Of a stretch of 64,000 nucleotides of DNA, positions 1-64,000 are shown piece after piece. The notes beneath the pieces are model-generated. The model was not told where the DNA came from. It was given only the letters and a program-made list of their open reading frames with translations, and did not search any database. Made by a program: the position numbers and the translations under genes. The DNA comes from Sulfolobus islandicus Y.N.15.51 (GTDB lineage: Archaea; Thermoproteota; Thermoprotei_A; Sulfolobales; Sulfolobaceae), in assembly GCF_000022485.1 (NCBI RefSeq), contig NC_012623.1, positions 868,001 to 932,000 on the forward strand, in the 5' to 3' direction. Position 1 is the first letter of the stretch, and each line of letters begins with the position of its first letter.

Positions 1-92
1 TTAGCAATATATTTAAGTTCTTCACTAGAATTAATTTTAAATGGGTCTAGGAGAGAAAAATGTAATTTCTCATTATCATTTAACTTGTCCAT
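1..92 (-). CDS. Probable geranylgeranylglyceryl phosphate synthase, N-terminus only
   Basis: An open frame starts at an ATG (92-90) inside the last codons of the Elf1 gene and runs off the left edge of the window, giving about 30 residues. It contains [10 protein letters not shown] followed by SSEELKYIA, which resembles the start of the GGGP synthase TIM barrel (HFTLIDPDK...), the enzyme that makes the first ether bond of archaeal lipids. The overlap with elf1 suggests co-transcription. With so little sequence the family call is tentative, but the reading frame is clear. Confidence 0.6.
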
Positions 93-399
93 GAGGTATT
101 TCTTCACTTTCCCCTTCAATTTCATTTTCTTCTTCCGTATTTTCATTAGTTCTCTCTTTTATTTGTAATCTTCCCTCCAAGTACATGTCTATGAATTTGG
201 AATAAGCATTTGCCTCATCAAATACAGAGGGTACTTCAATTTCAGTATAAAGACCACAACTTCCACATGTAATTGTTGCAATATTATCTTTTATCTTTAC
301 ACTAATTGAGACCTTTCCACATCTAGGGCACTCAAATGTTTTCGGTAATTTAGGCTTTACTCTGATAATTTTAGTCCTCTTTCGTCTTTTCCCTCCCAT
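76..399 (-). CDS. Elf1-like transcription elongation factor
   Basis: A 107-residue protein. A basic N-terminus (GGKRRKRTK) is followed by a zinc ribbon with CPRC near residue 24 and CGSC near residue 45, then a helical segment and an acidic Glu-rich tail. This is the layout of archaeal Elf1 homologues, which travel with RNA polymerase. The acidic tail is longer than the compact core needs. It overlaps the next gene downstream (probable GGGP synthase) and sits ten bases after a small membrane protein gene, so a small operon is likely. Confidence 0.8.
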
Positions 400-408
400 A
401 ATCGACCA

Positions 409-552
409 CTATTTATTTTTACCTTTCTTCTTTTTCGTATAAATGTCTTTTGTACTTGAAGACTTTATTGGAAATTCCATTAATATTATATAAATTATTA
501 TAAATGCCAATATCAAAATCCCAGATATAAATACTAACTGCACATCGTTCAA
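409..552 (-). CDS. Small single-pass membrane protein
   Basis: Family not recognised. One strongly hydrophobic segment (LVFISGILILAFIIIYIIL) is followed by a short lysine-rich tail ending KKKKGKNK, so a membrane anchor with a basic cytoplasmic end is expected. An ATG at 606 would give 65 residues but would overlap the preceding SWIM gene by 52 bases. A TTG at 552 (47 residues), preceded by the purine-rich GGAGAG, fits the spacing better and is chosen here; a GTG at 543 is another option. Confidence 0.55.
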   Translation of the reverse strand: MNDVQLVFISGILILAFIIIYIILMEFPIKSSSTKDIYTKKKKGKNK

Positions 553-554
553 AG

Positions 555-917
555 TCAACTCTCCACATTGCTCAATATTCTTCTCAGTTTTAAAGATTTT
601 CCACAAGTGTATATCTCGGTTAAAATTTCTTTAAAATCCTCTGTATATAACTCAATTTTTGTTAATTGATCCTTCTCTAATGCATATTTTAAACCTAAAG
701 TATGATAGCAAAAGTCATACTTGTTTCTTAAAAGTACATTGAATAAATAAAATGGACAACTACAGTAATTAAGATCAAGGGTGTAATCGTTATTACGTCC
801 AATATAAATAAAAATCGTGAACAAAGTACCTTTAAGAGATAGACTTACAAATCTTCCTTCTTTAACTACTCTTCTAGCTTTCAATAGAAGATGCCTATTT
901 GTTTGATTTGAAGACAC
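555..917 (-). CDS. SWIM-type zinc-finger protein
   Basis: A 120-residue protein with CSC near residue 53 and C-Y-H about 18 residues later (DFCYHTLGLKYAL). This is the C-x-C...C-x-H pattern of SWIM zinc fingers, which mediate protein or DNA binding. It starts at a GTG (917). It is the first gene of a short minus-strand run with the membrane protein and elf1. In eukaryotes and some archaea SWIM proteins partner Rad51-like recombinases; nothing in this neighbourhood confirms that role here. Confidence 0.6.
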   Translation of the reverse strand: MSSNQTNRHLLLKARRVVKEGRFVSLSLKGTLFTIFIYIGRNNDYTLDLNYCSCPFYLFNVLLRNKYDFCYHTLGLKYALEKDQLTKIELYTEDFKEILTEIYTCGKSLKLRRILSNVES

Positions 918-1170
918 TTATACTTCTTTATCCCGTCTAAGGATTAATAATTTATCTAATAATCAGTTTCACTATCGCTAGTCGATTGCTAAATTGTTTA
1001 GATCGTGGCAGAATTTCTAGTATCGTTGTTCCATGATTCATTGGAGATAAAAGTTGTCATAACATTATTTCTGACCTCCACTGCCCTAAAGGAGAAGCTT
1101 AAGGTTGTGATCTGTTAAAATATTATATAATATCGACTTTTTCGATTAAAATATGATAAAATTTAAAGTT
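918..1170. other. 253-bp intergenic region without a recognisable gene
   Basis: It lies between the SWIM gene and tRNA-Val, both on the minus strand. It must hold the SWIM promoter; an A/T-rich stretch near 940-962 could supply the TATA box. I looked for C/D boxes (RUGAUGA/CUGA), tRNA arms and open frames on both strands and found nothing convincing. Confidence 0.5.
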
Positions 1171-1246
<76 letters not shown>

Positions 1247-1271
1247 TAATACTAGGTTATTGTTTTCTCTT

Positions 1272-1736
1272 TTAAACTTTACCTTCTACTAATTGTAAAT
1301 ACTTACATAAAAAGAAGGATGCCAAACTTACGGCTCCTAAATCTTGAGCATCTTCTACTATTCTTACATACTCCCCTAGAGATTGTTCTATTTTGTTAAA
1401 ACCACTCCCTTCTATTCCAGAAAATATTATCAATATTTTATCATATTTCATAAGAATATTAAAATCAATTTGTTTTTCAGCATTCTGTGATACTAGGAGT
1501 GTAATTTCTGGTTTTAATAGATCTATAGCGTCCTTTAGTTCTGGCAGTACCAAAATAGGCTTATTATATTTAAATGCTAGTTTACTAACTTCTGGAACTC
1601 CAGATTGCGCAGCTGTCCCACCTAACTTAGTGAGAACTAAATACTTTACGTACTTTATATTAAAGGCTAATTTAGAAAAGTCCAAGAGTCTTTGATTACT
1701 AGTTAGGTTATGTAGGCCGAAATATAACTCTTTCAT
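1272..1736 (-). CDS. SPOUT-fold RNA methyltransferase-like protein (COG4080-type)
   Basis: 154 residues. The C-terminal half ([10 protein letters not shown]...[24 protein letters not shown]) resembles the knotted cofactor-binding end of SPOUT methyltransferases, and the length fits the archaeal COG4080 group. Substrate unknown. It overlaps the 3' end of the C5-methyltransferase gene by 29 bases and is the last gene of the run MBF1-HflX-Trm56-TFE-C5 methyltransferase. I assign the fold with moderate confidence and the activity only by inference. Confidence 0.55.
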
Positions 1737-2685
1737 TTAGTATACCCAGAATCTCTTTAGCTATAGCGGTAGATAAGGCTACTGGAACAGATTCACCTAC
1801 TTGATTATACTGTTCATCTTTGCTTCCTAAAAATACATGATCATCAGGATAACTCATTAGTCTGGCCTGCTCTCTCACAGTTAAGAATCTATCATGGAAT
1901 GGGTGTATAAATCTAGAATTACCCAAAATTGTAGGTGCTAGATCGAATGGAGAAAGTCTAATATATAGTGGCATACTTTTTCCCTTACTCGCCTTGTACA
2001 TTGTTAAATACTCTCCGTACCCAATTTTAGAAATTTTCAGAAGTTTTTTCTCGTTAGGCTCGCTTACCTCGTTATTAGGAACGTCTAGTTTGCTATCTAA
2101 ATCATGAATCGCATCATAAACTGTGACTCTTTTTTGAATTTTAATAGGCAATATTTTAACGTTTGAGATGAATACCCTATTTCGTTTAGATGGGTTACCA
2201 TAATCTTCAGCATGTAATATATTGAAGAATATATTATTGTATCCAGCTCTTTTAAATTCATTAATTAGAGCATCTCTTAGTGATTGAGTTTCAATAATCG
2301 CTGGAACATTTTCCATTACAAAGATTTTCGGTTTTAGTTCATCCACAATCCTTATGAATTCCAGTGTTAAACTCCCTCTTTGATCTAAATATAATCTATC
2401 TAAAGGATCTTGCATACGTAAGGGATTAGCTGCAGTATATCCCTCACATGGAGGGCCTCCAATTATTACGTCTATTTCATCCCCTACATTTTTTAAAATC
2501 TCTTTTCCACTTATTTGTCTTATATCGTCTTCGATTACTATTGTATTTGGAAAATTTAATGAATATGTTCTAGCTGCAGCGTGATTTATATCTATTGCTA
2601 ATTTAGGCTCTATTCCTAATTTTTTGAAACCTAATGAAAATCCTCCAGCTCCAGAAAATAGATCAATGACTTTTATTTGCCCCAA
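1708..2685 (-). CDS. C5-cytosine methyltransferase, orphan
   Basis: 325 residues. Motif I is [14 protein letters not shown], motif IV is GGPPCEGY with the catalytic Cys, motif VI is MENVPAI, and motif VIII-X elements ([20 protein letters not shown]...QVGESVP) are present, so the enzyme looks complete. Motif IV has Glu where GPPCQG is usual. It starts at a TTG (2685) overlapping the 3' end of TFE. There is no adjacent restriction endonuclease; the neighbours are transcription and tRNA-modification genes, so an orphan DNA methyltransferase or an RNA role are both open. Confidence 0.85.
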
Positions 2686-3200
2686 AGTTTTGTCTCCTTA
2701 TCTATCTCTTCCTCTATTTGTCTTATTTTTTGCTCCAAGAATGACTTAATCTTTTCCGTATCATAGTAGGTTAGTTGAGATCCACATTTCAAACATTTAA
2801 ATTCATTTTCAAACGCTTCCTCAAATGAATATCTACTATTATCTTGTGGACATATGAAGAACGTATTATTTTTCTCATATTCTAATCTTGATTTTAATTT
2901 ATCCAATATTAACCTTTTTCTATTTAATAGTATCTCATTAATTTGATCTATGTTAGGCTTCCAATAATAAATGAACCATCCGCTATCTTTATCCCTTGTT
3001 TTCCTATAACTTACAAAACCTTGCTCCTCCAGCAAATTCAATTTCTTTCTCACATCATTAACCTTTATATTAAGCTGATTCGCTATTTCTTCATCTGTCA
3101 TTTCAGTCCCTTTTTCTAGTAGCACTCGCAAAACATCAATCACGTCATCTCCCAACAAACTTTTCGCTAGATTAATAAACAAGTCCTCTGCATTAACCAT
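2673..3200 (-). CDS. tfe: Transcription factor TFE alpha (TFIIE alpha homologue)
   Basis: 175 residues: an N-terminal winged helix (residues about 5-95, with [28 protein letters not shown] split across its recognition helix) and a C-terminal zinc ribbon with C116-P-x near FICPQD and CLKC near residue 137, then a coiled C-terminus. TFE helps open promoters with TBP, TFB and RNA polymerase. It overlaps trm56 by 8 bases and the methyltransferase by 13, so it is translated from a polycistronic message. Confidence 0.93.
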
Positions 3201-3729
3201 TTCTTATCACCTTCTTGCCAACATTCTGAGGTAATATCTTTATTTTCGCATCTCCAAATTCCATATATAGCTCTCGTCCCTTATAAATTCTGTCTAAAAA
3301 AATTGCCAGTGCTGCTACTTCAGAATGTGGCTGATTCCCTATTGCTATGTTGTAATCCACATTACGATAATACCAACCTTCAACTTTTTCTGCTCCTACA
3401 ATTATTAATAGAGGATATTTTATTTTATCAAGCTTATCTTGAAGATCGTTAATATTAATTCCATACATTGTTAAGTGTATTACCGTACCTCCTTTTTCTT
3501 TCCATTCATTTACAATATTCTTGCCGTTTTCGATTTCTTTTACCAAAAAATATGACGATCCACCCCAACTATCTATGACTTTTGATATAGATTTTATCAT
3601 TTTTTCATCTTTACCTTCGATATAAACACCCTTAGCTCCAAAAGCTCTTGCTACTAAGATTACATGTGTTGTCACTCTTTTATCTCTAGCTGGTCTATGG
3701 CCTAACCTTAAAACATATATATCTTTCAA
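3193..3729 (-). CDS. trm56: tRNA (cytidine-56-2'-O)-methyltransferase Trm56
   Basis: 178 residues matching the archaeal aTrm56 SPOUT family: N-terminal [18 protein letters not shown], central [10 protein letters not shown], and the knotted region [16 protein letters not shown]...[18 protein letters not shown]. It methylates the ribose of C56 in the tRNA T loop. Overlaps of 4 and 8 bases with hflX and tfe indicate one transcription unit. Confidence 0.93.
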
Positions 3730-4796
3730 CTCAACTGTGTTGTTAGCTGGTATATCCTCTCCCTTAATAATTCAAGATTTGTTCTCTTTAAAGCTGATAT
3801 AGGTATGACATCGAATATGGGAGAATATAACTCTTTTGATAGCTTTTCTATTAGATTAAGCTTTTTATATAAATCGCCATCAATTTTATCAATTTTATTA
3901 AGGGCTACTAGTATAGGCTTACCCGAAACTCCTATTTCTCTTAAAATTTCGAAAGAGGATTGCAAAGTCTCAATTAGTAAATTTTCCGAAAACATAGAAT
4001 CTATTACAAGAATTAATGCATCTGAGTATTTTGCTTCTGACAGAGTGACGAAGAAAGCATCTACAATTTGTGGTGGAATTCCTCTAATAAATCCTACAGT
4101 ATCAACTAGCATAATCTTTCTATTATTTATAGAGAGGGCATATCTTTTAGGTGACATTGTGGTAAATAGTTTTGTATCAACTTTCTGTGTTAACCCGGTT
4201 AATGAGTTAAATAACGAGGTCTTTCCGGAGTTTGTATATCCTACGATTCCAACAGAAGGAATATTGTTCCTCTTATTAGATTCTATGGATTTTTCTTTAA
4301 AGGCCTTTATATTTTCTAATTCCTTCATAAGTTTATTGATTCTTCTTTTATAAAATTTTATTGTAGATTCTACTCCATACGTTCCAGCTCCTAAAGGACC
4401 TTGTTGTTCGCCTATTTTTGATTTAGTATACGTTTCCTTTATTATCGGTAGTTCATACTTAAGCCTGGCCAGTTCTATTTGCATTTTTGCTTCTTTTGAC
4501 CCTGCATGCAATGCAAATATTTCTAAGAGAAGGAGTATTTTGTCTAGGATCTCTTTTCCTTTTAGTTCTTTTCTCAGATTTATAAAGTGTCTGGGCTTAA
4601 GTTGTTCGAATACGATTAAAGTGGAAATCTCCTCGTCGTTTTTAATTTGTTGCAGCTTATCATATTGTATATAAAATTTCACATTAGGCGATTTTGGTAA
4701 TTTGTAAATCCTAACTATCTTGTAGTTAGCCCCCTCAACTAACGCGATTGCCTCTTCCTTAAATTCTTCAGATACAAAAAGAACTGCACTTTTCAC
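3726..4796 (-). CDS. hflX: HflX-family ribosome-associated GTPase
   Basis: 356 residues. An N-terminal HflX domain with the glycine-rich linker GEQQGPLGAGTYGVE and a coiled-coil (about residues 150-170) precedes a G domain with G1 GYTNSGKTS, G3 DTVGFI and G4 NKID. HflX binds the large ribosomal subunit and can split ribosomes. It overlaps the mbf1 stop and the trm56 start by 4 bases each. Confidence 0.93.
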   Translation of the reverse strand: MKSAVLFVSEEFKEEAIALVEGANYKIVRIYKLPKSPNVKFYIQYDKLQQIKNDEEISTLIVFEQLKPRHFINLRKELKGKEILDKILLLLEIFALHAGSKEAKMQIELARLKYELPIIKETYTKSKIGEQQGPLGAGTYGVESTIKFYKRRINKLMKELENIKAFKEKSIESNKRNNIPSVGIVGYTNSGKTSLFNSLTGLTQKVDTKLFTTMSPKRYALSINNRKIMLVDTVGFIRGIPPQIVDAFFVTLSEAKYSDALILVIDSMFSENLLIETLQSSFEILREIGVSGKPILVALNKIDKIDGDLYKKLNLIEKLSKELYSPIFDVIPISALKRTNLELLRERIYQLTTQLS

Positions 4797-5287
4797 TTCT
4801 TTCCCTCTTTAATATTAACTACATCCCCTAAGGTTAATTCTGTTTCATCGAATTCTTTCTCGCTTTCTTCATTTTCTAATGGGGTAACTAGCTTAATACC
4901 AAGAATTTTCTCTAGCTGTCTGGCTTGAGAGATTGTAGGCTTCAATTTACCACTTTCAAATCTTTTAATGATATTTTCCGATACTTTTAATTTCTGTGCT
5001 AATTGTTGTTGTGAGATACCCAATTGTTCTCTAGCATTTTTAATAATCTTGTAATAGTCTGCTACAATTTCTAATTCAGTATCTGCCATTTTAGGCGGTT
5101 TAGGAGTGGTTTTCTTTTGTGTTTCACTTTTCTTATTATCCTCTTTTACTATCACTGCATGCTTTCTTATTCTATTGTAACATGAATTACATACAGTAAT
5201 AATTGAGCCTTCATATGACATAGTTATACCTTTACCATGAATTGGAGATCCACATAATTCACAGTATTCTTCACTATTAGCTTGCAT
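4793..5287 (-). CDS. Archaeal multiprotein bridging factor MBF1
   Basis: 164 residues with an N-terminal zinc ribbon (CELC...CNSC), a Lys/Pro/Thr-rich linker, and a C-terminal helix-turn-helix (residues about 82-135, ISQQQLAQKLKVSENIIKRF). This is the archaeal MBF1 layout; archaeal MBF1 has been linked to ribosomes as well as transcription. It starts the minus-strand operon that runs to 1272 and is transcribed divergently from PAN across a 72-bp region. Confidence 0.9.
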   Translation of the reverse strand: MQANSEEYCELCGSPIHGKGITMSYEGSIITVCNSCYNRIRKHAVIVKEDNKKSETQKKTTPKPPKMADTELEIVADYYKIIKNAREQLGISQQQLAQKLKVSENIIKRFESGKLKPTISQARQLEKILGIKLVTPLENEESEKEFDETELTLGDVVNIKEGKK

Positions 5288-5359
5288 ATAGATACCTATT
5301 GTAAATACTTGTATTAAACATTTTTAGTCTATGTCAAACAAGTATATATACGAGTTAAA

Positions 5360-6541
5360 TTGTCCGGAGATTTTGACACAATAAGGGATGCTTCTTCTTC
5401 AGACGAGGTTCAATTGGTTAGATTATTAGAAGAAAAAATCAAGTCATTACAGATTGAAATTGAAAATCTAAGAAAAGAACTAAATTATTATAAAGCAGAA
5501 ATGGAAAAAATGTTAAGTCCTCCATTAATTGAGGCAGTTGTATTAGACGTTTTACCAGACGGTAGAGTACTAGTTAGAAGTTCGTCTGGACCAAATTTAG
5601 TAGTAAATGTAGCTAGTCATATTGATCAAAAATTAATAAAGCCTGGAGTATCTGTTGCCTTAAATCAAAGAGGATCTACTATATTAGAGGTTTTGCCACA
5701 GAAGGAAGATCCAATTGTAAAGACAATGGAAATTGTGGAAAAACCTAACGTAACTTATTCTGAGATAGGTGGATTAGAAGAGCAAATAAAGGAGTTAAGG
5801 GAAGTTGTGGAATTACCTTTGAAGAAGCCTGAGATATTTAGAGAGATAGGAGTAGAACCACCAAAGGGAGTTTTATTATATGGTCCGCCAGGTACTGGAA
5901 AGACTATGTTGGCAAAAGCAGTAGCTACTGAGAGTAATGCCGTCTTCATTCATGTTGTTGCTTCAGAGTTCGCACAAAAATTTGTGGGGGAAGGTGCTAG
6001 GATAGTTAGAGAGTTATTTGAAATGGCTAAAAGAAAGGCACCATCAATAATCTTCATTGATGAAATTGATGCCATAGGTGCTAAGAGAATAGATATAGGA
6101 ACAAGTGGAGAAAGGGAGATACAGAGAACGTTAATGCAGCTCTTGGCTGAGCTCGATGGATTTAATCCGTTGGATAACGTTAAGATCATTGCAGCTACGA
6201 ATAGGATAGACATATTGGATCCTGCATTATTGCGACCTGGTAGATTTGATAGGATAATAGAGGTTCCCTTACCAGATTTTAGAGGAAGAACTGAGATATT
6301 TAACATATACCTAAAGAAAATGAAAGTCGAGGATAATATAAATCTTGAATTATTGTCGCAGCTTTCAGAAGGATTTAGTGGTGCTGATATTAAGAATGTT
6401 TGTGTTGAAGCAGCGTATATGGCAATTAGGGATGGTAGGAATAAGGTTACAATGAAGGATTTAGTTAATGCTATAACCAAGATTAATGTTAAAAGGAATA
6501 ATATGGAGAGTATGAAAGAGAGGCGAGAGAAGTATAGCTAA
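5360..6541 (+). CDS. pan: PAN, proteasome-activating AAA ATPase
   Basis: 393 residues: N-terminal coiled coil (about 16-52), OB domain (about 58-112), then an AAA+ module with Walker A GPPGTGKT (175-182), Walker B IIFIDEID (230-237), pore loop KFVGEG, and Arg-finger region ATNR...RPGRFDR. PAN unfolds proteins and feeds them to the 20S proteasome. The start is a TTG at 5360. An A/T run (AGTATATATA, 5341-5350) lies very close upstream, so either TTTTTAG near 5320 is the TATA box or the true start is further in. The C-terminus reads E-K-Y-S, so it lacks the hydrophobic residue of a standard HbYX docking motif. Confidence 0.93.
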
Positions 6542-7049
6542 GTATAAAGAGTTTTTAAGTGAACCAGTAGAAGCAAGCTATAATGAAATCTCAACCTTAC
6601 GTTACATTGCTGAATATCAATTCGATTATAATGTTTCTAGATGTTTGTTTCCCGAGGATAAGCATTTTTTAATTCAGAGATCCATAAATACAAAGAAAAT
6701 CAGAAACGTGTTAACCAGTGGGGGAGAGTTATATTTAGTGTTAAGGGCCCAAGATGTTTTATTTTCCCTTACCTTGTTAAGCGGGAGTGTAATTAAGGGT
6801 TGTTCAAAGTTTCCAGAATATAGGGTTGTAATACCCAAGAATTTAGAAGAGTTTATAAAAAATGGAAGAAATGTTTTCTCTAAACATGTAATAGCAGTTG
6901 ATAAACGAATAAGGGCTGGAGATGAGGTGATAGTTGTAAATGAAAATGACGAGTTAATAGCAATAGGTAAAGCTAAATTATCCGGAGAAGAAATGATGGA
7001 GTATAAAAGAGGTATGGCAGTTCACGTGAAAAAGAGGTGTACTAGATGA
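6534..7049 (+). CDS. C-terminal (C2-PUA) half of split archaeosine tRNA-guanine transglycosylase
   Basis: The protein carries the archaeosine TGT C-terminal module: [19 protein letters not shown], then a C2 domain, then a PUA domain ending with [18 protein letters not shown] and [15 protein letters not shown]. The only conventional start is a TTG at 6645 (134 residues), but the conserved LRYIAEYQF...CLFP block lies upstream of it and is in frame from 6516. The only plausible initiator there is ATA at 6534, overlapping the PAN stop and about 10 nt after GAGAGG, giving 171 residues. PUA domains bind the acceptor end and help place the tRNA for G15 exchange by TgtA (7736-9244). Confidence 0.75.
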
Positions 7050-7768
7050 GTAATGTTAAGATAATAATAAAGAAAGACTTAAGTGAGCTAAAAGGTTCTA
7101 CATTTATAACTGGATTTAGAACTATAGGGGAGGTAGGCTATTTAGCAATAAGACATTTAGCCTTAAAAAGAAAAATGGAAAGAATAGGGTATGTTGTAAC
7201 TAAATATTATAGAGACGTCACGTTTGTAGATGATTACGGTATCGCAACACCTTTTGATATATTTTATGACAAGGATAAACATTTAGTACTATTACTTAAT
7301 CATATTTTACCGTTTCAACGTGAGTGGAATGATTTCGCTTCACAAGTTATAAAATGGATTAAGAAATTATCGATTAATAATATACTTCTAGTAGGAGCAC
7401 TAGATAAAAGGTATAAAGTTGGAAATGAGAGTTTAAAATGGCTAAAAACATCAAAATGCAGTTTGAATTTAGATTACCCTCAATTAGACAAACAATTACT
7501 AATGGTAGGTCCATTAGCTTTATTCACTTTACATTCTGAAATTGAAGACTTGCCAGCATTAGTTTTGTTACCATACGCAGATCGTGAAAGGACAGATCCA
7601 GTAGCAGCTGCAACTGCAATAGAAGTTTTAAATAAAATGCTTAGCTTAAACGTTAGTGTAGATGAATTATACGAAGAGGCAAAAAGAATAGAAGAGGATT
7701 TACAAAAACAAATGGAGTTATTGCAGAAAGAATTATCAAGAGGAAGTGCTGATAGAGTCTATATGTAA
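7046..7768 (+). CDS. PAC2-family proteasome assembly chaperone-like protein
   Basis: 240 residues of the PAC2/DUF75 family ([20 protein letters not shown] near the N-terminus; [27 protein letters not shown] near the C-terminus), ending in a helical tail. Eukaryotic PAC2 helps build 20S alpha rings. The gene follows PAN and the TGT C-terminal gene with ATGA overlap, which supports a proteasome role by context. Its 3' end overlaps the convergent tgtA gene by 33 bases. Confidence 0.85.
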
Positions 7769-9244
7769 ACCTAGTTTTTCACAGTTTACTAACTCTACTT
7801 TTTGGTAATTTTTACATCTTAAGAACGAAACGATTTTAGTTTTCATGTCTGCTATTACGTCTTCATCTATTTCGTTTGGAATCTCGAATTGAGATAGTGG
7901 ATAAGAGTCCGAGACCTCTAACGGTATTAAACCAAAAAACGGTATCGCTATAAATATGTCACTACTATTATGATCAGTTATTCTTTCCTTTATACTTTTA
8001 ATATAATCATAGGCAGTATCGCTTATCGCCTTATCATAGCAATATATAGCTACTTTATCTTTCTTTTGCACATACCTTTCCAAAAATCTCGAGTGACGTA
8101 TGATTTCTGGCCTATGTAAAGAGTTATTATCAAATAAAAACAAACCTTTTGGATCTCCCCTTATTCTAGGGTCATATTTTTCTAAATAGTCTTTATATTT
8201 TATCAATCTTTTGAATGCAGAATATACTGCAGGATGAGAGTAAGCTTTTTCTTGAAGATATTCAAATAGTCTTCCTTCCTTAATTGCTTGTTTAGCTGCT
8301 TTGAATTCTTCTAAAATAGTATAAAGGTTATGAATAGCTAATGCTCTTGTTCTTTCTTCCTCATTCATTTCAAGTAAATCTTTAGGTGTGTATTTAGAAC
8401 ATATTGGACAAGAACATGGAAAATATTCTAAATCCTCTAATTTGTATACACGTGTCCTAGTAATATATCTATTATCTCTAGCATATATTATATATGAGGC
8501 AGAGTCAAAGCTATCTACTCCTAATGCTACTGCAAATGGAATGATATGAGGTAACCCTCCTCCGAATAAATGAAACGGAATTCCTCTTTTTATGTTAGAT
8601 TTAGCAGTATAAATCATGTCAATTACGGTATCATACATGTACCGCTCTAAGAGAACTGTTGGACTACCAAGCGCAACCATATTGTATATGTCTTCAAATT
8701 TAGATAATCCTTCAGCAGAAGTCTTAACTAGATCAAGATATTTTCCTCCTTGTATCGGATATACCCAAATAATATTGTTATCTTGATTTTTTACTATGAT
8801 TTTTGATGCTTCTTCTATTCTCTTTAAAGTTTCATATACTGTTATTTTAGCATTTTCATAATCATTTGTATTTCCGGTAGGTAAATCTAATATTACCCCA
8901 ATGTCCGGTTTTATCTTGAGCTGATAATTCACTATCTCATAATTGGTTATTCCTATATCCCCATACTCTAGAATTTGATATGCTCCCGAATCCGTCATTA
9001 TGATCATATCTTCAGAGTTTAGCTCCTTATGTATATCATCTTTTATATATTTATTTTTATATAATATATACGAATTTGTGATAAAATTTTTAAATCCCAT
9101 ATTTTTAATCTCATCTATTGATATTTCATCTTTTAATATACTAATTACTGGAAAGAATACTGGAGTTTCTAAGTTACCGCTTCTTGTTTTTAAGATTCCT
9201 ATTCTTCCTGCCAAATCTTCGTATTTCACTTCAAATACGGTCAT
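7736..9244 (-). CDS. tgtA: Archaeosine tRNA-guanine transglycosylase, catalytic subunit
   Basis: 502 residues. The TIM-barrel active site is present: MTDSGAYQ (Asp85, acid/base), HLFGGGLP, and GVDSFDSAS (Asp247 as the likely nucleophile). A zinc site follows with C277, C279, C282 and H305. After about residue 350 comes an extra alpha/beta domain. The enzyme swaps guanine-15 of tRNA for preQ0 on the way to archaeosine. The usual C2-PUA end is missing here and is encoded separately at 6534-7049 on the other strand, i.e. a split TGT. It overlaps SmAP3 by 4 bases. Confidence 0.93.
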
Positions 9245-9681
9245 AGACCTAATTCCTTTTTCTTTTTATTTATATAATCGTTGTATAGATCGTAAATTCT
9301 TTGGGCCATTGGCCCACTTCCTTCTACTCCATTTTGTGATACTTTAATTCTCTCCAGAATTGTCACTACTCCTGTCTCTTCGTAAACTTTTATATCAGCT
9401 GGCCTTAAATTTAAGGATTTTTCAACTAATTCTGCAAACTCTCTTGGCTCAAATAGAGGAGGATTCTTAATTATTATCTCAGAAATTATATTTCCATTTA
9501 TCATTAACTTATAGAAAGTGTTATTATTATCATCTTTAACATTTGTTAAACTAATAATAAATGGCGAAAGTTCATATGCATAAAGTTGACCAGTATACGT
9601 TTTTCCATTAGTTGTTTTTACAATAATAGTCTTATCTATTAGGTTATTCAATTCGCTCGAGATTCTTCTTCCACTACTCAT
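9241..9681 (-). CDS. Sm-like archaeal protein SmAP3 (Lsm domain plus C-terminal domain)
   Basis: 146 residues. The N-terminal Sm fold is visible as [24 protein letters not shown] and the Sm2-like [12 protein letters not shown]. An additional alpha/beta domain ([26 protein letters not shown]...[12 protein letters not shown]) resembles the Lsm12-type anticodon-binding-like extension of SmAP3. It binds RNA by family analogy. It forms a minus-strand pair with tgtA and is divergent from rpo8. Confidence 0.88.
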
Positions 9682-9727
9682 ATTATAGTCCCCAATAACG
9701 TTAATAAATTAAAACTTAAATAGTAAT

Positions 9728-10126
9728 ATGATGGAATCAAAGGCACAAGAAATAATTCTAAGTTGTGAAATAAATAGTATTGAAAGAGGTAGCCTAAAGA
9801 ATTTATCCATAATACACATGTCTTGCAACGACTTTAATATAAGTTTTGATATAATTGATAATATCAATATATTTAGCCAAAAAGAAAAAGTGAAGGCTAT
9901 CATTTCTAAAAATAGGCTATCATATACTAATGATGACTTCTGTGGACACGGCTATATAGTTACTGAGCTCAAAGATTCTTCTTCAAACAACGGAAATAGA
10001 TATACAACGATAATTTCATTATTTGGATTGCTAGTAAAGATAATAAGCAATAAAGAAAGCTTTCTTAAAACACATCAATTAAATGTTATGGATCATATTT
10101 ACTTCTGTGTGAAGAAAAATACTTAG
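9728..10126 (+). CDS. rpo8: RNA polymerase subunit Rpo8 (RpoG)
   Basis: 132 residues, which I recognise as the Sulfolobus Rpo8/RpoG subunit, the counterpart of eukaryotic Rpb8 found in crenarchaeal polymerases ([20 protein letters not shown]...; ending [14 protein letters not shown]). The first of two tandem ATGs is used. A TATA-like TTAATAAAT at about 9701-9709 lies some 25 nt upstream, predicting a leaderless message. Its end overlaps convergent psmB by 4 bases. Confidence 0.93.
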
Positions 10127-10713
10127 TATGGGATGAATTTGTTTTCATAGTTTCCTTTCTTATCCATTATCGCTAAATCTATTCCATCTCCCGATGTGAT
10201 ATCACGTTCTATAGATGCTTTTATCGCCTTTGTTATTAATTGTGCTGCTATGTCTAAATTCATATTAGGATCATATTCAGATTCAAGAACTCCTATAGCG
10301 ATCCTGGCTCCCGATCCCACTGCAGCGTAGTTATCTTCAATTAATGAACCTATAGGGTCTAATACATAAAGTTGTGGTCCTTTTTCATCCACTCCACCGA
10401 ATAGAATCTCTGAAATGAACGGCATTACTTTATACTGATATAGTATTACTGAAAGTAATTTAGCTGCAGCGTGAACAGAAATTGGTTTACCAGTTGAAAT
10501 CTCATAGTACTTTATTTCTACATTCATTATTCTCGTCAAAGTCTGTAAGTCGCCATATATTCCGGCCCCCGCCATGAGAAATTTACCTATTTTATGTACT
10601 TTCTTCGCTTGTTTACTTAGTACATAACCACCATAGCTTAATCGTCTTTCAGAAGCTAATACAATTCCATCATTTACCTTTAAACCAATAGCAGTTGCAG
10701 GCAATTCTTCCAT
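10123..10713 (-). CDS. psmB: 20S proteasome beta subunit, possibly non-catalytic
   Basis: 196 residues of the Ntn-hydrolase proteasome beta family: [40 protein letters not shown], and the late GSG...LESEYD and D-x-x-SGDGID motifs. When aligned on the conserved Gly5, Glu17 and Lys33, position 1 is Ala6 and the only nearby Thr falls at position 2. Either this subunit is inactive, or it is cleaved before Thr7 with a one-residue shorter N-terminus. Sulfolobales encode a second beta subunit elsewhere. It lies close to the PAN and PAC2 genes. Confidence 0.92.
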
Positions 10714-10748
10714 GTTAGTTTACCCATAAATATACTTCTAAATGCCAT

Positions 10749-12029
10749 TTATAACGTTTGTTTTATTGCATCTTCAATGTTCTCTAGTGGAACGGAAATC
10801 TGTTTTCGTGTAATTAAATTTCTAACAGTTATCATATTTTTCTCCAATTCTTGCTTACCTATTATTATCGCGACTTTAAATCCTTGTGAGGCGTAGTAAG
10901 GTAATAGCTTTGAAAGAGGCTGATCTTTAGTGTTTATTACTACCTTATATTCTTCTTTTCTTAATATCCTCGATACCATAAACATGGATGGAATTGTATC
11001 TTCTGACATGCCTATTACTATTACATTTACTGGTTCTTCAACTTTCAAGTCTTTAATTACTAATAAAGTTCTCTCAACTCCTATTGCAAATCCTATTGCA
11101 GGTGAGGGTAAGCCACCATAAAGTTCTATAAGTTTATCATATCTACCTCCTCCGGCAATACTAAACTGTACCGAGGGATGAAGAACCTCAAATATTAATC
11201 CAGTATAATATGCCAATCCTCTTACAAAACCTAAGTCAATCTTAAATTTTATATTTAAGTCGCTTAGAATCCTAGACAATCGAAATAGATATAAAAATTC
11301 ACTTTTAATATCTAGTCTTGAAACTTCCTCTAATTCAGCTAGGGACTCTATATCTTCTAGCTTTGTATCCTTCTTAGTTAGAATCTTATAAAAAAAGTCT
11401 ATTATATCTTTATTCTTTAGGTTTTTTTCAAGGATATCTAGAGCTTCGTTAATCTTGTTCTTATCTATTAGATGCAAGATGTGCTCTTGTAAATTATCTT
11501 CAATATTATATTTGTCCATTATTTTTCTAAATATGCCAATATTATTTATTTTAATAGTTATATCATTAGAAAGATTAAGCTTATCATAAAAATTATATAA
11601 CAAGTCTAGTACTTCTAGATCAGCTAAGATAGAAGAATCACCTATCATCTCTATTCCAGCTTGTCTAAATTCTCTATATCTGCCATATTGCGGTTCATCA
11701 TATCTATAAACGGTACCAAAGTAGAATAGTCTTATCGGCTTGGGTGAACTCTGTAAGTTTTGTATATAAGCTCTTGCTACACTTGGTGTTATTTCAGGCC
11801 TTAATGATAACTCTCTATCTGCCTTATCCTTAAACACATACATGGTTTCCCTTAACTCCTCCCCGCCCTTCAACGCAAACAGTTTAAATTCTTCTACTAC
11901 TGGAGTTATAATTTCAGAATATCCATATTTTATTGCTAAGTCTCTGAAGGTAGATTCTAAATATCTAATTTTTTCTGCGTCGATTCCAATATAGTCTTTC
12001 ATACCTCTTACTGTTTCAAATTTTGTCAT
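10749..12029 (-). CDS. hisS: Histidyl-tRNA synthetase
   Basis: 426 residues, class II synthetase: N-terminal RGMKDY, motif 1 to 2 region LRPEITPSVARAYI and FYFGTVYRYDEPQYGRYREFRQAGIEMIG, histidine-specific LVRGLAYYTGLIFEV-like block (GFVRGLAYYTGLIF), motif 3 GGGRYDKL...AIGFAIGVER, and a C-terminal anticodon-binding domain. It charges tRNA-His. It follows the splicing-endonuclease subunit gene by 6 bases. Confidence 0.96.
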   Translation of the reverse strand: MTKFETVRGMKDYIGIDAEKIRYLESTFRDLAIKYGYSEIITPVVEEFKLFALKGGEELRETMYVFKDKADRELSLRPEITPSVARAYIQNLQSSPKPIRLFYFGTVYRYDEPQYGRYREFRQAGIEMIGDSSILADLEVLDLLYNFYDKLNLSNDITIKINNIGIFRKIMDKYNIEDNLQEHILHLIDKNKINEALDILEKNLKNKDIIDFFYKILTKKDTKLEDIESLAELEEVSRLDIKSEFLYLFRLSRILSDLNIKFKIDLGFVRGLAYYTGLIFEVLHPSVQFSIAGGGRYDKLIELYGGLPSPAIGFAIGVERTLLVIKDLKVEEPVNVIVIGMSEDTIPSMFMVSRILRKEEYKVVINTKDQPLSKLLPYYASQGFKVAIIIGKQELEKNMITVRNLITRKQISVPLENIEDAIKQTL

Positions 12030-12035
12030 GTTAAG

Positions 12036-12404
12036 TCACTTTGACATTTTTATCTCAGATATTGTGCAATATGTTACATCTCCATATTTATCAACAATTG
12101 AAAGATAAAGTTCTAAATTCATTGATTTCGACTGATGTAGTTTATCTAATATTTTCTTAAAACTTACCTTTTCATTTTCATCTACTATTAAAACCATAGC
12201 AGTATATTTTCCATTTTCCTTGTCCTTTATTATAAGCGATTGTTCATCTATACCGTCAATTGTAACTCTTCCTCTCTGCTTTAAGTCAACAAATACATCA
12301 ACTTTATCCCAATTTACAAGATAAATGATCTCACTAGGTAACTGTTTAGATGAGCTTAATGCTAAATATATCTTCTCTAAAGTAGTTTCAGCTTTCTCAG
12401 ACAT
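12036..12404 (-). CDS. tRNA-splicing endonuclease structural (beta) subunit
   Basis: 122 residues from ATG 12404. The C-terminal region (VFVDLKQRGRVTIDG...KVSFKKILDKLHQS...LYLSIVDKYGDVTYCTISEI) follows the tRNA intron endonuclease core, including the L-x-x-RG-x-V turn and the GDVTYY-like strand, but the catalytic His and Lys of active subunits are not apparent. Crenarchaea use an alpha2beta2 enzyme with such a structural subunit. The longer open frame starting at 12458 would abut tfb3 and its promoter, so the internal ATG is preferred. The window contains an intron-bearing tRNA-Arg that this enzyme would process. Confidence 0.78.
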   Translation of the reverse strand: MSEKAETTLEKIYLALSSSKQLPSEIIYLVNWDKVDVFVDLKQRGRVTIDGIDEQSLIIKDKENGKYTAMVLIVDENEKVSFKKILDKLHQSKSMNLELYLSIVDKYGDVTYCTISEIKMSK

Positions 12405-12458
12405 TATAGTCACATTATCAAAAATAAGTATATTCCCCATAAAAGTTATTGTTTTCAT

Positions 12459-12971
12459 ATGGAATGTCCTGTATGTGGTTCAAACGAAATAGTTTGGGAT
12501 AATAAGAACGGGGAAGTTGTATGTAGTAATTGTGGTATAATTATTGATAATATTTACTATAGTGGGCGAAATGAATCAGAGAGTACAGAGACAATCATAA
12601 TAAGCAATAAGTTCTATAAAGATGATATCTTAATTAAAGAATTAAGAATTAAGACTTTCTTAAAGAAGAATCGTATTGAAAACAAGAAAACAGATCAATA
12701 TGAAATTATCTTAAGATCTATGTTACTTGATGCTCAATATAAAAAAATATATAAAGTGTTATATGACGAGGGTATTTTGAGTGGTTTAAAAGCTAAAAGT
12801 AAACTAGGTCTTCTAATTTATTTTAGATTTGCATTAAATGATCGATATTTGCATCAATTGAAAGAATTTGGTATAAAAAATGAAAATCTTAGAAAAAGAC
12901 TTAAAAGAATTAGTAGGAAACGTTTAACATTAATTTTCGATAAACTCAACGAAGAAAGTGATCGGATCTGA
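12459..12971 (+). CDS. tfb3: TFB3, truncated TFB paralogue
   Basis: 170 residues: an N-terminal TFIIB-type zinc ribbon (CPVC...CSNC) followed by a basic, helical region without the two cyclin folds of a full TFB. This is the Sulfolobales TFB3, known to be strongly induced by UV/DNA damage and to activate promoters together with TFB1. Its own upstream region shows CATAAAAG near 12438 as a weak TATA candidate and an ANTTTC-like hexamer (AGTTTC) near 12385, further from it than is usual for the damage-response promoter motif. Confidence 0.88.
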   Translation: MECPVCGSNEIVWDNKNGEVVCSNCGIIIDNIYYSGRNESESTETIIISNKFYKDDILIKELRIKTFLKKNRIENKKTDQYEIILRSMLLDAQYKKIYKVLYDEGILSGLKAKSKLGLLIYFRFALNDRYLHQLKEFGIKNENLRKRLKRISRKRLTLIFDKLNEESDRI

Positions 12972-12982
12972 TTTGAGTAAAA

Positions 12983-12991
12983 TTTTTATAT
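12983..12991 (+). promoter_or_regulatory. TATA box of the thermosome gene
   Basis: TTTTTATAT preceded by the purine-rich GTAAAA (BRE-like), about 44 nt before the ATG at 13027. This predicts a start near 13010-13015 and a short leader carrying GGTG (13017-13020), a Shine-Dalgarno match 6 nt before the ATG. Confidence 0.75.
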
Positions 12992-13026
12992 AACCTTTTT
13001 TTAAGACAGAGTGGAAGGTGCGTAAA

Positions 13027-14681
<1,655 letters not shown>

Positions 14682-14685
<4 letters not shown>

Positions 14686-16307
14686 GACATTTTTTTAATT
14701 TTAATTATTATAGGAACTTTTAGATTTGGCGCGCTTATTACTGCCTCGCCTACGTCTAGTTTATCTAAACTTTGTGTAAGCCTTTCATCAAGTGATAACG
14801 TATCTCTAATAGCCTTCTTATCAATATCAGATTTTATTGAATGAATAATCTTGATATTTGTATTTTTTAACACATTCTGTGAAAGTAGTGAAGGCGATTG
14901 TGTAATAAAGCATAGGCCTATATTATATTTTCTGATCTCAGAGGCTAATCTATCTATAAATTCATTTCCTTCCTTATTGAAATAATTTTGAGCTTCATCT
15001 AGAATGACAAGAGTCTGTTGAGTTATCTTATATCTTATATAACTTTCCACTATAAGTTTTATTAGGAATAATGAATACAATTTCCTAAGTTTAAGATTCG
15101 AAATAAATCCTAAGTTTATGACTGTAGAAGTCATCAAATAGTCTGGGAACTCATTAAGGGAAATTTCATCTATAGTAGAAAATAATTTTGAAGCAGTCGG
15201 TATAAATAAGATAAATATTTTTCTAAGCAACGCATATTTTACGTCTCTCATCCAGTATGAGGTATCCTCAATATTATTAATAACTTCTAATAACTGATTA
15301 ATTGAGAATTTTCTATAACTTTTTAGTTTTAATAATATAGTATAAAGTAAAAATCGTTGTGGATCTGTTAATTGTAAAACATCTCCAATAATATCTACTG
15401 TATCCTCTACGTCCAGATCTATCAAGTGCAACGGATTTATTTTTACTATAGTTTCCTCATCATAAACTCTAAAATCGTTTTTAAGGAATTGAGCATATTC
15501 ACCATGCCAATCTAATATAATCACCTTAACACCTTTGGTGTGTAATTGAGAAGCTAAAAGTATCGCCGTATTTGTCTTTCCAGATCCAGTACTCCCAAAT
15601 ATGCCTATATGTCTTGTTATGTCCTTTACTCTTATACCTACCTTTGATGTTACTGTTCCATTAGTAGCCTCTCCTATCTCTACGTCAAAATCCTCAGATA
15701 CAATATTATTAGAGTTAATAGGATTGGTGTAGGTTATCTCTGACACCGTTAAAAAAGGGTAGTTCCCAAAGGTCATTGGAATTGGAAGTACGTTTTTTGA
15801 TGGTTGAATAACTTTAAACTCTAAATGCGGAGCTATGGCTTTTGCTAGCACCAATAAATTATTTACTTCTTCCATAAAACTATCTAGTCTTGTATCAGCA
15901 GAATTCTCTAATATCTTATAAATTATAATTGAAGAACCTAGTTTATTTTTTTCTACTATAGTGAATATTGTGAACTTAAATTCAGAATCTTTTCTGGCTA
16001 TCGCATTTATAAAGTCTTTAAGTTCTTTTTCTATATCGTTTTTATTCGAAGTTGGTTCAATTTTACCTGTTATTTTCATAGCAACACCGCAAACGCAAGT
16101 ATTGTCGTAAACGATTTGGAAGATTCCATTTTTTAGAATATATTTATTTATATGTAATTTTAAAGAATTTCTAAAAATAAACGAAATAATTATCACTATT
16201 ATAATTGGTACCATGAAAAACACTAAGTTAATATTAATTAAATTATGAAACAGAATACCAATTCCCAGAACTATGAGTAATATAGGAACCCAAAGATTTT
16301 TATTCAT
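14682..16307 (-). CDS. Membrane-anchored HerA/FtsK-like ATPase
   Basis: 541 residues. Two N-terminal hydrophobic segments (about residues 5-22 and 27-45) are followed by a roughly 180-residue domain of unknown type, then a HerA-like P-loop ATPase: Walker A GSTGSGKTNTA, followed by VIILDWHGEYAQFL, and Walker B LVILDEAQNYF, with a late Q-rich sensor (FITQSP). HerA relatives pump DNA or act with NurA in end resection, but no nurA is nearby and the membrane anchor is unlike HerA. Its 3' end overlaps the end of thsB. Confidence 0.8.
14690..14696 (+). terminator. Poly-T terminator after thsB
   Basis: A run of seven T begins four bases after the thsB stop, followed by further T-rich sequence. It lies in the 3' end region shared with the convergent HerA-like gene. 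Confidence 0.55.
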
Positions 16308-16333
16308 CTTGTAACGAGTTTTATGATTATTAA

Positions 16334-16732
16334 CTACAGCGAGTCGATTAAAAGTAATGCGTTCTTAGTTAAAATTAATCTTTCTTTATTTCCTACAATT
16401 TGATATGGTAAGTAGTCTTCTTTAGTACTAACAGCCTTTTTACATTCTATTAAATACAACTCATTCACCTTACCGATTTCACTTCTAATGTAATCTAATG
16501 CATCCTTTATTTGTTCATATGGTAATAGGAGAAGTAAGAAAAACATAGTTGGACTCTTTATCTTATTTCTAGTTGTATTATAGTTGAAGTATAAAAAGCA
16601 AGCTTGTCTTAGCACCCCTTCAAACGGTACGATAGGTAAGACTTGACTAACATAATTATTGTCGTTTTTAATTAAGTTATTAACTTTAGCAACGTCTATC
16701 TTATCTAACTTACTTACTTGAACCTTCGATAT
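16334..16732 (-). CDS. Probable KEOPS subunit Cgi121
   Basis: The segment VLRQACFLYFNYNTTRNKI followed by FFLLLLLPYEQIKDALDYI resembles the core of archaeal Cgi121, where a strand, a helix with H/A spacing and the QI-x-x-AI/L motif are conserved. A GTG at 16615 would give only 93 residues and cut off the first strand (SQVLPIVPFEG), which is in frame upstream. Between the upstream stop and that GTG there is no ATG, GTG or TTG; an ATA at 16732 lies 7 nt after GGTGG and would give 132 residues, a normal Cgi121 length. KEOPS makes t6A37 in tRNA; Pcc1 is also in this window. Confidence 0.6.
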   Translation of the reverse strand: MSKVQVSKLDKIDVAKVNNLIKNDNNYVSQVLPIVPFEGVLRQACFLYFNYNTTRNKIKSPTMFFLLLLLPYEQIKDALDYIRSEIGKVNELYLIECKKAVSTKEDYLPYQIVGNKERLILTKNALLLIDSL

Positions 16733-16734
16733 CT

Positions 16735-16986
16735 CTAACCACCATGATTTATGGGTATTATCTCAATGATATCATTTTCATTTAAAAATTGATCATTATA
16801 TAATCTCCAGTCTTTTCCATTTATTAATATTAGAATTCCAGATTTTATTTGATTATTATGGTTCAATATTAGATGCTTCTCGCCATCTATCTTCAGTAAT
16901 ACATTGAAAAGTTCTTTATCACTGACGTCTATTTCTCTGCAATTAAGTTGAGAAACTAGTGGTCCCTTTAATATCACTTTCGGCAT
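16735..16986 (-). CDS. Urm1/SAMP-type ubiquitin-like modifier
   Basis: 83 residues with a beta-grasp pattern (MPKVILKGP..., ILILINGKDWRL, NENDIIEIIP) and a terminal Gly-Gly (NHGG). This fits the MoaD/ThiS/Urm1 family. Gene order relative to PAN, psmB and the thermosome matches the locus of Sulfolobus Urm1, which is conjugated to proteins and linked to proteasomal turnover. A role as sulfur carrier for tRNA thiolation is equally possible. An E1-like enzyme that could adenylate it is at 28455-29330. Confidence 0.83.
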   Translation of the reverse strand: MPKVILKGPLVSQLNCREIDVSDKELFNVLLKIDGEKHLILNHNNQIKSGILILINGKDWRLYNDQFLNENDIIEIIPINHGG

Positions 16987-16987
16987 T

Positions 16988-17227
16988 CTAGATCTCTTCT
17001 GATATTTCCTCCTTCTCTTCAGTTGGAGAAGTCTCTTTTTCTTTCATGATTTTATAATACCTTGTAAGATATCCCGCTATTCTGTTCCTCACTTTCTTTG
17101 ACTTTACATCAACATACCTAACAACTATTTGTTTATTTGTATTATAATCATCTTTTATTTCATCTTTATATTGGTTATATATCTCCTTTACTATTCTTTT
17201 TATATCTTTAGTGTATATATTACCCAT
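16988..17227 (-). CDS. rps17e: Ribosomal protein S17e
   Basis: 79 residues beginning [20 protein letters not shown], with the S17e core ([23 protein letters not shown]) and a Glu-rich tail. The ATG at 17227 is fixed by a perfect GGTGAT ribosome site at 17237-17232; a longer frame from 17245 runs into the fbp stop and is rejected. Together with urm1 (1-base gap) and the FBP gene it forms a compact minus-strand operon. Confidence 0.95.
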
Positions 17228-17237
17228 TTGAATCACC

Positions 17238-18386
17238 TTATTCATGCGAACTTTCGTGTGAATATACGCTTGGTTTAGTTTTATACATATCTGTCTCTTT
17301 CTTAAATCTATTCTTTAACTTCTCTATTACTAATGGGAGTGTGGTGTACTCCATTTCTTGTGGCTCTAATCTATGAGGCATAAATGGGCCATGTTTCCTA
17401 ATGTAATCTGCAATTATTACAGCTGTTCTCCTTACCTCATCAAATGCAGGATCATCAAATAAATCAGTAGGCCCTACTAGTTTCCCATTTTTGATGTTAA
17501 ATCCTAAACCTACTAACCTAGGAGGACCATCGAACCTTGTGGCTCTCGCATCCTTTTGTGATACTGGCATAAGAGGTCCATAGTGACTACCTCTCATCCA
17601 CCCCGGTACCAAATAAGGTACTGTAAATGCTTCTAAGATTTCTCCTAACGCAGGCAAACCGTGTTGAGCTCTTACTACCATAACTGGATCGTCTTTGCCT
17701 ACGTATTTGCCAGCTATTAGATTCAATCTTTCTACAGAAACAACTGAGGCTTGTAAATTATCGGCCTTTCTATAAACTCTTCTAACAATGTATCTGCTAG
17801 GGGTTCCTATTAACGCAAGTAGATCGTAAGTCTCTTCTGGTGTGTTTAAAATTATTGACTCTCCTTCATATACATCTAAAACTTCAAATTTATATCCTTC
17901 ATGCATGGTTGGATCTATTACTAGCCCAGCAGTATTGAATGGGTCTGCAAATATTTTATATAATGGTAGATTATATGCACCAGGCTCAGTCTTATCAGCC
18001 ATAAAAATAACCACTGGTTCAGCAGGTCTCTCCTCAAATTCCATTTCAGCAATTCCAGGACCCATTCCTCTAAGATTTCCAGAAAAGGAATCTGAAAGCA
18101 AATCTTGCCCTGCAGCATATAATCCTAAATCCTTAGCTACTTTCGCAGCTTCTTTAAAGGCATTCCAGGCTGTTTCATGAACTTTAGTATCTAGTTCTCC
18201 TCTATTATGAGTCATTATTAATTGTAAATCGTCTCCAACATAAGTTATGTAATAATCGGAAATTACGTTATTCCTTTTAGCTTCTGCTAATATCTTATTA
18301 GCTGCAGCTATAGTATCAGGGTGAACAACATGATGTCCAGCTAGGCTTCCTATATCGGCTTTGATCACACTAAGTGTAGTTTTCAT
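17238..18386 (-). CDS. fbp: Fructose-1,6-bisphosphate aldolase/phosphatase
   Basis: 382 residues of the archaeal bifunctional FBPA/P family ([18 protein letters not shown] at the N-terminus; Asp/His metal ligands in [29 protein letters not shown] carrying the Tyr and Schiff-base Lys). It condenses triose phosphates and dephosphorylates the product, making gluconeogenesis one-way. It heads the S17e-Urm1-Cgi121 gene run. Confidence 0.97.
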
Positions 18387-18417
18387 AATTTAATTTAGAT
18401 ATACATAACTAAAAATC

Positions 18418-20220
18418 TTACTGGGTAGAAAGAACCATGGAGTAATACTCTCCTCTTTCTTTCTGGACCCTATCTAAGTAACTTCCGATTTTATTTACTC
18501 TAGGTCTTCCAGTCTCAGCATCTCTTCTGAACGTTACCTCTAATTCTCTCAAAAATTCGTTCATTCCCGTTTTTAGTGTTACTGGAGATGTAGCAAATCC
18601 AGCTTTCTCTGGCTCTCCTTTGAAAACAATAATTCTATCCGCTATATAGTCATGTATTGAAAGATCATGATCTATGATAAAGGTTACTGCTTTTCTCTCT
18701 CTCACAACTCTCTTTATAGCTTTAGCAACGATATACCTCTCTTCGACATCAAGATAAGAAGAAGGTTCATCTAAAACATAAAGATCAGCCTCTTTCGCTA
18801 AAGTCGCTGCTATATACAATTTCTGTAACTCACCTCCACTTAGATCATTCACATTAGACTCTAGTAACCTATGTAAGTTAAGTCTCTTAGTTACTTCTTC
18901 GAAGAACCATGATGACGTAGAAAGTGTATCTTTGCTTACGTTTTCTAAGTACTGTTGAACAGTTCCATCGTAATTAGGTAAAATTCGTTGTGGTTTATAA
19001 GATAATATTTGTTTTTCAGGAGTTACAGAGCCTTCATCTGCTGAAATTTCACCAACTAATATTCTTGCAAAAGTTGTCTTTCCTATCCCGTTTGGTCCTA
19101 AAATTCCGATTATTTCTCCCTCTTTAGCCTCTCCTTCATTTACTACTAGCTGAAAATCACCTAACTTCTTGATTATCTTAGTCCATTTCATTTTTGTTTT
19201 TAGATCTTTAGAGAGATCTAAATCACTAATCTCTTTTAGCATAAACCTTATTTCGTCTGGTCTTATTTTCATATTTTCCGCTGGTAAATATCCTTTTAGA
19301 AAATTATTTATGCCAACTCTCGCTGCATAAGATTTTGATACCCTTCCATATACTGAACTTTCTCCATAAATTATGTGTATCAGATCTGTAAGATAATCTA
19401 AAACTATCAAGTCATGATCAACAACCATAACATATTTATTCTTTAATAATTCTCTAATTGCTTTAGCCATATTCATTCTTTCCCTAACATCTAGATAAAA
19501 GGAAGGTTCGTCAAATATATATATATCTGCTTCTCTTAATAGTGAAACAGCTATTAATAATCGTTGAAGACCTCCTCCAGAAAGTACATTAGCATCCTTA
19601 TTCCAAAGATTAGCCATATTTAGAAGTTCTTTAACTTCATCTTTTTTCCCTCTTTCGTCTATCTTTGTCAAAATTTCGTTTACTGTACCTTTAAGGAATT
19701 TTGAAGCGTACTCAACGTATTGAATCTTATGTATTATTTTTAGCCCATTATTATATAATTCCTTAAAATAATTATATAATTCCTTACCTCTAAACTTTTT
19801 TAATACTTCATCCTTACCTAATTTGGAATTAGGATCACCAAAATTCGGAATTAATTCACCAGCCACTATTTTAAGCACTGTAGTTTTCCCTACTCCATTC
19901 TTTCCTAATACTCCTAATATCGTATTATTTTTAGGCGTTGGTAAGCCAAACAATTTAAATCCATTTACTTTGTATCTGTGTATAACCTCCCCTTCCAACT
20001 CGTCTGGCAAGTTTACAATCGATATCGCTTCGTATGGACATTTCTTCACACATATTCCACAACCTATACAGGTTTCTTCATAAATTACTGGTTTCCCTTT
20101 AACAATGTCCGATAGTTCTATTGCTTTTCCTCCAGATCTGTCAACAGGACAGAAGTTTATACATTCTAAGTTACATTTATCTGGCTTACAAAAGTCATAA
20201 TTTATTACGGCAACTTTCAC
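18418..20220 (-). CDS. ABCE1 (Rli1) ribosome-recycling ATPase
   Basis: 600 residues. The N-terminal domain has two ferredoxin-like 4Fe-4S sites (CKPDKCNLEC..CP and CIGCGICVKKCP). Two nucleotide-binding domains follow: Walker A GKNGVGKTT and GPNGIGKTT, signatures LSGGGLQ and LSGGELQ, Walker B DEPSFYLD and DEPSSYLD, plus the hinge. ABCE1 splits ribosomes after termination. Start GTG 20220 (MKVAVINYDFCK) matches the family; the frame also allows GTG 20226. Upstream A/T-rich sequence near 20245-20255 supplies the promoter. Confidence 0.97.
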   Translation of the reverse strand: MKVAVINYDFCKPDKCNLECINFCPVDRSGGKAIELSDIVKGKPVIYEETCIGCGICVKKCPYEAISIVNLPDELEGEVIHRYKVNGFKLFGLPTPKNNTILGVLGKNGVGKTTVLKIVAGELIPNFGDPNSKLGKDEVLKKFRGKELYNYFKELYNNGLKIIHKIQYVEYASKFLKGTVNEILTKIDERGKKDEVKELLNMANLWNKDANVLSGGGLQRLLIAVSLLREADIYIFDEPSFYLDVRERMNMAKAIRELLKNKYVMVVDHDLIVLDYLTDLIHIIYGESSVYGRVSKSYAARVGINNFLKGYLPAENMKIRPDEIRFMLKEISDLDLSKDLKTKMKWTKIIKKLGDFQLVVNEGEAKEGEIIGILGPNGIGKTTFARILVGEISADEGSVTPEKQILSYKPQRILPNYDGTVQQYLENVSKDTLSTSSWFFEEVTKRLNLHRLLESNVNDLSGGELQKLYIAATLAKEADLYVLDEPSSYLDVEERYIVAKAIKRVVRERKAVTFIIDHDLSIHDYIADRIIVFKGEPEKAGFATSPVTLKTGMNEFLRELEVTFRRDAETGRPRVNKIGSYLDRVQKERGEYYSMVLSTQ

Positions 20221-20351
20221 GAACACTCACCTACTATGTAAAAATATACTTGTTGTTAGAATACTCACATCCTATAAAATTACCCTCTATGTCATTTAAT
20301 AAATCTTCCTCTACTTTTAATATTTTTCCTAATTTCAATCCTTCTCGAGAG

Positions 20352-20477
20352 ATGACTGTAATAAGAAAACCCTTAATACAAAAACATTCTAACTTTTCTC
20401 TAAAAGGTCAAACTATAATTGATGAGAATTTCGAGATCATTCATGAAGCTAAGAGAACCCCTTATATATGGATATGA
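20352..20477 (+). CDS. Possible 41-residue protein
   Basis: A short frame (MTVIRKPLIQKHSNF...KRTPYIWI) with balanced charged and hydrophobic residues, in the 383-bp space between ABCE1 and tRNA-Arg(CCG). A TATA-like TTTTAATAT at about 20315-20324 lies some 27 nt upstream, so a leaderless message is possible. The frame is open upstream to 20121, but that part overlaps ABCE1. I recognise no family. The rest of this gap shows a small GAAG-TTTT-CTTC hairpin near 20530 and the tRNA promoter (TTTAAAATA about 20571). Confidence 0.35.
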   Translation: MTVIRKPLIQKHSNFSLKGQTIIDENFEIIHEAKRTPYIWI

Positions 20478-20603
20478 AACTTGCCTTATAATTTAAGAAG
20501 GTTTAGTGGCGTTAACACCTAAGAAGGCGAAGTTTTCTTCCTTACACCTTGCAGCTATACTATGCCTAACAGTTTAAAATATCGTATGAGGCATATTTAT
20601 GTT

Positions 20604-20679
<76 letters not shown>

Positions 20680-20744
20680 ATACTACATTTTTTGGGTTCA
20701 GATTAAGATTTGTAAATCTTTATTAAAAAGATAATTTAATGTTA

Positions 20745-20752
20745 AATAATGG
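20745..20752. repeat. Target-site duplication, left copy
   Basis: AATAATGG, repeated exactly at 21549-21556. Eight bases is in the range expected for IS1-family insertion. Confidence 0.85.
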
Positions 20753-20770
20753 GATAGTGTCGTCGTTAAG
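20753..20770 (+). repeat. Left terminal inverted repeat of ISC796
   Basis: GATAGTGTCGTCGTTAAG; it contains the stop codon of the transposase gene. Confidence 0.9.
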
Positions 20771-21500
20771 CTACAAATTCTGGGATTAACCTTCTCTCCC
20801 ATAAGACTAGGGCTATGGAGTACATCATGGTGCGAATGCTCCTATTTACTGCCTTCGTTGCTCTCTTGAATCTAATTAGCCTATCCCTTAATGAGGAATG
20901 AAAGGACTCGTTCGGGTTAACTGGCGAGACAACCGTGTGGTCTTTCAACCAGAAGTACAAGTTATAATCATCGCTCACCCATCTACCCTCGTCAGGCAAA
21001 TACTTTTTGACCTCAAGGAAAGTACTCTCATCCCTATCCCCCACAGAGTAAATGAGGTAAACTCCCAGCTTCGTGTACACGTAACAAGTGAAAACCCACT
21101 TGTAAAAAGCCCTAGCATTCTTGTACAAGTAAGTCCACATCTCATCAACAACCTTAGCAACAACCTTACCCTTGACCAGCTCCTTAGCCCTACCCCACAA
21201 CTCAACCAACTTCTCATGCTTTTTCCTACCATAACGCTTAATCCAAGTGAAAACAGTACCAAGAGGTACGTTAAGCACCCTAGAAATAGCCCTCATACTC
21301 ATACCATTAGCATACATTCTCAAAGCCTCCTCCCTCAACTTCCTAGAATGATGATGATAACTAGCATCACCCAAGAAGTACTTACCACAATCCCTACACA
21401 AAAACTTCTGCCTACCCAAAGGCCTACCACACTTAACAACATGATGACTACCACAAGAGGGACAAGAAACGTCTTGCCTAAATACAGGCTTCCTACCCAT
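20766..21500 (-). CDS. IS1-family transposase
   Basis: 244 residues in a single frame: an N-terminal zinc-binding segment (CPSC...CGRP..CRDCGKYF), a helix-turn-helix (LRMYANGMSMRAISRVLNVP), then a DDE-type catalytic domain with Asp in VVDEMWTYLY, Asp in YSVGDRDE and Glu in NPNESFHSSLRDR. Unlike bacterial IS1, no frameshift is needed. The gene is uninterrupted, so the element is potentially active. Confidence 0.93.
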   Translation of the reverse strand: MGRKPVFRQDVSCPSCGSHHVVKCGRPLGRQKFLCRDCGKYFLGDASYHHHSRKLREEALRMYANGMSMRAISRVLNVPLGTVFTWIKRYGRKKHEKLVELWGRAKELVKGKVVAKVVDEMWTYLYKNARAFYKWVFTCYVYTKLGVYLIYSVGDRDESTFLEVKKYLPDEGRWVSDDYNLYFWLKDHTVVSPVNPNESFHSSLRDRLIRFKRATKAVNRSIRTMMYSIALVLWERRLIPEFVA

Positions 21501-21530
21501 AAGTAATACTCGTTATACAAATATAAATAA

Positions 21531-21548
21531 CTTAACGACGACACTACC
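21531..21548 (-). repeat. Right terminal inverted repeat of ISC796
   Basis: On the minus strand GGTAGTGTCGTCGTTAAG, differing from the left end only at position 2. It lies upstream of the transposase start. Confidence 0.9.
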
Positions 21549-21556
21549 AATAATGG
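21549..21556. repeat. Target-site duplication, right copy
   Basis: AATAATGG, identical to 20745-20752. Confidence 0.85.
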
Positions 21557-21690
21557 TACACTCTCTACTCTCTAAGTTTTATGAGAAATTCACGATTGCC
21601 CATTATACCATAAATAGCTAAGCTTATCACAGTTTTTATTAAAATCTTTATATATTGCGACTAAAAATAAAATATTAAGTAAAAACTATT

Positions 21691-23046
21691 TCAACTTAAC
21701 TCTACTCCTTTGGTTTCTGGTATTAAAAGTAGAGTTATAATACACGATACTAGTGCAATTGTTGAGTATACTGCTAGTAATGCAGGGAGTCCAAATTTGG
21801 CTAATAGCAGAGGAAATGCTGTAATACTAAAAGCTGCGGCTAGTCTATCTGCTGCCACACTAATAGCTTGGCTGGTCCCCCTAACTTTGGTTGGAACTAA
21901 CTCTGAAGTTAGCATTGCTGACCCTATTATAGATGCGGGTCCAATTGCTGATGATAAATAGTTCATAAGATAAAATAATAGACCCAACAATGCCGCCTCT
22001 CCGGTTAAACTTTCTGCTGCTTTTAACGGATTACTTATATGTATGCTAAGTCCAAAGTAATACGGATTCATGAGAAGCATTGTATACATGAAAAGCCAAA
22101 ACGCAACACCAGCATAACCTATCACAATTAATGGTTTTCTTCCTATTTTGTCCACTAGATAAATGCTTATTATCTGACCCGGTAAACCTGCAAGAAACTG
22201 TGCCAAATATGTGAATTCTATGGGATTTAGGCCTAAGTTTCCCGCTATGGTTATTGGCCCGTAGATCGCAAACGTAGAGGAATATATATCGTAAAGAAGC
22301 CAGAGTATAGAAGATATAATTGTAATTCCTATAGCTGATATGAATCTTTTTGAGAATGGAACTTCATCTAAAGAAATTGTAATTTTACTTTTTATTTCGT
22401 TTTCCAACTTTTTTAATTCTTCTCGCTTTGGTTTAATTCTAGTCAAGAATTTATATGTTTCAGGGAGTTTTCTCCTTAGGTAAAATACAGAAACTGCTGG
22501 GAGGATTCCCATAAACAATACTATTCTCCATATGAGATCATTCCCTATGTTAATTAACAGCAAGATTTGTTCGATAAATGCTGCGGCAACTGCACCCATT
22601 CCCCAAAGTACTGCAAATGTTATTATCATTCGTTTTCCTCTATTTTTGGGATTTGAATTCTCTGCAGTAATTATAGGAGAAAGAACATAATCTGCTCCAA
22701 TTCCAAAACCTAAGATTATTCTAGACATAGCTAACTCTGTAAAATTCGTTGATATCGACTGAAATAGTATTCCTAGACTCATTAAAGCTACATCGAGACC
22801 ATAGATGAACTTTCTTCCTAGTTTATCTGATAAAAAGCCTAATAGAATTGCAGAAACTGCTGCACCATAATACGCACTAGCTATAACTATTCCTTCCTCA
22901 AGCCCATTTAATAAAAATTCCTTTTGTATATAATAGAAAACTAAAGAGATCGCGTAAAGTTCATACCCATCAGTAAATACTCCCATACCCGCTGTCAAGA
23001 CGCTCTTGAATTCTAATGTGGAAAAATTCGTTTTATTATAGTCCAT
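21691..23046 (-). CDS. MFS transporter (sugar/organic-anion porter type)
   Basis: 451 residues with twelve predicted membrane segments. MFS signatures are present after TM2 ([11 protein letters not shown]) and in the second half ([11 protein letters not shown]), with R[11 protein letters not shown] in TM4 and PETKG near the C-terminus. The pattern is closest to the sugar porter/phosphate porter branches; the substrate cannot be read from sequence. Single gene, with the ISC796 copy inserted about 140 bp beyond its 3' end. Confidence 0.88.
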
Positions 23047-23117
23047 TTCGTGTTGTATGTATTTTGTTGAGATTATAAGAGTATCTAGAATTAGTATATA
23101 CCAAGTGATAATATGTG

Positions 23118-23207
23118 CGGACCCGCCGGGATTTGAACCCGGGACCGCCGGCTATCCCCCTTAGACGCTAGAAGGCCGGCGCTCCGTCCTGGCTGAGCTA
23201 CGGGTCC
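23118..23207 (-). tRNA. tRNA-Arg (TCT) with a 15-nt intron
   Basis: Minus strand GGACCCG...CGGGTCC; D arm GCTC/GAGC; anticodon stem CCGGC/GCCGG; T arm CCGGG-TTCAAAT-CCCGG; discriminator G. The anticodon loop is CTTCTA followed by 15 extra bases (GCGTCTAAGGGGGAT, 23168-23154) and then A, so the intron sits at the canonical position after base 37 and the anticodon is TCT (23172-23170). The surrounding bases can form a bulge-helix-bulge of relaxed type. Expected substrate of the archaeal splicing endonuclease. Confidence 0.9.
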
Positions 23208-23250
23208 AACATAAAATGAGAATTCAATAAAATAAGATTTTCTCATTCTT

Positions 23251-23586
23251 TTATTCGTACTCTCTCCATACTTTACCACATTTTGTGCACTTATAAAATC
23301 TAGTTGGTGGCTCATCTGCCCTTCTAGTTTGCAATATCCAGAAGTAGGCTTCGTCATTTTTACATGAAGGACATAGAACACCTTTTATTTTTTGAGCCCC
23401 ACTGGGCATTTCCTCCTCCTCTAATATTAACGTTTTTTCTTTAATACTGTGTTTTACTTTGCTTGTCACTACTATTGTTGTCTCTGGAACCTCCTCTTCA
23501 TAACCACATTTCGTGCATCTATATATGTTCTTACCATTGGATTTCTTTGGGACCATCATAGAGTTACATTTGGGACAGAACTTCAT
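23251..23586 (-). CDS. tfs: Transcription cleavage factor TFS
   Basis: 111 residues with an N-terminal zinc ribbon (CPKC...CTKC) and a C-terminal TFIIS-type ribbon (CPSC...CTKC) whose tip holds RRADEPPTRF. The acidic D-E pair that drives RNA cleavage by polymerase is intact, so this is the active TFS1-type paralogue. Start ATG 23586 (MKFCPKC) is chosen over GTG 23595. It is followed upstream by a small conserved gene and rpo11. Confidence 0.93.
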   Translation of the reverse strand: MKFCPKCNSMMVPKKSNGKNIYRCTKCGYEEEVPETTIVVTSKVKHSIKEKTLILEEEEMPSGAQKIKGVLCPSCKNDEAYFWILQTRRADEPPTRFYKCTKCGKVWREYE

Positions 23587-23604
23587 TAATACCACGCTAC
23601 AAGC

Positions 23605-23877
23605 TTAACCATTTACTTTATCTATATTTAACTTTTCTGATAGTTTCTTTATGAGATTTTCACATATTTTCTCTGGTTCTTGTTCTTTAAAGTTTTCACC
23701 AATTCCGATATTAGAATATCTGATTTCATCAATTATGGAAGATGTAGCTATTTGCTTAATTAGATTCTCCTCATTTATATCTAAAAATAGCTTTTCTAAG
23801 AAATTACCCCTAAATATACATATTGCATACAAACAATCGACTTTAACTAATATTGCTATCCTTGTCTCCTTTTTCAC
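23605..23877 (-). CDS. Conserved small protein in the rpo11-tfs operon
   Basis: 90 residues, not recognised. The N-terminus is hydrophobic strand-like ([17 protein letters not shown]) and the C-terminal third is a charged amphipathic helix ([19 protein letters not shown]). Its ATG overlaps the rpo11 stop by 4 bases and tfs follows 18 bases after its stop, so it is co-transcribed with two RNA-polymerase genes. A role in transcription or the exosome is only inferred from position. Confidence 0.75.
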
Positions 23878-24152
23878 TTACTTAATCCCTTTATTTCGTC
23901 TATATAATGTGAGGCCATTACTCTTACAGTTTCGATAGCTTTTAGTAAAGCATCTTTAGGAGCTATTGAACCATCAGTTAGTATTTTAACTATTATTTTA
24001 TCAGTTAGGGGATGCGGTTGATAATATGAAGCAAAACTTACACCACTAATTTTCCTCAAGGTACCCGCAATTAAGTTACCTAACGTATGATCTTCCCCTT
24101 CTATCTCTAATTCTAAGTAATTTCTTTCACTTTTTAGTATTTTAATTTCCAC
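23874..24152 (-). CDS. rpo11: RNA polymerase subunit Rpo11 (RpoL)
   Basis: 92 residues with the Rpb11/alpha-like dimerisation signature ([20 protein letters not shown]...[17 protein letters not shown]). It pairs with Rpo3 in the polymerase assembly platform. Overlaps csl4 by 11 bases and the small downstream gene by 4. Confidence 0.96.
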
Positions 24153-24711
24153 CTTTCTTCACCATATAAGATCCTATTTTTCGTTGTTCAATATTTCCGC
24201 ATCTCTGACATTTTAAATTATTTTCGTCTTGCTTGATCAATAAGTATCCACATCTTGAGCATCTAGCATAAATAACTCCAAGATCTTTCATCTTAATAGT
24301 TAAAGCTAAAGGAAAAGTGTATGAAAGTAATTTAGCTTTAATTAAGTCTCCGATTTTTATAGCATCTGTTATACTATTAAGTTTTTTATTACTTATTTGA
24401 GAGATATGTAAGTAAGCCGAAATTGATGACGCAAGACTTTTCTCCTCGATACCTACTATTGAAACTAGTGCTGAATCTTCTTTAATAGAATTTACAATAC
24501 CGATCACGTATTTAGCCTTCTTTAAGTGTTGAAGTATGATTTTCTTAAATCCCAGTACGTTACTTTTCCTATTTAGCATATCATAAAAGATTTTTCCTAC
24601 AACCGCAGCTCTAACTATACCATTTTGTTCATACGTACCGTCGCCAGCTATAAATTCTTCAATCACTGCTAGCTCTTCTCCGGGTAAGGTTAATTCACCT
24701 TGAACTCTCAT
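24142..24711 (-). CDS. csl4: Exosome subunit Csl4
   Basis: 189 residues: N-terminal domain ([22 protein letters not shown]), central S1 RNA-binding domain (about 65-145), and a C-terminal zinc ribbon CSRC...CQRC. Csl4 caps the archaeal exosome and selects RNA. It lies between dph2 and rpo11, with short gaps or overlap, in a conserved information-processing operon. Confidence 0.94.
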
Positions 24712-24716
24712 TTACT

Positions 24717-25718
24717 TCACCATGGGAAAATATAGGGTTCCAGACTATTATTTATGATCATTTTGGCCTCTCCAGGTGTTAACACTGGCTTTTCATAGTT
24801 ATATAGATCATCTATGGGCAATCTAGGGCAAGATGTAACTAAAAATACATCTATATAGCTTCTATCTAGATTTCTAAGTACATCTTGTGTTAACACTTTA
24901 TTTGTTACTATAAAAACATCATAGCCTTTTTTAGTTAGCTCATCATAGAAGTATTTTATCATATTTGGTCTATTTTGCCCAACCTTAACACCTTGTATAA
25001 TTACCCAAGTGCGTTTATCCATTGCTTGTAGGATTTTACCATATCTAACTTTTAGTATCTTCCTAACCTCGTTTGTTATATCCTCACTTTTCTGTAAATA
25101 CGGATCAAGTTTTATAGTCGGTTTATTTGTAGCTAATCCTAAACCTAAAGCATGAAATAGTCCACCTGATACAATAACATATGTATCTGCTTCTACTTCG
25201 GCTGCTTTGTAGTCACAGCCTAAAATTTGACCATTAAACATAAATCTATTAGATGGCTTGCCTATGACTACATCGTATCCCTTATCTTCTAAGAAAGACT
25301 TAATTTTGGACACTAATCTTACGTGCTGTAAGGTTGCTGTTAATGAGATTTTTCTTCCATTATATTTACTGATATCATTTTCTAAAGATTGAAGAACACT
25401 TTCAGAAATATTCAAATTACTTTCAGCATTAATAAATATCGTAGGAAACTTAGGATAGTACCACGTATAAGGGGTATGACCGAAATGAATTATTAGGTCA
25501 GCATTTACTTGTTGGGCTTCATCCTCAGCTATGTCACAAGCCCCCCAACTAGGTTCACCAGATATTATAAAATCAACGTTAGGTAGCTTTTCCTTTAACT
25601 TCTTTACTATATCTATAGAAAAATACTTCAATCCTTCGGGAAATTGTAAAAGAACCCGTTTTGCGTCCTTTTCACGTATTTCCTTCACTACACGTTCTTC
25701 TTCAAAATTATAGCTCAA
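24717..25718 (-). CDS. dph2: Diphthamide synthase Dph2 (radical SAM-like)
   Basis: 333 residues. Three conserved cysteines that bind the non-classical 4Fe-4S cluster are seen in [19 protein letters not shown] and VTSCPRLPI. It transfers the aminocarboxypropyl group of SAM to a histidine of elongation factor aEF2, the first step of diphthamide synthesis. Overlaps rpl10e by 4 bases. Confidence 0.95.
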
Positions 25719-26251
25719 CTTTGAACCTCCTGTCTTATGGGCCTTAATGGAATGATCTCAATTCTAGTACGCAAAGGTAACTTCTTTGATGCTATCTTTA
25801 ACGCCTCTTTTGCAAAGTCTAGATGTTCCTTCTTAACTTTTACTACAATTAAAATTTCTCCTAATTTTTCAATCCTAGCAGCAGTACCAATTGGTGTACC
25901 AAAAGACAATCTCATTCCGTCCTGTAATCTATCAGCTCCAGCAAACGCCATCATTTTATTCTCTCTTAATACATGATGGGGGTACTTTAAGATCCACATA
26001 AAGAACGAAGTTTCACTTCCAGTTCTCTTAGTTAATGTCTTTAGAGTAATAGTCCTAACAGCTTCCAAAGCATTATGCCTTATTTGCCCTATCTCAGTAG
26101 TAATTAACCTAACTTCATAGTCATAATCTCCATTTGGATTTCCAGATGTAAATTTAGTTATCTTTGGTTGTGGAATACCAGGGATGTATTCTTTCCTGGT
26201 ATATGCAGGACCGGAGAAATGTCTATAACATCTTCCAGGTCGTAGTGGCAT
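25715..26251 (-). CDS. rpl10e: Ribosomal protein L10e (uL16)
   Basis: 178 residues beginning [25 protein letters not shown] and carrying the L16/L10e core ([30 protein letters not shown] in two blocks). It sits near the tRNA sites of the large subunit. It precedes dph2, the modifier of the factor that acts at the same ribosomal site. Confidence 0.96.
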
Positions 26252-26292
26252 TTAACCTCACGATATAGACTTTTGTATTAAAGACTAAATAT

Positions 26293-26541
26293 TTAACTTA
26301 TAGCATCAAATGACGATTGAAGTGCCTTTATATGCGCTAATATCTCGTCCGCAGTATTTCTGACTGTCATTAAGTCATTTGGCTTTGTAATTCTCATCTT
26401 TATTACAATCTCTAACTCTTTGCCTTCAACCTTGGTTTGAATTGACATTCCTTCTGGTAAATTTACATTATCAACGTTTAAACTTCTTATAATTAGTTCT
26501 GCATCTTCATGTTCCGATAAGATTCTTAATTCTATCATCAA
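26293..26541 (-). CDS. pcc1: KEOPS subunit Pcc1
   Basis: 82 residues: a strand, then SLNVDNVNLPEGMSIQTKVEGKELEI-type beta hairpin, and a long C-terminal helix with TVRNTADEILAHIKALQSSF. This matches Pcc1, the dimerising subunit of the t6A-forming KEOPS complex. The ATG at 26541 or 26538 overlaps the end of the upstream Cdc45-like gene by about 32-35 bases. Confidence 0.85.
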   Translation of the reverse strand: MMIELRILSEHEDAELIIRSLNVDNVNLPEGMSIQTKVEGKELEIVIKMRITKPNDLMTVRNTADEILAHIKALQSSFDAIS

Positions 26542-27556
26542 TTTTAATCAACCCTTCTTTCTTTATTGATGGGATAAAAAATCTACTAGTGTAAAGCTTA
26601 TCATTATCTTTTATTACTATCATTTTATCTCTCCTTATCTTTTGTAATTGTAACAATATTATTTGCACCAAAAAAGGAGAATTAAAATTGACTGTTTCAA
26701 CAATATAATACGATTGCTTATTTTCAACTAAATTAATTGAGAATCCCTTGGAGAGAGTTTGTCTAAATCTGCTGATTAATGCCTCAGCATAAGATGACGA
26801 TAAAACAAACTGCAAGATCTCATTACTACCGATAGTATCAAACGAATAAATTAACGAAAACGCTAACTCTAATATATCATAGTCAAGATAAAAAAATCTA
26901 TCCGTAATTATATCATCTCTAGTAAATTTCGGGTTTTCTTTTACAATAGTAGAAATTATTCTGAAAAGTAATGTATTTAACTGACTCTCGTTTAGATCTT
27001 CTAGTTTTGCTATTTCACTAGTATTTATTTCCTTTATAAGATTTATTGTATTTTCTCTATTGCCAGATATACTAGGTATATAAGGATCCAGAGAAAACAT
27101 TAAAGATAAAAAGAGTGGTAAAGTTTTATATGCTGGGATTTTCAGATTTTTTTCATTAGTTATATCAAATTTTTCCATTTCTTTTATTATTTCTAGTTCC
27201 CATTCAGAAAATGGTCTTCTATCTACTATTGTGGATGTCACAATACAACTAGTAATTGGTAAAACATCTTCAGCAGTTATAGGCAAATATGAGCAAAAGG
27301 AGTTTTGTCCTAAGAAATACTTTTTCTTATCATCTATTATCCATTTACCGTTAGAGTCAATTCTGATTTGCGTCTCACATTCTTCTGGAATGAACGAAAG
27401 AATGAAAGAATTCTTAGTATTCTTGGAAATAATGAATGAAAATAATATAGGCTCTATAGAATAGTATACAGATAAACACAAACTATCCTTTGAATATATA
27501 TTCCTAACTACTTCCCTTATTTCTTGGTTATTGGGCTCTCCTAAGAATAGTTCCAT
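26507..27556 (-). CDS. Cdc45/RecJ-like GINS-associated replication protein (RecJdbh)
   Basis: 349 residues from ATG 27556, directly after the upstream stop. There are no DHH catalytic motifs. Composition, size and position (between the UPF0104 gene and pcc1/L10e, near the transketolase pair) match the Sulfolobus RecJ-like protein that co-purifies with GINS and acts as archaeal Cdc45 in the CMG helicase. I assign it mainly by locus and general character, so homology should be tested by structure. Confidence 0.65.
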   Translation of the reverse strand: MELFLGEPNNQEIREVVRNIYSKDSLCLSVYYSIEPILFSFIISKNTKNSFILSFIPEECETQIRIDSNGKWIIDDKKKYFLGQNSFCSYLPITAEDVLPITSCIVTSTIVDRRPFSEWELEIIKEMEKFDITNEKNLKIPAYKTLPLFLSLMFSLDPYIPSISGNRENTINLIKEINTSEIAKLEDLNESQLNTLLFRIISTIVKENPKFTRDDIITDRFFYLDYDILELAFSLIYSFDTIGSNEILQFVLSSSYAEALISRFRQTLSKGFSINLVENKQSYYIVETVNFNSPFLVQIILLQLQKIRRDKMIVIKDNDKLYTSRFFIPSIKKEGLIKIDDRIKNLIGT

Positions 27557-27558
27557 TA

Positions 27559-28455
27559 CTATCTCTTTAGAATTTCTTTTGACCATTTTTTAAGCTCTTC
27601 AAAGCTCATATCCTTAAAGAAAATAGATCCAAGTAAGTTTGATATGATATAGTTTAATCTTGTTGCAAAAACATAAGAGGGATTTAAAAATATTGATAGT
27701 GCTAACTCCCCCACTACTGCAGCAGATGGTATTGGTATTAATATAGATACTTGATATAAAAAAGAGATAAAAATTGATATAAAAATATTATGTGTAATAT
27801 AATAAAAATAGCCACCATAGCAAGCGAAACCAAGTATATCAATTATGATATAAATTACAAAATCCTTTGTGGTTCCCTGCTTAAGGTAATACTTAAATTC
27901 CATATAATCTGTCACAATTCGTTCCATTTTAACTATCTTAAAGATGAATTGTTCTATTTTGTTTACTTTATTATGCTGCAAGTAAAAATATGATAGTGCA
28001 GCTATCCATCCAGCTATGTTAAATAATACGACTAAAATGAATATAAATTCTAATGGGTTAAAAAAGAATGGCAATAGTAAAATATAACCCAAACATATTG
28101 CAAGTACATCTATGGATCCTATAAGGATAGAGTAACTAAATGCTTGCCTTAAATTTACTTCATGTTTATTATAAACTAAGCTTCTAACTAGTTCCTGCCC
28201 AGCCCATCCAGGTAATAACAGACCTACAAAATTACCCAGTAATCTAGCTCTTAATGCTATGTCTACTCTACGCTTAATTAGCGATGAATCCTTAAATGAT
28301 GAGATGGAATTCTGAGCAACATACGCTAAAAGAAAAATTAGAAAGAATTTGGGATCCTCCTTTAATACATATACTACATTGATTTTAAATATGTATGCAT
28401 AGATTATAATAACCACAAATGGAAGAACAATCGCCGCAATGTATTTCTTATCCAT
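27559..28455 (-). CDS. UPF0104 / lysylphosphatidylglycerol-synthase-like membrane protein
   Basis: 298 residues from ATG 28455, with about eight hydrophobic segments and the family pattern LLGNFVGLLLPGWAGQELVRSLVYN near the first third and PIPSAAVVGELALSIF near the last. Such proteins resemble the flippase part of MprF; function in archaea is unknown. The ATG overlaps the stop of the E1-like gene (TAATG), and the 3' end touches the Cdc45-like gene. Confidence 0.78.
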   Translation of the reverse strand: MDKKYIAAIVLPFVVIIIYAYIFKINVVYVLKEDPKFFLIFLLAYVAQNSISSFKDSSLIKRRVDIALRARLLGNFVGLLLPGWAGQELVRSLVYNKHEVNLRQAFSYSILIGSIDVLAICLGYILLLPFFFNPLEFIFILVVLFNIAGWIAALSYFYLQHNKVNKIEQFIFKIVKMERIVTDYMEFKYYLKQGTTKDFVIYIIIDILGFACYGGYFYYITHNIFISIFISFLYQVSILIPIPSAAVVGELALSIFLNPSYVFATRLNYIISNLLGSIFFKDMSFEELKKWSKEILKR

Positions 28456-29330
28456 TATCTTCCCCTTTTCTCGAAACATCCAATATTAGGATAACATAAA
28501 ATTGCATTCCCGATGTTTTTAAAAACTTTAGGCTTATCTAACTCCGTTACTTTCATATTAACCCTAAATATTCCGCAGTTAGGTTTAGTTATTTTCTGAT
28601 TTAGAAAAGGGTATTCATTTAGTACACATGTCTTGCATTGAAAGTTCTTCTCGATGTTTATCCTCTCAATTTTTAGTTCTCTAGAATCTATGTAAAACAA
28701 CGAGTAATCCGGATTACCTCTCAAATGATTAAGCATTAAATTAACTTGAAGCGTGGCTGTTAATTCTACTATTAATGGAGTAGTTCCGATGACATCGCAC
28801 GAATTTCCAATTTCATCTTGATCTGAATAATTAATAAAACAAGATAGGCAAGAAGTTTGATTAGAATCTATTAATTTAACAGAGCCATATTCACCATTAA
28901 TCCCTCCATATATTAGGATTTTTCGCAATTTTACTGTGGCATCATTTAATAATAACTTGTAGTATAAACTATCTAAAGCATCAAATACATAATCCTTATC
29001 AGAAATTAGCTTCTCAACATTTTGCTCGTCAAGTATATCTATAATATAATTTATTTTGATTGAAGAATTTATAAGAGATAACTTTTTAGCACAAATCTCT
29101 GCTTTAGGCTTACCTACATCGTTCTCGTCAAACAAATGAACCCTATGCAAATTAGTTACGTCTAATACATCTGCATCAACTACAGTTATCTCTCCAACTC
29201 CTAATCTAGCTAAGAGCTCCGCAATAGCAGAACCCAAAGCTCCACAACCTGCAATTAATATCTTTAGTTCATTTAACCTCTGTTGAACTCCTAATCCTAA
29301 GACTAAGAGCTGCCTAGAATACCTTTCCAC
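28455..29330 (-). CDS. E1-like ThiF/MoeB/HesA adenylyltransferase
   Basis: 291 residues. The nucleotide site GCGALGSAIAELLARLGVGEI, the DADVLDVTNLHR motif and two CxxC zinc pairs (CLSC, CKTC) are typical of enzymes that adenylate the C-terminal Gly-Gly of ubiquitin-like proteins. The likely catalytic Cys is in GNSCDVIGTTP. GTG 29330 (MERYSRQLLVLG) matches the family start; the longer frame upstream overlaps the divergent transketolase promoter. Natural partners are MoaD/ThiS/Urm1 proteins such as that at 16735-16986. Confidence 0.88.
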   Translation of the reverse strand: MERYSRQLLVLGLGVQQRLNELKILIAGCGALGSAIAELLARLGVGEITVVDADVLDVTNLHRVHLFDENDVGKPKAEICAKKLSLINSSIKINYIIDILDEQNVEKLISDKDYVFDALDSLYYKLLLNDATVKLRKILIYGGINGEYGSVKLIDSNQTSCLSCFINYSDQDEIGNSCDVIGTTPLIVELTATLQVNLMLNHLRGNPDYSLFYIDSRELKIERINIEKNFQCKTCVLNEYPFLNQKITKPNCGIFRVNMKVTELDKPKVFKNIGNAILCYPNIGCFEKRGR

Positions 29331-29351
29331 AAGATTATAATGTAGAATAAT

Positions 29352-29361
29352 CTTTAAAAAT
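29352..29361 (+). promoter_or_regulatory. TATA box of the transketolase/shikimate operon
   Basis: CTTTAAAAAT in the 70-bp divergent region between the E1-like gene and the transketolase gene, predicting a start near 29380. Confidence 0.55.
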
Positions 29362-29400
29362 AAGTGTTGCCTACTAAAAGTGGGGATTGATATTGTTCCA

Positions 29401-30225
29401 ATGGAAAAAGGTGGAGGAAGTGATGGAACTCCAATATCAATAGAAGAATTGGATAAGTTAAGACAAGTAGCTGAAAAGGCAAGAAGAAATGTAATCAAAA
29501 TGCTGTTTTATGATCAGACAATCCATGTAGGATCTTCTCTAAGTAGCATAGAGATACTAACTACATTAATATTCAAACATATAAGGACTGATTCAAGCTT
29601 AGTGAATAAGGACTGGTTAATTTTAAGTAAAGGTCATGCAGCACCAGCTCTTTATGCTGTTCTAGCTGAAAAAGGTTATATAAAAGAAGAGGAACTTTGG
29701 AGAATACAAGATATAACGGGATTACTACAAGGTCATCCAGAGACTTTTATTCCCGGTGTAGATATGTCGACTGGTAGTTTAGGGCAAGGATTAAGCTTTG
29801 GAATAGGTGTCGCTACTGGTATAAAAATGGCTAATGGAAGTGGAAGAGTGTATGTGATAATGGGTGATGGAGAACAAGATGAGGGAGAGATATGGGAGGC
29901 TATGACACATGCAGTAGTTAGAAATCTTGACAACTTGATTGCATTTATAGAGATGAACAATTTCCAGCTTGATGGTTCAACAGAGGAGATAAAACCAAAG
30001 AACTTCTTACCTAAGGTATGGGAAGCGGTAGGTTGGAAAGTGTTAAACTGTGATGGACATGATTTCATAAGTATTACTAATGCAATCAACGAGGCACATA
30101 AGGCAAGTAAACCTGTTGTAATATTCGCTAAAACTGTAAGAGGAAAGGGATTCCCCGCAATAGAAAATACCCATAAACAGAGGTCTAGTCCAGATGATGC
30201 AAGGAAATATCTACTCAATGCGTGA
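29401..30225 (+). CDS. Transketolase, N-terminal subunit
   Basis: 274 residues. The thiamine diphosphate site is present: [21 protein letters not shown] and [15 protein letters not shown]...NNFQLDG. Archaeal transketolase is encoded as two chains; the other follows. It makes erythrose 4-phosphate for the shikimate genes downstream. ATG 29401 is used, but a leaderless GTG at 29380 is also compatible with the TATA position. Confidence 0.94.
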
Positions 30226-31135
30226 AACTTTCGGAAGATTGTTAGCAGATCTAGGAGATAAGAACAAAGATCTAATTGTGATAACTGCAGATGTAGGAGA
30301 CTCTACCAGAGCATTATACTTTAGAGAGAAGTTTAAGGATAGATACTTTAATATCGGCATATCAGAGCAAGACATGGTAAATTTTGCTGCTGGCCTAGCT
30401 GCTGTTGGAAAAAAACCTGCTATAGTTAATTTTGGGATGTTCTTAATGAGAGCTTGGGAGCAAATAAGGAATAGTATAGCTAGAATGAATCTGGATGTTA
30501 AGATGTTTGTAACGCACACCGGATATAGTGACCATGGTGATGGATCTAGTCATCAAGTTCTTGAAGATATAGCGTTAATGCGTGTTTTACCAAACATGAA
30601 AGTAATAGTACCAGCGGATCCTAAGGATATTGAAAGAAGCTTACCAGTAATAATAGATGAGGAAAGAGGCCCATTGTACTATAGGATAGGTAGGGAGTAT
30701 TCACCACCAATTACAGTAGGTCAAGAATATGAATTCAAAATTGGCAAAGCTTACGTAATTAAGGATGGAAGCGACTTAGCCATAATAGGGGCAGGTGTCG
30801 TTTTGTGGGACGCCTTAAAGGCAGCTGAGGAATTAGAGAAATTAGGAATTAGTGTAGCGGTTATAAATTTATTCTCAATAAAGCCGATAGATGAAAGTAC
30901 TATAGAATATTATGCTAGAAAGACTGGTAAGATAATTACGATTGAAGAGCATAGTATATATGGAGGTATTGGTTCTGCCGTTGCAGAGGTTACAGCTAGG
31001 CGTTATCCAGTACACATAAGATTTGTAGGTGCCACGACTTTTGGAAGGTCTGCTAGAAGTCAAAGGGATCTACTAGATTACTATAATATAAACTATAAAA
31101 CTATTATAAGGGAGGCAATTGAGTTATTGAAGTAG
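30218..31135 (+). CDS. Transketolase, C-terminal subunit
   Basis: 305 residues. It carries the pyrimidine-binding domain with the catalytic Glu in [20 protein letters not shown] and the C-terminal domain ([13 protein letters not shown]). The ATG at 30218 overlaps the stop of the N-terminal subunit (ATGCGTGA), the tight coupling expected for two chains of one enzyme; an ATG at 30194 is less likely. Confidence 0.94.
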
Positions 31136-32176
31136 ATGACTGAGGAAATAGCACGACTAAGGGAAGAAATAGATAAGGTAGATGAGCAGTTAGTAAAATT
31201 GCTCTCGTATAGATTAGAATTATCTAGAAAAATAGGGAAAGCTAAGTTAAATTCCAACGTAAGTGTTACCGACGAGAATAGGGAAACGAAAGTTAGAGAA
31301 AGATGGATATCTAACGCAAAAAAGTATAACATTCCGAATAGTTTAGTCGAATCAATATTACCTTTAATTTTTTCCTATTCTAAATTAGTTCAGATAAATC
31401 CTGGAGAGAAAGAGAAGGTAGTAATATATGGATACGGTGGAATGGCTAGATCGATTGTTTCTATTCTTTCATTAGCTGGTCATGAGGTATCGATTACTGG
31501 AAGAGATTTAAGTAAAGCGGAGATTTTGGCTAATCAGTTTAAATGCGTAAGTATGGCTCCATTAAGAGCAGTAGATTGGGGAGATATAATTATATTTGCA
31601 ATACCTCCTAATGTTATATTAAGTAATTCTAATGAGCTATTTTCAGATAAGCTTAAAGGCAAAGTTGTGATGGATATTAGTTCTTCTAAATTTGAGATTT
31701 TTAAATTTCTAGAAGAATTATCTAGAAAATTGGAATTCAAGTACATTTCTACTCATCCACTTTTCGGCCCAATTGAATATCCCGTAGGTGAGAGAATAGT
31801 AATTATACCTTCCCAAACTAGTTCTAATAATGATATTATAAGGATTGAGAATTTTTGGAGAAAAAGTGGTTTAGTACCTATTATAACAGATGTTGAAACT
31901 CATGAAAAGGCCATGGCAATTGTTCAAGTTCTAGCACATTATTATCTTTTAGGTTTATCCAATGCAATTGAAACTTTATCATTAGAGTTAGGTGTAGAGT
32001 ACAGTAATTTTCATACTACAAACTTTAGAGAATTAAATAAGATTTTAAAGAAGGTCAAAGATCTGAAAAATGTAATTATTGAAATACAAAAGCAAAATCC
32101 TTATTCTTATAAAGTTAGAAATATAGGTTTAGAGGAGCTTAAAAAGATTAAAGAAGAATTAGAGGGAGGTAAATAG
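31136..32176 (+). CDS. Chorismate mutase / prephenate dehydrogenase fusion
   Basis: 346 residues. The N-terminal 85 residues form an AroQ-type chorismate mutase (EEIDKVDEQLVKLLSYRLELSRKIGKAK). A linker leads to a TyrA-type dehydrogenase with VIYGYGGMARSIVS and the conserved STHPLFGP. It turns chorismate into the tyrosine precursor. It starts immediately after the transketolase stop. No phenylalanine-branch gene is nearby. Confidence 0.9.
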   Translation: MTEEIARLREEIDKVDEQLVKLLSYRLELSRKIGKAKLNSNVSVTDENRETKVRERWISNAKKYNIPNSLVESILPLIFSYSKLVQINPGEKEKVVIYGYGGMARSIVSILSLAGHEVSITGRDLSKAEILANQFKCVSMAPLRAVDWGDIIIFAIPPNVILSNSNELFSDKLKGKVVMDISSSKFEIFKFLEELSRKLEFKYISTHPLFGPIEYPVGERIVIIPSQTSSNNDIIRIENFWRKSGLVPIITDVETHEKAMAIVQVLAHYYLLGLSNAIETLSLELGVEYSNFHTTNFRELNKILKKVKDLKNVIIEIQKQNPYSYKVRNIGLEELKKIKEELEGGK

Positions 32177-32177
32177 A

Positions 32178-33173
32178 ATGATCTTATACGTCCTTAAAGA
32201 TAAAAGTGATTACTCCACACTAGTAGAAAAGCTAAATGAAAACTCAGCCTCTTTTAAAGTACTAAACCTATATGGTAAGAACTTGGTATTAGCATGGCCA
32301 GATCAAAACACTAAAGGTATCATTGATAGTAGTATAGAAATAGCTGTGGAAGTTAAGAAAAGTTATGTCTTAGCTAGTAATGATTGGAAAAAGCAACCGA
32401 CAGTAGTAAATGTGAAAGATGTAGAAATTGGTAGTAAAAAGGTAATAGTAGCCGCAGGTCCTTGTGCAGTAGAAAGCGAAGAACAAGTTCTTACTACTGC
32501 CAAAGCTGTCAAAAGAGCTGGCGCATCACTACTTAGAGGAGGTGCTTACAAACCTAGGACAAGTCCATACTCCTTCCAAGGTATAGGAGAAGAAGGGGTA
32601 AAAATCTTAAGGAGAGTAGGAGACGAAGTGGGTTTACCTATTGTCACAGAAATAATGGATACTAGAGATTCTACTATATTTACCCAATACGTTGATATGA
32701 TACAGATTGGAGCTAGGAATGCACAGAATTTCTCCCTATTAAAGGAAGTTGGTAAGTTAGGAAAACCAGTACTACTTAAGAGAGGTATGGGAAATACAGT
32801 AGAGGAATGGCTTCAGGCTGCAGAATATATTTTACTAGAGGGAAATGGTAATACGGTGTTATGCGAAAGAGGAATAAGAACCTTTGAAAAGTCGACTAGG
32901 TTCACACTAGACATAGGTGGAATGGTAGCTGCTAAGCTAATGACGCATTTACCCATTTGTGCTGATCCAAGCCATCCTGCAGGAAAAAGAGAACTAGTAC
33001 ATTCTTTAGCACTGGCTGCAGTTGCTGCAGGTGCTGATATGTTATTAGTTGAAGTTCATCCACATCCAGAAAAGGCATTAAGTGATTCAGAGCAACAACT
33101 AACACCAGAATCATTCGAAGTCTTAATGGATAGGATTAGAGCATTAGCTAGAGCCTTAGGTAGAGATGCATGA
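32178..33173 (+). CDS. DAHP synthase (3-deoxy-7-phosphoheptulonate synthase)
   Basis: 331 residues of the class I beta/KDO8P-synthase-like type: a roughly 75-residue ACT/ferredoxin-like N-terminal domain (likely feedback regulation), then the barrel with [41 protein letters not shown] and [12 protein letters not shown]. First step of the shikimate pathway, using erythrose 4-phosphate and PEP. Ends with a 4-base overlap with aroB. Confidence 0.95.
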
Positions 33174-34234
33174 GAGAATCCTTAGAAGACATCTGTTGCT
33201 CTAAAATAAGGGTAATAGTGGGTGAAGGTTCACTTTCAAAATTATCTGAAATTAAAGATAGTAACACTGTAGTTATTTATTCAAGGAGAGTCGATGTAAC
33301 GGACAAAATTAATAAGTATTTACCAAATGTATACTTCATTCCTATCAATGATGGGGAAAGTGCTAAAGAATTATCTAATGTAATCTCTATAGTAGAGAAG
33401 TTATTTGAAAGAAATTTAGATAGAGGGGATTATGTTATTGCTGTTGGTGGGGGAACAGTAACTGATGTAGCAAGCTTCATAGCGTCGATATATTTAAGGG
33501 GATTGAACTTAGTAAATGTACCAACTACCTTTTTGGGCATGGTTGATGCCGCAATAGGAGGTAAGAATGGAGTAAATTTTAATAATATAAAGAACTTAAT
33601 TGGAACATTCTATCAACCTAGTATGATAATTTCTGATTTAGAATTTTTGGAAACTTTGCCAATAGAAGAATTAAAGAAGGGATTAGCTGAAGTAATCAAA
33701 TATGGCTTGACTCTAGATAAAGAATTGTATGACTATTTATCTTTAAATAAGGATAGGGTAATAAATAAAGATAAGCAAGTATTGGAAGAGGTAATCTTTA
33801 GATCTACATTAGATAAACTCGGCATTGTGAAAGAAGATGAGAGAGAAACCAAAGGAATACGAATAGTTCTAAATTTCGGTCATACTATAGGTCATGCTAT
33901 AGAAGCTGGTTCCTCTTTTAATGTTCCTCATGGTTACGCTATTTCTGTAGGAATGGTTTGTGAGGCTAAAATTGCTGAGGAGTTAGGTTATGCGGAGGAA
34001 GGAGTAGTAGAAGACGTCTTATGGTTATTACAACTTTATGGATTGCCTTATGATATATCTCAAATAGATGCTCCAATAGATATTAGACTTGCGTTAAATG
34101 CAATTAATATGGATAAAAAACATAGGAAAGATGCAATTTTGATGCCCTTTCCCACGAGAATAGGTAGCTGGAAAAAAGTCGAAGTCCCTCTAGATACTAT
34201 AAAGGGGTTTGCTGAACAATGCTTGAAGAAATAA
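33170..34234 (+). CDS. aroB: 3-dehydroquinate synthase
   Basis: 354 residues. NAD site [23 protein letters not shown] is split over the central region, with [19 protein letters not shown] and the zinc ligands in [21 protein letters not shown] and VPHGYAIS. Overlaps aroE by 16 bases. Confidence 0.97.
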
Positions 34235-35028
34235 ATTATGATACTAAGTTATTTGGACTAATAGGTAAAAACATAAAATACACGTTATCTCCTTATATTC
34301 ATAATTTCTCATTTACAACACTAGGAATAAATGCGGTTTACCTAGTTTTTGATCTCGATGAAATGAAATTTAATCGTATAATTAATGGTTTATTGGAAAT
34401 TGCAGAAGGGCTTAACGTTACGATACCGTACAAGGAGGAAGTAATGAAATATTTAGATAATACTGATACATACTCCACAAGAATTCAAGCTGTAAATACA
34501 ATATACAAAAAGGGTGGTTATAACACTGATTATTTGGCAATAAAAAATCTTGTCAGAAAGAAAATTGGAAATATGTCTGGCTATGAATGTTACGTATATG
34601 GTGCTGGAGGCGCAGCAAAAGCTGCTGCTTTTGCGTTATCTGAATTAGGATGCTCTAGCATTAGTATTGTAAATAGAACCAATTTAAGGGCTAATGAGTT
34701 AGTTGAATTACTAAATAAGAACGGTTATAATGCGTCAATTAAGGAGAATTGTAATAGTACTAGCAATATTGTCGTTGTTAACAGTACTCCTAATCCTTCT
34801 GTGGTCCCCGAGAATTGTATTCAAAAATCCGAGCTAGTTATAGAATTTGTTTATAAGCCAGTTGAGACTGAGTTAATTAAAAATGCTAAAAAATATAGTA
34901 TAAAATATATAGACGGTCTAGAAATATTAGTAAATCAGGCTGTAGAAGCAGAGAAGATATGGTTTAATAAGAGTGTATCAGATGAAAAGATTATAGAGTA
35001 TCTTTATGCCAGGAAACTCGTTTGGTAA
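34219..35028 (+). CDS. aroE: Shikimate dehydrogenase
   Basis: 269 residues. Substrate site near [13 protein letters not shown] and [15 protein letters not shown] Rossmann motif [21 protein letters not shown] specificity loop. Overlaps aroB and aroC by 16 and 23 bases. Confidence 0.96.
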
Positions 35029-36181
35029 ACTATTTAGAGTAACCACGTTTGGAGAGAGTCATGGCCCTGCAGTGGGTGTAGTAATAGATGGAGTTCCCGC
35101 TGGTTTACCATTAACTGTCGAAGATATAAAGTTTGAATTAGAATTTAGGAAACCTGGAAGATTATATGTTTCTGGAAGAAGAGAAAAAGATGAACCAGAG
35201 ATATTAAGTGGGATCTTTAATAATAGAACTACTGGATCTCCAATAGCAGTTATAGTACGAAATACTGATGTAATATCAAGTTTTTATGAGGAGATTAGGT
35301 ATAAGCCAAGACCTGGGCATGCTGATCTTCCGTTTATAATGAAATATGGATATGAAAATTGGGATTATAGGGGAGGTGGAAGAGCAAGCGCTAGAGAAAC
35401 GGTAGGTAGAGTGATAGCAGGTGCAGTGGCTAAGAAGTTGCTTATGTTGGCAGATACTTGGATAGCAGGACATCTTAGGAGTTTAGGACCAGAAGAGTTA
35501 AATGAAGAGGTAACATTCGAGGAGGTTTTATGCTCAAAATATAGCCCAGTGAGAGCTAGTAAAAAGGTTCTTGAGGAAAAATATGAAGCGTTAATAAAGA
35601 AAGCTACTCAAGAGGGAGATAGTTATGGTGGAATTGCTGAAGTGATAACTAAAAATCCACCAATAGGGTTAGGAGAACCAGTGTTTGATAAGATGAAGGC
35701 TGAATTAGCTAAAGCAATAATGTCAATCCCTGCTGTAACGGGTTTCGAATACGGTTTAGGTTTTATGGTAAGCAAAATGAAAGGGAGTGAGGCCAATGAT
35801 GAGATTATAAGAAAGGATAATAAAATCGGCTGGAAATATAATTACGCCGGAGGAATTTTAGGTGGTTTAACTAATGGCGAAGATCTTATAGTGAGATGTG
35901 CATTTAAACCTACTAGCTCGATTAGAAAGCCTCAAAAAACTATAGATTTAAGGAACTTAGAGGAAACTTACATTTCGGTAATTGGTAGACATGACCCAGC
36001 AGTAGCAATTAGAGGAGTTACTGTTGTAGAGTCAATGGTAGCACTAACCTTAGTAGACCATGCTATGCGTGCAGGAGTTATTCCACTAGTTAAACTTACA
36101 GAAGAGCAAGGTAATATTGTACAACAGCGTTGGGAGAGGTATGTGAGATCATGCAAACCTATGGAGGAGTCTCAATTATAA
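35006..36181 (+). CDS. aroC: Chorismate synthase
   Basis: 391 residues with all the signature blocks: [50 protein letters not shown], and [15 protein letters not shown]-dependent last step to chorismate. The 3' end overlaps the shikimate kinase start by 31 bases. Confidence 0.97.
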
Positions 36182-36957
36182 ACGCGTTACCATCTTGGTA
36201 TGGCTCATCCATGGCAGTCAATTTAAAGGTTAAAGTAGAGATTAAAGAAGGTAAAAGAGATTATTCTAAAGAGAGTGATCTAATTAGGGTCATTATTGAT
36301 TACTTTAAAGAAAAGTACTCAATACCAGATATTGTAGTTGACATTGAATCTGAACTTCCACAGAAGAGTGGATTAAAAAGCAGTAGTGCAGTTTCTGTAG
36401 CTTTAATAGCTGAGATTGCAAAGCGATATAATCTAAGAAATATTAACCCTCCAGTGTTATCTGCAATACTTTCGTTGAAAGCTGGAGTATCATACACTGG
36501 AGCGCTTGATGATGCAACTGCATCATATTGTGGGGGAATAGCATTCACCTATAATAAGATGTTTAGAATAGTAAAGTTGGATAACCCCGAGGATGATTTA
36601 TCTGTTCTCATATTGGCTAGGGGAGGAAGGCAAAAATCGGTCAATTTAAACGAGTTAAGAAAATACAATCACGTCTTTGAGGAGATTTTTAGGATAGCAC
36701 TTAAGGATTCTTTGACTGCTATGAAGATTAATGGAATATTAATTGCAAATATTTTAGGTTACCCTTTAGATCTAATCGAAATAGCATTAAAGAATGGAGC
36801 GTTAGCTGCTGGGATTAGCGGAAATGGCCCGTCGTATTTTGCAGTATCTAGGTATGGAGAAGAAGGTCCAATATACGAAAGCCTTAAGAGATTTGGAGAT
36901 GTTATTATAGCTAGGCCTGTAAGCCTTGATTGTAAGGATTTATCCATCAGAGATTAG
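36151..36957 (+). CDS. Shikimate kinase, archaeal GHMP type
   Basis: 268 residues from ATG 36151: [20 protein letters not shown] at the N-terminus, the GHMP ATP loop [17 protein letters not shown], and [14 protein letters not shown] near the end. It is unrelated to bacterial AroK. A TTG at 36130 is also in frame but adds nothing conserved. Overlaps aroA by 32 bases. Confidence 0.92.
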
Positions 36958-38170
36958 TGGGACAATAAAAGCTCCTCAATCAAAAAGTTTAGCAATTAGA
37001 CTAATTTTTCTTTCACTTTTTACTAGAATACATCTTCACAATCTAGTTCTATCGGAAGATGTTATAGACGCTATAAATTCAGTAAGGGCATTAGGAGTTG
37101 AGGTGAAGAATAATTCCGAATTCATACCTCCAGAGAAATTAGAAATCAAGAAGAAGTTTATAAAATTGAAAGGTTCAGGGACTACTCTTAGGATGCTTAT
37201 TCCAATAGTAGCTGCAATAGGTGGAGAAGTGACAATTGATGCTGAAGAGAGTTTAAGGAGAAGACCTTTAAAAAGAATCGTAGAAGCATTGAGTAATTAT
37301 GGCATATCTTTTTCTTCCTCTAGCTTGCCTTTAACCATCACTGGAAAGTTAAGTAGCTATAATATAAAAATTTCTGGCGACGAGAGTAGCCAATACATTT
37401 CTGGCTTAATATATGCTCTTCATATCCTAAATGGTGGTAGTATTGAAATACTGCCCCCAATTTCGTCTAAAAGTTATATTCTGCTTACAGTAGATTTATT
37501 TAATAGATTCGGTTCTAATGTTAAGTTTTATGGTAATAAGATTCATATTAATCCCAATAATTTAGTCGAATTTCAAGGAGAAGTAGCTGGAGATTATGGC
37601 TTAGCTTCATTTTATGCGCTTTCTGCATTAGTTAGCGGTGGTAGAACTACAATAGTTAATTTATGGGAACCAAAGGAGTATTTCGGTGATCATAGCATTG
37701 TTAAAATACTTAAGGAGATGGGTGCTACTAGTGAATATTTAGACGGTAAATGGTACGTGGAGGCTAAAGACAAATATTCTTCCATAAAAGTAAATATAGA
37801 TGATGCACCTGACTTGGCTATGACAATTGCAGGATTAGCTGCAATAGCAGAGGGAACAAGTGAAATTACAGGAATTGAACGATTGAGGATTAAGGAAAGT
37901 GATAGAATCGAAAGCATAAGGAAAGTTTTAGGATTATATGGTGTAGGAAGTGAAGTGAAGTCTAATTCCATTTTGATATTTGGAATTAACAAAAGGATGT
38001 TAAGCTCTCCGATTACGGACTGTTTAAATGATCACAGAGTAGCTATGATGTCTTCAGCTTTAGCTTTAGTGAATGGTGGGGTAATTACATCTGCTGAATG
38101 TGTAAGTAAGAGTAATCCTAATTACTGGCAAGACTTATTATCACTAAATGCGAAGATTTCTATTGAATGA
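36926..38170 (+). CDS. aroA: EPSP synthase
   Basis: 414 residues starting at TTG 36926 ([12 protein letters not shown]). Blocks [33 protein letters not shown]-like [26 protein letters not shown], and [11 protein letters not shown] are intact. Produces 5-enolpyruvylshikimate 3-phosphate. Overlaps aroD by 4 bases. Confidence 0.97.
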
Positions 38171-38829
38171 GACCTTTAATAGTAGCCTCACTGCCAATAA
38201 AAAAGATAGAAGACTTAAAACTTATAGGTAATTTTTTAGATGCAGATCTAATAGAGCTAAGGCTTGATTATCTAAAAGATCGAGAGGTTAGTGTAATATC
38301 TGATTATTTTGAATTTTTAGATAAATACAGAAATAAATTAATAATAACGTTAAGAGATAAGGCTGAGGGGGGAATAAACGAATTAGCGGACGAATTAAAG
38401 ATAAGTCTTTTAAAGGAACTTTACGACAAACAATTTCTATATGATGTTGAGGTTTCATTTCTCCAAAAACATAATGTACCATACGATAATGCGATAGTTT
38501 CTATCCACTATTTTAACTATCTTCCAACTTCAGAAAAGGTAAAGGAGATTGTTAGTAAGTTTTATGAGAAAGCGTTTAGTGTTAAGATTGCAGTTCTTGG
38601 TCTAAAAGGATATAAGGAGGTAATATTACCTCTTCTTGAATATGAAAACGTAACTGTAATTCCGATGAGTAATAATCCTTTAGAGAGGATCGCAGTTGGT
38701 CTACTAGGCTCAAAACTCGTCTATTCGTACGCAATAGAACCTTTAGCACAAGGTCAACTTTACTATAAAAAAGTAATCCAGATTTTTGATTATATTAACA
38801 ATATAATAACTTCGTCTTCAGTTACTTGA
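38167..38829 (+). CDS. aroD: 3-dehydroquinate dehydratase, type I
   Basis: 220 residues, type I aldolase fold: [33 protein letters not shown], and the Schiff-base Lys in AFSVKIAV. Last gene of the operon; its 3' end overlaps the convergent Rieske gene by 40 bases. Confidence 0.95.
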
Positions 38830-39143
38830 ACTTTGTATAATTTTATAGGCTTTTTGGCTGCGCCTTTCTTAGGTTCTCCACTATATATAGAAAAATGAGA
38901 AAAATGACACTGGCATACTAATTCCTCTTTTATGATGACGCCGTATTTTGAAAGATCGCATCCCAAATGGGGACATCTATTATCAAAAACGAAAAATCTA
39001 TCTGCTCCTAGATAAAAAATAACTAATTCTTGTCCATTTGGTAGTGTTATTTTTCTCTTTTCACCTGTTTTAAAGCTAGTCTTACTTATCCTTATATTTT
39101 CCACGTCTTTAATATGAGCTAATGGAAAATTAAAGTAAACCAT
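38790..39143 (-). CDS. Rieske-type [2Fe-2S] protein
   Basis: 117 residues. Cluster ligands and disulfide cysteines are seen as CPHLGC and CQCHFSHF. There is no membrane anchor, so it is a soluble Rieske ferredoxin, like those serving oxygenases or nitrite reductases. Partner not evident here. Convergent with aroD. Confidence 0.88.
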   Translation of the reverse strand: MVYFNFPLAHIKDVENIRISKTSFKTGEKRKITLPNGQELVIFYLGADRFFVFDNRCPHLGCDLSKYGVIIKEELVCQCHFSHFSIYSGEPKKGAAKKPIKLYKVQVTEDEVIILLI

Positions 39144-39316
39144 TTATAAGTAAAATACTCTTAATACAGTAACATTGACCTTAATGGGTGATTTTTTAGC
39201 AACTAATATTAAAAATTTTCCTTAGCGGTTATTTAATCTTGTTAATCAAATTGTAAGATTTAAACATAGTAGTCATAGGATAATAAAAACTGCTTAAAAG
39301 ATTATGAACAAACAAT

Positions 39317-39323
39317 TTATAAG
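39317..39323 (+). promoter_or_regulatory. TATA box before the 97-residue gene and xpd
   Basis: TTTATAA 44 nt before the ATG at 39361, with GAGG about 10 nt before the ATG as ribosome site. It lies in a 217-bp gap (39144-39360) that otherwise shows no gene. Confidence 0.6.
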
Positions 39324-39360
39324 ATTGGAAGCAAATTAAGTAGAGTAGAGGAAATCAAAG

Positions 39361-39654
39361 ATGTTAGAAATAAGTGAAGATCTTAAAGCAAAACTTGATT
39401 ACAGAATATTTGAGATAGTTCAAAATTCACCTGCTACCGAAATTAGAGCCATAATCATAACCTCTTTACCACCATCAAGTGATGTGATAAATGAGATTCA
39501 AAAAGAGTCATTAAAGATAGAAAGAGTATTTAATATAATGAACGTTGTAAAAGTTAGAGGAAAAGCAAAGGCCATTGTATCCTTACTGGATAAGTCTTTT
39601 GTAAAGTATATTATGCTAGAAGAAGTTATAGTAAACACTCCACAATTAATCTAA
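39361..39654 (+). CDS. Conserved small protein upstream of xpd
   Basis: 97 residues, family not recognised with certainty. The order strand-helix-strand-strand-helix-strand (RAIIITSLPP; INEIQKESL; IMNVVKVRGKAKAIVSLLDKSFVKYIMLEE) recalls the subtilisin-propeptide/I9 fold, which could be a small binding module. xpd starts 1 base after its stop, so the two are co-transcribed; a link to DNA repair is only contextual. Confidence 0.75.
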   Translation: MLEISEDLKAKLDYRIFEIVQNSPATEIRAIIITSLPPSSDVINEIQKESLKIERVFNIMNVVKVRGKAKAIVSLLDKSFVKYIMLEEVIVNTPQLI

Positions 39655-39655
39655 T

Positions 39656-41308
39656 GTGGAACTTAGAGAGTGGCAAAGCAAAATAGCTGAAAAAATTGTT
39701 GAAGCATTAAGAAATAATTTTTTAGTCTCATTACAGGCACCTACTGGTAGCGGTAAGACTCTATTTGCACTCTACGCTTCTTTCAAGGTTAAGCCGAAAG
39801 TGGTATTTATTGTCAGAACCCATAATGAGTTTTTCCCAGTCTATAGAGAACTATCACTACATTTTAAAGATAAAAAATATGGATTTTTAGTCGGTAAATC
39901 TTCTGCATGTGTTTTTAGTTCTTCTGACGTTGATCCCCAAGATATATATTGTAATGGATGTGAAATTTTCAATGCATCCACAATTACTATAACTGATCCG
40001 CCAAAGGTAAGTCTGAATAGACTAAAGGAGGAGGGTAAAAAATTAGGGTTTTGCCCATACTACTCGCTATTGGAGAGTATAAAAAGCGCTGATGTGGTAC
40101 TACTCACTTATCCTTATCTGTTTATACCTTGGCTTAGAGAATCCTTAGATATTAATTGGGAGGACTATGTTGTCGTGATAGATGAGGCTCATAATATAGA
40201 GAATATTTCTAATATAGAGGAGAAAAAGTTAAACAAAAGAATCGTAGAGATGGCAATTTCTCAAACAAAATCACAGAATGTGAGATTAATATTGGAAAGG
40301 CTCAAGGAAAACATAGAACAAATAATTTATTCAGAGGATAAATATATACTTATTGAAAAGGAGAAATTAGCCAGCATCATTCCTCCTAATGAGGAAATTG
40401 AGACTCTAGCTGAGGAATATGAAGAAGTTAGAAAGAATATGATAAAAAATAAGACAGTAAGTAGGAATTATCTTGGTTCGATTTTGAGGTTTTTTGATTT
40501 AGTTAATGATGAAAGAGTTAGAGTTTTTTCATATTCAAATTCCTTGGTTGTAAAATATATAATACCCTCCTATTTTACTGATATACTAAACGATGAAAAA
40601 ATTACCTATATGTTAATGTCAGGTACTATGCAACCCTTGGATTATCTTAGAAATATTATAGGAATTACTAGAAAAATATTATATGTTGATGCTGAAAAGG
40701 TTATGAAAAATAGATTAACTGGGACATATGAGTGTCTTATATCTATAGATGTTACAACTACATATAGTTTAAGGTCAGAGCAGATGGCACGTAAATACGC
40801 ATCATATTTATTAAAAATTTTCTATAATTCCAGAAAGCATGTTCTAGCTATATTTCCTAGCTACGAGTTTATGCGAATTGTATCTAAATTTCTAAATGTA
40901 AGATATTTGGCAGAGGATGCAGAAACTAATATCGAAGAGATAATGAGTAATCTGAAAAAAGAAAAAACAATTATAATGGGTATAGCAAGGGGTAAGTTAG
41001 CTGAAGGAATTGAAATAGTTGAAAACGGAAGTAGTTTGATATCAGATGTGGCAATGGTAGGTATCCCTTATCCTCCAATAGACGATTACTTAAAGATACG
41101 TATTGAGGAGATATCAAAAAGACTGAAAAAAGATATCAGTAGCGAACTAATAGGCATACAAGCATTAATTGCGGTAAAACAATCCATAGGTAGGGCCATC
41201 AGAGGTCCAATGGATAGCGCAACTGTATGGCTTCTCGATAAAAGATATGACAGTCTATGGTGGAAGAAAGAACTTAATTGCTTGAATGCAAGGAAAATTA
41301 AACTGTGA
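39656..41308 (+). CDS. xpd: XPD/Rad3-family DNA helicase
   Basis: 550 residues, start GTG 39656. Walker A APTGSGKT (28-35), DEAH box (176-179), and four Fe-S cysteines C85, C99, C102 and C133 are all present; helicase domain 2 includes SIGRAIRGP. It unwinds DNA 5' to 3' with a 4Fe-4S domain. Same size as the structurally known Sulfolobus XPD. Confidence 0.95.
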   Translation: MELREWQSKIAEKIVEALRNNFLVSLQAPTGSGKTLFALYASFKVKPKVVFIVRTHNEFFPVYRELSLHFKDKKYGFLVGKSSACVFSSSDVDPQDIYCNGCEIFNASTITITDPPKVSLNRLKEEGKKLGFCPYYSLLESIKSADVVLLTYPYLFIPWLRESLDINWEDYVVVIDEAHNIENISNIEEKKLNKRIVEMAISQTKSQNVRLILERLKENIEQIIYSEDKYILIEKEKLASIIPPNEEIETLAEEYEEVRKNMIKNKTVSRNYLGSILRFFDLVNDERVRVFSYSNSLVVKYIIPSYFTDILNDEKITYMLMSGTMQPLDYLRNIIGITRKILYVDAEKVMKNRLTGTYECLISIDVTTTYSLRSEQMARKYASYLLKIFYNSRKHVLAIFPSYEFMRIVSKFLNVRYLAEDAETNIEEIMSNLKKEKTIIMGIARGKLAEGIEIVENGSSLISDVAMVGIPYPPIDDYLKIRIEEISKRLKKDISSELIGIQALIAVKQSIGRAIRGPMDSATVWLLDKRYDSLWWKKELNCLNARKIKL

Positions 41309-41315
41309 AATAGAA

Positions 41316-42110
41316 ATGGAAGTACAGATTTTTACTCACAAAAACTGTGTAGAATGTAATATGCTTCTTGAATATTTAGAGAATAAGGGACTATTGGGGA
41401 AAGTAAAAATTATTGATACTGAATTATATCCATTTTTAGCTTTTGAAAGGGGCGTCATTTCAACACCGTCCATTTTTATAGATGGGAAATTAGTGTATGC
41501 GGGTATTGTAGATTTTGAGGAGTTCGAAAGGATTTTAAGTGGAGAAAAAGTAACTAGGCAAATAGATAAGGATAAGTTAGTTGAAAAATTAATGCTTGGT
41601 ATAGTTGACTCTTTCGCTGCTACAGCTTGGTTGTATATTAATAGGGACTTTGATTCGTTCCTAGCGCAAAAGGATTTCGTGATGGCAGTAACTGGATTAT
41701 CCCTTTTAGATGAGAAGGAAAGAGAAGAATATTATAATTATTTAAGAAACATAATGATAAAAGAAGGAGAGAAGTACCTAGAGGAATGGAAACCTAGAAT
41801 GCTAAGAAATATATCGTCTAACTTCATTAGGGAGATATTTTGGTTATATGAGACAAAAATAAGTAAAGAAGTAGTCATGCAGAAATATTCAGTAGAAGTT
41901 TTCGCTCATTGGCTAATGGTAAGAGGCGGTGCAGTAGGAAGAGTTGGTCTAAGGATTTATCCACTTTCTGATTCCACTTTAATGAGAAGGGTATTAGAGG
42001 CATATAACTTCATGTTAGGGAACTACGATGATATATTCAATAAGGTTCAAAAAGAACAAACGGAACTGAAGGCTAAAAATAGGGAACAAGTAAGGTATTT
42101 ACAAATTTAA
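41316..42110 (+). CDS. Thioredoxin-fold protein with a long unknown C-terminal domain
   Basis: 264 residues from ATG 41316. The first about 80 residues are glutaredoxin/NrdH-like with HKNCVECNM (CxxC) and the cis-Pro in [11 protein letters not shown]. The remaining about 180 residues are helical, rich in Trp/Tyr/Arg, and not recognised. It follows xpd by 7 bases. A redox link to the Fe-S helicase is an inference from position only. Confidence 0.75.
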
Positions 42111-42174
42111 AAACCTAACCATTAAAGCTAAAAACGTTTTAAACTTTTTAATCTCTGTTAAAATAACTCCTTTT

Positions 42175-42393
42175 ATGGAGAAATTAGATCTTAGGGGAAA
42201 ACCATGCGAAGAATTTATTCTAGAAATTTCAAAATATTTGGTAGCTATGAAGGTAGGTGATAGCATATTAGTACTAACAGATAAAGATAGAGTTCTATGT
42301 ACTCATCAACTTCTGAGAAATGCTCCTAGGTACCTTTTTAAAGCGGATGTAGTTGACGACTATGCTGAGATTACTATAAAAAGACTAAGATAG
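42175..42393 (+). CDS. TusA/SirA-like small protein
   Basis: 72 residues: [11 protein letters not shown] near the N-terminus is in the place of the CPxP motif of TusA, with C only and no second Pro, and the rest fits the two-layer alpha/beta sandwich. Possible sulfur carrier. TATA-like CTTTTTAAT near 42142 predicts a leaderless message. It is convergent with the large membrane protein gene. Confidence 0.65.
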
Positions 42394-42397
42394 GAAA

Positions 42398-44305
42398 CTA
42401 TCTCATGTAACAGATTGAATCATTAACAACTCTTAAATTTGTACCCTTTTCTTGTAGTACAAGATCTATGAACTTACCATAATCTAATGCTATTCCCAAC
42501 TCACTAAGTTTTACGCATCCTTCCTCTATCACTTTTTGCAAGATGAGATCATAATTATCATTAATCAAGTTAATAACATCAGCAATTTCATTCTTATGAG
42601 TTATTATACTGGACAAATCTTGAATTACTTGAAGCGAAGAAGATAACGTTTCTATTCTCTTACATATCGGCTTAGTGGAGTCATTTATTTCTTTTTCAAG
42701 CAAGTTAATAAGCTCGAATTCTTTATATCTACTTAATGAAGGTATCTCGTTCTTGATGTGTTCGTAATCCTCTTTAACTTTAGCTAACACACTAGAAGCT
42801 GTCTTTAAACCTTGCTCTAAGATTTCCCTACTTTTTATTATGAAGACAGCAAGTTTCTCGTCATTGAGCTTTATTATGTTCTTCAATAATTCTTGATTCA
42901 TATGTAAATTAAGAGAATTAGATAATTGTAAAAACCTTAGCATCAGTTCTGTACATGTCTTGCAACTTTCTAAATTTTCTTTACTAAGTAGTATCTTTAG
43001 ATACTTAATTGACATTTCTATATTAAGTCTTACATCAATTATTTCGTTCTCGTAGTTCTTGCCTAACAACAGTTCCAATGAACTACTTATACTTTCAATA
43101 TATTTATATAACAAGTTCACATTTTCATTCATTCTCATCATTAATTTATTTATCCTAATAACTCCCTCATCATTAATTTTTATAGGCTCAGATAACTGTT
43201 CTATTTTATCTAACACAATACCATAATTTTTAATTTCATCTACAATTTCGTTATATCGTGATATTTGATCAAATAGATAATCGTTAATACTTCTTTCTAG
43301 CTCTAATCTTTTGGCGTTTAATTCTAGCTCAATATTTTGCAAAGTCTTTATATCAGATATATTTTCCAAGTTATTTGAAATGTCAGCAAAGAACTTATTA
43401 TACTTCTGAATCAAAGGAGTTAGCTCTATATCATTAGTATCCTTTGCGAGTAATTTTATCTTTTCTAATATTCCTTTAAGGTCGTCTATATTTTCATCGA
43501 TTCTATTTCTCATCTCAACTACTTCTTTTTTAACGTAGAAATTAGCTTTAATCAGTGATACTATAGAAGGAATTATATTTAAAATCAAAGTTAATACTGA
43601 AACTAAGGTTATTACTTCTAAACTCTGATTATTTAGATAAAGAAAGATAGAAAGTGGTAAAAATCCAGTTAAGCTAAATAACTCTCTTATACTAAACAAT
43701 ATACCAGTAACCAGAACTAATATAATAGATACCAAGGGTAAATAACTATACAATATTAGGGTATAATGTAGAGTAATAGGTATTATTAGTAAAGGTAATG
43801 CAGATAAAATATTTACTATGATTTTACTATTTTTTTCAGCAATTCCAAAAGGTAAAAACAATAAAAAGAAGGGATTGTAGATTGATAAAAGTATTGAACT
43901 AGATACTATTATACCTCCTACAGAACTATATCTTAAAATGGAAAATAGAGGTATTATAAATACAAAAATTAACAACAGCAGTATTTCTATTAGATATTTA
44001 ATTGAGTAGCTTTGAATCAGAGGATATAGTGCGACATTATATAGTACTTTATAAATCGCAGCACTGTCTATAATATATATTGATAAAAGTATTATAGAAA
44101 GAGGTTTATGAAAGAAAAACGAAATTACCGAGATAATCGCTATGGCAAAATATATATAATCGCTAGGCAAAAACGAAATAAAGATTTTGTATGATAGAAT
44201 TGCGTTAATTACTGCTACTATTACTCTATTTATGTAATCATATATAGTTTCACTATTTGGCTCCGGGTTCTTTATAAACATGCTTAAGATAATATTATCT
44301 CTCAA
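42398..44305 (-). CDS. Large polytopic membrane protein with cytoplasmic coiled coil
   Basis: 635 residues, not recognised. The first about 265 residues contain 8-10 hydrophobic segments; the remaining about 370 form long charged helices with heptad patterns (e.g. VEMRNRIDENIDDLKGILEKI) and a CxxC (SCKTC) near residue 450. This resembles a membrane-anchored scaffold rather than a transporter. Single gene, divergent from sod across 64 bp. Confidence 0.75.
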   Translation of the reverse strand: MRDNIILSMFIKNPEPNSETIYDYINRVIVAVINAILSYKIFISFLPSDYIYFAIAIISVISFFFHKPLSIILLSIYIIDSAAIYKVLYNVALYPLIQSYSIKYLIEILLLLIFVFIIPLFSILRYSSVGGIIVSSSILLSIYNPFFLLFLPFGIAEKNSKIIVNILSALPLLIIPITLHYTLILYSYLPLVSIILVLVTGILFSIRELFSLTGFLPLSIFLYLNNQSLEVITLVSVLTLILNIIPSIVSLIKANFYVKKEVVEMRNRIDENIDDLKGILEKIKLLAKDTNDIELTPLIQKYNKFFADISNNLENISDIKTLQNIELELNAKRLELERSINDYLFDQISRYNEIVDEIKNYGIVLDKIEQLSEPIKINDEGVIRINKLMMRMNENVNLLYKYIESISSSLELLLGKNYENEIIDVRLNIEMSIKYLKILLSKENLESCKTCTELMLRFLQLSNSLNLHMNQELLKNIIKLNDEKLAVFIIKSREILEQGLKTASSVLAKVKEDYEHIKNEIPSLSRYKEFELINLLEKEINDSTKPICKRIETLSSSLQVIQDLSSIITHKNEIADVINLINDNYDLILQKVIEEGCVKLSELGIALDYGKFIDLVLQEKGTNLRVVNDSICYMR

Positions 44306-44340
44306 AGATATATATGGTTTACTAGCTTTAGTAAGTTAAA

Positions 44341-44348
44341 GATATAAA
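44341..44348 (+). promoter_or_regulatory. TATA box of sod
   Basis: GATATAAA 22 nt before the ATG at 44370, predicting a leaderless transcript. Confidence 0.6.
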
Positions 44349-44369
44349 CGGTTCTTCATATCTATACCT

Positions 44370-45005
44370 ATGACTCTCCAAATTCAGTTTAAAAAGTACG
44401 AATTGCCTCCATTACCCTATAAGGTAGATGCATTAGAACCATATATAAGTAAAGATATAATTGATGTACATTATAATGGGCATCATAAAGGCTATGTAAA
44501 TGGAGCAAACTCACTCCTAGAAAGACTAGAAAAAGTAGTAAAAGGAGATTTGCAAGCTGGGCAGTACGATATTCAAGGCATTGTGCGTGGCCTTACGTTT
44601 AACATTAATGGGCACAAATTGCATGCCTTATATTGGGAAAATATGGCACCAAATGGGAAAGGTGGTGGAAAACCTGGTGGTGCACTAGCAGACTTAATAA
44701 ATAAACAATATGGTAGTTTTGATAGGTTTAAGCAAGTATTTACTGAAACTGCTAATTCACTACCAGGAACTGGTTGGGCTGTTCTCTATTATGATACTGA
44801 GTCAAGCAATTTACAAATTATGACGTTCGAAAATCACTTCATGAATCATATAGCAGAAATACCTATAATATTAATATTAGATGAATTCGAGCACGCGTAC
44901 TATCTTCAGTACAAGAACAAGAGAGCTGATTACGTTAATGCATGGTGGAATGTAGTAAATTGGGACGCAGTGGAAAAGAAGTTACAGAAATATTTAACGA
45001 AGTAA
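44370..45005 (+). CDS. sod: Superoxide dismutase (Fe type)
   Basis: 211 residues. Metal ligands lie in [28 protein letters not shown], and the C-terminal [19 protein letters not shown]. Closely resembles the known Sulfolobus iron SOD. Single gene with its own promoter. Confidence 0.97.
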
Positions 45006-45038
45006 TAGTTTTTTATCCATCATCGCATTTTTCTTAGT

Positions 45039-46124
45039 ATGGTATCTGCAATTGTACTAGCTGGAGGTTATGCTACTAGACTTAGGCCCTTAAGTTTGAC
45101 TAAGCCGAAAGCTCTTTTCCCTATTTTAAATAAACCTATTCTAGGTTATATTCTAGAAAGTCTTATGAATTCTGGTGTTGTTGATATATATTTATCATTA
45201 AGAGTAATGGCTGATAAGATAATTGACTACTTAAAGGATATTAATATGATAGATAAGGTTAAGATTGAAGTTGAAGATGAGCCTTTAGGTGATGCGGGTC
45301 CTTTAAAACTGATTTCTGAGAAGCATAATTTAGATGAGGATGTTCTAGTTATATATGGAGATATTTATAGTGAAATAGATGTGAAATCACTTCTAGATTT
45401 TTATTATAAAAAGAGTTGTGATGCTGTAATAGTAGGAACGGAGGTACAAGATCCTAGAAGATATGGCGTACTTTATACCGAAAATGACATATTAGTGGAA
45501 TTAATAGAAAAACCTAAAAAACCCATAAGTAATTTAATTAATGGTGGAGTATATATTTTTAAAAAGGATCTATTCAAGTTAGTGGATACTCCATCTTCTA
45601 TTAGTAAAGACTTCTTACCTAAGCTACTTAGAACCAAATGCATTGCGGTATATAAATATCATGGGATATGGGCGGATATAGGAATCCCTGACGACTATCT
45701 TAGGCTTAATTTTGAGGTACTAGTACAAAAATACCCTAAGGGCTATATTAATTCATCAGCTAAGGTTAGTGAGAAATCTACACTCATTCCTCCTTATTAT
45801 ATTGGTTCAAAAAATGTCATTGAAGATGACGTTTACATTGCGTCCAATACTATTTTGGGCAATGATGTGGAAGTAGGAAAAGGAACTTACATATCTGAGA
45901 GTATCCTAATGAATAAGGTGAAGGTTAAAGAGTATACATATATATCTGGGTCTATAATAGCTGACAAAACTAAGATAGGAAGATGGAATCATATACTAGA
46001 TGGGTCTATTTTAGGCGAAGAGGTAATTACTAGTGATGGAGTGCTTATAAATCGACGCACGATAATCTTGCCTAATAAGGAAGTAAAGGAACATGTATAT
46101 GATAAAGGTAAAATAATATTGTAA
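45039..46124 (+). CDS. Sugar-1-phosphate nucleotidyltransferase
   Basis: 361 residues: nucleotide-binding [23 protein letters not shown], catalytic region VIYGDIYSE and NGGVYIFKK, then a left-handed beta-helix of hexapeptide repeats (about 235-350). Family members activate mannose- or glucose-1-phosphate, here probably for glycan or S-layer glycosylation; substrate not determinable. It is followed by the DUF364-like gene. Confidence 0.85.
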
Positions 46125-46135
46125 AGAGTGATAAT

Positions 46136-46840
46136 TTGATCCTTAGGGAAGTTATTGAGGAATTATCATATCAGTTAAAGCAAAGGAAGATTATAAACGT
46201 ATGTGTTAGCCCTACTTATACATCAGTAATGTTAGATGATCAATCCATGGGAATTTCGCATACTATAATAGATGGTGAGATAGAAGGTGCTGGTGAGATA
46301 ATAGGGAAAAATGCATATAATGTTGTAATAAATAATCTGGATTCGAATTTACAAAGATCTTTATCTCTAGCAATTCTAAATGCTTTAGGAGATATAAATG
46401 ATTTTACGCAAGGTGATCCTATTAATTTATACTCTGGAGGAAAGCTTTGCGTATTTGGTTTTTCACCACAATTATCATATAGTAATTTCGATAGCGTGAT
46501 TGTTTACGATTTTATATCTATGGAAAATAAGAGGGTGGGTAGTACTGAAATAAGACCTTTCTCTTCATTATCTCATGAAGTATGCTCTACTGCACTCATT
46601 TTTGCATCTTCTCTAGTCAATAATACAATAGATAGGATTCTTAGTCAGATCTCAGCTAATCACCTAATTCTAACTGGCATTTCTTCGGTAGATGCACCGA
46701 TTTCGCTTAAAAATCATGGATTTGAAGCCCTTGGCAAATTATTTCCAATAGAGAAATACCGAGTATTTCGAACGATATGTGAAGGGGGTAGTAGTAGGTT
46801 ATTGAGTAAATATATGACAAGATATTTTAAAAAGTTGTAG
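46136..46840 (+). CDS. DUF364-like protein
   Basis: 234 residues starting at TTG 46136. The sequence suggests the DUF364 (putative metal-chelation) fold: SMGISHTIIDGEIEGAGEI in the N-terminal part and VYDFISMENK..GSTEIRPF followed by LILTGISSVDAPI in the C-terminal part. Function unknown. Starts 11 bases after the nucleotidyltransferase; its 3' end overlaps the convergent gene by 14 bases. Confidence 0.6.
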   Translation: MILREVIEELSYQLKQRKIINVCVSPTYTSVMLDDQSMGISHTIIDGEIEGAGEIIGKNAYNVVINNLDSNLQRSLSLAILNALGDINDFTQGDPINLYSGGKLCVFGFSPQLSYSNFDSVIVYDFISMENKRVGSTEIRPFSSLSHEVCSTALIFASSLVNNTIDRILSQISANHLILTGISSVDAPISLKNHGFEALGKLFPIEKYRVFRTICEGGSSRLLSKYMTRYFKKL

Positions 46841-48008
46841 GCTGTATTTCATCAACTTTTGAATAGCATTTCCCATTATAATATAGCATAGAATCTTGGC
46901 AACCATTATTCTTCACTATAGTAATTCTCGCATCTATAATATCAAGGTAACGATTAGCTTTTATACTATCGAAAAGTTTGAGATAAGCTATTGCCGCTCT
47001 TGCAATAACCTTAGGATTATCTAGAGAACCTCCTAACGCACTGCTTAATCCCTTGAGAGCTAAATTTTTGTATGTTTCATCACCAGTTATATTCCATAAT
47101 CGTGAAAAGAATATGGAAGCTTCAGAGTTTGAAATTGGCTCTAAATAAGGTATTTTGGTTATATCATCAACTTCCTTTATGTCTCTAAAACCTTTTTCGT
47201 GTTGTAAATTATTCTTTATGTATTCTGCAATTTTTATAGAAAGATTAAGATAGTCTTCATTTAGTGTTCTTTCATATTCACTAACTAATGCGTTACCTGT
47301 TAAAGCTTCATCAAGTAAAATTCCCTTACTTTCTTTTCTCTTACTTCTATATACTTCACCGCTACCAGCATCTATAAAATCTATTAATGTTTGTACACTA
47401 CTTATGCCGTAATTTACTAACATTGCAATGTTTGCAGAGTATTTCTCATCGATTTTTATTTCTCCTTTTCCTTCTAAAAGATATCTAGCTAAATCGTCAG
47501 AGTATTTTATTTTGTCTTTTATTTTAAGATATTCCTTATATACGTTAGTGTATGTAAAATAAACTTCTATCATTCTACTATCCGCTTCATAACCTTCAAT
47601 TACTCTATTTACTGTCTCATATATTATACTAGGAGTGGGTTCTAAAGGCCCGGGGGTATATTCTTCTAGTTTTATACCTTTTATTACTTTTCTTTTATAT
47701 TGATCCACTATCTCTCTCAGTTTGGTCTCAATAAATTTAAGATCTTTAGATTCTATTACCGCGATTAAATCTAGAGTAGGAGTAAGAATAGTAATTGTTG
47801 GTATTATTCCTCGTGTTAGTCTGATAGTATACGGAATGTATTCTAGTGCATCTACCTTTTTGCCTATATATTTTGAAAAAATTATTAACTCTTTTAGTTT
47901 TGAATAAATAATGTCACAGTCCTTGCAGTTTTCGTCGGTAAAAAATAGTAATATGGGCTTGTCGAAGAATTTAGCGTCATCAAGTATGCGTGAATTTAGT
48001 ATCATCAT
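46827..48008 (-). CDS. Thioredoxin-like protein with alpha-barrel region (DUF255/YyaL-like, short form)
   Basis: 393 residues. N-terminal thioredoxin domain with ENCKDCD (CxxC) and [14 protein letters not shown]; a C-terminal helical region ([11 protein letters not shown]...[15 protein letters not shown]...[22 protein letters not shown]) resembles the alpha/alpha barrel of YyaL/spermatogenesis-associated proteins, but is shorter than typical members. Divergent from a DUF2175 gene. Confidence 0.65.
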
Positions 48009-48048
48009 TAACCGTAAGGCTTATTTACATATAAAACTTCTACTATCT

Positions 48049-48381
48049 ATGAGTCGTCCTGCTACAAAATGGAAGTGTGTGTTATGTAATAATACAATAT
48101 ATTGGGATGAGTTATTCACTTATTTAAAAAATGGTGTTGCTCATTATACATGTTTGAGAGAGAAAGCAATCAGGAATGCTAAGATTGATAGCAAAGAATT
48201 AACTTTGCTTTTAGACTCTCTAGAGGAAGAATTAAAATCAATAGTTTCTTATAAGCAAAAGTTGTCATCACTACAAAATGAGGAGGCAAAAAAGACGCTA
48301 GATCAAATTGAAAAGGATGCAGAGAAGAACGCCGGGATTTTAACCAGATTAATTGAGAAGTTTAGCGATCTTTCTCAATAA
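48049..48381 (+). CDS. DUF2175-type zinc protein
   Basis: 110 residues starting [29 protein letters not shown] near residue 10 and H-x-x-C near residue 34 can bind zinc, and the rest is a coiled helix. An A/T-rich TTATTTACATATAAAA (48020-48036) gives a leaderless promoter. Function unknown; the family is common in Sulfolobales. Confidence 0.75.
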
Positions 48382-48507
48382 ATTACAATGATATTGATAC
48401 GAAATTATTTTTATTAAAGTTACATGAATATTTTGGATCAAGTAAGTCTTCAATAGAGCCATGAACCATATTTCTTAAAAATGTAATGAGAGATAGTAGT
48501 ATTTGAT

Positions 48508-49290
48508 ATGATCTCTGTTAAGTTAGTCTCATATACGAATGATGGGGAGAAAGTCATTGCTATTGCAGCTAAGATGAGTAGGAGTAGGAAGGGTTGGGAT
48601 TATCATGAGAAGGAGATGAGCAATGACGAGGTCGAGATATGGATTAAGGACGCAATTCTCCATGGATACTGGAGTGTTCTTGAGCATTCTGTATACACGT
48701 TTTCGATAGAGGGCATTTCAAGAGTTGCATCCCATCAATTAGTGAGACATAGGATAGCCTCATATACACAAATGTCCCACCGTTTCGCTAAACCAGTTGA
48801 TGATTATTATAAGCCGATAGTTCCGCCATCAGCTAAGAAAAGGGACAGAGAGTTCATAGAGAAAGCGTATAAGGAAGCTTATGACAACTACTTCAATCTT
48901 TTACAATCTGGTGTACCAGAAGAAGATGCTAGATATGTGCTACCAAATGGAGTAAACACTAATATTGTAGTGACAATGAACGCTAGGGAATTATATAACT
49001 TCTTCGCGTTAAGGCTTTGTAGTAGAGCTCAGTGGGAAATCCGTGCCATAGCATGGATGATGCTTGAGGAAGTTAAGAAAGTCCATCCATACTTGTTTAA
49101 ATATGCTGGGCCAAATTGTATTATACATGAAAACTTCATAAGAAATGAAAACGAATCTATAACTTTAGAAGATATATTTAAAGATTACAAATTAGAGTTC
49201 ATATCTCAAAGGTGTATTGAGGGAGTGTTGAGAGATGGGATTAAAAAATGCGTTATAAATTCGCGTTCAATATTACATAATATTAAATAA
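48508..49290 (+). CDS. thyX: Flavin-dependent thymidylate synthase ThyX
   Basis: 260 residues with the ThyX signature [13 protein letters not shown] (RHRx7S), [13 protein letters not shown] upstream, and [12 protein letters not shown]. Makes dTMP with FAD and NADPH. Single gene; TATA candidate TTCTTAAAAATG near 48470. Confidence 0.96.
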
Positions 49291-49334
49291 CTTTCCTGTA
49301 GTATTGAACTTTTAACTGTAACTTTTTAACGAAG

Positions 49335-49343
49335 AGTATTTAA
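49335..49343 (+). promoter_or_regulatory. TATA box of the nuo operon
   Basis: GTATTTAAA about 30 nt before the nuoA ATG, consistent with a leaderless operon transcript; a second A/T block (TTTTATAT, 49353-49360) is too close to the ATG to be the TATA box for this start. Confidence 0.5.
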
Positions 49344-49369
49344 ATGATCATCTTTTATATACACATGCG

Positions 49370-49759
49370 ATGTCATTTACACAAGCTATTTTAGGATTTG
49401 GGATTCCCATTGTAGCTTTTCTGGCTGCTGGATACGGTCTTTACAAGTTCTTGCTGCTAATACTTCCATCGAAGCCTAACCCCTTAAAGGTTAGTCGATT
49501 TGAGGCAGGAAATATTCCAACGGGTTTAGGAAGACTTTGGTTCCCCTTACAATATTATGGTTATTTATTACTTTATGTTACCTTAGAGCCAATAATTGTA
49601 TTATTACTTCCGATTGCATTCTCTGACTATTACACGACACTAGTAGCTTTCAGGGATTTGCTATTGATAATTGTGCTGTTTATTGTTTTGATGTATCCTG
49701 TTCTATATTACGCCATTAAACAAATTAATTTATTATATCAGTGGGAGATGAGAAGATGA
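49370..49759 (+). CDS. nuoA: NADH dehydrogenase-like complex I subunit NuoA
   Basis: 129 residues with three membrane helices and the loop [27 protein letters not shown] typical of NuoA in two blocks. First gene of the operon; ends with ATGA overlap with nuoC. Confidence 0.9.
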
Positions 49760-50250
49760 GCGAAGCGTTAAAAAGTCTTATAAATGATTTACAGACTAAG
49801 TTTAAATGTCAAGCTAAAATTGAAAATGATAGACGAATAACTGTGATTGTGCCTGATAAGAAGATTATGAAAGATGTAGCAAATCACTTAAAAAATTTTG
49901 GGTTCGATCATGTTAAAGCAGTAACTGGCATAGATTATCCTGAGCAAGAGAAACTAGAGGTGGTTTATCATATATCTTCATACTCAAATTTGGATCTGGC
50001 CAAAATAATACTAGCCTTAAGAATAACAGTAACGTATAAAGATCCTTCTTTGCCTTCATTATATTCAATATTTGAAAGTGCTTGGATTGGAGAAAGGGAA
50101 ACCTATGAGATGTTGGGGATTAGGTTTGAGGGTCATCCAGACCTTAGGAGATTTTTCTTGGATGAGGATTTTGAAGGAGTATATCCATTAAGAAAATCAT
50201 TTAAGATTAAGTTGGAGGGGATTTTCGTTGACAAGCCAACCACAGAATGA
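49756..50250 (+). CDS. nuoC: Complex I subunit NuoC
   Basis: 164 residues from ATG 49756. The NuoC signature [26 protein letters not shown] is present, followed by YPLRKSF. Hydrophilic arm subunit. nuoB, which normally separates A and C, is absent here. Overlaps nuoD by 23 bases. Confidence 0.93.
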
Positions 50251-51460
50251 AGCACAAGAACAACTACTAGCAGCTACTGGGATGTCTGTGGAGTTCATAC
50301 CAGTTCAAGGGGAGCTTAATGTAGGTCCACAACATCCCGGTTCTGGTCATATGAGGATATTTGTAAAATTAAATGGAGATATCATAGAGGATGTAGACTT
50401 AGATGTCGGCTATGTTCATAGGACGGTGGAAAAACTTTCAGAAAATAGAAATTACATGCATCTTATACCTTTAGTAGAGAGGCCAGCAATTTTAGATTCT
50501 ATACATATGAATTTAGGCTATATTATTGCGGTAGAAAAGATTTTAGGAGTTGACGTCCCAGAAAGGGCACAGTATTTGAGAAGTTTTGCAGCAGAGGTAA
50601 ATAGGATAGCTAGCCACCTCTATGGATTAGGTATTTTGTCGATATTCCTAGGTCATTCTACTGGGTTTATGTGGGGTTTTGGAGATAGAGAAGTATGGGT
50701 TACCATATTGGAAGCATTAACGGGGGCAAGAGTTACTAATTCGTATGTAATACCGGGTGGAGTTAGAAGAGATATATCGCAAGAAATAAAAGATATGACC
50801 TTAAAAGCCATTTCATATCAGCGCAGAAGGCTAGAAGATTGGAAAAAAATCTTCTTTTACAATCCATCAATTAGAGCGAGGCTCGAAAATGTTGGAGTAA
50901 TGAGTAAAGAAAACGCTATCAAGTGGGGTGCTGTTGGGCCTAATTTAAGAGCATCTGGAGTATACTATGATGTTCGAAAGATAGAACCGTATGGAGCTTA
51001 TGATAAGTTAGACTTTGAGATTCCCGTATATAAAGAGGGAGATGGTCTAGCAAGAGGTTTAGTAAGATTAGAAGAAATCGAACAAAGTATGAGAATATTA
51101 GAGCAGATAATAAAGAATATACCAGAGGGTAATATTTTATCAGATAGGTTCTTTAAACAGATACCTCCTACTAGGCTTAAGAAGTATTGGGAAACATATA
51201 GACGTATTGTATTGCCAGGCTATTACGCTTCATTTAGACCACCTAAGGGTGAAGCTATATCTAGAGTTGAGGCTGGAAGAGGAGAGCTAGTATATTATGT
51301 AGTAAGTGATGGCTCTCCTAAACCTTATAGGTTAAGAATGATAACTCCCTCTTATAGGTCAATATATGTTTTTAAGGAATTATGTAAAGGTTCGCGATAC
51401 GCCGATTTAGTTTCGATTTACGGTAGTTTAGATTATTTCCCTCCGGAGGCTGATAGGTAA
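50228..51460 (+). CDS. nuoD: Complex I subunit NuoD
   Basis: 410 residues, start TTG 50228 (or ATG 50282). Conserved [28 protein letters not shown] and C-terminal [15 protein letters not shown]-like block; the Ni-binding cysteines of hydrogenases are missing, as in true complex I. Lines the quinone site. Confidence 0.94.
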
Positions 51461-52518
51461 TGAGTGTTCTCTCCGCTTTACAATATTATTTCTTTTATCC
51501 TTCATTTTTCTTGACAGTAATATTTCCTGGACTAATATACACTCTAATTTTTCTTTTAGTCACTATATGGTTTGAAAGGAAAGCCGCTGCTATAGTTCAA
51601 CTCAGGTATGGTCCTTATTATGCATCTAAAAGGATAGGAGGATTGCTCCAGTTATTTGCAGACGCTATAAAATTTGTCTTCTCGGAAATAATAGTTCCTA
51701 ATGGAGTAAATCAAACACTCTATGCACTGTCCCCGGTCCTAGTTTTGATATTTGCGTTTTTGCCCATGTCTCTTATACCAATTTCCACTATTCCACCTCA
51801 AGGCTCTATTTTATCAGTGTACCATAGTATATTTTATGATAGCCAGATTCATCAAGGCGTTTTAGTTCCGTACCTTATCGAGTACAATTTGATAGGAATA
51901 ATTGCATTGGAATCTCTATATCCAATCCTTGTCATATTCTTGGCATGGAATACTAACAATAGATTTGCTGTAGTAGGATCTATAAGGGAAGCTTATCTGT
52001 CAGTATCTTATGACGTTCTAATAATAATTTCCACACTTGCGTTAGCATTAGAGTACCATACACTTGATGTCGCTAAGATCGTGACTTCTGGAATACCAGG
52101 ATTTATAGCTAATCCTATTGCGGCATTCGTTTTCTTAGTTGCAATGTTAATAGGTTCTTCAAGATTTCCTTTTGAAATAGTTGAAGCTGAAACTGAATTA
52201 GTTATAGGTCCTTACACTGAATATAGTGGTTTTCTATTTGTGTTAACCATGGCAGGTTCTTACATAGCGAATTTAGTTTATGCAATTCTTTTTGTGGACT
52301 TGTTTTTAGGTGGTTGGCTACCATTCACTGGATTTACTGGTGCAGTATTTACTGTTTTCAAAGCCGCAATAATAGTATTTTTTGCTGTTTTTCTTAGAGC
52401 GGTTTATGGAAGGTATAGGATAGATCAAGCTCTAAGGGGGAGTTGGAAGTATTTCTTCCCTCTTGCCTTAGCTTCCTTAATATTAGGTGTGGTGGTGGGT
52501 TATTTATGGATAAGGTGA
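51460..52518 (+). CDS. nuoH: Complex I subunit NuoH
   Basis: 352 residues with eight membrane helices. Quinone-site loop [33 protein letters not shown] is present in blocks, as is [24 protein letters not shown]. The ATG overlaps the nuoD stop by 1 base. Confidence 0.95.
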
Positions 52519-53009
52519 AAGAATATAAGAAAGAAAATATAGCAAGTCTATTTGCAGAACATATACAATCGATAGTTACGGGTATAAAGTATTTCGTAAA
52601 ACCTCAGAGAATAACGCTGCAATACCCAGAGGATAGTCTTAGTCTTCCTACTGGTTATAGAGGAATGATTAGACTTTACAAAGATGTATGTATAGGCTGT
52701 ACTTTATGTGCATTAATATGTCCAGCAGATGCTATGAAAATGGTAACGCAAAGTGGAAAGAAGTTCCCTCAAATAAATTATGGTAGGTGTGTCTTCTGTG
52801 GTTTCTGTGTAGACGTATGTCCAGTGGATGCGTTAAAAGAAACTAAAGTTCATGATCTCGTTTTTAATTCTAGAAAACAACTAATTTTTGACCCTGATAG
52901 ATTTAACGTAGATGTAGATGAGGTTCCCCTAGAAAATAAGCCAGTGAGAAAAGTAAAAGCAGTAGTAGATGAGAAGAGGGGGATAAAATATGTACCTGCA
53001 GACGAGTGA
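52506..53009 (+). CDS. nuoI: Complex I subunit NuoI (2x[4Fe-4S] ferredoxin)
   Basis: 167 residues from ATG 52506. Two cluster motifs, [12 protein letters not shown] and [22 protein letters not shown] just upstream serves as ribosome site. Overlaps nuoH by 13 and nuoJ by 20 bases. Confidence 0.95.
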
Positions 53010-53493
53010 AATAATACAATATACATTGTTTGCATTTTTTGGGACTATGGCTATAGCGTTTTCGATATACATTGTCAGAGCTAAGAATGTATTTTATGGT
53101 GCAGTAAGTCTAGCATTTCTAGGTTTAAGCATAGCTGCACTAATAGCGTTAGAAGCACCTTCAACTTATGGCATATACTCAGTGTTTCACATTCTTCTTT
53201 ACGTGGGAGCGACTGTAACTTTCCTAGCTATTTCCTTAGTCATGTTTAAGGATCTAGAAGTTAGGATTCGTAGAGGATCATTAGGGATATTGGCCGGAGG
53301 AGCAGTAACTCTTCTATTCTTAATTACAATTTTTATATCTAATTTTAAAGTTTCTCCATCAACGTTGCAACCAATTAATTTCCAGATATTAGCTAATGAT
53401 CTTTTAGAAAACTATTGGTTCCCATTGATTATACTTATCGTAGCTCTATTAACTACTTTAATTGAAGCAATAGCTTTAGCTAGGAGGGATTAG
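52990..53493 (+). CDS. nuoJ: Complex I subunit NuoJ
   Basis: 167 residues with five membrane helices ([41 protein letters not shown]). Fits NuoJ by size, topology and order between nuoI and nuoK. Confidence 0.9.
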
Positions 53494-53495
53494 AA

Positions 53496-53783
53496 ATGAT
53501 GGATCTTGGTTTATTAGGTATCATAATATCTGGTCTCTTGATAGGGATAGGCATATATGGTCTATCCTCAACATCAAATATTATCCGAGTATTATTATCG
53601 TCCGAAATTATCTTAAATGCGTCAATTTTATTTGTTTTCTCCTATTCCAGTGTCGTAGGTATGGTCTACAAGCCTGTAATATTTTCCCTTTTCGCAATAG
53701 GTATGGCCTTAACAGAAGTTGTAGTCGCGTTCGCAGCTGTTCTCTTGTATTATAGACAAAAAGATAAACTGGAGGTGGAATAA
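53496..53783 (+). CDS. nuoK: Complex I subunit NuoK
   Basis: 95 residues with three membrane helices. Glu in the second ([14 protein letters not shown]) and third ([16 protein letters not shown]) helices match the proton-path glutamates of NuoK. Confidence 0.92.
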
Positions 53784-53784
53784 A

Positions 53785-56700
53785 ATGATTTATTTCTCTT
53801 TTATATTATTGGTAATTTCATTTATATTGGCAGTCTCAATATTTTTTATTAGATCAAGAATAGCTTCATTTATTGTAAGCCTACTGTCGATAGCTATAAA
53901 CGTTCCATTTTTATTTTTAAAAGGTAGTTATGAATACATTTTTGTCTCAAAATATATAGAAGATTTTGGAATAGTTATAAACAATCTCAATTATCCATTT
54001 ATAATAACTATTCTAATAGTTACATTGCTAACTACTATATACTCCTTAAGATACATGGAACATAAGTTCAAGGAAGAAAACAAACATAATTGGGGTCTTT
54101 ACTACGCTTTATACACTTTATTTGGTCTTTCCATGCTGTATACTGTACTATCAACTAATCTATTGGAGCTATACATATTTTTGGAGATTTCACTAATCTC
54201 GTCATTTTTGCTAATAGCACTTTACGGGTATGGTGATAGACGTAGGATAAGCCTTATGTATTTCATTTGGACGCATATTGGTACAATACTGCTTTTGGCT
54301 TCAATTATAATAATAGGTCTTACTTCAGATTCTATGAATATTTATACGGATGCCTATACTTTTGTGAATTATTCCACGATACCTTACTCTATTTTGGTAT
54401 TTATAATAGCAGTTATTGGAATGTTTATAAAAGGTGCTCAAGCTGGTTTTAATATATGGTTACCTTATGCTCATGGTGAAGCTCCAACTCCTATTTCAGT
54501 ACTATTAAGTCCAAATATGGTGGGTTTAGGAATATTCGTAGTTATCATTTACTATTATCTATTCCCTACTATGTCCTTCATAGCCCCTATATTTATAGCA
54601 TGGGCCCTCATAACAATGATTTACGGCGGAATTAACGCGTTGGCCCAAAAAGACTTCAAGAGATTCTTAGCGTATTCAAGTGTTTCTCAAATGGGTTATA
54701 TGCTATTAGGTGCTTCCATCGCCTTTTTAGGAGGACTACCGACTTCTATTATCTCATTACCTTTAGGAATATTGGCAAGTATCCTAATCTATGTTTCTCA
54801 TGGATTCGGAAAAGCTATCCTATTCATGAGTGCTGGTGCATCAATAACTGAACTAAATGAAAGGAATATTGAAAAATTAGGTGGACTTTATCTATCTTCC
54901 CCTCTTCATTCCACGATGGCGTTTATAGGTACTTTAAATCTCCTAGGTCTACCTCCAACAATTGGTTTGATAAGTGAAGCGTTATTAATATTTTCGGTAG
55001 GTACGATATTAGATAAGATAGGATTAGCAGGGTTTATAATAATAGTAGCCTTTATAATGATTGCAATAGGTACTTCTTCAGCGTATATAGGTTACTTATT
55101 CAAGACTGTTTATGCTGGCAAAAAGGAAAATAAGAATCTTGACAATCTAAAAGAGTACTCAATCCCAATGCTATTGATTGGAGTAGTTAGTATAATTACC
55201 TTCTTTATTCCTCAGTACATATCTCCGTCTTTAACATTTACATTATTGTTTTCAAATTCCATAATTTTACCACTAGTAGCATTCTTACCTGTTATAGGTT
55301 CATTAATTGCACTAATAACTCCGAAGTCATTAAATCAAGATTTGAGAGGAGCAATAGTGGTGTTGACAATAGGTATTTCAATGGTCTTATCCGCGTTATT
55401 GCTAGTTAGTAATTTAGGGCAACCGTTATTCGGGCATCCCCAATTATCATACTCATTTGGTTATTTACAATTTAGTGCGAACTTGCTTCAATCTATTTTA
55501 TCCCTTTTCGTGTCTTCACTATCATTCTTTATAGCATTATATAGCATAGGGTATATGAGAGAGGATAACGTTTTAAGAAGATACTGGGGGTTCTTTGGGC
55601 TTTTCGTAACGTCAATGCTATCTGTTGTGTTAGCTAATAATGTTCTACTGTTTATTGCGGGATGGGAGGGAACTAGCCTAGCCTCCTATGGTCTAATTAG
55701 CTATTGGTTAGATGACAATGAAAGAAATGTAGTTGGAGATTTTGGAAGAAGAATATTTGGAATTGAAAACATTTCCAAACCAACAACTAGTGGGATCAGA
55801 GCTTTAATTTTCACTCGTGTAGGTGATGTTGGCTTGTTAGCAGTATTAGGTTATTTGCTTTCACTATCAAGTTACAATTATATCTTGTATCCTATGTCAA
55901 ATATATTATCTACAGTATTTTCTGCATTATCTACTGTAGCTTCACGTCCAGAAGGGTGGTTAATATTGCTAGTATTCTTTTTAGGGGGGCTTGCTAAGAG
56001 CGCACAATTTCCTTTCACTCAATGGCTATTAACCGCTATGACTGGTCCAACGCCAGTCAGTGCTCTAATACATGCAGCTACCATGGTTAATTTAGGAGCC
56101 ATCCTTACATTCTTTACTTATCAATTTATATCCATAAATACAAACACTTATTTATTCTTCGCAATAATGGTGGGAATAACGTTATTTACTGCATTATATA
56201 CAAGTGTTAATGCTCTAGCATCAAATGAACAAAAGGTAATTTTAGCTTATTCTACTGCAGATCAAATATCGCTTATGATATTCTCATCTTCTTTAGGTGC
56301 TTTACTTGGAAACGTAGGTTTGGGAATAATAGTAGGACTTATACAAATGCTTGCACATGGAATCTATAAGGCATCTCTCTTCATGAACGCTGGTTCCGTA
56401 ATACATTATACAGAAAGTAGGTATGTAGCTTCGAAACCATTATTATATAAGGAGATTCCTTCTGTGTTTGTTTTACAACTAATTGCTGCGCTAAACCTAG
56501 CTAATTTGCCACCTTTAATAGGATTTTGGGCCCACAATATCATAGGCAATTTAGTTAGTAGTGCTTCATCTACTATATTTTACTTGTATATAATTCTTGA
56601 ATTCCTAGGCGCAATATATATATTAAGATATATTGCTAGAACGTTCTTATGGAAAGGTGAGGAACATGATACTCATGAACATGGGCACCTGAGTACTTTG

Positions 56701-57171
56701 ATGGTTATAAGCCCTGGATTATTAATATTAGCATCAATCATACTAGGCATACTTTACTTTAATCTGGCGACTTTCTTCAATGTTATACAACTTTCAGATA
56801 TAGATTTTATTAGTTTAATATTATCTGTAATAGGTTGGATAATCGCTTTTGCCGTATATACTAGACGTTTAAACTTAAGTTCTATAATGCCTCTAATAGA
56901 TTTTGCCTACTATGGTTGGTATGTAAATCCAGGTTTTGACAAATTTGGGTATATCTTCAAAGGTTTCGCCAATGCTTTATTCAATAACTTTGAGAGAGGG
57001 GTTATCGATATAGGGCTAAATGAGAGACTACCTAAATCTGTGATAAACTTTGGCTCGAGAATCTATAACGTGGTAGAGGACCACATCCTTGGGGACTATA
57101 TTATGTTATATGCATGGGGTATAGTTTTACTTTTAATTATTGTTTTAGTTCTATTCGGGGTGATTGGATAA
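53785..57171 (+). CDS. Fused NuoM-like and NuoL-like antiporter subunits of complex I
   Basis: 1128 residues in one uninterrupted frame. The N-terminal about 480 residues form one antiporter module ([45 protein letters not shown]), and residues about 480-1128 form a second with NuoL features ([67 protein letters not shown]) and a long C-terminal part. In most organisms these are separate genes. No stop, frameshift or internal ribosome site is obvious at the junction (about 55200-55290). Confidence 0.9.
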
Positions 57172-58565
57172 TGAACTTGGATTATTATTTACCAATTTTA
57201 ATACCATCAATTTTAATTTTATTTTCTTCAATCTCCGCATTATTTATAGATAATGGTGTTAATGAAAGTAGGTTTAGATTATCGCTGATACTTTCCGAAG
57301 TACTTGTAGGGGTTAGCCTAGTGTTTTTAATTTACTCTTGGGTGGCTGGTATCGTGAACTATACATTATTTTCTAAGTCTTTATTTATAGATGTACCTGG
57401 CTATTTCTTCTCAATAACTATTTTTAGCGTAGGTTTACTTGCGATTTTATTGAGCAAAGATCATATAATATCTTGGTCTACACGCTCCTCTATGTTATCA
57501 TTAATGTTACTATCCTTACTAGGTTTATTTTATATGTCCTTTGCTAACAATATTATTATTATTCTCACTACTTGGGCAATATCATCTGCTGCAAGTTATG
57601 CAATAGCTATGCTTAGAAAGGACTATAAGTCAGTTAACGCTGGTATTAAATATCTTATTATGGGACTATTGTCAAGCTCGATCATGATAATTGGTTTTGC
57701 TTCGTATTTAGTTTCAACTGGTTCACTACTATTTACCACGTCTGTACTTTATCCAAATCTCTTCCTTTTCTCTATATCTTTCATTTCAATAGCATTTCTA
57801 TTCAAGATGGGAGCTTTTCCATTTCAAGCTTGGTTACCAGATGTTTACACAGATGCTGATAGAATATCAGTAGCGTTCATTTCAAGCGTTGGTAAGCTTG
57901 TAGGTATAATTCCTTTATTTAGAGTAGTATATCTCTCAGATCCTAACATAGTAGAGGTAGTTATATTCATAGTTATTTCGATAGGTAGTATGCTAGTTGG
58001 AAATATAACAGCTTTTTCAAGAAGAGATATTGCAGCAGTACTTTCATTTAGTTCAATAACTCAAGTTGGATATATCTTAATAGGTTTTGCGATGTTCACG
58101 ATATCTCCAGCTATAGCTATTGTCGGTATTCTAGTGCAGTCTCTTGCATATGGAATAGCACAAGTAGGTCTATTCGGTATAGTGAGTCACGTAGAGAAAA
58201 TATCTGGGACTTCTGATATTTCTGGGCTTAGAGGTATATCATCTCAAGATAAGCCATTAGCTTTTGCCATAGTAATTCTTATACTAAGTTTACTTGGGAT
58301 ACCACCGCTTTTTGGATTTTGGGGTAAGTTATTCTTATTCGAAAGTTCATTTACATATCCTTGGCTTACCATAATTGCTGTCCTCAATAGTGCGATATCT
58401 GCTGGATATTACGTTCCTATAGTTAGAGAAGTATTTAGAGAAGGAGAGTTTGAGATTACAAAAAGCTCAGAAAGAGACATTGCAGTAGTCTCGGCAATTT
58501 TAAGTATAATATTAGGTATAGTTATTCCAATTGTATTCCAGATTTTGGTGAGTCAGATTGGTTAA
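57171..58565 (+). CDS. nuoN: Complex I subunit NuoN
   Basis: 464 residues, starting at ATG 57171 that overlaps the preceding stop (TAATG). About 14 helices; antiporter motifs [19 protein letters not shown] and [21 protein letters not shown]. Last subunit of the operon; it overlaps the inositol phosphate synthase gene by 8 bases. Confidence 0.93.
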
Positions 58566-59592
58566 GATTGCGTTAATTGGAGTAGGTAATGTGGCCTCTG
58601 CATTAGTACAAGCTATAGAACTAGCTAAAAACGGCAAGGAAATATATGGAATATTGGATCTTCCCATAAAGCCATATGACATAGATGTAGTAGCTGCTTT
58701 TGATATCGATAAGAGGAAGGTAAATAGGAAGCTTAGGGAGGCAATATTTATCAAACCAAATGTTGTTGATAAGTATGTGGATGTTAGGAGCGATGTAATT
58801 GTAATGAGAGGTCCTACTCTAGATGGAAGAGTTGGGGTTCTTTCGAACATTATTGAAGAATCTGAAGAGAAACCGGTTAATGTAGTTGATATCTTAAAGA
58901 AAGAGAAAGTAGATGTAGTATTAAATCTATTACCTACTGGAGCAGTAAATGCGAGCAGTTTTTATGCTAAGGCTTCATTAGAGGCTGGTTCTTCTCTTAT
59001 AAATTCCACTCCTTCTCCAACTGCAAAGGAATTTAAAGATCAATTTAAGGAGAAAGGTCTTGTAATCCTAGGGGATGATTTATTAAGTCAAATAGGGGGA
59101 ACTATCACACACGCTGGAATAATAGAATTTTTAAAAAATAGAGGTGTAAGGGTTTTAAAGTCTTATCAGATAGACATTGCTGGATCTACTGAAGCATTAG
59201 TTACGTTAGAAGATTGGAGAAAAGATCTTAAAAAAAGTATAAAGTCATCTCTTATCTCTTCGTACGCCAACGGGGCTGAGGTTGTAGCTGGAACATCTGA
59301 TTATGTGGAATTTCTAAAAGATAGAAGAGTAAGTTATATGGTAATTGAAGGCTTATATGGAATAGGGATCCCAGTAAGAATTGATATTTCTCTGAAGACA
59401 TATGATTCTTTTAACGCAGTTGCTCCTTTAATGGATCTAATAAGAATTGCCAAACTCCTAACTCAACACGGTTATAGTGGTGCTGTAAAAGAGGTTTGTT
59501 ACTATTACTTTAAGGATCCTCCAGAAAAGGCTAAGAGTATTATGGATGCTAAAAAATCATTGGATTCTCTTTTGAATAAGCTTTTAGGATAG
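58558..59592 (+). CDS. ino1: Inositol-1-phosphate synthase, archaeal type
   Basis: 344 residues, start TTG 58558. NAD motif [20 protein letters not shown], then [36 protein letters not shown] and [12 protein letters not shown], all typical of archaeal MIPS. Makes the inositol head group of archaeal phospholipids. It is coupled to nuoN by overlap although unrelated in function. Confidence 0.92.
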
Positions 59593-59647
59593 AATCTTTA
59601 CTCTTTTTTAATGGTAAAAGACTGAAATAGGCTTCGTCATTTATGGT

Positions 59648-59703
59648 TAGGTGATGTGAGAACCCCGGACTGATAAATGATGTACGCGTGTGAGGGCTGA
59701 TCA
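59648..59703 (+). ncRNA. C/D box sRNA (2'-O-methylation guide)
   Basis: All four boxes are in order: C GTGATGT (59651-59657), 12-nt guide GAGAACCCCGGA, D' CTGA (59670-59673), 3-nt spacer, C' ATGATGT (59677-59683), 13-nt guide ACGCGTGTGAGGG, D CTGA (59697-59700). Guide and spacer lengths are ideal for archaeal dual guides. By the N+5 rule the D guide would mark the C paired with G59692 and the D' guide the G paired with C59665 in their targets (rRNA or tRNA). It lies after ino1 and its 3' end touches the stop of convergent thiI. TATA candidate CTTTTTTAATG near 59604-59614. Confidence 0.87.
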
Positions 59704-60822
59704 TATTTCAATTACCTCTGAGTTTTCAAGTACTTTCTCGTAATCAATGTTTAGATTCTCCTCATCCTTTAGTACTTCATCAAGTTCTACAGACGTCCTA
59801 GCTTTAGTTGATATTGCACAATATTCTGGGAGTTTTATTGAATATTCATAGGTTCCAATTTTCCTTGCAAGTTCGACAATCTCTTCTTTATCAAATCCAA
59901 TTAAAGGTCTAAAAATTGGATATTTTATCCCGTATTCAGTTACGTATAAATTAGTCATGGTTTGTGATGAGACTTGTGACAGAGATTCCCCTGTGGTTAT
60001 AGATTTAGCGTTTGCCTTATCACATAACCTTTCAGCTACCTTATACATTACTCGCTTTAACATGACTACACGATTTCTTTTCTCAATCTGCGATAATTTA
60101 ATTAACACGTCTGTGCCATTTACGATAAATAGTTTTAATTTATGTCCTCCGCTCCATTTTCTAAGGACACTTAATTCTTCCAATACAAACTTCCTATGTA
60201 CACTTCCTCCTAAATTGAAGTTTAAAATAACGGGAATTGAACCTCTTTTCATCATCATCCATGTGGCTACGGGCGAATCAATTCCTCCGGAAAACAACAC
60301 AACGGTCTTTCCAGCTACTCCAACAGGCAACCCCCTAGGGCCCTTAATAATTTTATAATAAAAATACGCTACATCATTCCTAATTTCTATGAATACCTCA
60401 ACTTCAGGATTCTCTAGATTAACTCCTCTGGAAAATGGATATAAAGCTTCACCAACTTTCCGTTGTACATCTAGACTGGTAAAATTATGAGAACCTATTC
60501 TTTTAGCTCTTACAGAAAAAATCTTACCTTTGACTATTTCAGCAAAGACTTCCTTAGCTTTGTTAATAATATCTTCTAAATTATTATTGTAAGATTTAAT
60601 CGACATAACTGGTGAAAAGGAGGCTATTCCAAATACCTTACTAAGCTCCTCTATGTTCTTATTGTTATCGTTAACTTCTAAAAATAATACGCCTTGCGAT
60701 CTCCATATTTTCCCTTCTTTTATAACACTTCTTATATTATTGGCTAGCGTGTGCTCAAAATTTCTTCTGGATCTGGGAGATTTTAGCGCAATTTCACCCG
60801 ATGGTCTTATGATGATTAACAT
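59701..60822 (-). CDS. thiI: ThiI-family tRNA 4-thiouridine synthetase
   Basis: 373 residues: ferredoxin-like domain, THUMP domain (about 55-165), and PP-loop ATPase with VVLFSGGIDSPVATW. The C-terminal rhodanese domain of bacterial ThiI is absent, as in many archaea, so sulfur must come from another source. Cys in PEYCAIST is conserved near the end. Overlaps the small SWIM gene by 29 bases. Confidence 0.92.
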   Translation of the reverse strand: MLIIIRPSGEIALKSPRSRRNFEHTLANNIRSVIKEGKIWRSQGVLFLEVNDNNKNIEELSKVFGIASFSPVMSIKSYNNNLEDIINKAKEVFAEIVKGKIFSVRAKRIGSHNFTSLDVQRKVGEALYPFSRGVNLENPEVEVFIEIRNDVAYFYYKIIKGPRGLPVGVAGKTVVLFSGGIDSPVATWMMMKRGSIPVILNFNLGGSVHRKFVLEELSVLRKWSGGHKLKLFIVNGTDVLIKLSQIEKRNRVVMLKRVMYKVAERLCDKANAKSITTGESLSQVSSQTMTNLYVTEYGIKYPIFRPLIGFDKEEIVELARKIGTYEYSIKLPEYCAISTKARTSVELDEVLKDEENLNIDYEKVLENSEVIEI

Positions 60823-61012
60823 TATTCTTCACTCTCATGTAGTGTAAATATAGCTGTACCGTATGTCTACAAAATTTTTGTCCACATTCACACTCAGAAT
60901 CAACAATTTTAAACTCGTTAATTTTTATTTTTACCTTATAGTGACCAGCAGCACATCTAGCACCTACAAGACCTTCTACGATATTATTATTGATGGACGT
61001 GATAATTATCAT
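60794..61012 (-). CDS. Small SWIM-type zinc protein
   Basis: 72 residues: CAAGHYKVKI in the N-terminal half, and CECGQKFCRHTVQLYLHYM with the C-x-C...C-x-H SWIM spacing (CEC then CRH). It is almost only a SWIM module. It overlaps thiI, so the two are co-expressed. Second SWIM protein in the window after 555-917. Confidence 0.65.
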   Translation of the reverse strand: MIIITSINNNIVEGLVGARCAAGHYKVKIKINEFKIVDSECECGQKFCRHTVQLYLHYMRVKNNVNHHKTIG

Positions 61013-61079
61013 AATAGAAAAAGGGGAATGTGAAGAAAAAAGATTATTCTTTCTACGAAAAGGCTTATGCTTTAAATAC

Positions 61080-63446
61080 TTAACCCCAGTATGGAGTAGA
61101 TGTTGAGGTTGTAGTAGTTGAAGAAGAGGACGAACTCATCGATGTACTTGATGAATAAGATATCTCTGGTGCTGTCAATATCCAAGGTACTGGTTTAAAG
61201 AATGTTAAGTTAACCACTACGCCGTTTCCTACTATTATTGGATCCTTAAATATGTAGCCCTTAGCTCCCCATGTCCACATCGATACATTCTGGCTGGGCG
61301 TGAATATTACAGTTATAAATGGATTAGCTAGGCCAGTGACCGAGTTTATTGATGAATAACTAAATGTCACATTTCCGTTTATAGCATAAGCGAAAGCTAA
61401 TATTGGCACTTGCCCATTTGGTGCTGTTCCTCCATTTGCTGGATTGTAGAATACTACTGAGAAGTTAAATATGGTCAAGTTACCATTAGGTGTTACTATC
61501 TTAGTGTTTGGCTGTATTGCAACTATCATGTTACCAGCTACTGCTACTCCTCCTTGTGTACCATTTATTTCGTAGCTATATACGTTAACTGGAGTTAGTC
61601 CATACGCGCTACCTACACTCACTTGTACTGGTTTAGGTGTTTGTGCAACTGGAGTTGGTGCTGATTCAAATATCCATATAACTGGTTTGAAGAATTGTGT
61701 GTTAATCATTACACCATTTCCATACAACCAGTGATCTACAAACTTGTAGCTTCCACCTATGTATGCAGTACCATTAAATGTTCCACCAAACCAAGTCCAT
61801 GAAGTCCAAGTACTTGGAGCTCCCCATACAACTGTTATCGGTGGTTGCGCTACAACTTTTCCATTACTCATTGTTACTAATGAAATACCCGGTGTTATCT
61901 GATTATTTACAGCAAAGGCGAACGCATAAAGTGGTGTTAAGTTTAATGCAGTAGGAGGTGAATATATAGCTTCTAGGCTAAAGGTTACTAATGAGAAATT
62001 ATATACAGATAACATTGTACCATTAGCTAATGCTGCATAAGTATTTGGTTTCACTATTACTATAATATTGCCAACTTGCAATGTATATCCTTGGCCGCTA
62101 GTAGCGTTTACAGTAACAGTTTCTTCTCCATTAACTTTCATAATTGGCTCGTTTAAGTTATAGTAAATTGTGTCAGATAATGCATTAACTTCAGTTGAGT
62201 TCCATACTTCCTTGGTTATTTGCCAGCTAGCTGTAGTGGTATTGTAAACGAAATATGCGGTTATTGCAACATGCAGATCATATATCATTGGGAAGTTAGG
62301 TTCACCTTGATTTACAAATCCATAGAATACTGTGTCGTTAGCTATAACTTCAGCAGTTGCATTTGATGGAGATAAATACACTTTAACTGTTGGTGGAATA
62401 GCTGTTCCGTTGGGTAAAAGATTTTGCACATATGTTAAGGCAAAGATGAAGTATTGGTCCCAAGTGTTGAAAACGTTTGCTATACTAGAAACTCCAGTAT
62501 AAGTTCCCGCTTTAAATACTGGAGGTAATTGTCCAATTAACACTAATTGTGCATTTGGAGCGAAGTTCTTTGCTATCGTATTACCTGGAAATTCCGCTCC
62601 TAATGCGTTCATCTGTGACAAGAATTCATCAAGTACTTGATTTGCTTGTATTGAGTGTTGAGATGGATATCCTGCAATTACAGTTGATGGAGGTACCTCA
62701 TTCCCTTTCCACATTAGTTCAGTAATTTCCGGAACTCCGTGAATGTACTGTACTATTATAGTATTGCTAGCATTAAAGACTTGTAAGTATACTGGATCTG
62801 CGGTGGGTGCTACAAAGTATTGCACAACGTCAGTTACATTGAACGTGTTTCCATTAATTTGGGTTACAGTGGGTAATGCAGTGGTGTAGAAGTATACTGT
62901 CTCATATGTTCCGAAGAAGTTAGCTAGCCAAGTTGTATTAAATTTAGTTAAGTTGTATGTTCCGGCAAACGGCTGGCCCATTATGTATGCAGTAAAGTTA
63001 GTTGCTAATAAAGGAACAACATCTGATGGAGATTCTATCGCAATGCCATCATAGAATTGTAATACTGTAGATAGAGCTGCGCCAGGTTTATATCCCGAAA
63101 TGTTTAATTTACTGATTTGTTGTAACATTTGTTCATATAAGGTCTTATAATAAGAATAGTTTGTTTCTGCTTGCTTATATAGGGTGTAATTATTCTGAGC
63201 CTCTGCTAGTACTGCATTATACATACCTTCTAGTACTTTGTACTGGGAAGCTAGTTGTGAATATGTCTGATTTAATTTAGTATAGTTTCCTTGTAATGCC
63301 ATGTATTGACTATTTTCGCTCTGATACTCATTATATGCGTTAATGTATCTCGAGTTTGCTACTGAATATTCATAAAAACCTACAGCTGCTATTACAATTA
63401 AAACTACTGCTACTATAGAGAATGCAATAGTTTTCATATCTGCCAT
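61080..63446 (-). CDS. Large secreted/membrane-anchored glycoprotein, possibly S-layer associated
   Basis: 788 residues from ATG 63446. An N-terminal hydrophobic anchor or signal (IAFSIVAVVLIVIAAVGFY) is followed by a coiled coil (about 25-110), two NTF2-like-looking segments (FYDGIAIESPSDVVPLL...; QYFIFALTYVQNL...DLHVAITAYFVYN), a duplicated beta-rich domain ending in FFKPVIWIF and FFKPVPWIL, and a Ser/Thr-rich tail ending TPYWG. Many N-x-S/T sites fit heavy N-glycosylation. A TTG at 63494 is rejected because it lies upstream of the predicted transcript start. Confidence 0.8.
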   Translation of the reverse strand: MADMKTIAFSIVAVVLIVIAAVGFYEYSVANSRYINAYNEYQSENSQYMALQGNYTKLNQTYSQLASQYKVLEGMYNAVLAEAQNNYTLYKQAETNYSYYKTLYEQMLQQISKLNISGYKPGAALSTVLQFYDGIAIESPSDVVPLLATNFTAYIMGQPFAGTYNLTKFNTTWLANFFGTYETVYFYTTALPTVTQINGNTFNVTDVVQYFVAPTADPVYLQVFNASNTIIVQYIHGVPEITELMWKGNEVPPSTVIAGYPSQHSIQANQVLDEFLSQMNALGAEFPGNTIAKNFAPNAQLVLIGQLPPVFKAGTYTGVSSIANVFNTWDQYFIFALTYVQNLLPNGTAIPPTVKVYLSPSNATAEVIANDTVFYGFVNQGEPNFPMIYDLHVAITAYFVYNTTTASWQITKEVWNSTEVNALSDTIYYNLNEPIMKVNGEETVTVNATSGQGYTLQVGNIIVIVKPNTYAALANGTMLSVYNFSLVTFSLEAIYSPPTALNLTPLYAFAFAVNNQITPGISLVTMSNGKVVAQPPITVVWGAPSTWTSWTWFGGTFNGTAYIGGSYKFVDHWLYGNGVMINTQFFKPVIWIFESAPTPVAQTPKPVQVSVGSAYGLTPVNVYSYEINGTQGGVAVAGNMIVAIQPNTKIVTPNGNLTIFNFSVVFYNPANGGTAPNGQVPILAFAYAINGNVTFSYSSINSVTGLANPFITVIFTPSQNVSMWTWGAKGYIFKDPIIVGNGVVVNLTFFKPVPWILTAPEISYSSSTSMSSSSSSTTTTSTSTPYWG

Positions 63447-63471
63447 TTTGGATCGAGAAGAAAGTTGAAAC

Positions 63472-63484
63472 TTATTTAAAAAGT
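63472..63484 (-). promoter_or_regulatory. TATA box of the surface glycoprotein gene
   Basis: On the minus strand CTTTTTAAATAAG about 30 nt before ATG 63446, which predicts a start near 63450 and a leader of only a few bases. Confidence 0.65.
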
Positions 63485-63540
63485 TTTTACCCAAATCTAG
63501 TTACTTGCATTTGAAATTAACTTCTTAATTGCGGTTAAAC

Positions 63541-64000
63541 CTAGGTTGTAATCTTGAGATTTTTGTATATTATGGCTCCAAGTGAAATCGAGGATAATAG
63601 AGTTAATATTGCTGAGTTTATTTCTATATCTCCAATACTAACCAAAGAAGGTATTAGAAATCCGCTTAATGAGGCTAGGTTCATGCTAGGCCCTATTTTC
63701 GTTACTTCAACTTTCATTGATCTAATTATAATAGGTAATAACGAATTAAGACCCAATCCCAATACGGTAAAAGGTATGAATATCCATACTTTAAGCATAA
63801 TAAATGATGCAAATCCCAAAATTCCTATAATTAGAGAACTCAGCAGTGATGTAATTCTAATGTTTCTGATAGCTGGTAGAATTATATATGCTATAAATGA
63901 AATGGAATACGCGATTATAGTTTCCTCTATTGCATTACTTTCTCCTAATAGTGATGGAGTTAGCTGTAATATATATGCTGGTTCAAATCCAAGTAAAAAT
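63541..64000 (-). CDS. MFS permease, C-terminal half (cut by window edge)
   Basis: The frame is open from the right edge to a stop at 63541, about 152 residues. Hydrophobic helices alternate with short loops (GFEPAYILQLTPSLLGE; LLSSLIIGILGFASFIMLKVW; FTVLGLGLNSLLPIIIRSMKVE; LSGFLIPSLVSIGDI), a pattern of the last five or six helices of a major-facilitator transporter. Substrate unknown; the start is outside the window. Confidence 0.65.
   Translation of the reverse strand, partial: FLLGFEPAYILQLTPSLLGESNAIEETIIAYSISFIAYIILPAIRNIRITSLLSSLIIGILGFASFIMLKVWIFIPFTVLGLGLNSLLPIIIRSMKVEVTKIGPSMNLASLSGFLIPSLVSIGDIEINSAILTLLSSISLGAIIYKNLKITT

Follow-up and report, generated by a model that had tools for sequence, protein, structure and literature searches.

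A divergent Cgi121 gene of Sulfolobus islandicus that is probably translated from an AUA codon behind a Shine-Dalgarno-like site

Introduction

The infC gene of Escherichia coli has an AUU start codon and is known for the autoregulation of IF3. For archaea, gene finders usually accept only AUG, GUG and UUG as start codons. These three codons are also the archaeal starts named in a review (PMC7531240), and aIF1 of S. solfataricus reportedly selects against start codons that are non-canonical (PMC6237735). In the freely accessible literature searched, including the reviews PMC7531240 and PMC8211752, no AUA start in archaea was reported.

The gene considered here lies at a position where Makarova and Koonin, in a survey of 2010, listed the arCOG07188 gene of Sulfolobales as encoding an uncharacterized small protein (PMC2948915). 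The same survey called Cgi121, a KEOPS subunit, absent in Sulfolobales (PMC2948915). In 2023, a Cgi121 of S. islandicus was described, for which binding to Bud32 and a role in t6A formation were reported and whose transcripts were low (PMC10989989); the portions of that article consulted here do not give its locus.

Results

Layout of the locus

The window, i.e. the whole stretch of 64,000 nucleotides of S. islandicus Y.N.15.51 that was analysed, belongs to the genome designated G000, and other G numbers refer to the relatives compared. The features relevant to the gene start are the following.

16334..16762, minus strand: stop-to-stop frame of the Cgi121-like gene, 142 codons
16334..16732, minus strand: Cgi121-like gene, KEOPS subunit, at the arCOG07188 position, 132 residues when read from AUA
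16730..16732, minus strand: ATA, proposed initiation codon, also in G006, G001 and G002
16739..16743, minus strand: GGTGG, Shine-Dalgarno-like site, from the Gly-Gly codons of urm1
16616..16729, minus strand: N-terminal extension (codons 2-39), preceding the sole conventional start
16613..16615, minus strand: GTG, first conventional start (codon 50 of the frame), giving a 93-residue form
16735..16986, minus strand: urm1/ThiS-like gene, 83 aa, ending in NHGG, stop TAG at 16737..16735
16710..16745, minus strand: out-of-frame mini-frame from ATG 16745, MVVRDIEGSSK and stop, 12 codons to TAA
16988..17245, minus strand: gene of ribosomal protein S17e, located upstream within this gene cluster
14682..16307, minus strand: gene of a HerA-like ATPase, downstream and part of the same conserved neighbourhood (PMC2948915)
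6534..7049, plus strand: gene of a protein with TGT_C2 and PUA domains, the second gene read from AUA, ATA at 6534..6536

A scan of the minus-strand frame 16334..16762 confirmed what a sequence-only reading of this DNA had stated, namely that ATG, GTG and TTG are absent before GTG 16615, and its length of 132 residues from ATA 16732 was equally correct, with 132 codons from the ATA to the stop. This reading had also placed the ATA 7 nt after a GGTGG that arises from the Gly-Gly-stop end of the urm1-like gene. The origin of GGTGG (16743..16739) is as described, and the distance holds if it is counted to the A, but actually 6 nt lie between GGTGG and ATA. The ATA follows the urm1 stop at 2 nt, and its A comes 11 nt after the first G of GGTGG. 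No tandem repeats were found at the gene start, and a recent 4-base duplication (AAGTAAGT after ATG 16745) was rejected as the cause of the out-of-frame ATG because the same frame relation exists in four species.

The encoded protein is a divergent Cgi121

Based on profile, NCBIfam, fold and gene-fusion evidence we conclude that the protein of 16334..16732 (minus strand) is a divergent Cgi121, the identity that had been proposed from the sequence alone. The Pfam search with the window protein alone matched no model, and Pfam and codon-score scans on their own were uninformative. An alignment of 19 orthologues of the Cgi121-like protein is here called A1. NCBIfam model NF011465 (KEOPS subunit Cgi121) matches four of the 19 orthologues, with a best E of 6.6e-6, and PF08617 matches one at E 0.02. 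A profile-profile comparison of A1 with four canonical Cgi121 proteins, taken from further families of the order, gave a match at 96.1% and E 3.5e-9 in which the invariant Gln is aligned as well. Searching PDB sequences with A1 gave a single match, 1ZD0 (PF0523 of P. furiosus), which is weak (E 0.043) and aligned from Gln30.

The AlphaFold2 model of the window protein reached a pLDDT of 85.2 and a pTM of 0.81. When this model was compared with the PDB by Foldseek, ranks 1-16 were all Cgi121/TPRKB or KEOPS entries, followed by a clean break; the best probability was 0.99, but the best E was only 5.2e-3, with TM values of 0.44-0.54. In addition, a relative from another family of the order (G028, L032) carries a Urm1 domain ending in SHGG and a CGI-121 domain fused in one frame of 283 codons. 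A PF08617 search of G000 (to E 0.1) found no second Cgi121 gene. The Gln-Ile pair that serves the 3' CCA tail of tRNA in T. kodakarensis Cgi121 (Q74/I75; PMC10989989) has a counterpart in the window protein, within EQIK at residues 73-76, and most orthologues have QI or NI.

The segment upstream of the first conventional start evolves like protein

At the codon usage found here, an NTG-free run of 39 coding codons has a chance of 0.20; since such a run is not rare, its significance rests on conservation. The same open frame with the ATA is present in G006, G001 and G002, at protein identities of 96, 83 and 76%, respectively. In four comparisons (G000 or G006 against G001 or G002), dN/dS of codons 2-39 was 0.19-0.27, compared to 0.17-0.19 for the rest of the gene; the G001/G002 pair gave 0.72 for the extension, a value based on few changes. 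A comparison with orthologues, which the sequence-only reading had suggested as a check, revealed the extension before VLRQA in all 19 aligned sequences, each with the same Gln30, and Pro36 is nearly invariant. According to the AlphaFold2 model, the extension contains two strands (residues 2-10 and 27-32). The segment SQVLPIVPFEG, thought earlier to be the first strand of the fold, does lie in frame upstream of the GTG but corresponds to the second predicted strand.

The substitution pattern thus indicates that the extension is under purifying selection as protein. Given that residues 2-39 evolve like protein and include an invariant Gln, the 93-residue GTG form is not the ancestral product. 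A pseudogene or a sequencing error was ruled out by conservation and dN/dS.

ATA occupies the usual start position behind the ribosome site

The 29 Sulfolobaceae species that have the gene all carry the Gly-Gly-stop end of urm1 where this frame starts. With the first G of GGNGG as reference, ATA stands at +11 in G000, G006, G001 and G002, and likewise in G004 and G022, where, however, other starts are possible. Eight species of other genera carry NTG at the distance at which the four congeners carry ATA (ATG in G017, G009, G046 and G044, GTG in G015, TTG in G010, G019 and G023). Only in G000, G006 and G001 is NTG wholly absent for about 39-41 codons after the ATA, whereas G002 has an ATG 11 codons downstream, with no GGTG before it, and TTG occurs two codons upstream in G004 and seven downstream in G022. 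At 5.9%, ATA is among the common codons here.

Neither an archaeal 16S rRNA match nor the pattern of the 16S 3' end (anti-Shine-Dalgarno) was found in the G000 sequence searched, and the motif of the ribosome site was therefore derived statistically from ordinary genes. In four related genomes, the distance from GGTG to NTG peaks at 10-11 nt, which applies to 127 of 243 ordinary starts. From these comparisons, to which AUA starts of independent genes in the same genome and family add further support, it is very probable that translation of cgi121 starts at AUA, as initially suggested.

Alternative starts for the gene

A second, shorter product could be made internally from GTG 16615 in addition to the full-length protein from AUA. 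This GTG is kept in G000, G006 and G001; however, it sits in the conserved protein segment VLRQAC, more distant congeners have no start codon there, and no clear GGTG-type site was seen at the right distance before it, so that we regard two products as unlikely.

Alternatively, translation could begin at the out-of-frame ATG 16745, and the ribosome could then shift by +1 into the Cgi121 frame in the course of 11 codons. G003, G014, G012, G020 and G016 have an ATG at the corresponding place that is in the Cgi121 frame and presumably serves as the start, and programmed frameshifting is known in Saccharolobus (PMC8211752). Against this, ATG 16745 is ACG in G002, no slippery site was seen, most changes between G000 and G001 after the ATA fall on third positions of the Cgi121 frame, and the frameshift would be needed in every round of translation. 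Moreover, GGTGG lies inside the mini-frame of ATG 16745 and hence cannot serve this ATG. We consider such a frameshift highly improbable.

Equally doubtful is the use of another near-cognate or non-cognate codon, such as UUA 16738, even though the same column holds TTG in G004 and ATG in G017, and one large gene has TTA at GGTG+11 in two other genera. UUA 16738 is only 5 nt away from the first G of GGTGG, a distance found in 3 of 243 ordinary starts, while the modal distance is held by the ATA, which is the conserved codon.

That only the 93-residue protein is made, from the first conventional start GTG 16615 and with the upstream frame open by chance, is scarcely credible in view of the extension in 19/19 orthologues with its Gln30 and a dN/dS of about 0.2, the loss of both predicted strands and of this Gln from the short form, the homologous codon being no start in G004 and G005, and the other NTG codons in G002.

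Near-cognate starts in other genes of Sulfolobaceae

The second AUA candidate within 11 kb, which had been noticed before, turned out to be real. In this gene of a PUA-domain protein, ATA 6534 is present in 7/7 congeners, the most distant of which share 62% identity, whereas the homologous codon is ATG in 19 species from other genera. The gene overlaps the stop of the gene of the proteasome-activating ATPase, and in G003 a GTG three codons upstream represents an alternative start.

Stretches of 400 kb from G000, G002, G014 and G020 were compared for genes that are conserved for at least 8 codons before any NTG. On sequence comparison, flap endonuclease (FEN1) is the clearest near-cognate case. 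FEN1 proteins begin with Met-Gly-Val, and this start was also seen in the species compared here. The Met codon is ATA in 25, ATC in three and ATT in one of the 29 Sulfolobaceae (L177-L205), whereas it is ATG in 14, GTG in five, TTG in four and CTG in one of 24 species from other families of the order. In the species displayed, in-frame stops lie at most 2 codons upstream of this position and thus leave no room for an NTG start. In G000 (G000:C1:757901, L177), the ATA overlaps the stop of the upstream frame (ATAG). The best PDB match of FEN1 is chain 2IZO, an S. solfataricus structure; the match begins only at residue 7 of the AUA reading, and the chain thus lacks the Met-Gly-Val end.

Further cases involve codons other than ATA. 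For NadM (G000:C1:862344, L206-L235), a single column reads CTG in 17, ATG in five and TTG in four readable species and nothing else. The NusA-like KH protein (G000:C1:830912-831349, minus strand) has CTG at GGTG+11 in G000 and G002 and GTG in G014 and G020, and the RsmB-like methyltransferase (G000:C1:957815-958870, plus strand) has ATT at GGTG+11, followed by CTG, with a TTG nearby in G014.

The in-frame codons at GGTG+11 of the six G000 genes without NTG are ATA, ATA, CTG, CTG, ATT and TGT. ATA, ATT, ATC or CTG thus occupies this position in 5/6 genes in G000 against a background of 7.6% (p ~1.4e-5), and in 8/13 genes if the four genomes are pooled (p ~1e-6), whereby these p-values are approximate, as the gene set was assembled after looking. 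With the PUA gene included, about 6 of the 283 genes (2%) that are comparable in the G000 stretch have near-cognate starts. Judging from these patterns, the probable initiation of cgi121 at AUA is part of a broader use of near-cognate codons as starts in Sulfolobaceae.

Some other gene starts were noted on the way. The FtsY gene (G000:C1:939760-940836, minus strand) contains no NTG for 150 codons (92 in G002, 56 in G014), and its codon at GGTG+11/12 is TGT in G000, G002 and G014. A protein of about 1055 aa (G014:C1:1966021-1969188; G020:C1:476895-480077) has TTA at GGTG+11 in two genera and is NTG-free for 76 (G014) and 10 (G020) codons. A 603-residue protein of G014 (G014:C1:1889966-1891777), possibly the ABCE1 orthologue of window 18418..20226, has ATT at GGTG+11 and is NTG-free for 45 codons. 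The Trm56-like gene (window 3193..3771, minus strand) starts with TTG in G000, and the same column is TTA in G002 and ATA in G020.

Discussion

We consider it likely, and hold this with good confidence, that 16334..16732 (minus strand) encodes the Cgi121 of KEOPS, the tRNA t6A-modifying complex, and that it is translated from AUA 16732, anchored by the Shine-Dalgarno-like site. A ribosome that finishes urm1, or a newly arriving small subunit, would be held by GGUGG at the end of urm1, and it would be this position, not a complete match with the codon, that sets initiator Met-tRNA on the AUA; with Met-tRNAi placed in this way, Cgi121 probably begins with Met and comprises 132 residues. Translation from the AUA may be coupled to the end of urm1, the stop of which lies just before the ATA, and a weak start could keep a low-abundance KEOPS subunit low and tied to urm1 translation. 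Since aIF1 reportedly discriminates against non-canonical starts (PMC6237735), near-cognate starts should be weak, which would suit a low-abundance member of a complex. The N-terminal Met, the coupling and the low output of Cgi121 are what we infer from this arrangement. Of the six near-cognate starts, four are located at -12..+15 nt from an upstream stop, a range into which 28% of ordinary genes fall. This proximity would fit, without proving it, re-initiation by a ribosome that is already in place. As a general rule for near-cognate starts, strict coupling to a stop codon was rejected, the enrichment being suggestive only.

The AUA could conceivably even act as a feedback sensor, in which less Cgi121 would deprive the initiator tRNA of t6A, AUA would be accepted more readily and Cgi121 would rise again, a loop comparable to that of infC and IF3. 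In yeast, t6A restricts initiation to AUG, and non-AUG starts roughly double without it (PMC4717488); however, the main effect of t6A is on the first position of the codon, and AUA is mismatched at the third. We regard a sensor of this kind as improbable.

Conserved AUA, AUC, AUU and CUG starts, present on about 2% of the genes surveyed in a model genus (Saccharolobus), imply that annotated, and even cloned, proteins may be truncated. The near-cognate set, which includes a key enzyme of DNA replication, FEN1, would provide natural weak starts for studying how the archaeal ribosome chooses its start codon, in organisms for which genetics and in vitro translation are available.

With the KEOPS subunit Cgi121 (PF08617, NF011465; 1ZD0, 4XAH, 7KJT), the window protein shares the predicted fold, the invariant Gln and the QI motif as well as Urm1 as a neighbour or fusion partner, but it is shorter and strongly diverged, its C-terminal part is reduced and it has no Pfam match. 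Like the Shine-Dalgarno-led AUG, GUG and UUG starts of archaea (PMC7531240), the gene has a GGTG-type site at the modal 10-11 nt from the first G, whereas its AUA falls outside the set of codons named there. With infC of E. coli, finally, cgi121 has in common a role in the fidelity of translation and a conserved probable start codon that is not NTG and has a single mismatch. It differs in that initiation is archaeal, with aIF1 and aIF2, and in that the codon is AUA and not AUU; autoregulation is a property of infC, while the near-cognate habit is common to several unrelated genes of this archaeal clade.
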